Below, one piece after another: positions 1 through 64,000 of a stretch of 64,000 nt of DNA. The translations under genes were made by a program, and so were the position numbers. How positions within the stretch are numbered: position 1 is the stretch's first letter; each line of letters begins with the position of its first letter. The notes below the pieces were generated by a model. That model ran no database searches, was not told the origin of the DNA, and worked only from the letters and a program-made list of their open reading frames with translations. This DNA is from Gamarada debralockiae (Eukaryota; Ascomycota; Leotiomycetes; Helotiales; Hyphodiscaceae), in the NCBI GenBank assembly GCA_002803225.1, contig NXFV01001789.1, positions 1-64,000 on the forward strand, read 5' to 3'.

Positions 1-38
1 ATACAGGCTATACCCAATTAGGCAGTTTCCAACCAACA
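1..38. repeat. left arm of a long-range inverted repeat
   Basis: The first 38 bases, starting ATACAGGCTATAC, match the reverse complement of 7351-7388 with a handful of mismatches and one indel. The window edge cuts off whatever lies outside. It may be one end of a transposable element, or one of two oppositely oriented copies of a small repeat. Confidence 0.5.
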
Positions 39-203
39 ACACCTTACTAATCTTTATCGAACGTAAAATTCATTCGGATTCGGGCTGTCGCTGACGGTTT
101 CGCTCGCAACGAAGATGCTTTTATGCAAGTTGGCGTACTTACTCGCTTCTGCCCCTGAAAGTGGGTACCCATATTACGCTCCAATCAGTTGCCAAGTCTT
201 CAT

Positions 204-460
204 TCACGTTGAAATGGACTCACTGAGTACGTAGTTCCGTAAGGAATCGCCAGCCCCGAAGTCGTATTGGTCGCTACAACATTGGCGAGTTCGAGTTCAG
301 GAGTTCTGAATAGAATACCAGCGGCGCGCATTTGGAAGCGTGTGTCGCCATCGTCTGACACGACGGGGCCGGTGAGATCAGGACACGGAATGCCGTCAGT
401 TGGATCTGACGTGAGGCAGTCTGTTCCATAGAAGAAGTTTGCTGTGAAGCTTGGCTCGAA
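204..460 (-). CDS. probable terminal exon of an uncharacterised protein
   Basis: On the minus strand a continuous frame runs from 460 to a TGA at 204-206. It encodes about 85 residues ending with NTTSGLAIPYGTTYSVSPF plus a short tail. Immediately upstream lies a good 3' splice signal (GCTAAC branch site, then CTGCAG). About 60 nt further up is a GTAAGT donor, so at least one more exon near 520-590 is likely. Composition (N-glycosylation-type NTT, several Cys, acidic/Thr-rich stretch) would suit a secreted protein, but I recognise no domain. I could not extend the gene convincingly beyond about 590. It could be a remnant, since neighbouring DNA contains several decayed genes. Confidence 0.35.
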
Positions 461-590
461 CTGCAGACCGTCGAGTTAGCTTGGTATACTTGAATCAACG
501 GAAGCTAGACCTGCGACTTACACCGGATTCCGACCTCAAAGTCGAGGAAGTCACGTATCCTAGACCAATACTGCCTCCTCTAGTACTGAG

Positions 591-1183
591 ATTCTGTCAG
601 ATGGGGAGAAAAGTCTGTAGAATAGAATCTAAGGTAGGAGGAGACTAAATACATGGGAAATGAGGTGTGGAGCCAAAAAGAGGTGCCTTAGGCAGTAGTT
701 CATCTGACAGATTCCCCAAGTCGATCTGTTTACCGAAGTGAGCCAACCAACAAGGTTGAAAAGGGGGGAGATTCTTGTTGGCAATTTCTTGGGACAAGAA
801 ACGTAAAGTCGCAGCTGTTGGAAAAAATTTCCCTGCGCAAGGAGTGGCCATCGATTTTTATATCTCATGTTGACAAGGCTCCCGAGTGACCAGAGACGAA
901 TGCTTTTGCAACACGAATGGAAATTGGTGAGCGATTGCAGCTTGCAATGACATCTCCTTCGACATTTAAACTTCAATTTCAGGGAAATGAAAATATCGGA
1001 GAGCCATCCTATGAAAAAGGGTGCAATCCCATCAGTCACTTGACAGGGCGAATTGGTCGCTTAGGAAGGGACCTACATTTCAGAAGCGGGGTGTCATCCC
1101 TGCAAAGGAAGTGAGAGGCTGAACGCTTTATAATCGAGATACCTACGGCTTGATAAATTAATGAAAGACACTGTCAAAACCCC
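591..1183. other. intergenic, no supported gene
   Basis: Several overlapping short frames exist on both strands, including a 68-codon minus-strand frame at 645-851, but none shows a recognisable motif or a consistent exon chain. I see nothing else here. Confidence 0.3.
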
Positions 1184-2267
1184 CTACTTCCGTCCCGCAT
1201 CACGATAGTCCTTCAACACTGATTCTCTCTCGCCGGTGTACTTGGTCAACTTCATCCACTCGCCCACGCTCTTCACTCTCGTTGGCAGAATCTCATCCAA
1301 CAAATCATAGTCCCGAATCAAAACACTCGCCTTCCATGTGTTCCAGAACCCCGAAAAGTTCTGACGGTACGACTGCAGGGTTGGATCATTATTGTCAGCT
1401 GAATGTCCCACCTTCGCATCCGGCGTAGGAAACAGCGGTAGCTTGAAGTATTCGTCCAATGTAATATCCTCGAACCTTGCTTTCTTCCCTGTCACCTCCG
1501 TGAATGATTTTGCGACGCTCTCCCAGCTCACTTGCTCAGTTGCAATCTTCAAATTCATCCCATTTGCCCTCTCCGGATGATCAAACAACCACTTTGCGTA
1601 TAGTCCCAAATCATCCAAATAAATCATGGGAGGTGTACCACTCCCGACTGGCGCCTTAAAGACGTACACCTTCTCCCCATCAACGACCTCAGGGAACGGC
1701 GCAAGAAATTCGGAAAACATCTCGATGTACATGCAACTGGTGAGTACGCTCCACTTCATTGCACCTTCCTTGCCTTGCGCACTGATCCAGTCGGCGACTT
1801 TGTTCTTGCCATCGAAATGGCCTGTTCTGAACTGTGGCTTCCATCCGGAAAGTTTGTAGGAAGAATCGAGATTCGCCCAGACAAAGTGCTTGACGCCAGA
1901 CTCGGCGGCGATCTCGAACATGCGGATGCCCCAGTACACTTCTGCTTTTTCGCCGATGGCGAAACCGTTCGTGTTAACGAATGCGAGGTCGACGTTTTGG
2001 AAGACGGAGTGGAGAGTCGCTTCGTCATAGGCGTCACCTTCGATAATAGTCACGTCGGGGAGAGCGGCGAGCTCAACGGCTGCGGATGAGGTTGCGGTTC
2101 TGGTTAGGACTTTGATGATGTATTTACCATCTTTAGCAAGATCTAGGAGAGTTCAGCGGTGGTAAAAACAAGGGGAGATAGGCGAAAGTCAGCTTACTCT
2201 TCACGACCGGCACACCCTGAGCACCTGTTCCACCGATTGCCAAAACGGTCTGCTTGGGAAATGCCAT
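1184..2267 (-). CDS. NmrA-like family NAD(P)-binding protein
   Basis: Two exons, complement(join(1184..2142,2198..2267)), give a 342-residue protein. The first exon encodes the start and the dinucleotide-binding signature, GGTGAQG at residues 12-18. An intron of 55 nt (GTAAGC donor, CTAG acceptor) follows, and the frame is preserved through the junction. The rest has the atypical SDR/NmrA pattern: a beta-strand/acidic segment ending in TIIEGDAY, the FVNTNGF strand, a VKHFVWANLDSS strand and a C-terminal region with a typical 'DEYFKLPLF' helix. Family members are either redox-sensing transcription modulators (NmrA) or isoflavone-reductase-type oxidoreductases; the sequence does not tell which. 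The length fits the family (300-350). No cluster of related genes surrounds it. The start is fixed by the conserved N-terminal glycine motif. Confidence 0.85.
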
Positions 2268-3095
2268 TATGATTTTGAAGTTGATATCGTGCGCTAGGGC
2301 CTTGATGATGATTTTAGAAGTAACTGATGTGACGGTGAAATGGACTGGAATGTTTCAATGGGTTCAAAATTGATACTGGAATGCTGGTGGTTGAAGAGAG
2401 AGTAAATTGTGGGTTCCTGGTTCTAAATACCTTTTAAATAAAGCAATGCGCTCGAATAATAATCAAACTCATATTGGGTCTTTGATATTCCGCAGAAGCA
2501 CTTTGCTTTGTCATCAATCATGTCGCAGTGCGTTTGTTCACAATTGAACGAGCTACGTACGTAATTGAGGTGAGGCGTGGCCCCACCGAGGCTTCAAGCG
2601 GCCGAGTAATCAATCAACGCGTGATTTCAAATCCCGCCAGCTTAATCGCGATCGCACATACAGTAAGACGAATGAGATATTTCAGGAAGGCGGGGTTAAG
2701 GGTTTGGGCTTTATCGGATAAAAAGTGAAAGCTTAATTCGGGGTTATCAAGTGCAGCTGCCAAGACATGGTGACGACGGAGGTGTTGCTTCCAGTTCTCA
2801 GACACTTGTCCGCATTTTGCAGCCGCACCCGCCCGGCACTCTTTCATTCGCCGCAACGGCAAGTCCGCTTGCGACTTTCAGTAGGCAGCTTGATTAGTCT
2901 GATTGCAGATGCTACGGTCGTAACATCTCCAACACCGCAAATTATTCATGGGATTTCAGGTTAGAGGCCTTGTTTCGGGCTCTCAAATCTAGATGAATAG
3001 ATATTTTGAAATAGCTGATTGGGTTACTGAACAAATAAGTCGGGGCATTTAAACGTCCGTTACGCAGCTATTGTCTGCTTCAGGCAGCGGATGGG

Positions 3096-3292
3096 CTATA
3101 TATCTCCACTTTGCCTAATCTTAATACTTTGATCATCATCAACAATCAATCATCTCTCACTATCACATTCAAACAACACTATCCATCAGAGCAACCTAGT
3201 CTTTCAACTTCAGTTATCCCAACTAATTCATCAGTCAAACCATCATCGCATTTGCCAATTTGACTCAGCAAGAACCAGCAACCACAATCAAC
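3096..3292 (+). promoter_or_regulatory. core promoter and leader of the carbonic anhydrase gene
   Basis: A TATA-like CTATATAT lies at 3096-3103, followed by a long C/T/A-rich, G-poor leader full of ATC/AAC triplets up to the ATG at 3293. This is the usual look of a strongly expressed filamentous-fungal 5' region. Confidence 0.45.
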
Positions 3293-3991
3293 ATGTCTTC
3301 CTCAGCCAACAAAGTCGCTAACTTGTTAGCCAAGAACTTGTACGATGATGTACCCTCTATATCTCACTTGCAAAGCTAACATAACTGATAGAAAATATGC
3401 CGAGACCTACAAATCGCCCCCTCTCCTGAAGCAAGGTATTATGAAGGCCAAGGAAATGGGCAAGACAGGAACTGTCATCAGTAAGCTCCCTGCATACCTG
3501 ACCTCCCACAATGTACCTCGAACTAACACTTGTCTAGTTTCCTGCAGCGATCCCCGTATTGTGCCCGAGCAATTCTTGGGCCTCGACTTTTCCGAATGTG
3601 CAATCATTCGTAATGCAGGAGGGAGAACCCAGGACGCGATGCGCTCGATCCTTGCTCTTGACGCTGTGGCAAAGCTGGGAACTGTGGTTGTCATTCACCA
3701 CACGGACTGTGGAATGAGCCATACAGATGAGGATGGATTCGAAGCAGCCACAAAAGCCAGACATCCTGCCATCGCTGCGAGCCAGCCAGGATATATTTAT
3801 GGAGCGATTTCGGAGTAAGTTTGAACTCCAAAGTGGATGACGGACACTTGTACTGATTTTCATTCAGTCCTGAGAAGACTATCCTCGAGGATGTAAAATA
3901 TCTCAAGAGTTTCCCGTCGTTGACGGAGAACATGAATATTGTTGGACTTGTGCTTGACACTCACACCGGTGTGCTGAAGCAGGCAGTGTAA
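3293..3991 (+). CDS. beta-class carbonic anhydrase
   Basis: Four exons, join(3293..3339,3392..3480,3538..3814,3868..3991), give 178 residues. The enzyme interconverts CO2 and bicarbonate. Zinc-site signatures are visible: ISCSDPR (zinc Cys plus the Asp-Arg dyad) at the start of exon 3, and VIHHTDCGMSH (His and Cys ligands) further on. The protein is the short beta-CA form without N-terminal extension, so it is probably cytosolic. Introns are 52, 57 and 53 nt, each with GT-AG ends and a CTAAC/CTGAT-like branch site. The first donor was set at 3340 because it is the only one that keeps phase into the KYAETYK segment. The strong TATA and leader suggest high expression. No lesion is seen. Confidence 0.9.
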
Positions 3992-5023
3992 GCTGGTAGC
4001 TTCACTATGGAGGATTTCTCTTGACTGTGTTATTAGATTTCCTGTGTTACGAAATAATAATGCAGTCCAAGATTCAAGCTAGAAGATCCGCACCTGTGGC
4101 ACTTGATTAGCTGAATGATAGGCTTCTATCTGAAAGGACCTACCCCAGACATGGATATCATCATGTGAAGCAGCGATTTTCTGTGTCGGGGAAGTATTAT
4201 CGGCTAGATCGCCATTCACATAATGCTCGAGAATGAATCTCGAAGGATCAAACCTTGCGGCCAAATCTCAGTTCATCCATCATTTCGCGATGCAAAGAAT
4301 TGCCAGTAATCGAATCTGCTTCCCATTATGTGCCTGCCAACTGCCCAATAATTCTCCTATCCTTTGTGTCGCAAATAATCATGGCCCGGCACTTGTGTTT
4401 CAAAATCATGTGTCTCGAATGACGAGTGATGCATGTGTCACTTCGGGTCTTCGAAAAAGAAGAAACAGTAGTGATCAACGAGCTCTTTACCGTGATCAAG
4501 ATGAGAGAACGTATTGAAGACTTTATCAGTGTCCGGTATGTGAAGGAGCTAGATTTTATCAGCTTAGTTACAGGATGGTGAGGAAGGAGAGGCATGAACC
4601 CCCCTTAGGAAGAATTAAAGTTGGAAGTTCGTTACGTAAATTATAACGTGTCCTAATCTGTACACAGAAGCGGGAACTATTGCAAGTCAGCAATCATATA
4701 CAGAAAAATGGAACCGGAGAAGTCATCAAGAGTTGATCACGTGAGTGAGTGAAACACCAACCTTTCTTGAATCGTTGGATTTTTCCTACAGGTCTTTGTT
4801 ACCTTGGGACCGTAAAAAGCCATCAGTAGAGGCTCTTTAGAAAACACTGACAAGGAGGCTCTCGAGCATACGAAGTTAAATTTGAGCTGCAAAGGATTCC
4901 AATTTGGAAGCTCCGCAGCATCGCTCGTCTCAGCCCGCCGTGCTTCCCTCCAATCCAAAGAAAACAGAAATCCATCAACGGGGTCATTGAAAGTCAGACA
5001 TCGTCAACCGCCGGAAGCGTCCA
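3992..5023. other. intergenic, no supported gene
   Basis: Only short frames are present on both strands. I found no domain, RNA gene or clear repeat. Confidence 0.3.
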
Positions 5024-5309
5024 TCAGTTCATAGATCTAGAAGCGCCTGGCAACGTCTTCAAGGCGTACTTTAAATCTGCTTCGGATTCGACTTCGAAGG
5101 CAGCACCTCCAAACGCGTCCTCGCCGCCTCTCTCTGGACAATACATGAATAGATCTGGGCTATAGCTGCGATAATATATCTTTTTGCCGACTCGCTTCTC
5201 TTCAGTGAATTCAAAATTGAGCAGGAAGTCGTTTGCATTGTCGATATCGACGCGTTTGTAGAATGCGTGCACTGGTCGCTCTTCTTTTCTAGCGTTGCAG
5301 ATGGCATGC
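5024..5309 (-). CDS. possible terminal exon or remnant, unknown protein
   Basis: A minus-strand frame from about 5309 to the stop at 5024 encodes roughly 94 residues with natural-looking composition (for example FLLNFEFTEEKRVGKKIYY and AAFEVESEADLKYALK). It is preceded by a CTAGCAG acceptor-like site, and no ATG opens the frame. Upstream exons could not be found, so it may be an orphan exon of a decayed gene. No family recognised. Confidence 0.3.
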
Positions 5310-5539
5310 TGCTAGTCGGCGGGAACACTTAGACAACAATTAGAATTTGGGAGAGGCACAAATAACTTCAATTTCAGGTGAGACCGTTAGAATTCCTCTG
5401 AAATTCGACGGACGTTTGACATAACACATCCTCGACCTGATCATCGTGTCGCATTACGTGTCAAGTCACGCTGATAAAGAGGGTAATTTCCGTGGACGAT
5501 CGGGGCATTCTCCTGTTGTACAGGGTGAATAAATGTTCA

Positions 5540-6120
5540 CTGAGGGTAGCGCAACTAGTGCCGCTTTTACTAAATTGAAGCTATTTAGAACTTTGTATAC
5601 ATTCCATTGGTATCAATAACAGTCTGTGTAATAGCTACGGGTAGCTAGAGGGAAACAGGAGGGAGCACAGTGTATCAGAGAAGTAGCAGTGTGGTAAAAG
5701 AGACAATAATGGTTATATTCGTGGTAGTTGAAAAGAGGTTCCGAAGTACTTATACGCTTGTGAGTAAGAAAACTCAAGCTTGCCTTTCTCCAAGTAAGGT
5801 CGATAGCCCTTACTTATACCCAATTCCTGGCTCCTAGCTCTAGTAGCAGCCATACTCGCTATTAGCCTCATATAAGCTAAGATGAGCGTTTCTGATTCCT
5901 TTAGAGGTCAGCGAGGCCTAGATCTCCAGCTCCCAGGTCACCTTGTACTGTACCCTATGGCTTTCCCTCAGGGCTTCCACAGGTCTATATCAACCCCTTC
6001 AAGTTCCTCCAAGCCTAGACTACTCCTTCAAGGCCTGGGTCTTATTCTAGTCCTTCGAGGCTTCTGATCTTCAGAACTTCCGCGAGTCTAGATTAACTCC
6101 TTCAAGGTTGACGCATTTGT
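5540..6120. repeat. probable degraded transposon sequence
   Basis: This stretch is rich in TA, TAG and CTA words (for example repeated CTAGCT/TAGCTA and CCTTCAAGGC motifs) with no usable coding frame. The texture is typical of RIP-damaged repeats. No terminal repeats could be defined by eye. Confidence 0.3.
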
Positions 6121-6344
6121 TGAGCCAGGGCTCAGAATTAGCGTAGTTCCGAGTTCGATCTTAGCGCCATCACATAGGTCTCCGGAAAGGGACAAATCGT
6201 GAGTGCTGAGGAGTCCTTTTACTCCTATTATAAGACCTAAGCAAGAGTTGGTACAGATGCGTTGCCAATCGTTGAAGCGAATTATGCAAAGTTAACAAGA
6301 AGATCTATCACGAGGTTGTTCTGCGGACGCTCAGAGGTGTCAAG

Positions 6345-7186
6345 TCACTTGGCATATTGAATATTGTTCCGCAGGTGTCTTTCGCGAATAAAGGTGGTAA
6401 GCTCAAGAAATGCATAACCATACGCCCTCCAGAAAGTTGCCTTATACAGGGAAATTGTAGGATCACTTTCTTGGGTCCCTCGCTGGGACAGTGGAAATAT
6501 ACACCATGTGCTCGGCGATCTAAATTCGATCTTTAGAGCAACAGCGAACTCCTCGTCCTCGCTGCGCTTTTCAAAATCGATGTATAGCCTGGGCGTCGAG
6601 GGTTTAAAGATTGAAGTCGTAGAGCGTTGCTCGAAAAGTCTCCGCAGTGAAGACTTCGGCTCCCCACTGGACTCAACTCCATCTAGTGAGGCAGAGAGCA
6701 AATTGATCAAAGGCATTTGGTCCACCATTTATGGGTACTCGGACTTTACCCAGACAGAACCCTACCCCAAAACCGAGGAGATCACAGTTTGCGCATACTT
6801 TTAACTTTGACAGCGAGTGTCTTGCCCTGGCGCAAAACCTCAAACTGTCGCAAGAATCGTACTATAAGGTTCCCAGTACGGAGTGGATGGCACACGGAGC
6901 CGCCTTCCTACAAAGAGCTTTCGAAAATGCGAATATAAGCAGCGGCCTTCAGCAGCAGACAGCAAGTGGGAGCGCAAGCAAGTGGGTTCGTTCAGCGGCA
7001 ACGGTGTGCCCTAATCGGATACTTGTTCGCACTTCGAAGGATATTATGCCTTATGCCCAGTTTTTGGGCAAGAAGGAAGATATTATATGTCTTCTCTTTG
7101 GCAGGAGCACCCCATCTCGCCCAAGCCAAAGGAAGACCATCACTTCCCGGCAGGCGAGCGTACGTTCATGGCTATATGAATGGTGA
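6345..7186. pseudogene. decayed coding fragments of unknown origin
   Basis: On the plus strand two adjacent frames look protein-like and join across a one-base shift near 6800. The first covers 6508-6804 and ends YSDFTQTEPYPKTEE. The second, from about 6790, contains FNFDSECLALAQNLKLS and TEWMAHGAAFLQRAFENAN. A minus-strand frame (6345-6728) overlaps. No domain is recognised and no intact gene can be built, so I treat it as a remnant. Confidence 0.25.
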
Positions 7187-7350
7187 AGAAGTGGAAATGA
7201 TGTGGAGAGGCAAACTCGCCAAAGAGCTCCCCACTCTCCTTTGACTAACGTGCAATAGAAACCTTACAGTTCTCGAGGCCGCCCTACCCGTGGTGATATC
7301 TCGCTTAAGAAAGGGGGAAACGTGGTGCCATTTCAGAGGTTTTGCACCAA

Positions 7351-7388
7351 TTGTTGGTTGGAACTGCCTAATCAAGTATAGCCTGTAT
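7351..7388. repeat. right arm of a long-range inverted repeat
   Basis: Its reverse complement begins ATACAGGCTATAC and matches bases 1-38 of the window (about 33 of 38 positions). The enclosed 7.3 kb contains the NmrA-like and carbonic anhydrase genes. Confidence 0.5.
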
Positions 7389-8530
7389 TTTCCCCTCTTT
7401 TGTGATATAAGAGAGCTCTTCCCCTCCTTGTATTTCAGCTCCTTAGATATCAGCTAGGTCTAGAAATGCCACTATATTTCGCCCCCAAAATACAGCTCAA
7501 CTGACACCAATTAACTTGAACAGGATTAAGCGCATACTTGCATACAGTTGATAAAATCAACTGCTATAGTGTGGTATTTTTATAATAGAAAAGGTGGTCC
7601 CAGGAGGAGAACAATGGGTAATAAACGTGTGGTGCCTCCTGCGAAGTTGTGGATGTAAGCGGCGAATTGGACTGGCCGCAGCGCAGAAAGCACTTCGACG
7701 ATTCTACCACAGAAGTTGAGCTTACTCCTATCTTATATTCTGCCGTTGCCGATACCTCCTTCTACAATAGAAGCTCTGAGCGAGGGCTGATCTTGTTCGA
7801 TTAGGAAAAGGTAGAGTCTGAAGATAACCTCTCGAAATAGTACACAAGTAGACACTTCCATCCCCGACATTTCCCGCAAGATGGTTGCCGGCCCGAGCGA
7901 CATCCACATTCCATTACCATTCTGCCTCGCTAATTGTGAAGGCGTCACCTATTTAACTTTCTATTCCGCCTCTTGGATAGTTTGTGATGAGTAATGCCTC
8001 GCGGGACGAGTATATCTCAATGATCAGCCTCCAAGGTGGCTGCGGGGGTTTTGAAAGCCCGACACACAACTTATCATACAGATCTCACCAAGTGGATTCC
8101 CTTTTCTAGATACTGTGATCAAGTTTGAAGCCGCGTTTTTGCCGCAAAGATGTTGTCGTAGCTGGCCCTCAGAACATACTCGGTGATCCCGGGTCTCCGA
8201 GTCGTGACTGGTTTTGCTCTTTTATGTCAAGCAGAGATCAGCATTGCATTTACATAGCAGTGCATGATGAGTCGGGGATGTACGTAGAGACTACGGGATA
8301 GGTCTGTTGGTGCCTCCTGATTGGCATATCGTACTGTTTAATTTGTTTGGAATCATCTTTGGCAAGTCACAGGAATTGAGAATAAAAGTCTTTGTATTCC
8401 TGGATCCGATGGTCCGCGAACAAGTTGAAAATTGGATTCGAGTGTTCGTACTTCTCATATTGCTAAGTCTTTCTCTAGTCTCCTATTACTTACTAACAGT
8501 GTCCAACCCATAGAGTGAGCAAGAACCTAA
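7389..8530. other. intergenic, no supported gene
   Basis: Mixed AT-rich sequence with short frames only. One small plus-strand frame (8307-8513) is hydrophobic but has no other support. Confidence 0.25.
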
Positions 8531-8533
8531 TAC

Positions 8534-9702
8534 ATGTCTCAATACTACTGCAAGGAGAAGTCACAAAATCCATAGGTAGTTCAAGTCAGGAGGGAGTTGA
8601 GAAGAAACAGACGGCAAATCGATCGAGCTTGTATGCGTTGCCGGATGCGCAAAACGAAGGTGCGTCACTATTTTCTCTACGCGCGTCCCAACAAAAATCA
8701 CTCTCGCCAGGGGATGGAATAAAGCCTTGTACACGATGCACGGAGCCTGACGACGTTTGCGAGTTCTTGAAATGTGCAAAAGAAACAAAAGGGTATTCAC
8801 AGGAATGCGTGCTTAGCCCCAACAAAGCATTCAAGAGTTCACACCTGAGGTTGAATAATTACAGTAAAACCTCGTTATAAGGATACTTGATATAAGGATA
8901 CCCTACTAAAATCCTTGGTAATAAGGATCGATCCTCTGGTCCCGCAGGGATTATTTTTGGTGAAGCCTACCAAAAAGCTAAGGATATCCTCTTGATATCC
9001 TTAATTTTTCCCGGTCCCAAGGGTATCCTTATATCGAGTTTTTACTGTACGTCGACCATATACAAGAACAGAATGAAAAGTATAAGACTGCAATGAGAAT
9101 ACTGTATGCGAAGAATCGCCACAGTGATAGTTTAAATAAGATTGGTAGGAGAAGAAAATCAGAAAATGTGCCTCTTGTGCACGAGATACTGGATGGTCTT
9201 CGAAATCACGCTTTCAACGACCGCTCACGACAGTGACAGTAAGGGGAAGAGCCTTAAAAGAGGAAGTCCAGTTGCCGAAGAAATGTTAAGTACCGCCTCT
9301 TTTCCAATGCCATCACCTCTCGACCTTGGTTCAGGTTGCTTCGATATTCCATTCGGTAGCACGAGTGATCCGATAAGTAATTGCGATTCTTTCGTAGGAC
9401 TTAGATTCATGACACATCCTCAGCCTGTGTCTTTTGATATAGCCCCTGTCGTTCGCGAGGCAGGTCTTGCTTGTACATTAGGGGCAGTTTCTGCAGTCAA
9501 CGTAGCAACCAGGTGTGAAGAGACCCCAAGCTTCGTGTCGTCCCAGTTTGCGTTGTCCAAGTTTGCGTTTAATTTTCACCAACAAAGTGACGGCTTTCAG
9601 TGGGACACTTCACATCTCGCACATGGTCTCGAGGGTGGGACACGAGTCATGCGGCGTGTTACGACCCGATTTTCTGGGGATTTGAAACCCCATACGATGT
9701 AA
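8534..9702 (+). pseudogene. Zn2Cys6 transcription factor gene, broken by a MITE
   Basis: Pieces of a fungal zinc-cluster regulator are recognisable in order. First comes a basic start region from the ATG at 8534. Then ACMRCRMRKTK (first two cluster cysteines plus the basic loop), a putative 51-nt intron, and KPCTRCTEPDDVCEF (fourth to sixth cysteines). Next is a linker, then the coiled-coil segment YVDHIQEQNEKYKTAMRIL, and a Ser/Pro-rich activation-like region to 9702. Lesions: an in-frame TAG at 8573-8575 (one C-to-T change from CAG), no recoverable third cysteine codon at the intron junction, a 186-bp MITE at 8862-9047 inserted between codons NNY and VDH, and a frame change near 9230. Deleting the MITE with one TA copy restores the frame exactly, so the insertion hit a coding exon. 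The gene is certainly non-functional as it stands. Confidence 0.7.
8862..9047. mobile_element. 186-bp MITE, pogo/Fot1-like
   Basis: The element starts CAGTAAAACCTCGTTATAA and ends with the near-perfect inverse (terminal inverted repeats about 25 bp, two mismatches). It is flanked by TA on both sides (8860-8861 and 9048-9049). TA duplication and CAGT termini are hallmarks of Tc1/mariner, pogo/Fot1-type elements. No coding capacity remains, so it is a miniature non-autonomous derivative. It interrupts the zinc-cluster gene. Confidence 0.85.
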
Positions 9703-10361
9703 AGAGTCGGATTGAATTACCATCGCGAGATTCCACTGATGTCATTGCAAGGTCTAGGCTCTAGATCACGAGAAGCTTAGATTTCCAAGAGTTAACTGGT
9801 TGATGTGGCCTTGCGCCCTCGACCTATATGGCCAGCTTGCTTCCGGCGGGTCAAGTCTTCACCCGGCAATTATCCACGCGCGGGGGGAAATGATTCGATC
9901 TGCATGGTGGAGCCACTCTGTCCCGTTCCCGGCCACATTTGCATCTGACGATCTGAATGCGCGATTTTTTCTCTCTATGCGCGATTTTCAGGATCTGTAC
10001 AGTAGGAATCACACTCATGCTGCCTGTAAGTCTGAATATTGAAGTGAAACTGGCTTTGATTTCCAAACGAATCACAGTGCTCCCATCCATGGATCGCTGA
10101 AAAATAGTGAGCTATGATTGGTTTGGACACCAAGGCGAGTCTAACCTCCGTACTCAGACTTAACGCGGCACGAGTACCTCAGATAGCCATAGCTATAGCT
10201 ACGATGTGCCCTCGCCTTTTCTTACTGCGGGACTGCTTTTACAGTCAGCAATACAAAGTCAATGTGGTATAGGAGACCCAAGAAGCCTGGAAAGTTCCAA
10301 ATCGAGACAAAACCTTACGACAGTTCGAAGCTAGGGGTATTCCATCCATCACTTTTCCGCC
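9703..10361. other. upstream region of the P-type ATPase gene
   Basis: No gene is supported here. The stretch just before the ATG at 10362 is the presumable promoter and leader of the downstream gene; I see no clear TATA box. Confidence 0.3.
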
Positions 10362-13300
10362 ATGGACCGCGAAAAGGATCTTCCGGGGGACAAGCCCTTG
10401 CCCACCAATGGTTTAGGAGAGAACATTGTGGAGACAACTCAGAATCTCACCCATAGTGGAGGCCACAGGATTCAATTTATACCAACAGCGAAGCCAGAAC
10501 GCGGTAGGCCTGTTAGTGGTAAAGAGGATGCCTTGAACTTTGTTGGCCCGATTACACGGCAACGATCTCAAAGCGTTTCTTCAATCCCTCCAGTTCTCTC
10601 TGAGAAGGAAAAACATCGTCGTAAGAGCGAAAAGGAGGATGAAAAGAAGCATGTGAATATCGATGAGCACCTCATGGTTCACCGGGATGTGGCAGAAAGA
10701 TATAAGACGAGAATCAACATGGAGAAGCCTGAAGAATCCTTGGGTTTGACTGGTCAACAAGCTGAACAATTGCTTCATGAGCATGGCCCCAATATTTTAA
10801 CCCCTCCGAAAAAGAAACATCCATTACTCAAGTATTTGGAATACCTCTCCAGTCTATTCAACTTGTTGTTGATTCTGGCAGGTATTCTGGAATATCTTTT
10901 GCTTGGTATTAACTTCAAGAACAACATTCAAAATGTAAGTATCGTATCAATGTCTTCCTTAGAGAGTGACCAACGGGTCGTGTGTGCATTTACTAATTTA
11001 CGCTTTAGACTTATTTGGGTGCCATCCTTATTGCTGTTGCGTTCATCAATGCATTTATCGAATTTTACCAGCAGCAAAAGTCGCAGGCTCTGTTGGAGTC
11101 ATTCCTCAGCATGATTCCAGCGAAGTGTATGTGTCTTCGCGATGGCAAGTTGGCACAGCGAGAGGCTTCTTCCCTGGTACCAGGTGATGTGGTTTTTGTT
11201 CGCATGGGTGACAAGACTCCGGCCGATATCCTGGTGTTTTCTGCCTGGGATTGCAACGTGGACAACTCGTCCTTGACTGGTGAATCCGAACCTCAGGAAC
11301 GCACAACGAACAATGACATGGAGAGTCCCCTGGAAGCTACAAATCTCATGTAAGTAATCGGGGAGCAATTTTTCTCTTATTCGAGACCGTTTCATAGGCT
11401 TTTACTCTTAAATCATATCTCAGGAGCAGTTACTCCGGAGTCTTTCTAATGAAGTATATGCTGAGTCACCGATGTTCTGCAGGTTTAATAGCACCTTGGT
11501 GGTTTCTGGCGAAGCCTACGGGATCGTTATTCGAACCGGTGATAGCACAGTGCTCGGTCAAATTGCACGTCTCACGGCTGGTGAAGAAAAGACGACATCT
11601 CCTCTGACTCATGAAATCAACAATTTTGTAAAATTAATTGCGGCCATCGCCAGTATGTATTTCCCGTAGCAATCTATTTCCTTTTTGTGTCGGACATCGC
11701 GTGCGTTATAAGCAATTCTGCCTCACAGAGGATGTCTTTAGAGTGAAGACAGTTTTCAGAACTTATAAAACCTCGCTTGACTCTCTCTTACTTCCTAATC
11801 AAGCAACTGCTGACTCTGAAACTTCAAAGTCGTGACTGCCATCATCTTTTTTGGCATTGCTTTCCCCGTCAACAACAATAATGTTTCTTTGGCCATCAAC
11901 TTTGCCATTGGCATCTTTGTTGCTTGGGTGCCTGAAGGTCTACCTGCCACTGTTACCATGCTCTTGACCATTGCTGCCAAGAGAATGGCCAGCCAAAATG
12001 TCTTAGTAAAGCATTTGCAAGGTGTAGAAACTTTAGGAGCTATCACATTACTCGCCACTGACAAGACCGGTACCTTGACCAGAAACCAGATGACCGCTAC
12101 GAATATTTGGACTTGTGGTAAGCTCTATGAGGCTTCCAACCGTGCCGGTGCCGAAAAGGCAGTTGCAGGACTCGACAACCCCGGTGTGATCAACATTTTA
12201 TACATCTCCACCCTCTGTTCCCGAGCCAAATTTGATCGGACTGACGTGCCCATAAAGAAGCGTGAGATCCTGGGTGATGCTACGGAAACTGGTCTCATGC
12301 GCTACGCTGCTGAACAACTTAACAACTTCGACAGCCTTGCTGCCGAATACCCCAAGGTTTTTGAGTTGCCCTTTAATTCTGACACAAAGTGGCATATGAG
12401 CATCCACAAGAAGTCCCACGGCAACGGTCCCTTGACACTCTACATCAAGGGTGCTCCCGAAAGGGTGTGGCGTCTCTGTAACCGCATTCTTACCGGTCCC
12501 GACGGCCAGTGCGTTGAATTGACAGACGAGTACAAGAAGGCCTACGATGAAACCTATGAGCACATGGCCAGTCAAGGGCATCGTGTGTTGGGCTTTGCCG
12601 AAATGCTGTTGCCTGGTGACCAATACCCCGAGGACTTTGCTTTTGATAAGAAGACCAAGAACTATCCTCTGGGCGGTTTCGTCTTTGTTGGTCTCGCTTC
12701 CCTTCAAGATCCCCCTAAGCATGGGGTCCGTGAAGCCATTGGATGCTGCCGTGCCGCTGGTATCAAGGTGATTATGGTAACTGGTGATCATCCTTTGACC
12801 GCCGAAGCCATTGGTCGCAAGATCAATTTGATGCTCAGCGATACCAAAGCCATGGTAGCCAAGCGCAAGGGTCTGACCCTCGAAGAAATTAGCGAAGACG
12901 AATACAAGGCCATTGTGATACACGGTGACCAAATTGACAGCTTAACTGACGCAGAGTGGGACAATATCTTTTGGAAGGATGAAATAATCTTTGCCCGTAC
13001 TTCCCCCAAGCACAAGTAAGTTATTCGGGGAGTAGAACGTTTCCTCCAATCCAATTTTTTTGAGCTGGAGTTATGAACCATGTTGCAGGAGCCTAGCCTT
13101 TCAAACAGAATGAGCGATTACTGACCCCGGATCTTCTAGACTGGAAATTGTGCGTCGAGCTCAAAGCATGGGACATATCGTGGGCGTCACTGGCGATGGT
13201 GTCAATGATTCTCCCGCCCTCAAGAAGGCTGATTTAGGTATTGCCATGAACATGTCCGGCTCTGATGTCTCCAAGGAGGCAGCTTCCATGATTTTGTTAG

Positions 13301-14681
13301 ACGACAACTTTGCAAGCATCGTTAATGGTATCGAAGAAGGTCGTCTCATCTTTGTCAACCTCAAAAAGTCGATTCAGTATACCATCTCCCACTCCACGCC
13401 TGAGGTCATTCCGAATCTGCTCTATGGTTCGTCTTCTCGGATTCCTTTCATCCTCTTGCAGACCGTTTCAGTAGTCGCGAAGAGGTGTTCATCAGATCCT
13501 CACTTCTCCTGAACCAAATTGATACTCTTAATCCTTTCCAGAAGAAGCTATGCTGACTCCGAGATCATGAATAGTCATCGTACCCATTCCACTTCCTCTA
13601 TCTGCAATCTTGATTTTGGTAATCGATCTCGGTTTTGAACTCATTGCTGCTCTATCCTTTGCCTGGGATCCACCGGAGACCAAAGAAGGCTTGATGAAGT
13701 TGCCTCCACGTAAGCCAGTAACGCCCGAAACCAGCAACATCTTCCGCCATCGAGCCCTGCGTCGGACGCAATCTCATTTCGATGAAGAGGCTGGCATTGT
13801 TATCTCTCCCGAGGACCAAACCAAAATACAAAAGTTTCTGTACAAAGTGCATCAACTCTTCACCAAGGAGTTCTGGGTGGATAGATTTGAAAACACAGGT
13901 GCCGAAGTGTTGGTGGATGGGCCTCTCCTTTCCTGGGCCTATCTCGAGATCGGTTCAATTGAAGCCGTTGGTGCGTTGACGGCTTTTTTCGTTGTCATGT
14001 ACCGTCGAGGCATTACTCCATACGATGCCCACATTATGCAGAAGGGAGCCGGTCCCCCCACCAAATATTGGACTAAGGATGCCGAACCTTACAAAGGTAT
14101 TAACGGACGCACGCAAGTCGACATTTTGGCCGAAGCGCAATCCATGTGTGAGCAAATTTTTTCATGACATTTGATGAGTTCTACCCCAGAGTTCTACTCT
14201 GAAAGAGATATCTGGAGTAAACTATTGCCTCAGAACTCTCGAAACTCTCGAAACTCTTCTTTGCTAAGACTTTATCCCTTGTTAAGCATATGCTAACTCT
14301 TGGGGCTTTGCAGACTATTGGTCCATCATGACGATGCAAATGTTCAACCTCTTCGCTTGCAAGACTCGTCTCACCCTTCCCTTTGGAAAGTACATGTTTG
14401 CAAACCATGCGACTTTCTATTGCATCCTTGCTGGATCCTCATTGGCTACCTTCATCATTTACACCCCAGGCGTTGAGACAGTATTCAAAACCAGCCGCAG
14501 CCTCATTCCTCTCTACTGGCTTGTTCCAATGGCATTCGGCTGCGTTCTGATTGGTTATGCCGCACTGCGTATGATCATCCGGCGCAAGACGAGGCCCATC
14601 AAATGGAATCCAGAAATCGGGGGCCTCCTAATGTATCCGACCATTCGTACCTCTCGAACCTTGTCTATGTCGAGCAGATAG
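10362..14681 (+). CDS. P-type ATPase, Na,K-ATPase-like (type IIC)
   Basis: Seven exons, join(10362..10934,11009..11349,11483..11652,11830..13015,13140..13426,13575..14147,14314..14681), give 1165 residues. It is a plasma-membrane or endomembrane cation pump driven by aspartyl-phosphate formation. Visible hallmarks: an N-terminal cytosolic extension rich in Lys/Ser (about 120 residues), a cation-ATPase N domain ([19 protein letters not shown]), the actuator loop LTGES, the membrane motif [10 protein letters not shown], the phosphorylation site TDKTGTLT (Asp about residue 439), the hinge [17 protein letters not shown], and C-terminal membrane helices. PEGLP and the [19 protein letters not shown] context place it near Na,K/H,K-ATPases rather than the Ena sodium pumps. 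Introns are 74-177 nt, and all junctions keep phase. No beta subunit is visible nearby. Ion specificity cannot be read from the sequence. Confidence 0.93.
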
Positions 14682-15142
14682 AGAATTCCGCAGGATGTGG
14701 TTCAGGCACCGTATACAGCTAGAGTGGGGTTTATGGGCAGAGAAGCTTTCATAGTACTGAACTATCTTTGGAAGGAGGAAGGGCAATGAATTTCGCTGAT
14801 GTGGTGACTTAAGTTGAGTAAGGTGATTACTCGACGAACTTCTCTAAAGGGCACCATATGCCGAACTTTTTCCTGCAGCATCAGCATTTTCCATTTTTAG
14901 TTATCTCTCCCTTAACATACACGAGGATGGAAATGCCAGCTCGTCGATTAGTAATTGAAGAGAGCTTGTCCAAGGGAGGAAGATCCCGAGGTTAATTGTT
15001 TACTTAGCGAGATCTCAAATGACAAAAGTCTTCAAAGAAAGTCAAAACTGTTTGCCAAACTTGACTCCATTGATTACCCACTTCTCGTGTTCACCAGTAC
15101 CAGTACAGAACTACAGCTTAGAAGACGGAGCATCAGCCGGAT
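14682..15142. other. intergenic, no supported gene
   Basis: Contains the presumable 3' end of the ATPase gene. Nothing else is recognised. Confidence 0.3.
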
Positions 15143-16164
15143 TCACTTCCCAACAATCAACGGATCCTTAATCGTAACAGGAAAAACGGGCAAATCGTTC
15201 TCCTTCACACCAAACGTAGCAGCAATCACTTCCTTGAAAGTGCAGTGGCAGAAGTTCGATACCCACATCCTTCGGCATCAGCTGACCAAAGAAAATCAAA
15301 AAACTGAATATCTTCCCCCCAACACACTCAATTTGATAGGGGTATGCAGCAGGAACAAAATAGTAGTCTCCAGGCTTCAGATAATATGTGTCGACAGATC
15401 CGTCACGATCCCTTACTGACATGTGAGCCTCCCTTTGTGAACGTAGCCCTTTTCCACGGTTTCTGGATGCCAATGTGGCTCTCGCATTCCGTATTCTTCT
15501 ACGCCGAGAGAATACATCGACATGCTCTTCAGAGCGAGCCAGAATTGACTTCGCGCTGTTTTGGCGGAGCCAACGTCTCCTCCTGTAGGAGGACTCTTGC
15601 TCTCGATGTCGAACCTATGGCGGTTTGGGAGGTGTGCAGTGCTCGGGACATCAGGCTTGCCTTCTCGCTATACAACATACTTGGGCGATGTGGTGCGAGG
15701 AATGGAAGAAAAGAGTTTTGAAGCTAGGTTGTAGGTGTTCCCTAAAACAGCATCGGTCATCGCTCCAAACGACGCATGTAGAAAGTCTTTGGGACGCTCA
15801 TGACGGAAAGCAATAATGAGGACAGCTTCTTCATCCCCGACGTTCTCGATGTGACAGAGAGCCGGATTCGACCAGGAACATTTCACCATAGAAAATGGTG
15901 AAGCTGGAGAACTCATTTCCAGCGTCAAGGGTTGAGACTAGGACCTTGCCAGTCAGACAATAGGAGCGCTCATTGGCGTTGACATGCCAGTGAGGTTCTC
16001 TGATCGCACCTGGTGCGAGTACGAGCCGCTTGATGGATAGATGGTGGAGAACGATAGATCATCAGCTGTGACTCTGCGGAGTGATCCTAACTCTGTATCG
16101 TAGTAAGGAGTTGCATGGAGCAGAGGGCAGGTCGCTTAGATTGATACGGCTTTCTGAACTGCAT
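15143..16164 (-). pseudogene. bicupin (oxalate-decarboxylase-like) pseudogene
   Basis: Reading the minus strand from about 16164 to the TGA at 15143-15145 recovers both cupin domains of a bicupin, spread over all three frames. N-terminal part: YYDTELGSLRRVTADDLSF, then after a shift RLVLAPGAIREPHWHVNAN (metal-binding HxH), then LCHIENVGDEEAVLIIAF after another shift. C-terminal cupin: GMREPHWHPETVEKGYVHK, a further shift, then VDTYYLKPGDYYFVPAAYP, and after one more shift KEVIAATFGVKENDLP up to the stop. At least four small frameshifts are needed and no intron rule explains them. Intact relatives decarboxylate or oxidise oxalate-like acids or serve as spherulin-type proteins; this copy cannot make a full protein. 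Confidence 0.8.
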
Positions 16165-16509
16165 GATGAATATGGATGAAATTGAGAATGGATTAGGTTG
16201 GAGGGTTGAATGAGGACAATTCCCATTCTGTTGAATAGGTGGCATTCCTTAAGTATCTTTCTCAAAGACTAACGTCAGTTCTAGTTGGCTAACTTAAGTC
16301 TGATTGATGACTACAGCCCGCGACGCCGAGACGTCGTTCTTCAAGACTGATGATCGGGATCTACGACAAGAAGCAGGAGCCGTACTTGCATGTACCCCAA
16401 TAGATAGGAAGAAATCATCCGCCTTATCAAGTTCAAAGCAATAGTGCGAAGAACGCGTTTTTGGGAAGTGGAGATGGAGAGGTAGTTACATAGCTCGTCG
16501 CTTACGTGT

Positions 16510-16830
16510 CGCGGGAATTCGGGAGTTCGGCAAGCTGTCCTCACCAGCGCCAGCACTTCACTCATCGTACTGATATACAACACTGTGTATAAACTTCTGA
16601 GTCCGAGATACCATCCAGCACTCTTATATCTTCGGATGGAACACGCATAATAGTTCCAGCAAGCTGTATAGCTCATCGAGAAGCGGACATACATAGTAAA
16701 CTCCAGCTTCCACTGGTAGCAGCCATCATTCTAAGAACGTTGTAGTAGTTTGGTACAAGTGCCAAGCCATAAGCGGCGGCGATCGAGGGGAGTGCGTAGT
16801 TCGGTTGTGGTTGAGCTTTGTCGAATGATT
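16510..16830 (-). pseudogene. MAPEG-like membrane protein pseudogene
   Basis: On the minus strand the segment NYALPSIAAAYGLALVPNYY (from about 16802) resembles the first helix of fungal MAPEG proteins. It is followed by LAGTIMRVPSED in another frame, and then GLRSLYTVLYISTMSEVLA and LVRTA in a third frame, matching the last two helices. The conserved cytosolic loop of about 45 residues between helices 1 and 2 is missing, and at least one frameshift is present. The assignment rests on motif resemblance only. Intact family members are small glutathione/eicosanoid-type membrane enzymes. Confidence 0.5.
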
Positions 16831-18047
16831 GCCTGTTCAAAAAAAATGGTGGTCAATGAAGATTCAAGTTTTGAGTAGGTAAGATTGATAGGAATGAACA
16901 CTTTGATACTTTGAGTGATCAGATAAATACTCCTTGGAGAAGACATTCAAGCATCAATTCCTCCGCGCGCCACGTGCGCTGCCGGAGGTTTCGGAGAAAA
17001 AAAGGGGCTGGGAATGCTGTGCGAAGATCCTTCTCAGGGTTTCATAAAAACAGGACATAAAGTAGGCTCCAAGGCACGTATGTCAGAATACTCCCTGACT
17101 CCAAGTGTTGAGTCCCAGGAATTTCTAATAGTAGGAATCACTGAATGACCTTGCACGAACGAGTTCCAAACTATTCACACATCAATAGATCTCGAACATT
17201 CATTACACCCTCTCCAAACCCTCCTCCAAACCCTCGGCTCTCCTCCTAGCCAAGTATAAAAGAACCTCATCTCGAGTTTGATCGACTTCTTGCCATGGTA
17301 GAATGGGCTTCTACAAGGCAATGTTGACTGCCTCCTGGACAAGGCACACTGGTTTTTACTACGTCTGCGAGAGTTAAAGAATAAATACCATTAGCGACAT
17401 AACGACCAGTCCATACCACAGCAAGATTAAAAGTACGATCAGAGGCAGAACAGGGAGAGCGGCAACGATAGACAGATCGATAATGAAAGGTCCAGCCAGG
17501 ATGAGAATTCCATGCTTTGGGTGGAATACCTCGCATGGAAGCGGGCTCTGGTGGATAACCCACGAGAACTACTACAAAATAGCCAGTGGACTTGTATATG
17601 CGAGGTGCGTAAAGTTGCCATCTACTGGAAACGTACGGGCGAGTACGTATCCCCCACGAAATATTCATGGACAGTTGTTCATTGCATCTACCATTGCATG
17701 TACCATTCCTTTTGAACGATCGGAAAAAAGACTTCTCTACTCCATCTATCCTTGGAAATCAGAAGGCGAACTTACTCCACCAGGGCCAGAAATCCAAAAT
17801 GTTCTTTTGTTTTGATCCTACGGTATATCGAGCCACTCATCCAAAAACTCGTATCAATACTCCAGAAAACCACCCCTCATGAACAGTACACCAACAATGC
17901 AACCCGGAACGAGCCTTGATTTTCCAGAACACCAAACCTCCTACATACTCCACCCAGTAATTTCAACAAAAAAGACCGGCTCTTCACTTCCACACTCCCA
18001 CTTATTCAAACTCTCCAACTCCCGTGTTATCGACTTTGGCATTAGCT
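16831..18047. other. gene-poor interval
   Basis: A minus-strand stretch near 17540-17360 encodes two hydrophobic segments (HGILILAGPFIIDLSIVA, then VLPLIVLLILLWYG). It lacks an in-frame ATG and no exon chain could be built. The remainder shows no features. The right end, near 18047, is the 3' flank of the SSXT-like gene. Confidence 0.3.
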
Positions 18048-19836
18048 CTAATTTTGCTGCATCCCTTGTTGCTGTTGAGTCTGCTGAGCCGCAGCAGCAT
18101 GCTGTTGAGCCTGCTGCATCATATGCTGCCTATACAAATCCGTCTGCATTTTTTGCTGCGGGGTCTGTTCTCCACTCTGGTTCTGTCCTGCTTGTCCTTG
18201 AGCCTGGACTTGCGCCTGAGCTTGGGCTTGAGCTTGTTTTTGCTTCGCCTGCATCTGTGCCCTCGCTGCTGCATTCGCAGACTGTGCCTGGACGTCTTGT
18301 TTCGGATCAACACCTGGGAACAAGGCTTGTAGCCGCTTATATTGGTCTTTCAACATTTCGATTCGATTTTCGCGGCCCTCGGAGGATTCTCCTTCTTCGG
18401 GCTTCTTGTCTTCGGATACGGTCTCGATTTTGGTTTCGGTGGAGGGAGAGGAGGTTGGGTCTTTCTTAGGTCGCGGTGTAAGGGGTGGTGCGCTCATCAC
18501 GGCAGGGTGGGGTGGGATTTGAGAGGAGGGTTTGTGGGATCGATCTGCGATGGCGGCGAGGTAGGCTAGGTTGCCTTGCAATCGGCGCATACATCTGTGA
18601 CTGTCAGCATTCACTCATCCAAATGACTACCCAGCACGCACTCGAAATATTCCCTCGAGCTGACAGATTTCGCTGCCTTATCTTTCTCAGCCTTGTCCTT
18701 GTCTCCGGTGCTATCAGGTGAATTTGTATTCGCGGCTGGCTCATCCTTCTTCTCCGCCTGCTTCTCTGCATGTTGCGCGGCTTGTAATCGCATGACCTCC
18801 AGTAGAAGCTCTCGATTAATTTCCAACAATAGCGTGACTCTATCCTTCTCTCGAGCTTCTGATCCTGGGCTCAAAGGCATCGCCATACTCGACCCAGCAT
18901 TTGCAGCGCCTTGTGACCCAGTTGGGAAATTCGGTGTCTGTGGAGTAACTACTGTTCCTCCGTGGTTCTGCTGAGTATTATTCGGTGTCTGGAGCTGTGT
19001 CTGATTCGGATTCTGAGGTGTATTGAATTGCGATTGTGCATTTGCGGCATTCGGAGGGGTGTTGTGCGGCATACCCCCATAAGGAGAGGCTCGTTGACCA
19101 GGCTGTGTAGGTGTTGATGATTGTGGAGGAGGTTGCATGCGCTGAGCTTGCATTTGTTGGGGATTCATGTTCGGAGCGTTCATGGGGAAAGATGGAGCGC
19201 CAGAAGTCGTGGGCATGAAATTCGGAGGAAGATTGGCAGCGGATGAGGTAGGTATGCTTGTTCCGTAGGGAGAGCTTGAGTATGGAGTCTGATATGAAGC
19301 CACTGGTTTTAAATAGACGTGTCAGTAATGTTTGCCTAATGTGACATAGAGATGGGTTGATAGACTTGGTTATGAGCTATACGCCCGGTTCTCGACCGTA
19401 CTTGTTCAGTCACTTGCAGTACAAGGCAGGAACCAACATCGTTCTTTCCATTGCAGGTTTCAGGTAGGGACGCGCAAGCTTAAAGAAGCGCAAGCCATAC
19501 GTAGCAGGTATAGAGGAAGAGAAGTAAGTCGAGAATGAATCTGGGTACAAACGTACTGTGTCCACCAGCTATATGCGCCAAACCGCTATTCTGCATCATC
19601 CCCATCCCACCTGCATTGGGACCCATGCTGGGGCCAGGGCCGCCGCCGTAGGGCGATTGATGAGGACCAGCAGTAGCAGCATATTGTTGTGGATTATACA
19701 TCATGTGCTGAGGCTGCTGTTGTCCAGGCTGCTGTTGTTGTTGGTGGTGGGGATTGTGAGCCTGTGGAGGTGCGCCATTTGGATTGAAGGGTTGTGAATT
19801 GGTCCCTGGGCCGAAGCCATAGGAAGGTGCATACAT
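18048..19836 (-). CDS. SSXT/SS18-like protein, putative SWI/SNF subunit
   Basis: Three exons, complement(join(18048..18594,18642..19302,19557..19836)), give 495 residues. The N-terminal 240 residues are low-complexity, rich in Gln, Pro, Asn and Gly. A helical segment around LLLEINRELLLEVMRLQAA is followed, after a Lys/Asp-rich linker, by EYFECMRRLQGNLAYLAAIA. Together these match the SSXT (SS18/Snf11-type) homology region, whose human form reads '..NLVYLATIAD'. The C-terminal part is Ala/Gln-rich with a long AQAQ tract and a poly-Gln end. SS18-family proteins are small subunits of SWI/SNF chromatin remodellers and transcription coactivators. The second intron (47 nt) lies inside the SSXT motif, and phase is preserved at both junctions. 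The function is inferred from the family. Confidence 0.8.
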
Positions 19837-20218
19837 GGCGTTTTAGATGGCTGCGATAGGCTATGGGTGGCTGCTAGTACGTGGGCATGGTTGCTCGTAA
19901 AGGGTTGTACGCCGCGGACAGGTGAGAGATTTCGGGACAGTAGTCAGGCAAGACAGCGTGGTGCCCAGCACTGGTTGAACAAGGGTGGTGGATCGATGGA
20001 TTTTTTTGGTGGTGGTGGAGCTGAAGTTGGATGGAGAAATTTCATGCGCGGATGCGACAGACGAGGCGAACCGAGCCAACTTGAACAAGGGTCTATGGAA
20101 CGCTAGGGGGGATGAGTGGTTCAGAATGGCTTCAATTACTAAACTACCCATGCAAGACATTGCGCCGAATCACCAAGAATTTGACAGCCCATGATATGAT
20201 CGACAAGAATGCGCGGAG
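19837..20218. promoter_or_regulatory. upstream region of the SSXT-like gene
   Basis: Presumable promoter and 5' leader for the minus-strand gene starting at 19836. No specific element is recognised. Confidence 0.3.
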
Positions 20219-20475
20219 GGGGATGGTGGGGTTGAGTTTGATCGCCGGAGTTTGGATGAACGATTGTCTTTATTAGTTGGAAGAGGTCATGATAGTCCAC
20301 GTGGCTTTGATATTAAATAAAGCGGGCATAGAGGAGGATTTGGAGAAGAGAATATAGAAAGTGGATATAGAGGGGAATGTTGGGGCTGGGTTTGATCGTC
20401 AGAGTTTGGATGAACCATTGCCTATGCTAGTTCGAAGAGATCGTGATAGTCCACGTGCTTTGGATACGAAATAAG
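20219..20475. repeat. tandem duplication of about 150 bp
   Basis: Two diverged copies, about 20219-20330 and 20375-20475, share blocks such as GAGTTTGGATGAAC and GATAGTCCACGTG in the same order. The unit length is about 155 bp. Both lie upstream of the SSXT-like gene and carry a CACGTG-like core. Confidence 0.6.
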
Positions 20476-20689
20476 TTGGGGGTGTCTCTGATGTTGGCAG
20501 CTAGGTTCGTGAGGCGGTCTTGAAACTGGAATTGGAAGGGATCAAGATAATGGAAGCACTATTTCTCGAGGCTTGGTTGCTTCACTTCTGTTCAATCGAA
20601 GCAATCAATCCACCAAGGAGTTCATTCTCCGTGCCAACTTCCCCATGTCTTTTCCAGCAAATCCCTTTCACTACCTTACCCCTCCAACT

Positions 20690-21877
20690 CTACCAATAAG
20701 TAGCATACTGACTCGTTCCCTTGATCACATTGACAAACTCATGCGCAATAGCCTCATCCGTCTGTTGACTGGGATGCAACTCATCATACCACAAGAAGTG
20801 ACTCAACCCAATACTGCTCTGACTCGTACAGATGCTTCCCGTCGCAACATCACACAAATGATACTGCCCCGTAACATTCGCTGGCAAAGCCAAATATCCG
20901 GCGGGGTTGTTGTAGATGTTGGTGATGAAAGAGTTGACATCGAAGATCGCAATTGAGGCACCGGGGTAGCGTTTTGCGATCAAGAGCTCAAAGGGCGTGC
21001 GGTAGGAGAAGATGTCGTTTACGAGTTTGGTGTATTCTTTCATTTTGCCGCTAACTTCGGAGATGTTTGCTGGCTATTCTTCCTCAGTACTTGTAAGGAG
21101 AATGAAGGGGCCGAATTACCTTGTCAGGCCAGTAATGGCTAGCAGGAAGTCCTCCAACACCAGGCATCCCGTACAAAGGAGACAATTGCAACGGAGCCGT
21201 GTTCATCAGAACAAAGTATCTGCCACCAGCTTTGTAGATTTCATCAAAGCGATCATAGATACAATCCACATAATCCGGGATAGCCGTCATGTTCAAGCTG
21301 CTATCCGTCAAGAAGGCGCCAACCCCGAGATCGTTGGTTCCGATCCACATGGAATAGACGGTGTTGTCAGATCTGCGGTTCGTGTAGAGCGTGTTGGTGT
21401 GGGTGGTATCATTGATATACTTCGTATCTGCGACGAAAGCGTTGACTTCATACACCACATCTGGGAACGGCCCAAAGACGCTTGCGAGATAGCGGTAGAT
21501 GATTTCGTTGGAACATACGGCTCCACTGACTGCATAGTTGTAGAGCATGGCTCCGGAGTAGATCGATACCCAGCGGTCCCAAGTGATGCCTCCACTAGAA
21601 GTGTTGTTGCTTTCTGGGAGTAAAGTTCCTGGTGGTGGAGCTGATCCATTGTGTGCCTGGAAATACCCAAGACGACTCTCATCTGTATAACTTTGACTTG
21701 TTAATTGTCTGCTATGGGGCTGAGATGAGAGGGATTCTACCTGTCACCGAAAGCTATCAGATTGTCAAAGTCCTTGACCCAAGCCTGGGCTTTTGGTTGT
21801 CCATGATGGCCTTCATCATTTGTATCCGCAATTGCTACTGCACTCGCAGCGAGCAGTAAGAGAGCGTGAAGTTGCAT
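20690..21877 (-). CDS. secreted GDSL esterase/lipase (CE16-like)
   Basis: Three exons, complement(join(20690..21073,21120..21690,21741..21877)), give 363 residues. A hydrophobic N-terminal segment (MQLHALLLLAASAVAIA) is a clear signal peptide, so the enzyme is exported. The SGNH blocks are all present: GDSYTDESRLGYF (nucleophile Ser, split by the first intron), YNYAVSGAVC (block II Gly), GTNDLG (block III Asn) and DELHPS (catalytic Asp/His). The overall organisation matches fungal CE16 acetylesterases that remove acetyl groups from plant-cell-wall oligosaccharides, which is a family-based inference. Introns are 49 and 46 nt. The first acceptor at 21691 was chosen because it rebuilds the GDSYTDE motif in frame. 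Confidence 0.88.
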
Positions 21878-23926
21878 CTCGAGTTCTTGCGGGGTAAGGA
21901 GGCGGGGTTTCGAGAGAGGGAAATGACCAGTACTTAAGCAATTGAGCAGCGACAGACAAGCAAAGAAGTGGAGAACCTAGCTTTTATAACATCATGCAAG
22001 TTGAAAGCTTGTCGGATCATCACGTACTTTTCTCTGACAAACAGCATCATCCATACGGATGAGAGGAACATCAAATTTCCATCTCGAGTATGATACCCCC
22101 TCAGCCACTGTAAACCCTGCCCCTCTGCACACTTGCAGCGGACTAACGAATGAACGAGCTCCGGTTGAAGCTTTAGAGATGAGGAGCGGTGGAACGGCTG
22201 GGATATAGACAACGTTTAGATAGTGTGATCTTGGATGACGACGGCAAGAGTTGCATGGGAGCCGGGTATTTTGAATAGATCTTTACTCCGCATGTTTAAT
22301 GGGGAATATATCGAGAGGTCCGAGTGTGGAGGGATGAGAAGCTTGTTGGCTTGCATTAGACTCGGGATATTGTTCAGCCTGAAGGTTCGGCAGATTTGGA
22401 AGCAAGGGGGAACGCGATGCGATCGCCGTGGATATCTAGACACCTTCCGCCAAGGCATCACATTCTCACCCAAACTGATGACCTAATCATCTGGCAATAT
22501 GCTAAACACACCCTCAATTTTATGGCACCTCTGCCCATCCCACTTCTGCATCTGCAACCGCTTCTAACGACTTTTGGGAAGCGCCTTGTAAAGTCGTTGA
22601 TCGTACCGACGAAGCGAGTGTCCTGCAGAAAGGCAGTGTGTAAAAGCATCCCTACTTGCCTATTCTACTGGAGGTATAAGACTTACTAGCAAACATCACT
22701 GCAAACAGATTCTCGTCGAACGAGCTCCCTTCCAGGGCACGGCCACACTCAATCTCACGCAATCACCCTCAGACGATGCATAACGTACGACGGGGAAATG
22801 CAAAGAGAGCGAGAAATGACACACGAGGGAAAGAGTGGCAGAGATTGATCGTCCGGCAACGACTTTAGGTTCTCTCATACGGGTGAAGCATGGAGAGGAA
22901 CTGGCAGCTCAAGGTCATGCACAAGGATGAGGATCGGAAATGGGGATTCTTAGTGGGGCCGACAAAAAGCTTCGATAGACCGACTTTAGAGCATCGTAGA
23001 AACAGGATGGAAGGACATCAATCATCTGAAACAGTTGAGTGGCTGAAGGGCGTGTAATATGTCTGGTACAAGGATAGAGAATGGGATCGTCTTATTTGGA
23101 GGCGTCGAGGATGTTAGATATATCGGATCGGACTACAGAGCACAGTGAGAGTTGGAATGATAGACTTCAATCATGTGCAACAGTTGAGCGATTGAGGGGC
23201 GGTGTGTGCCTGTGGATCCTCTCGTTGTTCATATACCCGGTTAAAGATATCTAAGTGGGTTAGGTGCTTGAGCCTGAATCAAATGGGTGGGAAGTTGCAT
23301 CTCAATCGCTCAGATACATTCGAAGATTAAGATTACATACGACGAAAATTTACAGTACGGCATGCATCTAGGTCGAATGTTCAAGCCAAGGTCTCGGCTA
23401 CGAACTTTGCGATGAAACGTCCTTGATAAGAAAAAGCCAATGTGTCCGAAGAGCTTAGGCTCTTTCTTTCCTTCTCTTGGGAAATGAGTCTCAAGTCATG
23501 ATTACTAGATGGTTGCAATTGCTCACCGCCGGACGACCATTCATACGTGTCATGATCCAGTGTTATTCTGTCTAAAGGAAGAGGCTCCAAGTGGCTTGTC
23601 TCCTCCCCATCATGGCCCAGGGTATAGCGGGAGGCTGTATGGGGCGAAGGCGCCTTTGCACTGATACGTTAAACTTGTCTAAGAAAGGGTTTCTCTTCAG
23701 AGAGTGCACTGGTAACGGGGCCTGCCTGAGGTATGAGTAAGGAGATTGAGAAGTAGATAAGAATGAGCTTCCCTCACAAAACCCCATCCTCTTCTGTTCT
23801 GTATCTTTACAGCTCCGAGCACACTCCACCCATCTCATAGCGCTCCGTTCGCTTGCCTCAATTCAACGACTTGCCACAAGGCATGTCCTCGTACCCTGAC
23901 TTCAGCATATATACTGCAAACCTAAC
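21878..23926. other. long intergenic region with a weak duplication
   Basis: No gene is supported. Two related segments near 23009-23050 and 23165-23205 share CAATCAT, CAACAGTTGAG and AGGGCG words in order, suggesting an old tandem duplication with about 150-bp spacing. Otherwise featureless. Confidence 0.3.
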
Positions 23927-24277
23927 GATGGCCAAGATGTTCTCCTGTCGCCCCTTTTCCCCGACCACGACGACTACCCAGCTACCCCACCACCCTATTC
24001 GTCTCCCACATATGGTACCCCTTATGCCGCATTCGCACCCGAGGACTACGCAGCGCAAGACGTACCTGCACAGCAAAACTACCCAGTTTGGGGTCAAGTC
24101 TAAATTGGACCTCCAGAATTCGACATGGCAGTTCTCCCTGAATTGCAGAACTTTGCGGGAAGGCATTGGATTTCGCTATTTGAAGTTGCGGCTGAGCCCC
24201 CAGCTCAGAACATTCCGATGAGCCCTTTCAACTGCGGCTTTCTTGGAAAATCCTGCGGCGAGGTATCAGCACATTGA
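23927..24277 (+). pseudogene. C-terminal remnant of an unknown protein
   Basis: A plus-strand frame reads 116 codons to TGA at 24275, interrupted by one TAA at 24101-24103. It includes LFPDHDDYPATPPPYSSP, then QQNYPVWGQV before the TAA, and MAVLPELQNFAGRHW after it. The TAA is one C-to-T change from CAA. Composition (Tyr/Pro/Ala-rich) suggests a disordered C-terminus. No family recognised, and no upstream part could be joined. Confidence 0.35.
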
Positions 24278-25359
24278 GGATGGCCAGAACCTTGTCAATC
24301 GAAGCCGGGCAATTGAAGCCGAAAATTCAGAGTCAACAACAGTCGTCTGGCGTTTGAGACCAAACTCCGGAGCCGCGAGCACACTCCTTTACTTTCAGTG
24401 ACTCTATTTCACTTTGAACAATAAGGTTTGGACGTGACAACTGAGAACAGGGAGAGGGCCCGCTAGGACCTTGTGGATTTCTGAGGGAAATTGAGGATGG
24501 GGGATTTGGCGCTAATCATATTGTCTATCAGCCCTATGCCCGACATTATACCCTTTATTCATTCAGTCTATCACTACCCACCGTCCTACCCCGCTCCTTC
24601 ACATCTATAACGTCCGTCCCTGCGTGGAGAGAAACCCACCGTGCCGAGAAGACTCCATTGTTTAGGGGCCTAAAATTCTCCCTTACAAGTATATAAAGTT
24701 ATAGTTAGTGTGCCGTTATTCTTTAGCTATTTCTTCACAATGATTCGGTTTGTAGTAAGAAAATACTACGGTGGTGGTTATGCTATCGACTGTCCCGTCG
24801 ACGGCGTCGAAAGCCCTTTCCGCTGTTCCCCCCTGTTCTATTGGGTTTCGGGGCATAACATAAAGGTTTAATCAAGAAAGAATATAGCTCTAAGCTTTAA
24901 AGACACTAAGTACAAGGAAACCTGCATGCCGAGTTTATCCGGACAAAGGGGGAGATACACAAAACTCTAAGCGAGTTTATTATGCTTACATAATGTCGTA
25001 TTAGCCTATTTTTTGGCCAATACTACCGAAACAGATAACTATAGCCATACAGTATTCTAGCCTCCTTGTTATATCACCCACTTTTGCGTTTGTGTAGTCG
25101 TGTGTCTACATGCTGATTTACATTCTTCCTCACCACAAGATGCATAGAAAGACGATACATGGCTCGCTCGAAATAGCCAGACAGCCGCCAAGATCTTCTG
25201 AAGTGGCTGGCCGCGATTGGCTGTTCTGGCATGCCGTGAGGCTGTCGTCCAGCTAAGCCGTACGATCCCGCTCTTACTCCCAACTCAACAAATGCATACA
25301 TTCTACGACAACTATTCACTAACATTCGTTCAGACATCCTCTCAGATCCTGTCTGAGTA
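24278..25359. repeat. AT-rich, probably transposon-derived
   Basis: From about 24640 onward the sequence becomes AT-rich with many TAT/TTA words and no coding frame, directly upstream of the NLR gene. It resembles degraded repeat DNA. No terminal repeats were identified. Confidence 0.3.
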
Positions 25360-28300
25360 ATGCGCCTCCTAGAATACAACAACGATGGCGAGCTCAGCCT
25401 GACCAAGGATTTTGTTGGCGGCGAGATTCCCGAATATGCTATCCTTTCGCACACATGGGGGGCGGATACAGAAGAGGTCACATACAGAGACCTGATAGAT
25501 GGCACTGGGAAGAACAAGGTTGGATACAAGAAGATTCAGTTCTGCGGAGAACAGGCCAGACGTAATGACCTGCACAACTTCTGGGTTGATACGTGTTGTA
25601 TCGACAAATCGAACAACAATGAGCTCGCAGAGGCTATCAACTCTATGTTTCGATGGTACCGTGATGCGGCGAAGTGCTACGTCTTTTTGTCAGACGTTCC
25701 GAGAGCGGACGTTGACACCACTGACCATTCCCAGCAGCTTCCCTGGGAATCGGCATTCCGAACAAGCAGATGGTTCACCCGAGGCTGGACCCTTCAAGAG
25801 CTTATCGCACCTAAGACTGTCGAATTTTACTCCAGAGATCATGTCCTACTTGGTGATAAAGCCTCGCTTGAACAGCAGATCTACGAAATAACTGGTATCG
25901 CCATTGAGGCACTTCGAGGACACTCTTTACAAGATTTCAGCATCCAAGAGAGATTTCGATGGGTGGAGAAGCGACAGACAACAAAAGAAGAGGATCTCGT
26001 ATACTGTCTTCTTGGAATTTTCAATATTTACTTACCCCTCATTTATGGAGAAGGCCGGACCCACGCAATGGGAAGGCTTGAAAGGATGATCAAGGAATCT
26101 GAACCGCAATCATTTGGTAAGACGTGGCGTGTATCAATATCTACTTTACAGACCGCTTCTCTTTGGGGAAGTTAGTTCAAAGGGGATAGCGTCATTGTAA
26201 ATTTTGATCTTTTGTTTAGACACTGACTCTAAATGGCGTAGTGGAAGTTTCTCAGATCAGAGATCTCATCAATCTGAGCGACGTAAGTGAAAACATTTGG
26301 AAGGAAGAACATTCGAAAATCATGCAGTCGCTTTCCTCTACAAACTTTTGGGGCAAGCAAGTCGACCTCTTTAGACGAGCTCAAAAGGGCAGTGGTCAAT
26401 GGATTTTGGAGGACGAGAGACTCAAGTCGTGGCTTACAGAACACCCCAAAATCTGTTGGTGTAAGGGTGAGGCTGGGGCAGGGAAAACCTTCCTCTCAGC
26501 CATCATCATTGACTATTTGTCCTTCTCAATGAAGAACAAAAACATTGGTATTGCTTGGTTATACGTCGACTATCGTGAGCGCGATTCACACACACTGGAG
26601 AATTTTTACGCAAACCTTCTTCTTCAACTGTTCAAGCAAACTGGCGGACTGTCTAAGTCGATGATGAAATCTCTCGGCTCCAAGCGTGAAGAAGCAAAGC
26701 CATCTGCAGCGGAATACAAGTCCTGGCTACAAGAGGAGGTGCAGAAGTTTGATCGGACAATCATCATCATTGACGCCTTAGATGAAATGCGTACCAAAGA
26801 GCTCTGCAAGCAGCTCATCGATGAGCTTCAATCTCTGATTCCACGGATACACCTTCTTGTCACGTCAAGATCAGAGGTGCGGCTTCCTATTATGAGCGAC
26901 GATCTTATCGAAATCGAAATTCGGCCACGAAAAGATGATGTGATTCTTTTTATTGAAAGTCGACTCCAGGATAGCCCGCTACTATGGGATCATATTTCTA
27001 AAAACCCTTCGCTCAGAGATCTTACTATGGACATGTTAACCAAAGCAAATAACAGGATGTCAGTAAAGACTAGTTTTCCTAAAGCTATGGGCCTAATTCT
27101 TGTGTAGGTTCTTGAAGGCCGAGTTGATTCTCAATGTATTAGAACACTTAAAGACCGCCAAAGAAGTGGAAGAGACACTCAATTCGCTACCTGACACTTA
27201 CGATGGCTGCTATGAGTTCACGCTCAAGCAAATCGAAAGGAAAGATGCCCCTCAACGTCAGTTGGCATTCAAAGTTCTGTCCTGGCTATCTTTTGTCTTC
27301 GATGGTCTGACAGTCTCAGCGTTCCAGGAGGCGCTCTCAGTCCAGACAGGAGATAAAAAAGTGGAGGAGGAGAAGCTAATACCAGTGGAAGAGCTCATTT
27401 CTGTCTGTAGTGGCCTTGTGGTTACTTACTCCGACACTGAAAATAACACCCAAAAAATTCGTTTACTTCATGAGACAGCTAGCACGTACCTGAAGAATGT
27501 TGGCTCCCCACTTGGTCATGAAATGATTCTGGAAGCTTGCTTGGCTTATCTGTCTTTAACCAAGTTTTCAGAACTCTGTATCTTCAGGACGAGAATCGAT
27601 GAGAGAGGAAGACAGCACCCGTTTTATCAGTATGCTGCAACGTATTGGTCACGTCATGTGATTCAAGGGAAACTTGAAACAACCTTCCGGGACCCAATCA
27701 TCAAGTTTCTCGAGAGCTACCAACGCCGTTCTGCTGATGAGTTCTTGTCATCTGGCCTTCCTAGTGCTTGGGGTTGCGACAATTCCACACCTTGGACTGA
27801 CTGGAATAAGCGGTCCGTCGATAGAAGAGACCGTCCGCTCCATGCCGCAGCAGCTTATGGGCTGGGCAAGATAGTGCGATATTTCATAAAGAAGAAAGGC
27901 TATGAAAAGGATGGACGCAACAATTTTGGCGAAACAGCGCTTCATCGAGCGGCACAAGTCGGCCGCACTGGAACTATGGAAGAGCTCATAGCTCAGGGCG
28001 CCGATTTAAATTCCAAAGTTTACCACCACTATTTCAAAGAGACAACCGCACTTATGCTAGCAATGAACTGTCAGCGGATCGAGGCTGTTCGAGTCCTCCT
28101 CAATCATGGGGCGGATTTGAATACCTTCGACCCGAAGAATCCTACCTTTCCCTTGCACATCGCAGCGAGCATGAATACAAGATTAACGCGACTCCTTCTC
28201 GATCATGGAGCGACCGTCCACTTCCCTGGAATATCCCCTCAATTCCCCGAACTGTGGCCAGGAAGTCTTCATTTTACCGTCTTTTACGCTCATGAATTTC

Positions 28301-29208
28301 CCGGGGCTCTTGAGAGGGTAAATCTTCTCCTCGACAGAGGTGCGAATATCAACGCTCAGTCAAGTGCGGGTAACACTGCATTACATATGGCTATTCTTGG
28401 TGGACATCAAGACTTAGTGCATATTTTACTTCAAAAAGGTGCAAATATCACCCTCAAAAACCAAAGAAGTAAATCTGCCGTCCAGCTTGCACGGGAAAGG
28501 GGCCATCTGGATTGGATTGAGGAAGGTATTCCAACTGAGCTTTTCCGGAGCCTACCAATCGGCCCACCTTTACAAAGGGCTATCTGGTCCAGAAACCACT
28601 CTCTAGTTCACGAACTCTTGGAAAAAGGACATGACATTGCAGAAGAAGATCAAGAGATGGTCACTCCGTGGGGATACTGTATACTGAGCGGCGATGTTGA
28701 ACTGGCACAAATCCTGGTCGACCATATGGAGAAACGCAAATCTATCAACCATGTGGGAAACACCGCCTTTGAGCTCGCCTTGACTCACATGACAGCGTTT
28801 AATTACACAGATGAGTGGTCGTGGGAGAAGACTGTTCAGATTTGCCGGAAGCTTCTTCCATTTCGAAGGATGTTTGATCCGAATTTAGAGTTTACTAAAA
28901 CCGAGAGCCCTATTTGTGACTACAAAAAGACATTCTTGATATGGGCGGCTGAGCTAGGAAGGATCGATGAAGCGGAATTTTTCCTGGACTGTGGTAGTGA
29001 TGTGAACGCCAGGGATGTTTTTGGAGGCTCTGGGTTAAGTTACGCCGTGGGCCGGCGAAGCTATGATATGGTCAACCTTCTGATCCAAAGGGGGGCCAAC
29101 CCGAAGCTTGAAGACAATACAGGTCTAACACCACTTATGGCTGCAGAGAATGCCGGAAACATAGTGATCAAGAAGTTGCTCCAGGATACATCATCTGGAC
29201 AATCCTAA
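25360..29208 (+). CDS. NLR-like protein: HET, NACHT and ankyrin repeats
   Basis: Three exons, join(25360..26116,26242..27058,27108..29208), give 1224 residues. Residues 1-250 form a HET domain of the heterokaryon-incompatibility type (start MRLLEYN, YAILSHTWG, FWVDTCCIDKS, RWFTRGWTLQELIAP, then LVYCLLGIF). The central part is a NACHT NTPase with Walker A GEAGAGKT (about 328-335) and Walker B IIIIDALDE (about 426-434), plus the winged-helix-like region after it. From about residue 765 to the end run ankyrin repeats (for example ETALHRAAQVGRTGTMEEL and NTALHMAILGGHQDLVHIL). HET-NACHT-ANK proteins act in fungal self/non-self recognition, with HET as cell-death effector and ankyrins as sensor; this role is inferred from the family. 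Introns are 125 and 49 nt, and the splice sites rebuild KANNRM-FLKAEL. The gene is intact, and all key motifs are present. It sits in repeat-rich surroundings. Confidence 0.92.
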
Positions 29209-30547
29209 TGTCTGGGCTTTCTACACAACTTGGTCCTTCGGCGGACGATGTTTACCAATTCTACTCGAGAAACACTTGGCACCGGCTCATTTTCGTTTAT
29301 GATAAGAGATAGGGTGCTGTCATTACCACTATATTATGATACTGCTGAGAATAGGACAGGTTTATCCAAATAATGCTCTTTGTTGGAAAATATCACATTT
29401 ATCGTGCGTTGGAGTTGACTTTTCTTAGGGTGCTTCCCGGACGTTCCGCTGCTCATAGGCTGCACAGAATCGTGCTCGACAAGGAGTAGAACAATCTCCT
29501 CTACCCATTGCCCATGTCTTTTGCCACCGTAAGTGATGTCTTCTCCTCATGATCTCGGACTGTGATATCAATACGACTTTCCAACCGTCGTACCACCGCA
29601 GCGTTGTTGAGTTGCCGAACCGAATGGAACAACAAGGCCTTGGGATAGTTACCCTTGATTATAACCTCTGCTCCTGCAGCACATGGCGAAACTGCAAAGT
29701 CATCTTTCGACTCCCGCGCGGTCTAATAGCGACTCCTGCCATAAATCGTAGCATTGAGATTCGAGCTATGTTTGATCAACAACTCTGCGGGCGACGATAT
29801 AAAAACAATTTTCTAGTAGAAGGAGTTCAGAGTGTTCAAGGGTGGCCACGGAACACGACTTATACAAAAATGTAGGAGATGTCGATGTTTGCACAGAGTT
29901 TGAGATGGTTAAAGTCAAAGTACTTATCATTTTTCTCGGCACGGTGGGTTTCTCGCTACGTAGGGACAGACATCCTTCCCCTTCCCAATCCCAATCCCAA
30001 TAAAGCGACATCTAAGTCAACACCCTGAGCTTCTTCCAAGACAGTTTGAAGTCTCTGGCGCATGAATTTCAATGCTCTAAATTGTCGAGTCCTACAGTGT
30101 CATGAATTGCATGAGTTGATTGAATGTTCAGCTTTCCCCATCACAAGGTCTTCTGCTTATTCCCCTCAATTGCCAGTTCTCAAGCGATTCATTGTTCAAC
30201 CTTGCAAGTAAGATGAGGAGAAAGAAATCTGTACCTGAAGTCCAAAACAAAGTATTCAGGAATGTTTCCTTGGCCTTTAGGTCACGTCATGGTCTCTTGG
30301 TAGGATCCTTGAAGCCTTATGTGCCCGTGCATTCCCACAATAAAACGAGCCAGCGTCCCAGATCAATCATTCACCCTTCCTAGGCTTGACGAGTCGGAGC
30401 CACTGGCACTCATATGTGGCATTGAGTTCCTTTCACACTCAATACCAACTTCCCAGATGTAACTAACTTACCTACCTATGCTCTCTGTCGATATGGCAGA
30501 ACCCCAAACGAACGGAAGGCCCCCAAAAGCAAGTCCTCCCCACGACA
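29209..30547. other. intergenic, no supported gene
   Basis: 3' flank of the NLR gene followed by sequence with only short, unsupported frames. Confidence 0.3.
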
Positions 30548-31410
30548 CTACCGCGGTTCCTGACCCGGCACCTTCAGTCCTTCCGCAGGGAGCTTATTCC
30601 CCTCCCGAACCCACCTTGCCCCCCCTCCCCCACAAAAAGTAGCAAACAATTTCCTAAACGAAAGCCAATCATACAAACCTTTCCTGTGCCAGAGCACCCA
30701 ACCGATCGTTCGCATGAACTCTTTATCATCTTCGGGTCGTGGGAAGGAAGCATCTGGCATAAGGGAGATAGTGACCAAGTCTTGGGTCAGTAAGGAGTTC
30801 GAGCTTCACGCCGGGATAAGGACTTGCTTTCCACTGACGAGCCTGCTCGGTTGTGCGGTAGATCCCAGGTGGTGGTGGGCCACCTGGTGGGGTAAGGCGT
30901 GCTTTTATAGCAGGCCGAGGATTGGAGAACAGCAGAAGTCGTCTGGATCTGCTTTTGAAAAACCATGGGATGCCCTCTCTAGGAATCTTCTCACATAGCT
31001 TTTCCCAAATGATATTCTCCGAGCTGAAGTTTCGTGGAGGAAATGTTGCAGTTGCAGCAATCATAGCTCTTAGACAACTCCTCTTTGTGAGGCTGGCTGG
31101 GTTTACGACTCTGCTCGAACCGGCGTGGAGTCCAAGGACTCAAGACATAAGACAAGTCCTTGGTAGATGCATTTCACCTCCTCAACCTCCCAAGACTCGT
31201 ATCTCAACCAAAGCAGCTCTTGCTCTGGGATACGCTCTTCCCAATCGTTCACACAATCCGAGGAATCTCCAGGTTGATGAAACAACTCTCAATGTAGCTG
31301 AAATCGCAACAAAGTTTTTTTCATCCTCAAACTATCTTTCCATATCGACAGCGGAACACGTGCCGATCCTGATGCTTGCTTCTTTTCATCTCCATCCCCG
31401 AGAGACGTAC
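30548..31410 (-). other. possible coding exons, unresolved
   Basis: Minus-strand stretches look protein-like: 30778-30548 (MPDASFPRPEDDKEFMRTIG, then VLWHRKGLYDWLSF) and 31064-30726 (PPPPGIYRTTEQARQWKAS). The frames conflict and I could not chain them. They may be exons of a lineage-specific gene together with 31411-31733, or a remnant. Confidence 0.25.
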
Positions 31411-31733
31411 CATATGCTTGCGTCTAAATCAAAGGATAGAATGCTATAAAAAAATTCAACGGCGTTCAAGATGCTGCATATATAATCGATTGATGACGAG
31501 GAAAGAGGCAAGATTGAAGGCTCGATAATCGCAAACTGGCTGTTGAGAAAGGACTTGAGAACTTCCTTATCTAGAGGACCTACATGACATGCGGATGTGA
31601 TGGCCCAAAGATAGATTTGAAGCCCTTGGTGGAGAGGTTCAGACCTACCGTCTTCCTCTGAGCGAGGCGTGACGAATGTACCCTCGTTGCTTTTGACTCG
31701 GATGATGAGGTTGGTGAAAGGTGTGATCTGCAT
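31411..31733 (-). CDS. possible first exon of an uncharacterised protein
   Basis: A minus-strand frame begins at the ATG at 31733 and encodes about 107 residues (for example LQIYLWAITSACHVGPL and SFLNSQFAIIEPSILPLSS). A TATA box (TATAAATA on the minus strand, 31801-31808) lies 68 bp upstream. A GTACGT donor at about 31410 could splice to an acceptor at about 31303, giving a protein of roughly 120-130 residues. No domain recognised, and the exon chain is unsure. Confidence 0.35.
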
Positions 31734-32454
31734 TTGATCGAGTGATAGATAATTGATAAAGAATGATGGATTGAAGGGCGTGTGATCTGGGAAGCAAAGA
31801 TATTTATAAGGTGAGGTTGGTTGCCTAATTTCCTTCGCTACTCATTACGGAGATATACACTTGCCTGCGGTCATACCTTATGGCCCGTGGTCGATTGGAT
31901 AAATGCTGACATAAAGCATTACTATTAGACGAAACATGCCATACATATGTAGGATGATAAGTCAAGGGTGGCTCGGGGGTAAGTGCAACCAGAAGCTTTA
32001 TAAATCGCCTGAACGATGGATAGCGGCACTTGCTAAACTCCCTTTTGACCCAACACCCGCACGACAGGCACGAGGCAATTGGCACGAAGCGTGAAAATGA
32101 TTTCTATAAGCATCGCATTTCTTCATATGGAATTATCGAGTGTATCAGTATGCCAAACGCCCTGCTCGCTCGCTATCATACAGCAATCAATGCTTCGCTC
32201 AATAATGCCGTTCGCTCGCTCCGCTCCTGTGTATGCAATAGAACCAGACTAGACCAATAACTCCCGGGTATCGTCATCCATCTAACAGACAAAGAAGCAG
32301 TAGTTGAAATCTCTGCGAGATACCACCAGAGGCAGTACTTCCACATCCACGATATGACCAGCCTCCCAAATCTATCCATCTCTGCCATTCCACCTCACCT
32401 CCACCCCATTCTCTGCTCTGCACCACAGTTCGTTTCGCAATGCTCGACCCATAT
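31734..32454. other. intergenic, no supported gene
   Basis: Holds the TATA-like site at 31801-31808 and the 3' flank of the DnaJ gene. Nothing else seen. Confidence 0.3.
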
Positions 32455-35400
32455 TTAATACACCTTCTTCCGTGGTCGTTCTCGCTCACTCCTATCCTTC
32501 ATCAGCTCCTTCAGAACCACATACTCCTTCATAACCGCCTGATGATTCTCCTGCGTAGTCGACCAATGTCCCAACACCACCTTATCCTCCTTCAACCCCA
32601 ATCTATATTTCTCCAACCCAGCATCGTCCTCCCAGCGCCTCGCACCCAACTCATCATTCTGTTTCTTCCGCGCCAAGATATGGGACATGAATTGAATGTT
32701 GAAGAGATCCCAGTCACACATGTATGCCTTGAATTCCTGGAGATATGCATGGTAGGCGGCCTTTGGAGGGCGTGTGTATTCGGGTGATGGGCTGAGAGGG
32801 AGTTTAGGGGGTACGGGTGCTGTTGGAAGGCTGAGGTGGGAGATCAGATCTCGGAGTTTGAGGTCGTCGAATTCGACTTTTAGGGCTGAATCTGTTGGTG
32901 ATTGTGAGGGTGCAGCAGGACGTTTGCTTGGTGAGGGAACGCCCAATGGTGCTGTGTTTGAAGTAGGGGTTTTTGGTGCTTGGGTTTCGACGGATTCGAC
33001 TGGAGGCGTTGAATCGACTTCCATTGGATCTGGGGAGGGCGATGTCACGATTGGAGGTGGTTGAGGTTTGCGACTAGTGAAGAGAGGTTTCTCGTCCGAG
33101 GTATTCTCGCTATCATCGACGACGGCCGCTGTGCCCATCGTTGGTCGAATGCTTTGCACACGGCTCTTGCGGTTACCAGTTGGACGGGGAGGCATGGTTG
33201 GTGGAGGCATGAAGGTCTGAGGTTTGAAGCTTTGAGCCCATTCCTCAGGAGTGAACTTCGTACCACCAGGAGACTCGATCGGTGTTTCTTCTTCGACGGG
33301 CGGCTGCATGACTTTATGATCAACGGGTCGGAGTTTGACTGGAGATCTTCCTCTGGAGCGACTGCCAGATTGAGTACTACCGCGAGGAGGAACACCTGCT
33401 GCCTTCTGCTCCGGTCTGAAGTAGTCATGTCCAGCCTCGAATTTACCTTCCCATTCTTCCGGCGTGAACTTCGTATTGATGTTCTCGGTACTGGGACTCG
33501 CGAATCCGTTTGGTCGAGGGTTTGTCGTTGCGAAAGTATTATCGTCAATTTTGAAGGAGAAACTGGTAGGATAATTATCGTAGTTAGCATTTGATTTGTC
33601 TTGTTCCATGTAACTGGGAAAGGACTTTGTGTGGTGATGAGCATCAGATGGTCTGGAATATGGAGAGCTATGTCTCTGCTTTTTGGATGGACTTCCCATC
33701 GCAACAGGCCTCTGAGCGCACATCCAATTATTATTGAGAGCGTCATCACTCTCAGACACTACCTTGCGACTCCGGTTGCGAGCTGCAAGTGCTGGGTTCC
33801 CACTGGAATTACCATAGGAGTTGACATTGGTATCACTCGCGTGGCGCTTGTTGATAAGTTGGTCAACAAGACGACGCTGATCTGCTTCAAAACTGTTCAG
33901 GCTGTCCGCTGCGACTCCACTAGGAGGTATCACAGGTTGTCCGTCTGCCCTCGGAAATAGGCTTGGGTACTTGTTCATGTCGAAAGAAAATTCATATAAA
34001 CTCGTCTTTCCCAAGTTGTCGTGATCAGGAGACACTGTCTCTGAGATTGGCGAGCATGGCGTGTTACCGTTTCTGGCTGGTCTTGAATTGAACAAGTTCC
34101 AGTTAAAAGAGGGCCGGGAGCGAGGGAATGGAGGGTTGAAAACTCTCGGGTCTCTTCCCTCACACTGGCCACCATTGGCAGGAGATGTTTTCGGAACGGC
34201 TTGGAGTTTGGGGTTGCAATTGCTGGGGAAATACTCTGAAGGGTATGAATGAGATTGAGGGGTACCGTACGTATTAGGTTCGTCGTTAGCCTGAGGATTG
34301 GCCTGACCAGAACCAGTAGAAGGTCCATCTGAAGGGAAACCGTTTAGTGGAGGTTCTGCACCTGGGTTCTCGCGATACCATTTCTGGAACTGAGACAAGC
34401 TAGGCTTACGAGTGTGCTCCGGTCTAGCTGCAGCCTCTGGCATACGCTGTCCATTCTTGGAGGATCTAGTAGGGGTACGTCTGGGCTCAGCGAATCTTCG
34501 ACTCGATTTGGGTGATTGGCTGGCTATCTCAGGTCCATCATCGGAACTAGAAGAGTTAAGAGCCTCCTCGGTGTAGGATGCCATCGAGGGCTTTGAGGGG
34601 CGATCCGCAAATGAGCGTGAACGGTGAGGTTGCGCCATATGGGGTTCAGAACCTGTCCGAGGCACCTGAGCTGCGTCTCCAGGTCTATCAGAACGCTCGC
34701 GATGGCTCTTTGATCTGTTCAGATTAGCACTTTCGAACGGATTCAACTTCTCTCCTCCGTGCGTTTGATATGGTGTGCTTTGACGAGGCTCGTATATTGG
34801 ATCCACTTGCTGTCTGAACTGTCTCAATGGATCTGGCTGGATATTGTTCGTCGAGGCAGGAGGGGGACCTCTTGGCGGTGGCTCGGGAGCATGCTGGGGT
34901 TTGTGCTGTGTAAAGTAGGCGCCCTTTGGTGCTGCAGGCTCGTCTCCACCGGGAGTAGCTGGCGTAAAGCGTCTTCGATTTGCAGCCCCAGTGCTTTGAG
35001 CTCTTCTATGCGGACTGACATTTGGAGAATAATTGGCCCGATATTCCTCGAAACCAGGTTTTGTCTTCGGAGGTGGAGCATGCTTGTAGCTATTGCTCTC
35101 TTCACGACCGGATGGTGTTGTATAATCTCTTGCTGGTGGCGGAGGCTTCCAGGACGACCGACCCGCAGAAGCTTGTGCCCGCGTTTCCTGGCTTCTCATG
35201 CTCTCCCATGCTTCGTATGTCTTTTTCCTAGCTTCAGCGCCTTCGTTTGCAGTATTTGCAGATGTCTTCGGCGTCTCAAACTTCCCATATCGCGCAGCAC
35301 CGGCGGAAGGAGGTGGGGGTCTGTTTGCTCCGGGACGCTTCGGAGGAGGTGCCCATTGTGCACCAGCATTTGCCCAAGGGTTCCCCCGTACGCCCGATGC

Positions 35401-35814
35401 GCCTTGATACCCAGTTTTATATCCGTTGGGTCTACTGGTAGCTCGATTCTGGTCGTATTTCGCTCGCTCGTTGGGGTCGGAGAGAACTTCATGCGCAGAT
35501 TGTATTCTTTGGAATTTTGCAGTTACTTCGGCTTCTCGGCCAGGATTTCGATCAGGATGATATGTGAGGGCTAAGAATGTTGCTGTTAGAAGTATGCGAC
35601 AAGCAAAAGTTGAAAAGGATGGGAATGAAGAGAAACAACTGCTCCCGGCGAAGGAGCCCAAGTCTTCTACCAGCTGCCTAAACATCGAAGTGAAACGTAG
35701 CAAAAAGTCCCACATACCAAGCTTCTTGAACTGCTTCTTTATCTCTGCGAGGTCTGCAGTAGGCAGGATCTCAAGATCACCATAGTAATCTCGAGTGAAG
35801 TCCGCCTTGACCAT
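32455..35814 (-). CDS. large J-domain (DnaJ) protein
   Basis: Two exons, complement(join(32455..35570,35718..35814)), give 1070 residues. The N-terminal J domain (residues about 8-75) is split by an intron: TRDYYGDLEILPTADLAEIK in exon 1, then LALTYHPDRNP with the HPD tripeptide in exon 2. It ends with AHEVLSDPNERAKYD. HPD stimulates Hsp70 ATPase. The next 850 residues are disordered, Pro/Ser/Arg-rich, with two related KFTPEEW motifs. The last 110 residues form a conserved-looking helical tail (AYHAYLQEFKAYMCDWDLF). The domain order resembles uncharacterised fungal J proteins, not Sis1/Ydj1. The 147-nt intron has a multiple-of-three length and no in-frame stop, so an unspliced transcript would still be translated. 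Confidence 0.88.
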   Translation of the reverse strand: MVKADFTRDYYGDLEILPTADLAEIKKQFKKLGMWDFLLRFTSMFRQLVEDLGSFAGSSCFSSFPSFSTFACRILLTATFLALTYHPDRNPGREAEVTAKFQRIQSAHEVLSDPNERAKYDQNRATSRPNGYKTGYQGASGVRGNPWANAGAQWAPPPKRPGANRPPPPSAGAARYGKFETPKTSANTANEGAEARKKTYEAWESMRSQETRAQASAGRSSWKPPPPARDYTTPSGREESNSYKHAPPPKTKPGFEEYRANYSPNVSPHRRAQSTGAANRRRFTPATPGGDEPAAPKGAYFTQHKPQHAPEPPPRGPPPASTNNIQPDPLRQFRQQVDPIYEPRQSTPYQTHGGEKLNPFESANLNRSKSHRERSDRPGDAAQVPRTGSEPHMAQPHRSRSFADRPSKPSMASYTEEALNSSSSDDGPEIASQSPKSSRRFAEPRRTPTRSSKNGQRMPEAAARPEHTRKPSLSQFQKWYRENPGAEPPLNGFPSDGPSTGSGQANPQANDEPNTYGTPQSHSYPSEYFPSNCNPKLQAVPKTSPANGGQCEGRDPRVFNPPFPRSRPSFNWNLFNSRPARNGNTPCSPISETVSPDHDNLGKTSLYEFSFDMNKYPSLFPRADGQPVIPPSGVAADSLNSFEADQRRLVDQLINKRHASDTNVNSYGNSSGNPALAARNRSRKVVSESDDALNNNWMCAQRPVAMGSPSKKQRHSSPYSRPSDAHHHTKSFPSYMEQDKSNANYDNYPTSFSFKIDDNTFATTNPRPNGFASPSTENINTKFTPEEWEGKFEAGHDYFRPEQKAAGVPPRGSTQSGSRSRGRSPVKLRPVDHKVMQPPVEEETPIESPGGTKFTPEEWAQSFKPQTFMPPPTMPPRPTGNRKSRVQSIRPTMGTAAVVDDSENTSDEKPLFTSRKPQPPPIVTSPSPDPMEVDSTPPVESVETQAPKTPTSNTAPLGVPSPSKRPAAPSQSPTDSALKVEFDDLKLRDLISHLSLPTAPVPPKLPLSPSPEYTRPPKAAYHAYLQEFKAYMCDWDLFNIQFMSHILARKKQNDELGARRWEDDAGLEKYRLGLKEDKVVLGHWSTTQENHQAVMKEYVVLKELMKDRSERERPRKKVY

Positions 35815-35837
35815 TCTGCAGACACCGCTGCCCCTGC

Positions 35838-35969
35838 AGCTCTCTCACGACAGTATCTCCTAGATTGGGTATTCTGTGATGTCGCAGCTTGTGCTGATGT
35901 CGAAGCTCCCTTACGAGAGTGTCTCCTAGATTGTGTATCCTGTGATGTCGAAACACGTCTTGTGTCGCA
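35838..35969. repeat. tandem duplication, 66-bp unit
   Basis: Two consecutive copies of a 66-bp unit carry TCTCCTAGATTG and CTGTGATGTCG blocks at constant spacing (35856 and 35922). They lie just upstream of the DnaJ start codon, in the presumed 5' leader or promoter. Confidence 0.65.
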
Positions 35970-37266
35970 GCTCGTCCTAATGTCAAAGTAAATGCAAGAA
36001 AGGCGACAGCCGACAGTCGTGTGTAAGGAAGTCGTGGGAAGCCGAAGTCGAAGTTCAGCGCTCCATCAGTCCGCTCTGCAGGTTGATAGTTCGTCTGAAG
36101 TAGTTGGAGATGTTGCAAAGAAAACTTCAGACGAAGATTGGGGAAGAGGTTCTGCTCTGCTATGAAGCTGAGCCGTTGTTGTAATATTCGGGGTTCGTGG
36201 GGTTCGTGGAGTTCGTGAATAGCCCGTTGGAGATTGATGATATTCGCGGCCTGGGGAACTTGTAAGGCCGTACAGATTGATTCGCAGGGTTCATAAAAGC
36301 CTCCCGGTAATGTGCAAGACGGCGTATTCGCCAGATTCTGTGAATTCGGTGTACCTCAATCTCAAGTTTTCAGGTCCGTGTTGCCCCGTCGTTCGTCTCT
36401 CGTCTCTCGTACACAACTCAGAGCTCCGCCGCGTATAAGTTCCGTCTCCTGCTTGCATTCGCATATGTTGTACAAGAGGAAAAGTGCGAAAGGGGAAGAG
36501 GAAGAGGCGGAGGAAAGATGAAGTCTTTGGTTGTCGGTTGCCTTGTGCTACGAAGAAACGCGAATCAAAAGAGCTGGAAAATCAAATCGCGCCGAAGAAT
36601 AGCCGAGCGCATTTCACTCCAAATAAATGATGTGTATGACTGAGCAATTCAGAAAAGGGGTTGCACGATGCAGCGCAGCAAAGCAGTGCAGCGTAGAAAG
36701 GGGAAGAGCTTCAATTGAAGGACGTTTGCTTGGCCCTGCGCTGCTGAGTTGTCAGCTGGCGCGTTGAATGCCCATGATCAGCAAGAGAGGTAAAAGCATC
36801 CCTGTCCTTCCGGACGCCCCTCCATCCATGCCATCAGCGGCTCAGCGCTCTCGCCGCCTGTTGGTGCTACACATGATGTAATAATCGAGGATGCAGCATG
36901 TACGGTGAGGCATTGAGGCAGAAGAGAGCAAGTACTGCATTACTAATTAATTACAGATCTCATGGAACTCTGCTGTGTGGGAAACAATGGGTTCTTGGTC
37001 ACTCGTTCTCTTTGAGCAATTCAACTCAAGGGCCAGAGGGATTGTTTGTAGTAATCGAAGGCTCCGTTTCAGATCACCGAAGCAGGTGAGTGGATTCGGT
37101 TCACGGTGTAACCTCCATTCGGAAGATAAAGAATCATGTTCATGTGCATTACTCCTATCCATCATTTTCGCATCAATGACTCCCTAACACCATGAGAATA
37201 AAGCGGTCATCGTCCATCTACAAAAGACGATCCAACTCTCCATGCAATACCAAATAAAAATATACA
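35970..37266. other. intergenic between the DnaJ gene and INCENP
   Basis: Contains the DnaJ upstream region and the INCENP 3' flank. There are short local repeats such as GGGGTTCGTGGGGTTCGTGG near 36190 and GCAGCGCAGCAAAGCAGTGC near 36670. No gene is supported. Confidence 0.3.
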
Positions 37267-40200
37267 TCAAACCATAGAATCATAAGTCCAGCCCCCTTGT
37301 CTTCTGACCCTGTCCCTTGCCTCCAAATCCTTTCTGATTTCATCTTCCGTAAGACGGTCCTGACCTGACCAATTGGCACTTGATGTCCTTGCCCTGAACT
37401 TGTGGAACCTATCCTTGCTCTTGGGGAAGACCTCCTCCATGTTCAAAGCCCCAGGCTGCCCAAAAACTTCAGAAGGATCAATAGTCTCCTGCTTTGCCAA
37501 TTGTGTTCGAAGTGCAGGAGAGTTGGCCCATGCCAAAGGCACAAAGTCGTCATTCGCATCGTCATCATCGTCTTCTGAATCTGTATTGATCTCTGGAAGC
37601 TCGATGTTCTCTCCATTCTGATATCGTGGCGATGACCGGGCTGCAGATTTTCCGGCCGACTTCCCTCCATTCGTAGGTGCACCAGGCCGAACTGGAGTTT
37701 TGTAAGATTGCGAGTTGGCTTGACTAGAGCTGGGAGCGAAAGGAATCGGCGCTTTCGAGACTTGTGCCATGTCCATCGGATGAGCTGGCTTCGACTGATT
37801 CATGTTATGCTGAGAAATGAGTGTAGAACGCTGGAGGTTGCCTGGTTGCGGCGCATTGACATAGCCACTTGGGAACAATGACTTTGTGAGCATTTCCTGC
37901 GAGGAGTTAGTAGAAAACTGGAAAGTCGAAGAAGATTCTTACCTTTGGACGACTGCTGGATTGCCGAATAGGAGGGGCCTTAATGTTGGCATGGGGCTCT
38001 GTCATATCCTCATCGTCGTCGTCAAATGTCTCATTGGTCTTGCGACGCTTGGTGTGTGTATCATTGTGTTGATACGAGGGAGGATTTCGTTGCATTGTAG
38101 GACGAGAGTGATGCTCGTCGGCATCTTGCTGAAGCGGTCGTTTCGGCGGTGCCTTCGCTGTATTGTGCAACACCGAGTTCACCGATCTACCGATGTCTTC
38201 TTGCGGTCGCTGAACAGTGTTATTCAAGCGAGTAGCTTCATTACGCTGTGGCGGAGCGGGTGGTAATGCTTTGTCTTGCATCACTGAACTCTTGAGATCC
38301 CCACTAGGCTGAGGTCGGATTGCTGGAGGTGGAGCTCCTGTCTGCTTTGCCTTCTCCATTTCAAGTCTCCTCTTTTCAATCGCTTGTCTAGAGGCACTCT
38401 TCTTGGCATCGGCCAGACTTGCAGCCTGCTCTCTTTCCCGTTGAATTTCGCGTTGACGAGCGGCTTCTTGACGGCGCTGTTGCTCTTCTTTGCGGCGCTC
38501 TTCTTCTTTGATCGCTGCCCGTTGTCGTTCAATATCGAGTTTCGCCTCCCGCTTACGTTGTGCAGCAAGTTCATCCTAGTCAAGTTAGTAAATGCACAGC
38601 TGACACCTGAGATCTGAACATACCTGTTCCTTCTTCCTTGCCGCAGCCTCCAGGGCCTTGGTCGCTGCTGATTTAAAACTACTTGTTGATGCCTTGCTCT
38701 GGATGGAACTAGTGCTGGCTTTATTGCGCAACGCGCCCTGGGAAGATGAAGCTGGAGCCGTCAAAGATTCCTGAAGAGTTGCTGCCAATGTGGAGTTTGA
38801 TGGGTGGTACTGATGTCCGCGTTGAGATCCGGTGTCCACTCTGATCACAGTTGGAGGCTGTTTGGCCTTGGCGAGGGGCTCCTTGGCAGGTTTCAATGGT
38901 CGTTTTGCTGCTGCTCTCCCGATTTGAGACTTCGGTCGAGGGACTGCTGGAGGTGGCATAGCCGATACATCAGACATCTCTGTGTCATTCGAGAGTTCAT
39001 CGACACTAGCCGCAGCAGCAGCAATTCCTTCGGCCTCTAGTTGAGCCTTGGTTTTACGCGGACTGCTTCGAGTGGCTCTTGGGACATCGACCTGACCTGC
39101 CTTAGCCGATTTCTCCTGCTCCTTACGAGCAGCAATCTGCCTCTGCATGGCTGCAACTCGTTCTTGCTCGAGGTGGTGTACATGAGCCTCTTCCTTAACT
39201 TTTGCGCGTGCCTTCTCCAATTGCTCTGCCATCTTCCGGGCTTCCTTCGATTCCTTGGCTTCCTTAGCTTCCCTTGCCTCTTCCTCCTTTCGGCGCTCTT
39301 CCCTTTCGGTCGAGGCTCGGGTCTTACGGACGCCCGCCTTTCCGGGGCTGTTGGGTGCGAGCTGACTTTGCTGATCATCCTTGATGGTATTCAAATTAGG
39401 ATATGAGGGTTGAGACTGTAGCGCGTCCTCAAATGACTGCACAGAGTTCATACCGATGCGATTCGATGAAGGAGACAGAGCGGATGTCTTTGCCTCAGCA
39501 CTAACAGCCGCACTGCTTGCAAACAGACCTCTAGAAGTTTTGAGTATTGATGAGAACTTTTCTTTGGCTGCCTTTAACGGACTACCCCGATAACTTCTTG
39601 AGGGTGATTTTGGAGGCGTGGTCAATTCGGCGTCATCTCTACCAACGGAAGGGTCTGGGTTGGAAACAGAGATTCCCTTTTGGTGCCCTGGCGAATCTCC
39701 CACTTTCTTGGGGGGGCGAAGGACCGAAGTTGACACAGACTTGATGTTACTCAGAGTGCTCGTTGTTCGCTCAGGGATGGAAGGCTGCTCACGAAGCGGG
39801 GATCGCTGCCTCTGTTCATCACCTCGCTTGGGGATGTTGAACTGCGATCCTCCAATGCTGTCTTTGCCATGAATGCCTTCCATGACATCTGTAGAATGGT
39901 ATTTCGTCATCTGGGGCCGCGGGCTAAAAACAGATGGCTCAGCAGCGGGGGCTGCAGTTGGGGGACCAATCCAGCTATCATCTTCATCTTCTGGGAAAGC
40001 TCCAGGAGCAACAAATGGCCGATTTTGTCGTTGAGGTGAGCGTTGAGGAGACCGTGCAGGAGACTTTGGCTGCTGCACTTCCTGAGTGGCTGGAGCTTGA
40101 CTTGGTTGGCTGGCATGGGAAGCAGCTGCTCCACTATTAGCGATAGATTTAGATGGTCTCACATTGGATTGCGATTTTCCAAGCATGCTGATTTGATCCT

Positions 40201-41532
40201 GCAACCTCTGCGTAGAAGTTTTGCTGTGAAGGCGGGATATTTTCGAATCACTATCGAGATCATCGCGGTCATTTTCATCCTTATCCAATTCATCGACGTC
40301 CATATTATCGTCGTGCTCATCCTGAGCATCTTCATGTCTGGAGTTCCCAAGGCTCTTGCCCCCTGTTTGTCGGCCATAGTAGCTTGTTCGCGTCTGGTCT
40401 AACTGACTCGTGCGGGATACACGGTTTCCGATGCTCTTTTTTGTTGTGATGGGTTCACGAGCAGGCAACGATGCGAAATTCAAACTGCTTTTCCGAACGA
40501 TTGGCCGAATGGGACTTGAGCCCTCGGAGGGAGAACGTATGTCATCCATATGCTCATCTACGATCGCAGGAGCTGTCTCCTCGACTGTCTGTGCAAGCTT
40601 TGGTGGAGATTCTGCCGCAATGGGCCGCTCTGGTGATCGTTTCTGTGGTGATGCTGGCTTCTGGAGTCGGTTGAGAAGAGGGGATTCAAGCACAGGGTGC
40701 GTTGCTTCCTCAAGCTCTCCATGGGGTTTCGAGTTCTCAGGCTCTGGCGCTAGCTCTGCTGTTATATTTCGCGTCTGCTCCTCTTTGGCCGATTGGAATG
40801 AACCCTCGGTTGTCCGTAGATCCTTTAATTCCTCACTTATATCCATTGCATCGTGAACTGCCTCAATGATATCGTCTTTGGGGGGAGGTGTAGGACCTCG
40901 CGGTGAGAGGGCGCTCTCGATCGCTTCATTAAGTTGTGTGGGTTGGGTCGCGTCGCACATCTGGCTGCCATGATATCCAGAGTCCAGAAAGTTCGTGACA
41001 GGCTTCTGGGGTAAATATTCCTGTGTTTTCGCGACCTCTTGTACAACTTGGGGTTCCGGTGGCCCTGGTTCATCTTCCGCTACTTGAAAGGTCGCGACTG
41101 GTTTCTCGAAGTGTGTTTGTCGGAAAGGGCTCGGTCCGCCTCGTGGTGTCGATGAGAAAACATCTGATAATGGCTGTGAATAATTAGCAATGAAGATAAG
41201 TTGCGCCTTTCGGTTACTTACTGCGCGTCCTTCCAGCGGGTTATTCTTTCGACCTGTCCTAGGCGTCTTCCCTCGTAGTTTGCCCGGTGTTTTGAAGATT
41301 TCCGCGACGTTCCTGGGCCCGTAACGTTAGCAATGATCTCGCAGTGAAGCTTGTTTACTTACACTTGGTTTTTGCTAAATATCTCTGCCATATGCTCATT
41401 CAACCACTCGATCTCATTTCGCGCCGAAAAAGTAAACTCCTCTGCCTCTGCTTCCGCAATCTGCACAGCAGAAGCTCGTTCTTCTGATATCCATGATGCA
41501 GATCCTACTTGTAATCGCGAGGTCGCCCGCAT
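37267..41532 (-). CDS. inner centromere protein (INCENP/Sli15-like)
   Basis: Five exons, complement(join(37267..37896,37943..38575,38624..41173,41222..41312,41363..41532)), give 1357 residues. INCENP is the scaffold of the chromosomal passenger complex that binds and activates Aurora kinase at centromeres and the spindle midzone. The N-terminus carries the conserved fungal block EWLNEHMAEIFSKNQVNVAE and IFKTPGKLRGKTPRTGRK. A long disordered Ser/Pro region follows, then a highly charged single-helix stretch (EEEARE and KEEERRKEEQQRRQE types). The C-terminal IN-box spans about 1245-1340 (IELPEINTDSEDD, LAWANSPALR, FRARTSSANW) and is the Aurora-binding region with its Thr-Ser-Ser activation site. 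All junctions keep phase. The introns are about 46-50 nt. The gene is intact. Confidence 0.93.
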
Positions 41533-42018
41533 TGTCGCAATTGCTACGGATCAAAACAAACCGCGTTGAGACGGTAGCGATATAGAGATCGAGTATTCGA
41601 TTCGATTTGGAGATTATAAGATCATTGTAAGTCGTCATACAGCTCGTCGAGTTGTTGATAGGTCGTGATTTGTCGTGGTTGTTGAGTATTGGAGCTTCGG
41701 GTCGCGGAGTTGGATGGTCCAGGATTGCATTTGTTTTGGTTGTGGCTTCGCGTTCCAACTCTGCATCACGTGAAGCCTGCTCAGCCACGTGCACGGTCCA
41801 TTTCACGGAGATATTCGGCAACAACAATTGCCCCTCAAAAACACCGCCACAAATTGCGAATCGGCTTCATGAATTCATCGGCTGTATGATTTCCATTTTC
41901 TTTTTGTCCTTCTTCATCTCATTTTTCTATGTTTCATACTGCAATTTCGTAGAACATTCCTGTTATCTTTCCTATTGTTTAGAGTGAGATATTCCGTTCA
42001 GTTCAATCAGTGGACACA
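41533..42018. promoter_or_regulatory. divergent promoter, INCENP / acyl-CoA dehydrogenase
   Basis: 486 bp separate the start codons of the two divergently transcribed genes. No distinct TATA box is recognised on either side; the 42019 side has a T-rich leader. Confidence 0.45.
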
Positions 42019-43500
42019 ATGTCCTTGTCGAGAAGCTTTATCTCAAGATGTTTAAAAGCAGTCAAACTTCACCATTTCTCAGTTCCTCAATCAAGACCGT
42101 TTTCAATAACTGCTCCACGAGGAGCGAATACGTTGATGGAAACGAGTGGATTTTCGGACACGCAATTAGAAGTTAGAGAAGCAATTTCTAAGATATGCTC
42201 CAACTTTCCTGATGTGAGTTGAGCTACTGGCACGCGATGAACAATTGTTGAGAGATTATTTTCTAGGAATACTGGGCCGAACATGATGAGTCGGGAGAAT
42301 ATCCACATGAATTGCATGCAGCTCTGGCAAAGGATGGCTGGATTGGAATCGCTCTTCCCGAAGATCTAGGTGGAGCCGGATTGGGCATTTCAGAGGCGAC
42401 AATGATGTTACATACAATCGCAGAGTTCGTCCCTCTCGAGATAGGTCTTGGATCCTGGTAGCTGACGAACTTTTACAGGAGTGGCGCTGGCATGGCAGGA
42501 GCTCAATCAATACATGCAAGTGAGTGCTTCCTACTTGTAAAATCATCCAATTGAGAACCAACTCGGACAATATTCAGACGTCTATGCCACCCAGCCGGTA
42601 GCCAAATTCGCAACACCTGAACAACGTAAAGTAATGCTCCCGAAACTAATCGACGGAACTTGGCGTACCTGTTTCGGAGTCACAGAGCCCAACACTGGAC
42701 TCGAAACCCTCAAGCTCAGAACCCAAGCCGTCCGAGATGGAGACCAATACAAGATCTCTGGACAAAAGATCTGGATCTCTTCCGCTCAAGTGGCAAAGAA
42801 GATGGTTCTTCTAGCCCGAACCACCTCCTTGGAACAAGTCAAGAAGCCATCCGAAGGCCTCTCTTTATTCTTCATCGATTTCGACAAATCTCAGCCAGGA
42901 CTCGAATTGAAGAAAATCAAGAAAATGGGAGGCAGAGCTGTGGATGCTAACGAAGTCTTCTTCGACAATTATAAAATTTCAGCAGATGCTTTGATTGGAA
43001 AAGAAGGCCAAGGTTTCAAAATCGTACTTCATGGTATGAATGCCGAACGATGTCTTCTAGCTGGAGAAGCTCTGGGACTTGGTTATGCGGCTTTGTATCG
43101 CGCTTCGAATTACACCAAAGAGCGTGTGGTGTTTGGAAGACCGATTGGCATGAATCAGGGGATTCAGCATCCATTGGCGGATGCGTATATGCATCTTGAG
43201 GCTGCGAAGCTGGCGACGTATCATGCTGCAAGACTGTATGATCGATCGATGGCGGATCCGTCGGTCACGCAAGCTGCTGTTGGGGTGGCTTGTAATAGTG
43301 CAAAGTATTTGGCTGCTGAGGCTGCGTTTACGGCATGCGAGAGAAGCGTGTTGAGCCTTGGTGGCATGGGATACGCGCAAGAGTATCATGTCGAGAGGTA
43401 CTTGAGAGAGTGCTTTGTGCCTAGGATTGCTCCGGTGTCGAGGGAGATGATCTTGAATTACGTTGGGGAAAAGGTCCTTGGGTTACCTAGAAGTTATTAG
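42019..43500 (+). CDS. acyl-CoA dehydrogenase family protein
   Basis: Four exons, join(42019..42213,42267..42424,42479..42519,42578..43500), give 438 residues. A basic, Ser/Arg-rich N-terminus (about 30 residues) suggests mitochondrial import. Family landmarks: GWIGIALPEDLGGAGLG, the FAD-site segment CFGVTEPNTG, KISGQKIWISSAQ, the helix EERVVFGRPIGMNQ-type and FTACERSVLSLGGMGYAQE near the end. The usual C-terminal catalytic 'IYEGT' is replaced by RIAPVSREMI. The general-base Glu must therefore sit elsewhere (as in isovaleryl-/long-chain-type members) or the chemistry differs. The enzyme would oxidise an acyl-CoA with FAD and pass electrons to ETF. The third exon is only 41 nt. The gene is intact. 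Confidence 0.9.
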
Positions 43501-43620
43501 AGTTCCATCTATTGAAAAGAGAACATGAATCATTTGAACAGAATGCATTGAAAACAAGCTCTACTCGCTGTCCAATATGCCTCCGGCGCCTAACTCCACT
43601 TGTGCTCTTCCTGCAGCTGA

Positions 43621-44520
43621 CTACCTCTTCAATGCAGCAAACCTCTTCGCCAACTCATCCACATCCGGGATCGTTCCTTCAACTGGCCCCTTACTTACCG
43701 TCCCTCCCTTCGGCTTATCCGCATCCTGCAACTTCTTACTAGGCTTCAAATCCAACGTGCCTACCTTAACCCTTGGATGCAAATTGTCCGTACTCGGACT
43801 CGGTGGATTAACTCTCAACGGACTACTAGGACCAAAATTCCTCGGCGGCGTAGCCTTACTCAACTCCTCTCGTTCGTCCTCTCCCTTCCCGTTACCTCCT
43901 GCCAAGATCGGCTCCTCGAGAATCTTCTGCGCTTGCCCTCCACTCGGATTGTCGTCATTGTCATCGAAATCCGGTGGATCTCCCAAGTCCCGATCCGGTC
44001 GTTTCGGCCAATCTACTCCATATGTCCTCGCAATCTCCTCTAAGTACCCATTCACAAGCTCTTGACTCGGCGGCGTAACAGCCAATTTCTTCAGCACCTT
44101 CTCACTAACAATCGCATCCGGCTCCATTGCCGCAAGCGCAAACTCCTTCCCATACTTATCCACCAGCAACGCCCTCACATTCTGCAATTCCTTAACATCC
44201 GTTCTAGGTGCCGCATATATCAAACTTTTCACAGCTTCCTCGAGGCCTGGATCGCAGGTCGGCGCTTCCATGAGCCCTGTTCGCGCGAGTAGGAGTTCGC
44301 AGTAGAGTTCTAGGATTTCGTGGAGCTCGGTGGTGATGTCTGAGCGGATGATGTTCTCGACGCGGATTTTGGCAGACTCGACTTTGCCGGCCTCGAGGAG
44401 TTGGGCCATGGCGCGGCGTTGTTGTTTGGAGACTGCTTCGTCTTTTTGTTGGACCATTCGCAGGCGGGCTATTGAGAGCTTGAGCTGGACTTTGAGCTTT
44501 GCCTGGAGGGGTTTCAGCAT
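43621..44520 (-). CDS. IST1: IST1-like ESCRT-III regulator
   Basis: A single-exon gene of 299 residues. The N-terminal 170 residues are the Ist1 (regulator of Vps4 in the MVB pathway) domain: AKLKVQLKLSIARLRMVQQK, the RRAMAQLLEAGKVESAKI helix, then ELYCELLLARTGLM. A Pro/Ser/Asp-rich linker follows. The very end, IPDVDELAKRFAALKR, looks like a MIT-interacting motif that docks to Vps4. IST1 acts at endosomes in multivesicular-body sorting and modulates Vps4 disassembly of ESCRT-III. The start at 44520 was chosen because it directly precedes the conserved helix; a short upstream exon cannot be excluded. It is transcribed divergently from the next gene. Confidence 0.9.
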   Translation of the reverse strand: MLKPLQAKLKVQLKLSIARLRMVQQKDEAVSKQQRRAMAQLLEAGKVESAKIRVENIIRSDITTELHEILELYCELLLARTGLMEAPTCDPGLEEAVKSLIYAAPRTDVKELQNVRALLVDKYGKEFALAAMEPDAIVSEKVLKKLAVTPPSQELVNGYLEEIARTYGVDWPKRPDRDLGDPPDFDDNDDNPSGGQAQKILEEPILAGGNGKGEDEREELSKATPPRNFGPSSPLRVNPPSPSTDNLHPRVKVGTLDLKPSKKLQDADKPKGGTVSKGPVEGTIPDVDELAKRFAALKR

Positions 44521-44984
44521 GAAGCTTGCAGATGTGGAGAGGGATCCATACTATTAGTGATGATGATGGCGCCATGGTGGATGGTTCACTGTACCTTTTA
44601 GGTCGAGTTCAGGGAAGTCGTTTAGATTGTTTTGAGAGATTGCGAGTTGCCTTGACTGTGAGAGAATGCGATGGCGGGGTGAAGCCTGATAGGTACGGTG
44701 ACTTTAGACCCCCTACTGCGCAATAATTATCAAGAAACTTAACTCAATCTCTGTAATTTAGTGGACCTTCTTGTGCAGCTTCAGCGCAACAAAAATTTGG
44801 GCACTTTATCGGCGCAATGTCTCCAATTGCCATGTGCCATCTCAAATTATGACAATTGAAGCATATATGTCCCAGCCTTGTATCGACGCTCAACGTTCAC
44901 TACGATGACGAGTCACCCCCGCATGTCACGGATACTACGGTTTAGGAATATCGACAAGTTTGTAGAGATACATGTGGGATATTT
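44521..44984. promoter_or_regulatory. divergent promoter, IST1 / Bre4-like gene
   Basis: 464 bp between the two start codons. No clear core element is recognised. Confidence 0.4.
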
Positions 44985-47900
44985 ATGATGGGAATCTCCA
45001 AGCCTACCACGAAGAAGCTGCAGGACTGGGCCTCGGAGCGGGCGAACGCAATATGGACGAATCTCAAGACCAACCACCTTTGGCAGCGTATGCTGAAGAA
45101 CACACTCGCAACCACAATCACAGTGATCCTTGCCCTGCTCCCTGCTGTTGTTCGAGTCTATGGCAAAGCAGCATATTTGGGACCCATCACAACCGTGTTT
45201 GGGCATCCGGGGAGAAGATTTGGTATGATGGCTGAAGCTCTCGTGCTGGCAATCTCAGGGACGTTGCTTGGAATTGGTTGGTCGATGTTCGGACTCTACC
45301 TCTCAAGTTTGGTTTACCACACGAATTCCCCTGCTGCATATACGATACGAGGCATATTTCTTGTGGTGGCATTGATGTTTCATGGTTTCCTGAGGTCACA
45401 TACCCCGCGACTGTTCATATTTGTGCTACTCCTGGTCATTGTGTCTGTGATCAGTTTGACGGGTGTTGCTACGGAGGTTACAAAGACTTCTGTTACACAG
45501 CTGCTTTATCCTATTCTCACGGCGTCGGGAGTTCTTCTGCTGGTGAATACTTGCGTCTTTCCGGAGTTCTCGAGTAACTTTCTAGGTGTCACCACCATTG
45601 AGACTCTAGGTGACACTGTTAGGGCGTTGAGAGATGCTGGGAAGTATTTTATTAGCACGGTAGAAAAGTCCAAGGAGGAAGCTGAGAAGTCAAAACCAGA
45701 CGCAGAAGCAGGAGATCGGGACGAGCCGGCAACTGCGGCGGCGACGTCCAAAGAGAAGACAGAAGAAGATGCAACACCTTCTCTCATGCATCATTTCCTG
45801 CGTATTTTCCAGAAGACCAAGGACTGGACTAAGGATAGGCCTGACGAAACTCCCAAGACGGTCAAGCTCAAGTCGTTGACGGACTCAAAGGCCAAATTAC
45901 GTGCGAAACTGGCCAGCTGTAAGGCAGCCCAGCAAGAATGTAATTTTGAGCTTGCATGGGCGGTGTTGCCTCCTCGAGACTTGAAACCGATCAGCGACAC
46001 TCAGATGAAGCTCCTTGTGGCCAACACGATTGCTTTAATCGGAGCTTGCGAAAGCAAGTATGCCTTGATGGGTGAGGACGATGAGAAGGAAGATGAGAGC
46101 ACGGATGAGCACCAATTGAAAGAAGACGCCGAAAAGGCCGACATTGAGAGCGAGGAAGAGTCATCCTGTCCTGCGACTCCAATGGACGATTCCCACGACG
46201 ACTTAGATGACAAGAAAAAATCAAAGAAAGAAAAGAAGAGAGAGAAACGTCAAAAGCAGAGCCAGAATAAGAGCAGAACAAGGTCTCTTGAGAAAGAGAA
46301 AGAGGATCTGGAACTTGTCAAACCGAGGAAGGAAATCGAGTTCGGAGATATGGAATTACTGAAATATCTCGTGAATCGCATTGCCCAGCCACTTTCCGAC
46401 CTCCAGGCGAAGATCGATCGAAGCGTCGATGTTGTCACATCATGTCTAGCATATTGCTACGATGTCCCGAAACTACCCTCTGGAGCCCGAACTCCTGCTG
46501 GCATCGAGTTGCAAGAAATTGATATCCGAATTAGTATTCTGACTGAGGCGCTCTCGGAATTTGACAAGGACTCTGCATCAGCTCTCGAGGGAGCTGCTCA
46601 GTTGCATGACATGGAGCGTCCGCAAGTAGACATCATGCCGCGTATGGAGACATTCCTGATTTCTTCTTTCCTATTGAATCTTCGCCAGGCGGCTTTGCAT
46701 ACGCTGGAGATGCTCAGACATTCTCGAGTCCTGGTGGACAAACGTCAGGCACGCCATGGCCGACACCGGCTTTATGCACCAAGAATCAATTGGCGAAAAT
46801 GGCTCGTATCTGGTGGTGAAGAGGACATGCTTGCGTTGCCTGAGAGTGGAAGAAAGGAAGCGCGGTCGGGCAACAAAAACGAAGATGGAGCAGATGAAGA
46901 TTCAGCCATCACGAGCAAGGAGTCTCTTCTGACCAAGAAGGATATCGAAGCAGGTGCAAAAGTAGAACCTAGCCCCCCTCGTCCTACGATACATGCCAAC
47001 CAAGCTGCGGAAGGAAAAGAGAAACGCCCTGAAAATGTCTCATTCACCCAACATTTGCGAAATAGTCTCGCGGACACCATAGAGTTCCTGGTTGGCAGCG
47101 AAGATATTTCATATGCCCTTAAACTCACTATCGCGGTTTTCCTTGTGACTTGGCCCGCGTTTTTGCATCAATGGAATTCGTGGTATTCCTTGAACCGAGG
47201 TCTCTGGGCTGCACTGCAATTAGTCCTCATCACTGAAGTCGCATTGGGAACATCAGTGATGACGTTCATGCTTCGAGCTGTTGGCACGACCATCGGATGC
47301 ATATGGGGCTATGCTGCCTACGAAGCTCGCAATGGAAATCGAGTAGTATGCGTTGTCATACTTGTCATCGGTATCATCCCATCTTCCTACGTCCAACTCG
47401 GCTCGAAATACGTTAAAGCTGGTATGGTGTCCATCATCTCAATGTGCATCGTAGCTCTTGCCACAGAAGATCACACTGTGGCTGGATCAGCCACAGAGAA
47501 CTTCCTCAAGCGCTGGATTGCCTTTCTCATTGGTGGCATCGTAGCCTTAATCGTCGAGGTCGTACTTTTCCCCGTCAAAGCAAGAGACCGACTCGTCGAA
47601 TCACTAGCAGCCTCCATCCGCCAAATCAGCGAAATGGAAGGCTGCCTAGCATACGGCATCGAAACGGAAACTAACGTCGACGTCCACTCAACAGCCGTAT
47701 CCGAACGCTTCGATCGCGCTAAAGGCAAAGCAGAGGGGGCTTTGGGAGCAGCGGAAACTTTTCTGCCGTTCTGCGCCAATGAACCTCGTTTGAAAGGCTC
47801 TTTCAAGGGTCTCGCTCTTGTGTATGCCGAGATTTTATACGTTCTTCACGCGATCGTGGATAGAATGGACAATATGCTTCACTTGCGCCAAGAATACGGC

Positions 47901-48689
47901 TCGGGAGTGCTCGAGGAACTCAACGCCCAAGTTTACCCGTACCGTCGCAATGTCGCTGGCTCAATCACACTCGTGCTATTCGCTGTACACGAAGCGCTCA
48001 CCACCAAACTTCCACTTCCGCAATTCTTACCTTCTTCTCGCCTCGCACATCTCCGCATGGTGAACCGCGTTCGAGAAGTCGTCCTCGCCAAAGCGCCCGC
48101 TGACAGACAAGCTCACGAATCCTCGCGCTCCCAGATTGAAATGACCATGGTCAAACGAGTTGTCAGGCAGAAATTTTTGAGTTGGAATGCAGTCTCTGCT
48201 GGGCAGATTGAGGTCATCGAATATCTCGAGGAGCTGATTGACCTCACGAAGCTACTGGTTGGGGCGAATGAGTTTCGCAGTGGAATGTTGACGCGGCCAA
48301 CGTATCGCCACTACGTCGATCGGATAGATCGAGGTGCGATTTTATTGGAGAAGGAACAGCAGGAACCACCTTCTGTTGGCGAAAGGGATGGCCAGAAAGG
48401 CGATGAGCAGGATGAATTGAGGGATCAAAGGCCGGAGCCTGAGAAAGAGACTAGGAAGGCTGGTCTAACGAGGAGACCGACGTTCTCGAGGAAAGAAGAG
48501 GGATTGGAGAAGAAATCTAGACAGACAGAAAATGAAGAGTTCGAGAGACAGAAACAGGCTGAGGTGGAGGAATTGCCGAGATCGCTGCAGAGAGTTAGGA
48601 GCCGGAGGGTAGAGGAGATGACTAGTCGCTTGGAGAAAAGCCGGAGTAAGGATGTGAAAGAGGGGAAGCGTATAGATAAATTACAGTAA
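44985..48689 (+). CDS. Bre4-like multi-pass membrane protein (ArAE/FUSC type)
   Basis: An intron-less gene of 1234 residues. It has two membrane modules. Residues about 40-190 contain roughly six helices (TLATTITVILALLPAVV, ALVLAISGTLLGIGW, FIFVLLLVIVSVISLTGVA), matching the ArAE_2_N domain. The second bundle lies at about 705-860 (YALKLTIAVFLVTWPAFL and a run of further helices), the FUSC-like half. Between them is a long charged, Lys/Glu-rich cytosolic loop (about 220-480) with a coiled-coil look. The C-terminal 300 residues correspond to DUF2421 and a charged tail. Yeast Bre4 is linked to brefeldin A sensitivity; relatives are proposed organic-anion or aromatic-acid exporters. The substrate is unknown. 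The start is the first of two adjacent ATG codons. Confidence 0.87.
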   Translation: MMGISKPTTKKLQDWASERANAIWTNLKTNHLWQRMLKNTLATTITVILALLPAVVRVYGKAAYLGPITTVFGHPGRRFGMMAEALVLAISGTLLGIGWSMFGLYLSSLVYHTNSPAAYTIRGIFLVVALMFHGFLRSHTPRLFIFVLLLVIVSVISLTGVATEVTKTSVTQLLYPILTASGVLLLVNTCVFPEFSSNFLGVTTIETLGDTVRALRDAGKYFISTVEKSKEEAEKSKPDAEAGDRDEPATAAATSKEKTEEDATPSLMHHFLRIFQKTKDWTKDRPDETPKTVKLKSLTDSKAKLRAKLASCKAAQQECNFELAWAVLPPRDLKPISDTQMKLLVANTIALIGACESKYALMGEDDEKEDESTDEHQLKEDAEKADIESEEESSCPATPMDDSHDDLDDKKKSKKEKKREKRQKQSQNKSRTRSLEKEKEDLELVKPRKEIEFGDMELLKYLVNRIAQPLSDLQAKIDRSVDVVTSCLAYCYDVPKLPSGARTPAGIELQEIDIRISILTEALSEFDKDSASALEGAAQLHDMERPQVDIMPRMETFLISSFLLNLRQAALHTLEMLRHSRVLVDKRQARHGRHRLYAPRINWRKWLVSGGEEDMLALPESGRKEARSGNKNEDGADEDSAITSKESLLTKKDIEAGAKVEPSPPRPTIHANQAAEGKEKRPENVSFTQHLRNSLADTIEFLVGSEDISYALKLTIAVFLVTWPAFLHQWNSWYSLNRGLWAALQLVLITEVALGTSVMTFMLRAVGTTIGCIWGYAAYEARNGNRVVCVVILVIGIIPSSYVQLGSKYVKAGMVSIISMCIVALATEDHTVAGSATENFLKRWIAFLIGGIVALIVEVVLFPVKARDRLVESLAASIRQISEMEGCLAYGIETETNVDVHSTAVSERFDRAKGKAEGALGAAETFLPFCANEPRLKGSFKGLALVYAEILYVLHAIVDRMDNMLHLRQEYGSGVLEELNAQVYPYRRNVAGSITLVLFAVHEALTTKLPLPQFLPSSRLAHLRMVNRVREVVLAKAPADRQAHESSRSQIEMTMVKRVVRQKFLSWNAVSAGQIEVIEYLEELIDLTKLLVGANEFRSGMLTRPTYRHYVDRIDRGAILLEKEQQEPPSVGERDGQKGDEQDELRDQRPEPEKETRKAGLTRRPTFSRKEEGLEKKSRQTENEEFERQKQAEVEELPRSLQRVRSRRVEEMTSRLEKSRSKDVKEGKRIDKLQ

Positions 48690-49066
48690 TGTTTGTTAAG
48701 TATATACCCCAAAATTCAAGACGGCTTGCACCAGAACGAACTTCATATCTGTCAATTTCATTAGGTCTTCCATACTTCCGAGTCATGCGCAAGTGGCTTG
48801 TACCCCTCCCATTCAAACCCCCAAGGTCCAAATTTCAAATATGGAGGCCAAAGAGAAAACCAGACCGGTTTTGTCTGATGTCCTTGTCGCGATTCTAGAT
48901 TCTTAGTTTTGACTCTTAAGGATCAGAGTTTCAAGACGTCAGCTAAAGCATCATATTCACACGTGGGAACTAAACAGAAAGCAGACCAAAGCAATATGCT
49001 TTGATATATTCATAGTTTCTCGATAATGACAAGTGTAGTTAAGTGAGCGACGGATGTCAACGCATG
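48690..49066. other. intergenic, no supported gene
   Basis: 3' flank of the Bre4-like gene and of the adjacent pseudogene. Nothing recognised. Confidence 0.3.
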
Positions 49067-50208
49067 TTATAGCGAAACAACCACCTTCTTCACAGAAACA
49101 CCTCTCCTCTGCACTTCAAACGCGTCTTGAATGCACTCCAGCCCCCTCCCCACCACTAACGATCCGGTGCAGCAATAAACTTCCCCTCAGCCAGCGCTTT
49201 CGGCAGGTAGTCCGCAAAAACCTGCACCAACTTCGTTATCCGCCAAAGTACTTCCTAAAATGAATTTGGATTCTATCCCATCCGGCACTGGACCCTGACA
49301 AGGCATAGCCATGGCGACGAATTTGTTGCCTTTCCCTTTCGAGATGACTTCAAGAACCGTCTTACCGGCACTCATGCCGTGGCCGGCGAGAATGGCGTTG
49401 ACGTTGCCGACTGTGGGGGTTGCTTAGCGAGGCTCCATGTTTAGCAATAGAGAAAAAGGGGGAAGGGGATTCAATGCGGTAAGGGTAAGGGTGAGAGGTA
49501 TAGAACGTACTACCAACGCCCCAGCGATCGTCTTATCTTCCAAATAAGCTAGTATATCGCTAGCAACGGTGTCACTGTTATAGTCAAAAGCCTGACTAGC
49601 ACCAAGTCTCTTCACAAGCTCATAGTTCTTCGGAAAGCAAGTCGTAATGACATCACATCCAGCGGCAACACCGAACTGGATTGCGTTACATCCAACAATC
49701 GACGCTCCAGACCAAACGAGGAGGGTTTTGCCCAAGTGGCTCAGGGTCTACTGACGGGTGCGGAAGCGCAAGGTAATCTTTCTGAAGGTGCCACGAGCGG
49801 AGGTGGAGAGACCCAGTGGGATGACACACGCTTCTTCGAAGGATATACTATCCGGAATAGGAGAGAATAAATTGCCGCCAAAAGAGTATATTCCTGAAAA
49901 GCGGCTCCCTCTAATTGATGACGGCGTCCTAAAGCAAGGCCTAAAACGCTATCTCCGGCTCTGGCCCGCGTGACGGCGGATCCTACCGTGATGACTTCGC
50001 CGGCGACATCGTAGCCGAGGATGCAAGGGAATTTGAGGAGCGGGAAGCGGTCTTGTTCCATGAGTTCCTGATCTCAGTCGATTGGATTGATGGCGACGGC
50101 GCGATTCTTGATGAGAATTTCATTGCGATTGGAGTCCAAGAGGGGCGCGGGTTCGATGGAGAGGGGAGCTCCTTTAGCAGAGAGCCAAGCAGCTTGATTT
50201 AAGAGCAT
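49067..50208 (-). pseudogene. zinc-type alcohol dehydrogenase-like (MDR) pseudogene
   Basis: From the ATG at 50208 to the TAA at 49067-49069 the minus strand carries, in order, all parts of a fungal medium-chain dehydrogenase/enoyl-reductase-like protein. These are the start MLLNQAAWLSAKGAPLSIEP, the block FPCILGYDVAGEVITVGSAV, FQEYT, the nucleotide-binding region GKTLLVWSGASIVGCNAIQF, KRLGASQAFDYNSD, and the end VFADYLPKALAEGKFIAAP followed by VSVKKVVVSL. Lesions: TGA at 50074-50076 where relatives have Trp (INPID then stop), frameshifts around 49880, 49770 and 49150, and a spoiled central splice region. It cannot yield an active reductase. Intact relatives reduce NAD(P)H-dependent carbonyl or enoyl substrates. 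Confidence 0.85.
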
Positions 50209-51411
50209 TTTGAGAGACTGAGTAAAGCAGGAGGAGCTTATGTAGTGAAATGGAATTGGTGCTGTAGGACCCTCATCTTGAAAGCAGACTCCATTATTAT
50301 ATACTTATATAACAGCCCTATCTGAGCACATTCTGGACGGAGAGTTTCCTAAGTGAATACGAAATGAAGCTAGTAGATTTCGTTACGAGACAATATAGAT
50401 GTAGAAATTTCGAGACGCATTCAGTGCTTATGAAGATGTGGTGGGTTGCTTGAGAGTCTGCGGAGTACGGTAAAGGCATGAGACTATAGCGTGTAACAGC
50501 CTGTAGTGAACGTTAGAACCTATGCGCGTATAGTCATCGCTTCCTAAATCTCACCGTTCCTTAGTTGCGGCGTGCTGTCCCGGTCGCTAGTTGTGGGTTG
50601 AGCCATGCTGCCTACACTAGTAGGGGTACGGGCTTGAATTCTGGCAGGGCTGAGCTCCAAAAACTGAATGAATGTTGAGTGGTGAGTCGAGGGTTACTGC
50701 ACCTGAGAAGAGCGGCAAGGCTCACTAAGCGTACTGGAAGCAAAGACGGTCAGTTTTGTAGCCGAATATCTTCGTAGTCTAATGATACAACGTATATACT
50801 CTTTTACGATGTGTAACAGGTTGGTATTTTTAACTGGCTGGAATCGTCTCAGCAATTCGCAATTTGGGCCGGATCTCGAAGTCTTCGAGTTTTTTGTAAA
50901 ATCATCTGAATGATTAGGAAAATCGAGCTCCGGCGTATTACGAACCGTTTTAATTATCAATCGTTTGAGCGATTCAGAAATCTCGTTCTGACTAAGAGGA
51001 TACAAAGGCAGCAAAGTGCAAACCACAACAAAAGGACTCAACCACATAATTAATGGAACGCCCACTTTGCTTCATTTCTGCCCAAACACTTAATATCCAT
51101 TTTGACTTGCTCTTGGTGTGAGTAAGGCCGTTGCTTAGAATCCTTGAAAACCTTCCTCTTTATGAATGCTCCTGATACTGGGGTTTTTGATTAACATTTG
51201 AATGATTGGAGTTTTGCAGAACTAATATTTGTGCCTTAGTGATTGACAATAAAGAGAAGACAGAACCAAAGGAGTCGCACCAAAGAGGAGATCCTATGGA
51301 AACCTTCTTCCACTATCCTCTCTTTGTTCCCTTCACGGCCTTTGTGTCGAGCTCCACAACACCTTAACTTAGCTAAAAAAAAAAAAGTTCAGAAAAGACA
51401 GAGGTTAGATA
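50209..51411. other. intergenic flank left of the repeat-bounded unit
   Basis: No gene is supported. The right end has an A-rich run (51376-51387) just before the inverted-repeat terminus. Confidence 0.3.
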
Positions 51412-51479
51412 CAGTAAAGTTCGAAATCGGCTTCAGTTCCGAACACTCAGTGATCTTATTTGCCTTCGTACTTCTTAGC
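51412..51479. repeat. outer terminal inverted repeat, left
   Basis: Pairs with 54741-54807 reversed. Shared blocks include GTTCGAAATC, GCTTCAGTT, GAACACTCA and GCCTTCGTACTTCTTAGC. Confidence 0.8.
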
Positions 51480-51500
51480 AAGCTAAGAAGTACGAAGGCA
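51461..51500. repeat. 40-bp perfect hairpin
   Basis: Arms of 19 bp (51461-51479 and 51482-51500) are exactly complementary around a 2-nt AA centre. The right-arm word GCTAAGAAGTACGAAGG recurs at about 51916, 52114 and 54741. Confidence 0.9.
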
Positions 51501-51709
51501 CAAGAGTGCTAGCCTTCGGCTCGCACGAAGCCTGCTTTCAGAAGAAAGGTCTACAGTAGTGATTACAGTCGGAAGCGAACTCGGCTTCACACTAAACACT
51601 ATGATTTTATTTCTGACCCAGTCAATCCTCAGGCAGCAGCTCACTTTTCTACGTGCACAAGAGTGCTAGCCTACGGCTCGCACGAAGCCTTCGCACTTTC
51701 AGAAGAGAA
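51499..51709. repeat. short direct duplication
   Basis: The block ACAAGAGTGCTAGCC followed by CGGCTCGCACGAAGCCT occurs at 51500-51533 and again at 51656-51690, with similar flanks. Confidence 0.75.
51562..51618. repeat. inner inverted repeat, left
   Basis: Starts TTACAGTCGGAAGCGAAC and pairs with 54475-54533 reversed (shared GGAAGCGAA, TTCACACTA, AACACT and ATGATTTT blocks). Confidence 0.7.
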
Positions 51710-51723
51710 GGCCTAGTGATTAA

Positions 51724-51932
51724 ACAGCTCCCGTGGCTCTAAAAATTCCAAAAATAACAAGATAATAGTACGATTATTAAGCGAAAAAGTTTAAAAACAC
51801 GTGATTGTATGCGGATACAGGGATTGAATTTTCGACCCCAGACCAGACTAACTTATACCCGATTTTCGGTGTTGGAAGTGTCCAGTAAGCTTTTCGAAGC
51901 TCCTTCTCTTAGCAAGCTAAGAAGTACGAAGG
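51724..51932. repeat. direct repeat, left copy
   Basis: About 209 bp, matching 54534-54757 in the same orientation with scattered differences. Shared words include GTGATTGTATGCGGATACAG and ACTTATACCC. Its second half recurs once more at 52042-52130. Confidence 0.8.
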
Positions 51933-52041
51933 TAAAGTCAACCTAGTAAGCAAAGTTCATTGACACAAGATAGATGACGTAAGAGAGATCACGTGTAAAC
52001 ATAGCACTAGCAGGGTTTAAAAAATTCGAGCCGGGTCGGCG

Positions 52042-52130
52042 TAACTTATACCCGGTTTTCGGTGTTGGAAGTGTCCGGTAGGCTTTTCGAAGCCCCTTCT
52101 TCTTCTTAGCAAGCTAAGAAGTACGAAGGC
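52042..52130. repeat. direct repeat, partial extra copy
   Basis: Repeats the second half of 51724-51932 (AACTTATACCCGGTTTTCGG, then GAAGTGTCCGGTAGGC), ending in the hairpin-arm word. Confidence 0.8.
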
Positions 52131-52163
52131 ACTACAAAAGCAGGAGAAGTTAGCGAACACCGG

Positions 52164-52213
52164 TCTAAAATTCAGCTAGCCATAATAGTACTAGTGTGCC
52201 CGAAAATGTGGGT
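52164..52213. repeat. short direct repeat before the gene
   Basis: Matches 54428-54477 (AGCTAGCCATAATAGTACTA versus AGCTAGCTATAATAGTGCTA). It therefore brackets the coding region closely on both sides. Confidence 0.7.
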
Positions 52214-52325
52214 ATTTAAGATCCCACACAGTCCCACTCTCGCCCTGTCAACTCACAACTCTAGCGACCCCAGATTCCTCATAACTAAAAGTTGTATTTG
52301 CTTTACCTATAGACACACTTCTCAA

Positions 52326-54206
52326 ATGGCACAGCACCGCCTTCGGCTCGAAGACTACACAGTGGGATGGGTGTGTGCCATCCCTATCGAACTTGCTGTT
52401 GCGAAGATGATGCTGGACGAAGAACATCAAGATTTATTTCACGATCCCACTGAGCAAATCATATACACACTTGGCCGTATCGGCAAACATAATGTTGTCA
52501 TCGCGTGTCTGCCGACCGGCTGGGTGGGAACCAACTCTGCGGCTGCAGTCGTCGTCCAGATGCGTTTAAAGTTCACCTCAATCCAGTTCAGCCTGATGGT
52601 AGGCATCGGAAGCGGAGTCCCAAACGATCAATCGGACATACGGCTTGGAGATGTGGTGGTCGGTCACGGTCACCACGGTGGAGTGGTTCAATATGACCTT
52701 GGGAAGACTACGTCAAGTGGATTTGTAAGGACGGGTTTCCTCAACAAACCACCACTAATCCTTCTGAACGTTCTTACAAACCTGCAAGCCAATCGCCTCA
52801 TAGGCCGGAGCAGTCTCTTGATGCATTTGTCCGCACTTAGCGATCGACCGAATTTTGCACGAGAAAATGCAGGACCCGATGTTTTGTTCAAATCGAGTTA
52901 CCAGCATATTGGTGGGTCTACATGTGAGATGTGTGAGAAAGACACAACAGTCGAGGACAGATTAGTCAAACGGACCTTACGTGGTAGTCAAGAGATTGAG
53001 GTTCATTATGGCACGATAGCCTCCAGTAATGTGGTCATTAAAGACGGGGTCACTAGAGACAGGCTAAGCTCGGAGCTTGATGGTGTCCTTTGCTTCGAGA
53101 TGGAAACGGCAGGACTGATGAATAACTACCCGTGTCTTGTCATTCGAGGTATCTGCGACTATGCCGACTCGCACAAGAACAAAAATTGGCAGCCTTACGC
53201 TGCAGCAGCAGCTGCTGCGTGTGCCAAGGAGATTCTATTGGTCATACCTGCGGCTGAAGTAGCGACGACACGTAATACTAGCGGAGGGTGGACTGACCTC
53301 AATAGGTTAACTAGTGCCCAAGGAGATGGTGTTAAGAAGATCAGAGAGGCCTTGTCGAATGGCTCCTTAGTGATTGTGGCAGGGGCGGGGATATCTAAAA
53401 ACGCAACTGTCGGCGTCGATATCCCTCTGCCCCAGTTGGACTGGCCTGGCCTGATCGAACACGGACTAAACTACCTCTGCTCGGATATTGGATTTCCAAA
53501 CGATTCACAATGCGTCCTAGACGAGGCTGACCTATATCGTAAAATACTCGAAGGCAGGCGGAAGGTTGAAGTGCCCACAAGAGTTTTGATTCGGGGAGCC
53601 ACATTCGTGAAAGCCGAACTCAATGAGCACAATGAGCTCGCAACCTGGCTCGATCATGCCTTTAGCGACTTGTATGAGAAACATGTTATTCATCAGAGGC
53701 CTGAGATCCTTGAAGTCCTGGCTAAACTTCACCAAGCAGGGGCAAGACTTGTGACCACCAACTACGACGACTTCTTGGAAAGGCGCTGCGGTGTACACGC
53801 GATTGACCCTGGAAATACTACGGAAGTTTCGACATTCTTGATTGCTAGCAAGCAACCAAAAGGTGTTCTCCATGTACATGGGTGTTATAACAAAGTCAGG
53901 GGTGCCGTACTCGATGTCCTCGATTATAACCAAATCACTCGAGATGAAAAGATGCAAATGATTCTCAGGGGCTTTTTCCTCAGTAACACGGTCTTGTTCA
54001 TCGGGACTGGTGCGGGGCTACTGGACCCAAATTTCAGTTGTTTGTTGGAATGGGCCAGTGAACACTACAAAAACGTTCCAAAGAGACACTATGTTCTCCT
54101 CCGCCGCAAAGATCTGAAGCAGTATCCAGCCCTGATTCCTATTCCGTATGGGGAGGACTTCAAGGACCTTGCCCCATTTCTTCAGAAACAGGTTATCCAA
54201 TTATAG
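52326..54206 (+). CDS. PNP/UDP nucleosidase-like and SIR2-like fusion protein
   Basis: A single-exon gene of 626 residues. The start was set at 52326 (MAQHRLRLEDYTVGW), where the conserved PNP_UDP domain begins; an in-frame ATG 44 codons upstream is probably leader. Residues about 8-315 form a nucleoside-phosphorylase-like domain as found in fungal NLRs: VGIGSGVPN, DIRLGDVVVG, CFEMETAG, RGICDYADSHKNK (catalytic-type Glu and Asp kept). Residues about 335-610 form a SIR2 fold of the prokaryotic-defence type: IVAGAGIS (352-357), LVTTNYDDFLE (Asn479), VLHVHG (His518), FIGTGAGLLDPN. These are the NAD-binding Asn and catalytic His positions of NADase-type SIR2 domains. No NACHT/NB-ARC or repeat domain links them. 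A role as sensor-NADase in immunity or incompatibility is inferred. It is the only gene inside the repeat-bounded unit at 51412-54807. Confidence 0.9.
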   Translation: MAQHRLRLEDYTVGWVCAIPIELAVAKMMLDEEHQDLFHDPTEQIIYTLGRIGKHNVVIACLPTGWVGTNSAAAVVVQMRLKFTSIQFSLMVGIGSGVPNDQSDIRLGDVVVGHGHHGGVVQYDLGKTTSSGFVRTGFLNKPPLILLNVLTNLQANRLIGRSSLLMHLSALSDRPNFARENAGPDVLFKSSYQHIGGSTCEMCEKDTTVEDRLVKRTLRGSQEIEVHYGTIASSNVVIKDGVTRDRLSSELDGVLCFEMETAGLMNNYPCLVIRGICDYADSHKNKNWQPYAAAAAAACAKEILLVIPAAEVATTRNTSGGWTDLNRLTSAQGDGVKKIREALSNGSLVIVAGAGISKNATVGVDIPLPQLDWPGLIEHGLNYLCSDIGFPNDSQCVLDEADLYRKILEGRRKVEVPTRVLIRGATFVKAELNEHNELATWLDHAFSDLYEKHVIHQRPEILEVLAKLHQAGARLVTTNYDDFLERRCGVHAIDPGNTTEVSTFLIASKQPKGVLHVHGCYNKVRGAVLDVLDYNQITRDEKMQMILRGFFLSNTVLFIGTGAGLLDPNFSCLLEWASEHYKNVPKRHYVLLRRKDLKQYPALIPIPYGEDFKDLAPFLQKQVIQL

Positions 54207-54474
54207 TCGTTGATGTTGACCAATCAGCAGACGATGGTTAAACCTTTTATAGCCTAATAGTTCTATTTACTCCGTAATTTGTTCCAGTGTTATGCCTGGG
54301 CTTGGGAGTCGCGAACAAAGTTGACCAGTGCTCAGCGCCGATATTAGCCGAGGTCTGCCAAATCCTCAGGCAGCAATCCACTTTTGACGTGTGACCCCAT
54401 AGAGCAGGGGAATTATGTAATGCAGAGATCTAGAATAAAGCTAGCTATAATAGTGCTAGTGTACAGGAAATGTG

Positions 54475-54533
54475 GGTCAACATGAAAATCATAGAGTGTT
54501 CTAGTGTGAAACCGATTTCGCTTCCTACAGTAA
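54475..54533. repeat. inner inverted repeat, right
   Basis: Reverse complement matches 51562-51618. Confidence 0.7.
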
Positions 54534-54757
54534 ACAGCTCTCATGGCTCTTAAAATTCCAAAAATAACGAGAAAATGGTAGCTTAGGCAGCGATTGTTAA
54601 GCGAAAAGATTTAAAACCACGTGATTGTATGCGGATACAGGGATTAATAAATTCCGACTCCGGACCGGACTAACTTATACCCGGTTTTCGGTATTGGAAG
54701 TGTCCGGTAAGCTTTTCGAAGCCCCTTCTTCTCTTAGCAAGCTAAGAAGTACGAAGG
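54534..54757. repeat. direct repeat, right copy
   Basis: Matches 51724-51932 in the same orientation. It lies outside the inner inverted repeat, whereas the left copy lies inside, which shows that the flanks have been rearranged. Confidence 0.8.
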
Positions 54758-54807
54758 CATAAAAATCATTGAGTGTTCAGAACTGAAGCAGATTTCGAAC
54801 TCTACTG
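54741..54807. repeat. outer terminal inverted repeat, right
   Basis: Reverse complement matches 51412-51479. It is followed by TA at 54808-54809. Confidence 0.8.
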
Positions 54808-54809
54808 TA

Positions 54810-55054
54810 TGCATCACAAGCAACAGACTCCCATTATTGAGTCAATGCTGAAGTAACTCCCTAGAGTGAAGGCTGCATCAACGCAGTGTGCTATTGTATT
54901 CACTGAATGATTGTGGCCTGCGATTGAATCAAAATACTCGTCACCTCCTCCTCATCACCTCTGATGAAGACGCTGGGCTCCGCAGGCCACTCGTGAAGTC
55001 GAACTCTGGATCGGTACTAGCATCGAGGAAGCTTCGTCCAAGCATCTTAGCTAC
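54810..55054. other. right flank of the repeat-bounded unit
   Basis: No feature recognised. Confidence 0.3.
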
Positions 55055-55366
55055 TTAGTGACGGAGCGAAATCTGTACATGAAGGGCGGATACGACAAGA
55101 TCATGAACTGGACCGCAGAGCCTCTCCGCAATCCCGAGAACATCCGTCTTGGAGAGGTAGTGAAAGATATCTGCCCATGATGGCACTGTCACTTTGACCG
55201 CTTCCCACCAACATAACTTCTCGCGAATACCTTCAAATGACCAACCGTGAACGAGCCGGCGACCACGATTAATCAAGGGAGTAGGAATAGATTCAAGCGT
55301 AGAAACACCATTCACGCTGCCAGGTTCTATTGGGAGTCCGGGCAATAATGAGGAACGTCCGAGCAT
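55055..55366 (-). CDS. hypothetical short ORF
   Basis: A 103-codon minus-strand frame with an ATG at 55366 and protein-like composition (INRGRRLVHGWSFEGIREKL, then VPSWADIFHYLSKTDVLGIA). It may be the terminal exon of a larger gene or a remnant. No family recognised and no upstream exon established. Confidence 0.35.
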   Translation of the reverse strand: MLGRSSLLPGLPIEPGSVNGVSTLESIPTPLINRGRRLVHGWSFEGIREKLCWWEAVKVTVPSWADIFHYLSKTDVLGIAERLCGPVHDLVVSALHVQISLRH

Positions 55367-55880
55367 GGACCCCTCTTCTACATTCCTACAACCGCACCTC
55401 TATGAGCGCATGGCAGCTCGAGGAGAGGAAGTGTCAAGTGGGGGAGAGACATCTTACCATGAAAGACCTAGACCAGGAGTAGTGCCACCCACACCACTCT
55501 AGCTGGACATGCAACGGTAGATTCAGGAAGCCAAGGAAAGATGCCACGCTTGACAGAAGTCCCCAAGGAAATAGCCCTTCATATCCCCTCTAATCGCTAA
55601 CGTACTACATCTTCGCATCCTCTCTCTCTGAATAAACTTACAGAAGCTCCTTTTAAAGCTACATCGACTCGCGATTTTTAACTCAACCCCACTTCCACCA
55701 ACATCAAAGCCCTCAAAACGATAACACGTACTATCGACTACCTGTGTCCGATCACTCGATCTATTCTCCATCCCCACCGCAACAACCAAACACCATTGGT
55801 AAGTCACGGAATTCGATAGCTAAGGAACCCAAAACTTTTTGCGCAAGCCCTGCAAAGCTCTGTGCATGGCAGTCCACATC
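55367..55880. other. intergenic, no supported gene
   Basis: Only short frames. Nothing recognised. Confidence 0.3.
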
Positions 55881-56729
55881 AACCTAGCCTTTCGATCACT
55901 GATTTGGAGACCGGCGAGGAAACATAATATCCACCCTCATGCAGTACTCCTTCCTCTACGAACGCGCAGGATCGAGAATACCACCTAAATCGCAACAATT
56001 GGATGGGTAATTTCCATTGCCCAGGAGATGGTCAATTCCTGCAGGGCCTTCTGCTTGGAAAACACCCTCCCCATACACCACGAGAGACACAAAATGCGTA
56101 TCACAACGAACATCAACAAACCTCCCCACCGCCTCAATACCAATCCTCTTATCCTCGTGATCCTCCATACCATTCTTTCAGAAGTCCTTCTCCAACACAA
56201 TCACCACAGATGTCAAACCAGCCAGGCGAGATTTACCCACAGTCAAGCGATGTTGCACGCTTCCAAAGTCAGGCAGGAAGAGCATGGAGAGACCAACAGT
56301 TGGTAGCCCAAATCATAGCAGTCCTTCAGTCACGCACTTATATCATGGGCAAACATACACTCCTCGTGGACAGTACGCGACTGGAAGTCCGTACACGGGA
56401 CGTGGTGAGGACAACATAATAGCAAAAGAAACCTCATTAAGTGACCAGAGTCATCAATAACAACAAAATCCCATCCCACATCAACACCCAAGACAAAACT
56501 CGACTTCGAGCTGTCCAACACCCCAGAGAATATTCAAAGACGAGGATTCAACAGCAGAGAGAAGATGCCGACGCCGAAGCCAACGGAAGACGGCGAGGAA
56601 GGTGCCCGACTTGACTCGCGCCTTCTTCGACTGAATCAGCTACGCGATCAAATTCAATACTCCCCTCCAAACCGACGTTATCCCCAAGAGAAATTCATCG
56701 CATTCATTGAAGACACCCCCAAAACTTAG
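55881..56729 (+). pseudogene. decayed Pro/Gln-rich coding remnant
   Basis: Plus-strand frames read protein-like in alternation: SPPPQYQSSYPRDPPYHSF and PTQSPQMSNQPGEIYPQSSD, then YHGQTYTPRGQYATGSPY in the next frame. Near the end comes LDSRLLRLNQLRDQIQYSPP and a TAG. Each shift is by one base or a stop. It ends just 18 bp before the next gene. It may be a broken neighbour or lost 5' exons of that gene. Confidence 0.35.
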
Positions 56730-56746
56730 GCGCATCAGAAGAAACC

Positions 56747-59450
56747 ATGGCCAAGAGCGAGTCTCCCAATGGTGAGAAGGGCGAGAAGAAGGATTTTATC
56801 TTCGACGAGGCCAGATTGATGTACATCCTCGAACGTGAGAAGTCGGAATATCTAGGTTCATTGGAGTCTCGACTTCCTCACCTTCCACAGAAAGCAAATC
56901 CAGCGTTCGCTCCACAATACATAGTACGTCATCGCAGTGATCCTTTCCCTGCCCAAGATCGCGATTCCCAAACTCCAACTTGGTTTGGAAGTCACGGAGT
57001 CTGTGTTGCTCGAACCCTCGTCATGTTTTGAACGACTACTGACTCAAGCTTCACAGCATCCACAGCGACCAGTAGCAAAGTGCCAAGTGCCAGGCCATGT
57101 CCTCGTCGTCCACGCGTTCGTCCGAAACCTTCTTGCCGGCCAGCCTTCACCGTTCAGCCAAGAAATCTTCATGGACAGCGAGCTCTGCTCCTTTTCCGCC
57201 CCTTATCATAAGTGGGTCCGAGATGAGGAGTCATACTCATTTGGCCAAAAGGGATGGGTGAAGGACGTGTACCTGCCGGGAAACCCAATCAAGTACAAGA
57301 ACGTCTGTGTTTACAACAATTATCAGACCATCAGCTTACCTAACAGTGCGTATTGATCCTGATCCTGGCTAGTTCCAATATTCCTCCTGTTCCGAGCAAT
57401 TGCTAACTCGGAAGCTTCACAGATGGAGGTGAGATTGGTGGATCCTGCACCGTGTACACCAGAAAGTTCCCAATCGACTACGAGCATGTCCCAGGCATGC
57501 ACTTCCAGGCGCCTGCGAGAAAGATTGGAACGAAGGAACCCGATTCGCGCGAAGCTCGCCAAGCTAGAGCCAATAAACCAAATGAGCCGATCGTCTGGCA
57601 GGTATGTATTTTCCCGGAGCAATCGTCTTCAACCATTCATCCAGGCCCGTGATTCTTACGAGTCCCAGAGATCGAGTTTTCACTTCTTTTGAACGATTAT
57701 TAACTCCAGAATTTTACAGTACTCGGCAACAGCACACATGGAAGACCAATGGCATACGGTTGACGCTCTGGTATCGACGAGAATTGAGAAGATAAATGGC
57801 GTTGAGTACGACGTGGAACCGACCTGGGATGATGTTGTCAAGGCGCTCAAGACGGAAATTACCCGGCGAGAAATGACTTGGAACTGGCCAGTCAGTGGAT
57901 GTTTCAAGCAGGAAGAACAATCGCAAAACGCCTGGGCAGGTCCAGTCAGCCAGATATTCAAGCAGGGAGAGGGATTGCAGAGTGCTGGAGCAGGGCCTAT
58001 TGCCCAAAAGTTCAGTCCAAATGAACGACTGCAAAAGATCTTCGAAAATAGCAAGCAAGAATCGCAATACGCAGCGAGACCCTTTCCACCGGGATGGAAT
58101 GACCCATTTGCAAGCACTGCCACCCAGTCTCCTCCACAAATGCAATCAAAGAAGCGACGTCGGAGTTCTGCAGCCCAAGAAGGTGATGCAAACCCTCGTC
58201 CTAGAGGAAGACCTCGCAATGGGTCCAAAGGAAATACCAATCAACAATCGTTCACGCAACAGCTCATCCCACCACAGAAGATACCTGAAATTCCACCATA
58301 CCACAATGACGCCCTGCAATTGCCGCGAGTGGAAGGCTTTAGTGGTATTCCATACGGAGGAGCTGGCGGAAACAATTGGCACAATAGCCAAAGCTCTCAA
58401 CAACAGAACATCATGAACATGCAAGGTGGTAGTAGTAGTTTGACAGGTGGTCAAGGAAGTGAGCATACTCAGTCGATGCAATACCAGCAGTGCTCCGGAT
58501 ACACATCGCCATATGGTGGTCCGCAGCAAGAACATCGTCTGATGAGCCAACAGTCATCGATGACCCCTCAACCCTTCCAGCAGCACACTGTCGAAGGCAA
58601 TAGTTATTTCCCACCTCAACACCCTCAATATGGCTTCAGCACGGGTACATCTGACCCCGATACAAGAGCATCACACCCTTCTCAACCCCGCAACGATCGA
58701 AGCTATCATCCCCCACCCCAACAAGACAGCGCCGACGACCGGAGTTCTCGCCCGCCCATGCAACCTACCCAATCATGGCAGCCACAGAATATCCAGCACT
58801 ATCAGCTAAGTAGCGGTGAGACCGGCTCCTTCCACGTTCACAACCACCCCCCATGCAGCCAATCTACCGCCCAGGCCCCTGAAACCGGCTTCTATCCGAA
58901 CAACGGCCCACCACGAAGTCAATCCGCCATCCAAATCCCTCACCCACCAATGAGAACACCGACAATCCCCGCACCACCAAAGCATGTCAGGGGCCTTAGT
59001 GACCAAGGCGTGGGACAATTCACACGAACCACGAACCCCAATTTGCTAGCTAAACTCGACAAGAACACTGCAGTCACTCTCGAGTTCGCCCATAACCTTT
59101 CCCCGGCCCAAAGAGAGGAGGTCCTGTTGCGATATAGCGAGTTCAAGCATGGCTTAATGAACGATCCATTTTACGTACCGAGCCATACCAGCAGCGTGGG
59201 CAGGAGGGCAGGTGGAAAGCGAGGATTGCAGAAGTGTTTGGAGCAGATCGAAGCAGCTCAGGGAATGGAGTGCGCGCGAGAGACTGCATTGCATACGCTT
59301 CAGCAAGCGACGCGCAACATCAAGGATGCTCGATCGGGAGTTGGTGGTGTCGAGAAGTCGTTCACTGTGGTTCCCGGTGACGGCGAAGTGGCTGACAATG
59401 TGTCTGAGCTTTCGAGCTCTGATAACTCGACTGAGATTGCAGTACTATGA
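56747..59450 (+). CDS. uncharacterised fungal protein with an AT-hook-like motif
   Basis: Four exons, join(56747..56923,57057..57345,57423..57601,57720..59450), give 791 residues. The start sits in a strong ACCATGG context. Residues 1-230 look globular (DFIFDEARLMYILEREKSEY, WVKDVYLPGNPIKYKNVCVY, CTVYTRKFPIDYEHVPGMHF). A helical block with MEDQWHTVDALVSTRIEKIN follows. The middle 350 residues are disordered, Gln/Pro/Ser-rich, and include a basic patch KKRRRSS and the AT-hook-like RPRGRPRNG. A C-terminal helical module runs LAKLDKNTAVTLEFAHNLSP and LQKCLEQIEAAQGM. The basic/AT-hook region suggests a nuclear, DNA-associated role, but this is inference. I do not recognise the family. Introns are 133, 77 and 118 nt with CTGAC/TAACT branch sites, and all junctions keep phase. 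Confidence 0.75.
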
Positions 59451-60315
59451 TATGGAATATGGAGGGTTGTTGGACTATGAGATGATCGATCTAGGGGTGC
59501 ATAGATAGAGGCCTACATCGGTGGCATTTTGGCGTTGTCATGATATGCTGGTATTCTGCCGGTTTCTGTGAGCATTTTTGACGGGATTGGTAGCTTTTTG
59601 ACAAACGGGGAAGATGCACTGGCATTGCGTTGGGATTTCAGAGGGCGAATGGAAGAGAGAACTTTGCACTTGGCGTTTGGCAGGTACACTGGTTTCCAGA
59701 CAGGATTTTTCAGAAGTACAGAATTGCGAATTTGTCGTCATCAGCGCACTTGCTCTTTAGACAGACATATGTAGAGTAATAATGAAATCAAAAATTCACA
59801 AATACGTGAGGAAATCTTTGCAATGTGGATTTAGCAATCGTGGACTTCGTGGACTTTCGATGTTCATTGTCGCAAAATTTTTAGCTGATCCTCGAGGCAC
59901 TTGCAGTCATGGGGTGCGCCATCCAACACTATCTCCATCTACGTCAGTGATGGTTCCTTTGCTACAGAAATGAACCTTGTACAATACAGCTCTTAAGAAG
60001 AGATCAAAATGTCCAGATGCTTGTCAGAGTTGGAGGGAAGCCGTTGGATTTAGTCAAGTGTGAAATTCCGAGCCCCGTTTCACTAAGCGACATGACGCAA
60101 CTTCCTTGCATAAATCCTACCGCTGAACCTCTTCAAACACATCTTCAAATAGCTAAGTCGAAGAGCGCACCATTTTGAATAGCAAGTGCTTTCCATGTGG
60201 TTTCCGAGATGCTGCATTTTTCGAATGATATGAACGATCTGAAAGAAGAGCCTGAAGTGGAAGAAATTTATTTAGGTTCCCTATGAATATCTCCCTTAAA
60301 AATCTACCACATGAG
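59451..60315. other. intergenic, no supported gene
   Basis: 3' flank of the preceding gene. Nothing else recognised. Confidence 0.3.
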
Positions 60316-61162
60316 CCGTGGACGTTCGCGTCAACAATCCTGAGGCTGACGATGACGTCTTCCACGACCTGAAAGCGAGCTATTATGCTAAACGAGGCCG
60401 TTGGCGGAAATATCTCTCTATTATACAGGTCAGACCCGTAGTGGTACGTTCGTCTGTACTTTGATGCACTGCAACCACTGATACTGTCGAACACAGTTCC
60501 GTTTCATTGGGAGCTACTCAGACCGCTTCTCAGGTTTCATGGAGCCATTAAACATCAATGAAATTCACCAGGATTACTCAGAGCGATTGAAAGCTGCGGA
60601 GGGAGATTTTGAAACCAACAATTTCCCGGACTTTTGCTACCGTGATCACTCAAGGTAATATATTCACGAGAACGGAAAGTGCCCAGTCAACAATCATATT
60701 AGCTCGATTGGGGCCTGCCCCTTTAAAGAGCTTGATCTCTGTTCAAACGTGTTGGATTGGGTTAAAACTGTGCCGTTCTTGTCCTTCTATTTTCAAAATC
60801 CAGCCGCCGCTCCAGGTCAGACCTCTTGAAAGGTTTGGTGAGAGCCGATATATTCCCTATTATAGGTGAGAAGGTCACTCACATAATTCTGAGACGTATC
60901 ATTGAGTTAATTGAGGAATTATGCTCTTAGAGATATTAAACATCCCTCACATATTGTGCACCGGCAACGAAGTTATCTTGGACTGGATGGTCTCTATGTT
61001 AAAGAGATGCGAAAAATTAGAGGCTGTATCTGCATACTTGGGGCATCCTTTGTACTAGTTGTACTTGCGGGGAAGTTTCTGTGGGGAACTTGGGGGAACG
61101 CATTTGGGACTGGGAGCTATTTTGTTGCTGTGTTGGCGTTGACAGGAGCAATCCTTAGATAG
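60316..61162 (+). CDS. possible small membrane-protein gene, partly resolved
   Basis: Two exons chain cleanly: 60316-60428 (VNNPEADDDVFHDLKASYYA, then RWRKYLSIIQ) joins in phase at 60497-60654 (FRFIGSYSDRFSGFMEPLNI, then FPDFCYRDHS) through a 68-nt intron. Further downstream a frame ending at TAG 61160-61162 encodes two membrane helices (GASFVLVVLAGKFLWGTW and GSYFVAVLALTGAILR). How 60654 connects to the helices is unclear. Frames between them are interrupted, so part of the gene may be decayed. The pattern of a soluble region with a C-terminal helix pair resembles fungal proteins of unknown function. No start codon was identified. Confidence 0.4.
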
Positions 61163-61551
61163 TCTAATGAAGTAGCAACCCATCCATGGATCAAAAGAGA
61201 AGCACTGGACGTTAATTATGGGCAGAATAAAAGTTTCTTAAGTTTAGCCTTGGATGAGTAATTTACGTGTGCTCCGAAAATGGAGTGGAATGTGGCTGGT
61301 CGGAGTTTCGACCGGGTTTTGCGCAACAGAGTGGCTCACGAACACCGAAGCCCTTTTCCTTGTTCAGCCTCTGCAATGCGGTGGAGTCAATCCCGCACCT
61401 GGATGATTGGTGGCCTCCCTCCTCAGTTGCACAAGGAATGGAAGTTTTTGTTCACCTCAACGACAGCTGCACTCCAAAAGCATTTTCCTCATGTTCTCCA
61501 TTTGAACGCTTGCCTTTGCCTGTCAGTATTCTCTTCAAGTAGCTGTCAACA
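61163..61551. other. intergenic, no supported gene
   Basis: Nothing recognised. Confidence 0.3.
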
Positions 61552-61961
61552 ATGGCGGAAACGACCAGCGCCCAGTGCTAACACTTCGTTCCGCAATTCC
61601 TTCTGAGAAACTTCTCTCATTCATACAAGCCGCAAAATAATAGCCCCAAGACGTCAAAGCGCTCAAAGCGCAAGTGCGAAAAGGGAAAGTTTCCAGGGGA
61701 CCCAGTCGTTCATAATCTCAACCTGTCGGCGGATCCTCCTGTCATATGCGAGACCCCGGTGAAGCGTATTCTCGGCCAAATGGACATGTACCGGGACACG
61801 AGCAAGCCATCCCCCGAACGCAGCATATAGAACAGATGTTCTCTAAGCTCGAAGGTCAGGCTAGCACCGTTTTCCGCAAGGTCACAAAGTCTTTCGACAA
61901 AAGGACAAGGGCACGTGGCTTACGCGCGACGAGCGAGACTAATGGCTTTGTATTGATCTAA
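61552..61961 (+). pseudogene. DUF4238-like pseudogene
   Basis: The plus strand recovers the signature blocks of a DUF4238 protein. ATG 61552, then QC-stop, then HFVPQFLLRNFSHSYKP, FPGDPVVHNLNLSADPP, and ETPVKRILGQMDMYRD. After a frame change come HIEQMFSKLEGQASTVFRKV and TWLTRDERD in a further frame. The TAA at 61579-61581 is one C-to-T step from CAA, and two frameshifts follow. DUF4238 has no established function in fungi. The gene is inactive. Confidence 0.7.
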
Positions 61962-62261
61962 CACGGTATTCCTGATTTACCTTAACAGTCTCGCTTTGTG
62001 ATACTTGGGGCTTTGAGCATCTGAATGCATCCGTTGTGCCGACAAAGGAAATGCCGGGGAACTCAAGAATTTCCTAGACGGATGAAAGCTTTAAAAGACT
62101 TGAATAAAAGCATTGCATAGAACACTCGTCTACTTAAGGTCAGAGCTGTTCACAATATCTATCAAGATGGTGGTTATGTGAGATGCACTTGCTTTCGTAT
62201 CTCAATTTGAGTGGGTCATTTCCCATGTCTTCTAATGAATGTGAAATTGTAGCAAGCCATT

Positions 62262-62600
62262 GCTGAACGCTCTCAACAATAGCAAGAACAAGTCCACATC
62301 CTCGTCGCAAACGGTGGACTTGCCAACGCCAAGCAAACCGCGTTCCAACCTTGCAGGTACGGATTCTCAGTCGACAACTTGGATGATGCTATCTTACCCG
62401 CTTAAACATTTACTAACGTCGATCTCGGCGTCTTATCCGTCGCTTGAGGCCTCTTTGCCGCTGACGGTAGTGACGAGACTGCTTTAGTCCCTATTGTCGG
62501 ATACATCATCGACAGGAAGGAGAGCAGACCGCTACTACCGCTTCCTGTAGAAGAAGGCCGCTTCCGCCACTCCGTTGTTGATCGGAGGCGCCCCATAATT
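62262..62600 (+). pseudogene. ferritin-like / late sexual development protein remnant
   Basis: A single plus-strand frame shows protein-like sequence broken by three stops: EQVHILVANGGLANAKQTAF, QPCRYGFSVDNLDDAI, FTNVDLGVLSVA, then GLFAADGSDETALVPIVGYI. The order and words (a QPCxYxF block, then FTNVxLGxL) resemble fungal late-sexual-development / Rds1-type ferritin-like proteins. Stops: TAG 62280-62282, TAA 62403-62405, TGA 62445-62447, each reachable by C-to-T from CAG, CAA and CGA. The family assignment is tentative. Confidence 0.45.
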
Positions 62601-63188
62601 CGCATACAGTGCCATCAGCCAAGTTCTTGCCCCAACATGAAGTTCGACTTCACTGCCGATGTTTGCTGCCACCATGTAGGCCCGGTTGGTTTAGCGTGGT
62701 GAGCAGCGCTCGCTAAACTTAGCTTGGAAAAAGGGAAGGGCTCCTTCTCACGTGCTTTATGTTCATAATCTTATGCAAACCTTGTGCAAAGGGGTGGACA
62801 GGGGTTTGTGCAACTTTCTCTGATGAACCATCGTGCCTGCCTTTGTTGAACCTTCCTCATCCTGAACGAGTTGCCAACTGTTCTTCCCTTGTCCTGACTT
62901 TCCTTCATTCACTCCTTCACCTCCTCAATTGAAGTCTCCTTGTCCCCCCACGCTGGATGACAGGAGCTTTTTATGTATGCACGACTGAGACACCACTCTT
63001 TTTTCAGCTTCGACAGGACCATCGCATGCAAACCTTTCGCCAGCCTTGCCACAAAAAAGGCTTTTCCATCACAGTCCTCCATTCTACGTCCTTCCAAACT
63101 TGACTCTCCTATATTCGCATCCCATAGACCTTCCACGACCTCAGGATCAATCCACACAACCTCCAAATACAGTTTTAGGAACACCACC
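62601..63188. promoter_or_regulatory. upstream region of the Nma111 gene
   Basis: Presumable promoter and leader: a C/T-rich tract (62840-62960) precedes the ATG at 63189. No distinct TATA box is seen. Confidence 0.35.
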
Positions 63189-64000
63189 ATGAACGGCACA
63201 AATGGCACAACTCGCGCAAAGCGAAAGCAACATCCAGGTTCTGCCGCCGAGCGACCTCAAAAGCAGCACCGTCCCGTCAACGGGAAGGAGTCTGCAGGGC
63301 AGAATACGCCAGAGGTGAACTCCATGTTTGAAGATGAGATGGAGATCGAGGAACCCAGAGTATTGGCCGCCATGGCAGATACAGCAGAATGGCAGGCGGC
63401 AATCGAGAAGGTGGTACGGAATGTCGTGTCCATACGCTTCTGCCAGACTTGCTCTTTCGACACGGATCCTGCGTTGACTAGTGAAGCCACGGGCTTCGTT
63501 GTTGATGCTGAGAGAGGGTAGGTCAAGACGCTGACAAAGAAAAGGCAATAGCTGACATTTTGAAGATATATCATGACCAACCGACACGTTGTTGGATCCG
63601 GTCCCTTCTGGGGATATTGCATATTCGACAACCACGAAGAAGTTGACGCTTACCCCGTCTACCGCGATCCTGTCCACGATTTCGGTATCCTACGTTTCGA
63701 CCCGAAAGCCATCAAATACATGCCCGTTGCGGCTCTGCCATTGAGACCAGACCTCGCCAAGGTTGGTTCGGAAATCAGAGTTGTTGGAAACGACGCGGGA
63801 GAGAAGCTCAGTATCCTCTCCGGAGTGATCAGCAGGCTGGACAGAAATGCACCCGAATATGGAGACGGATACTGCGATTTTAACACAAACTACATACAAG
63901 CCGCAGCAGCGGCGAGTGGTGGAAGTTCAGGCAGTCCCGTTGTCAACATTGATGGATACGCCATTGCGTTACAAGCTGGAGGCAGAAGTGATGGTGCTGC
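63189..64000 (+). CDS. NMA111: nuclear HtrA-type serine protease Nma111 (5' part)
   Basis: join(63189..63517,63566..64000), continuing past the window edge, gives about 254 residues so far. The start [14 protein letters not shown], with a basic stretch, fits the nuclear-localisation N-terminus of Nma111. The first trypsin-like domain shows all three catalytic positions: TNRHVVG (His), [12 protein letters not shown] (Asp) and [11 protein letters not shown] (Ser). Nma111 is a large (about 1000-residue) two-protease-domain, PDZ-containing HtrA/Omi relative linked in yeast to apoptosis and heat survival. Only the N-terminal quarter is present. The intron is 48 nt (GTAGGT donor) and lies just before the His motif. 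Confidence 0.92.

Follow-up and report, generated by a model that had tools for sequence, protein, structure and literature searches.

A stretch of 64,000 nucleotides from Gamarada debralockiae (the window hereafter, at its full length) holds a PNP-SIR2 gene between inverted repeats, which raises the question of whether this gene is the cargo of a mobile element and how far such an element extends through the genome. The segment at 51410-54809 is probably a member of a dispersed, non-autonomous and TA-targeting DNA transposon family with a single host-type gene as cargo, which would be mobilised in trans and would spread the immune repertoire. The idea advanced in a preliminary description of this DNA, that of a transposon-like unit with an immunity-type gene, is thus partly supported, in the wider form of a family in which the single cargo varies.

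The unit is bounded by TA at 51410-51411 and TA at 54808-54809; the left boundary reads TA followed by CAGTAAAGTTCG (51410/51412), and the right boundary reads CGAACTCTACTG followed by TA, finishing at 54809. A CAGT start is typical of Tc1/mariner terminal inverted repeats, and the repeats of this unit do begin with CAGT. The preliminary description was therefore right about the TA-flanked unit and its CAGT ends; its outer repeats of about 68 bp are indeed inverted, with an alignment that covers 79 bp at 88.6% identity. It was also right that an immunity-type gene is the sole cargo, as the only open reading frame of at least 150 aa inside the unit (52206-54206) matched PNP_UDP_1 and SIR2_2 in Pfam, both above the curated cut-offs, with no transposase domain. 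Translation probably begins at the ATG at 52326, giving 626 aa, while an in-frame ATG further upstream at 52206 would give 666 aa. The features are as follows:

51410 to 51411, no strand: TA, left flank, putative target-site copy
51412 to 51461, plus strand: outer left terminal inverted repeat, corresponding to positions 1 to ~52 of the family end with numbering from the TA
51462 to 51563, plus strand: dispersed repeat containing a hairpin, CTTCTTAGC-AA-GCTAAGAAG
51564 to 51640, plus strand: inner left end (TA-CAGTCGGAAGCG...), which repeats the family end in diverged form
51657 to 52131, plus strand: genomic dispersed repeat with a 94% identical copy on contig C1032
52326 to 54206, plus strand: PNP-SIR2 gene, intact, single exon, 626 aa, PNP_UDP_1 then SIR2_2
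54403 to 54532, minus strand: inner right end, full-length (~130 bp) family terminal repeat, terminus ...CTACAG-TA
54533 to 54757, plus strand: dispersed repeat, direct copy of ~51721-51936
54758 to 54807, minus strand: outer right terminal inverted repeat
54808 to 54809, no strand: TA, right flank, putative target-site copy

The hairpin repeat sits at about position 52 of the left end, and likewise in several sister ends. Two further related ends, at 51564 and 54532 and each with a TA, are nested as an inner pair within the unit, which also contains copies of another dispersed repeat; neither feature is mentioned in the preliminary description.

The ends are not confined to this locus. Protein similarity places the genome among the Helotiales; Pyrenochaeta, considered on the basis of PMC6034849, was discarded because a vertical-type gene points to Helotiales. 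A 25-bp consensus of the end, searched through the whole 54-Mb genome with at most 3 mismatches, gave 69 matches compared with 0 for the reversed pattern, whereas a 16-bp pattern was much noisier (136 matches versus 110 for its control), and 8 more ends were found by homology. The TA at the pattern-found ends is partly there by construction, because TA was included in the 25-bp search pattern. Within 10 kb, the ends formed 11 inward pairs, 0 outward pairs and 1 same-strand pair, with 0.27 inward pairs expected by chance, and the shortest inward pair spanned 2.2 kb; several cargo-bearing units thus exist in this genome, which the preliminary description had named as support for its idea. A further candidate on C666 was dropped as a pair, being two 16-bp matches without a long terminal repeat. 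The terminal repeats aligned over 114-204 bp in 6 of the 8 pairs measured, over 79 bp in the window and over 36 bp in C717, and left and right repeats were 72-92% alike, indicating that most insertions are probably not recent. The units span 2-8 kb with cargoes that differ between them. Ordinary short MITEs were rejected as a description, since no inward pair was shorter than 2.2 kb and no such element occurred in the loci read, and the interiors of the ten paired units read held ORFs of at least 146 aa and not a short non-coding sequence. RIP-damaged units were likewise rejected (RIP signature in 0 of these 10). The 25-bp end is a sequence signature that can be used for screening other fungal genomes.

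Two sister loci bear on movement. The 3.5-kb unit on C1111 sits within a dispersed repeat, and the uninterrupted copies of that repeat elsewhere represent the empty site; TA stands at both sides of the unit, the first empty copy has a single TA and the second TT, and past the junction the similarity extends only ~24 bp. A TA target-site duplication of the Tc1/mariner kind is thus present at C1111, and the window unit has TA on both sides. The cargoes of C1040 and C648 are 88% identical, begin precisely at the end and sit between flanks that are unrelated; the differences between them are transition-rich in both directions. Judged from these sequence comparisons, the empty site and the copied cargo point to past mobility. 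The empty TA site expected from the preliminary description was hence recovered for a sister unit; for the window unit, as for C1040, C301, C431, C1104 and C717, no junction-spanning empty site occurred among the loci examined.

Other readings of the paired ends have to be weighed against a mobile cargo unit. The inverted ends may be short insertions independent of each other, MITE or solo ends, that bracket genes by accident and form no unit. This would suit the many single ends (for 55 of 77, no partner was detected within 10 kb; of the 24 unpaired minus ends, 8 are less than 10 kb from the start of a contig) and the finding that the two ends of a unit are not always alike, as in C717. We consider this very unlikely, given the excess of inward over outward pairs, the lack of inward pairs below 2.2 kb, the empty site for a whole unit at C1111 and the copied cargo of C1040 and C648 that starts at the end. 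It is just as improbable that larger mobile elements, Starships for instance, carry the units along and that the ends of the units are incidental. NLRs are known Starship accessory genes and the cargo transposon ToxTA is nested in Starships, according to the relevant parts of PMC12506042; however, the present units are spread over many contigs, the flanks that were compared are unrelated, C1111 is the insertion of a single unit, and in the window unit no DUF3435 captain stands at the 5' edge, the only ORF of at least 150 aa being the PNP-SIR2 gene. For the window copy itself, the exact mobile boundary is uncertain because the ends are double and nested. The inner pair (51564-54532) alone may be mobile and may have jumped into another, short family member, represented by the outer pair, which we regard as a serious though less favoured possibility: the inner right end has the complete 130-bp length of the family end and a TA, the hairpin repeat lies in the outer ends, and ~430 bp would be left if the inner unit were removed, but no other short outer-type element was present among the loci read.

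NLR or PNP/SIR2 genes occur in 6 of the 11 pairs, namely PNP and NB-ARC-TPR in C1040, PNP, NACHT and ANK in C1104, NACHT-ANK in C717, SIR2 in C431, NACHT in C474 (a pair represented by two matches to the end and a single NACHT hit) and PNP-SIR2 in the window. The other 5 hold other or unclear genes: a NucA/B nuclease in C301, a membrane-like ORF in each of C834 and C1106, a Cys-rich ORF in C1111 and only a sub-threshold SesA in C346, none of them clearly immune. About half of the units thus carry genes of the type linked to cell death and self-recognition. Among single ends, SIR2 and NACHT lie inside that of C25 and HET inside that of C512, and further NLR or HET genes lie inside the ends of C648, C671, C911, C410, C248, C943 and C867; HET genes also lie just outside ends in C647 and C648.

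Counted by contig, immune-type families near ends lay on the inner side in 16 cases and on the outer side in two (C647 and C302, with C302 in both sets). Without the window, the count was 15 inside versus 1 outside (binomial p=0.0005) with C302 taken as inward only, and 15 versus 2 if C302 was taken as outward as well. Counted by hit, 18 of 345 immune hits, including the window's own, lay inward of an end versus 3 of 276 DDE and P450 hits (Fisher p=0.006); the 3 were DDE hits among the rows used, and P450 gave 0/93. Scoring covered the best 150 of 770 HET, 150 of 358 NACHT, 150 of 189 DDE_3 and 92 of 326 P450 candidates and 89/89 for DDE_1, and the inward/outward count used 45/49 PNP/SIR2, 150/154 NACHT and 150/150 HET rows together with 75/79 DDE_1, 108/136 DDE_3 and 93/112 P450 control rows. 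Excluded rows include second pieces of one gene and DDE_3 below the cut-off, and one such sub-cut-off DDE_3 row (C604:106343) lay inward of an end. The 8-kb limit was picked after looking at the data, and the counts for PNP/SIR2 and NACHT were unchanged at 6 kb. Weaker ends near PNP, SIR2 or HET genes (C986, C534 and C1032 inward, C627 outward) entered no count. An ordinary non-autonomous family that captures genes at random would show an immune bias merely by mirroring a genome in which NLR and HET genes abound, and this genome is very rich in both (358 NACHT and 770 HET first-look candidates), which, together with the 5 units with other or unclear genes, fits such capture. Nevertheless, the higher inward share of immune hits than of DDE and P450 hits argues against it, and we hold random capture to be plausible but rather doubtful.

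The source of the mobilising activity was sought among the transposases of the genome. For DDE_1, 79 hits were listed, and for DDE_3 at least 136, and 0/215 of these matches lay inside an end pair, so that the autonomous relative with the same ends that the preliminary description envisaged was not found in these two families. The candidate contigs looked at include C71, C513 and C491. C71 was rejected as an autonomous partner, since its transposase ORFs adjoin an end but are enclosed by their own 49-bp inverted repeat. C513 and C491 are candidates only; on C513, an open Tc1-type ORF lies 3.6 kb from a single end, and no tie to the family ends was found.

For the non-autonomous family that we favour, a trans-acting Tc1/mariner-type transposase would recognise the CAGTARASTTCGAAAYCGGCTTC ends and insert the unit at TA. 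A gene that happens to fall between two ends facing inward would probably become a new cargo unit, as we infer from the mixed left and right end types and the double ends. Since the cargo leans to NLR, PNP, SIR2 and HET genes, the system would spread and duplicate the allorecognition and immune repertoire of the fungus. A more far-reaching proposal, which we make tentatively as possible but somewhat short of probable, is a dedicated immune-gene shuttle in which one trans-acting transposase moves single-gene NLR, HET, PNP and SIR2 units; such a family may escape repeat-induced mutation because its copies share only short ends and their cargoes mostly differ. If this were true, the allorecognition repertoire could expand and be reshuffled. 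A family of small transposons carrying immune genes would be a direct and testable engine for NLR/HET repertoire growth and strain variation.

Comparable arrangements are known elsewhere. Bacterial mobile elements with defence genes offer a parallel in spirit. In plants, Pack-TYPE elements and other non-autonomous TIR transposons that capture genes carry captured host sequence between terminal inverted repeats and are moved in trans; these plant elements mostly hold gene fragments, whereas the cargoes of the present family are for the most part whole genes, biased towards immune types. The closest precedent known to us is ToxTA (formerly ToxhAT), a non-autonomous Tc1/mariner-like cargo transposon of Bipolaris sorokiniana and relatives, for which the sections of PMC12506042 and PMC9594970 that describe it give a TA target duplication, 74 bp terminal repeats, a cargo gene and a single TA in empty sites. 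The present family resembles ToxTA in these respects, its terminal repeats also being long, and the likeness is one of description; in those sections, the mobilising transposase is no more established for ToxTA than it is here. By the same descriptions, ToxTA is a single element of 14 kb that carries a virulence gene, whereas the present family comprises many 2-8 kb units with varied genes, about half of them with NLR or PNP/SIR2, and its many members and immune-biased cargo are what is new relative to this precedent. Starship giant transposons also carry NLRs and other self-recognition genes between fungal genomic sites, as outlined in parts of the same papers, but they are far larger and have a tyrosine-recombinase captain, while the present units are bounded by inverted ends with TA at their flanks and hold essentially one gene.

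As far as its sequence indicates, the window protein probably serves as a cell-death effector that depletes nucleotides. Its SIR2 half matched FAM118B (2e-14) and, weakly, ThsA (8e-4), and by alignment TTNYDD (residues 477-482) and HG (518-519) correspond to FAM118B motifs and would supply the catalytic Asn and His of SIR2_2 NADases. The Asn, His and Asp residues of FAM118B named in the pertinent portion of PMC12700824 have equivalents in the window protein if the chain numbering is offset by 20. From the motifs present, the PNP half may act on ATP or nucleosides and the SIR2 half on NAD. Both domains, with conserved motifs, are shared with SIR2_2 proteins (FAM118B, ThsA, DSR) and with fungal PNP_UDP NLR effector domains, but the window protein differs from these systems in having PNP first, SIR2 second and no NB domain. 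With PNP and SIR2 only and no NACHT or NB-ARC domain, it is not an NLR, while the sister cargoes of C1040, C1104 and C717 contain NACHT or NB-ARC. The search with the SIR2 half gave only 2 proteins with E ≤1e-20, the best 37% identical and neither listed with PF01048, and the nearest PNP relatives were ruled out as PNP-SIR2 proteins, their alignment being double-PNP or SIR2-PNP. SIR2 precedes PNP in all six two-domain relatives among the matches listed.

The preliminary description read the unit at 51412-54807 of the window as a non-autonomous element carrying a defence-type gene, and this holds in a wider form: the unit is a member of a family whose units each carry cargo, with a bias to immune-type genes. 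Shown directly are the family's ends and how they pair, the genes carried, an empty site and a copied unit; a transposase with the same ends was not found among the DDE_1 and DDE_3 matches listed. The sequence bore out the outer inverted ends, flanked by TA on both sides, and the PNP-SIR2 gene as the only gene inside: there is one intact ORF, and in Pfam its 666-aa reading from 52206 scores 36 bits for PNP_UDP_1 and 60.3 bits for SIR2_2, above their respective cut-offs of 25.1 and 24.5, with no further domain at E <=0.001. Because an inner pair of related ends is present and the spaces are filled by dispersed-repeat copies, the exact mobile boundary is uncertain.

Features of the window unit
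52326: start of the ORF (626 aa)
51564 and 54532: inner pair of related ends
51462-51563, 51657-52131 and 54533-54757: second dispersed repeat family, with hairpin CTTCTTAGCAAGCTAAGAAG, also on many other contigs

This hairpin repeat lies at about position 52 of the family end in C879, C717, C1111, C25, C366, C576 and C71 (contigs of the same assembly).

A 25-bp end pattern, built from the ends of C879, C1040, C301 and C431 and allowing <=3 mismatches, gave 69 matches in the 54.3-Mb genome (1112 contigs), and its reversed control gave 0. A further 8 ends came from homology searches that used two complete terminal repeats as queries, giving 77 (42 plus, 35 minus). Two end subfamilies occur, ACTTCGAAACCGG and AGTTCGAAATCGG. 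Within 10 kb, these ends form 11 inward, 0 outward and 1 same-strand pairs, against 0.27 inward pairs expected from random scatter. The paired units span 2.2-8.1 kb; in the eight pairs measured, left and right repeats are 72-92% identical, the alignments being 114-204 bp long for six pairs, 79 bp for the window unit and 36 bp for C717. TA stands at both ends in 8 of the 10 paired units read (left only in C1104; right boundary uncertain in C346), and since TA was built into the search pattern, this is weak evidence taken alone.

Multiple cargo-bearing copies, which the preliminary description would count as support, do occur: 6 of the 11 inward pairs carry NLR or PNP/SIR2 genes, one possibly does, and four carry other genes.

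Cargo of paired units and genes inside single ends
Window unit: PNP-SIR2 (Pfam)
C1040: PNP, then NB-ARC-TPR (Pfam, open frames without intron model)
C1104: PNP, NACHT, winged helix, ankyrin (likewise)
C717: NACHT-ankyrin (likewise)
C431: SIR2 (likewise)
C474: NACHT, known from end matches and a NACHT match alone; outside the ten units read
C346: SesA-like N-terminus, score under cut-off (Pfam)
C301: Cys-rich protein with NucA/NucB nuclease domain (Pfam)
C834 and C1106: judged membrane-like by eye; no match in Pfam
C1111: Cys-rich; no Pfam match in 260 residues scanned
C648, single end: PNP and NB-ARC-like
C25, single end: SIR2 and NACHT
C512, C248, C943 and C867, single ends: HET
C671, C911 and C410, single ends: NACHT
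C302, single end: HET, 7.7 kb away

The genome's HET and NACHT repertoire is very large (770 and 358 first-look candidates). Because every end is oriented, matches can be counted separately on its inner and outer sides, which controls for repeat-rich surroundings. Within 8 kb, a limit picked after seeing the data, PNP/SIR2 matches lie 6 inside and 0 outside (among 45 listed), NACHT 7 and 0 (150), HET 5 and 2 (150), DDE_1 1 and 1 (75), DDE_3 2 and 3 (108), and P450 0 and 1 (93). Counted by immune-type contig among the matches listed, with the window left out and C302 scored inward only, the split is 15 inside vs 1 outside (p=0.0005). HET genes or fragments lie directly outside two family ends, at 3141-3947 of L048 (the C648 locus) and C647:106137-106544, so units also land near such genes.

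An empty site, also looked for, was recovered for the sister unit on C1111. This unit sits within a dispersed repeat and is flanked by TA at left and right; CAG is missing from its right end. The repeat occurs twice more on C717, and both of those copies run uninterrupted across the site of insertion (GATTAGC-TA-AAGGAG in one, GATTAGC-TT-AAGGAG in the other). Compared with these copies, the joined flanks are 88 and 82% identical across 84-85 bp; the similarity reaches at least some 60 bp into the left flank, but to the right it stops after only some 24 bp, beyond which C1111 diverges. The copied unit is that of C1040 and C648, whose common PNP and NB-ARC cargo is 88% identical over 3114 aligned sites; the two become similar precisely at TACAGT, and the flanking sequences compared there are unrelated. 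The comparison covers one C648 end, the stretch read reaching to within 91 bases of the start of the contig.

The TA targets, together with the CAGT termini, suggest Tc1/mariner, and we infer that a transposase of this type, supplied in trans, would move the units, which may still be active. None of the 79 DDE_1 and 136 DDE_3 matches listed, the two families searched, falls inside any of the 11 pairs; three over cut-off lie inward of an end. Candidates on C71, C513 and C491 were considered, and that on C71 was ruled out as partner by its own inverted ends.

Transposase loci near family ends
C71:49824-51306 (loci L015/L084): DDE_3 element, ORF broken by one stop, own 49-bp inverted ends; adjoins a family end
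C513:2173-2208 and 5732-5767 (locus L082): 36-bp inverted repeat, perfect, with an open Tc1-type transposase ORF between its arms; region begins with one family end

Many DDE_1 copies among the matches listed contain several TAG or TAA stops, resembling the outcome of repeat-induced mutation. The left and right ends of C717 are of different types, and ends are doubled or split in the window unit, C25 and C1111; this suggests that a pair of neighbouring ends can act jointly, so that anything lying between them would be captured.

As to function, the PNP motifs FEMETAG and CDYAD are conserved in the PNP half. The SIR2 half is similar to human FAM118B (2e-14) and weakly to ThsA, and the PADLOC ThsA models also recognise it (2.7e-15). 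NAD processing by FAM118B reportedly requires Asn and His, and its Asn, His and Asp have counterparts in the window protein, given a chain numbering offset of 20. A review (PMC12881547) credits PNP_UDP domains with hydrolase activity on ATP and a role in immune cell death. Taken together, these similarities suggest that the window protein may be a nucleotide-depleting effector. Its domain order looks rare: the listed relatives with both domains have SIR2 first in 6/6, and the SIR2 half, used as query in a search that reaches only relatives with short exact words in common, gave 2 proteins at E <=1e-20 (best 37% identical).

The nearest known element is ToxTA, which PMC12506042 presents as non-autonomous, with TA duplication, 74-bp repeats, a cargo gene and empty sites with a single TA; the same paper has Starships carrying NLRs as cargo. 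Two other papers state that fungal NLRs travel on transposons (PMC9815663) and that HET genes lie near transposable elements in Pyrenochaeta (PMC6034849). Searches of open-access literature revealed no description of a TIR family whose cargo is a single NLR or HET gene.

Elsewhere in the window, an NLR-type locus at 26322-29208 (NACHT 26388-26870, then an ankyrin ORF 27523-29208) has no adjoining family end in the 25-bp pattern listing. Long ORFs at 57738-59450 and 38585-40960 (570 and 791 aa) have no Pfam match at E <=0.001. A transporter gene (1234 aa), many of whose other named matches are likewise from Helotiales, points to a helotialean fungus: it is 78% identical to a protein of Hyphodiscus hymeniophilus (Helotiales, Leotiomycetes) and 87% to another protein.
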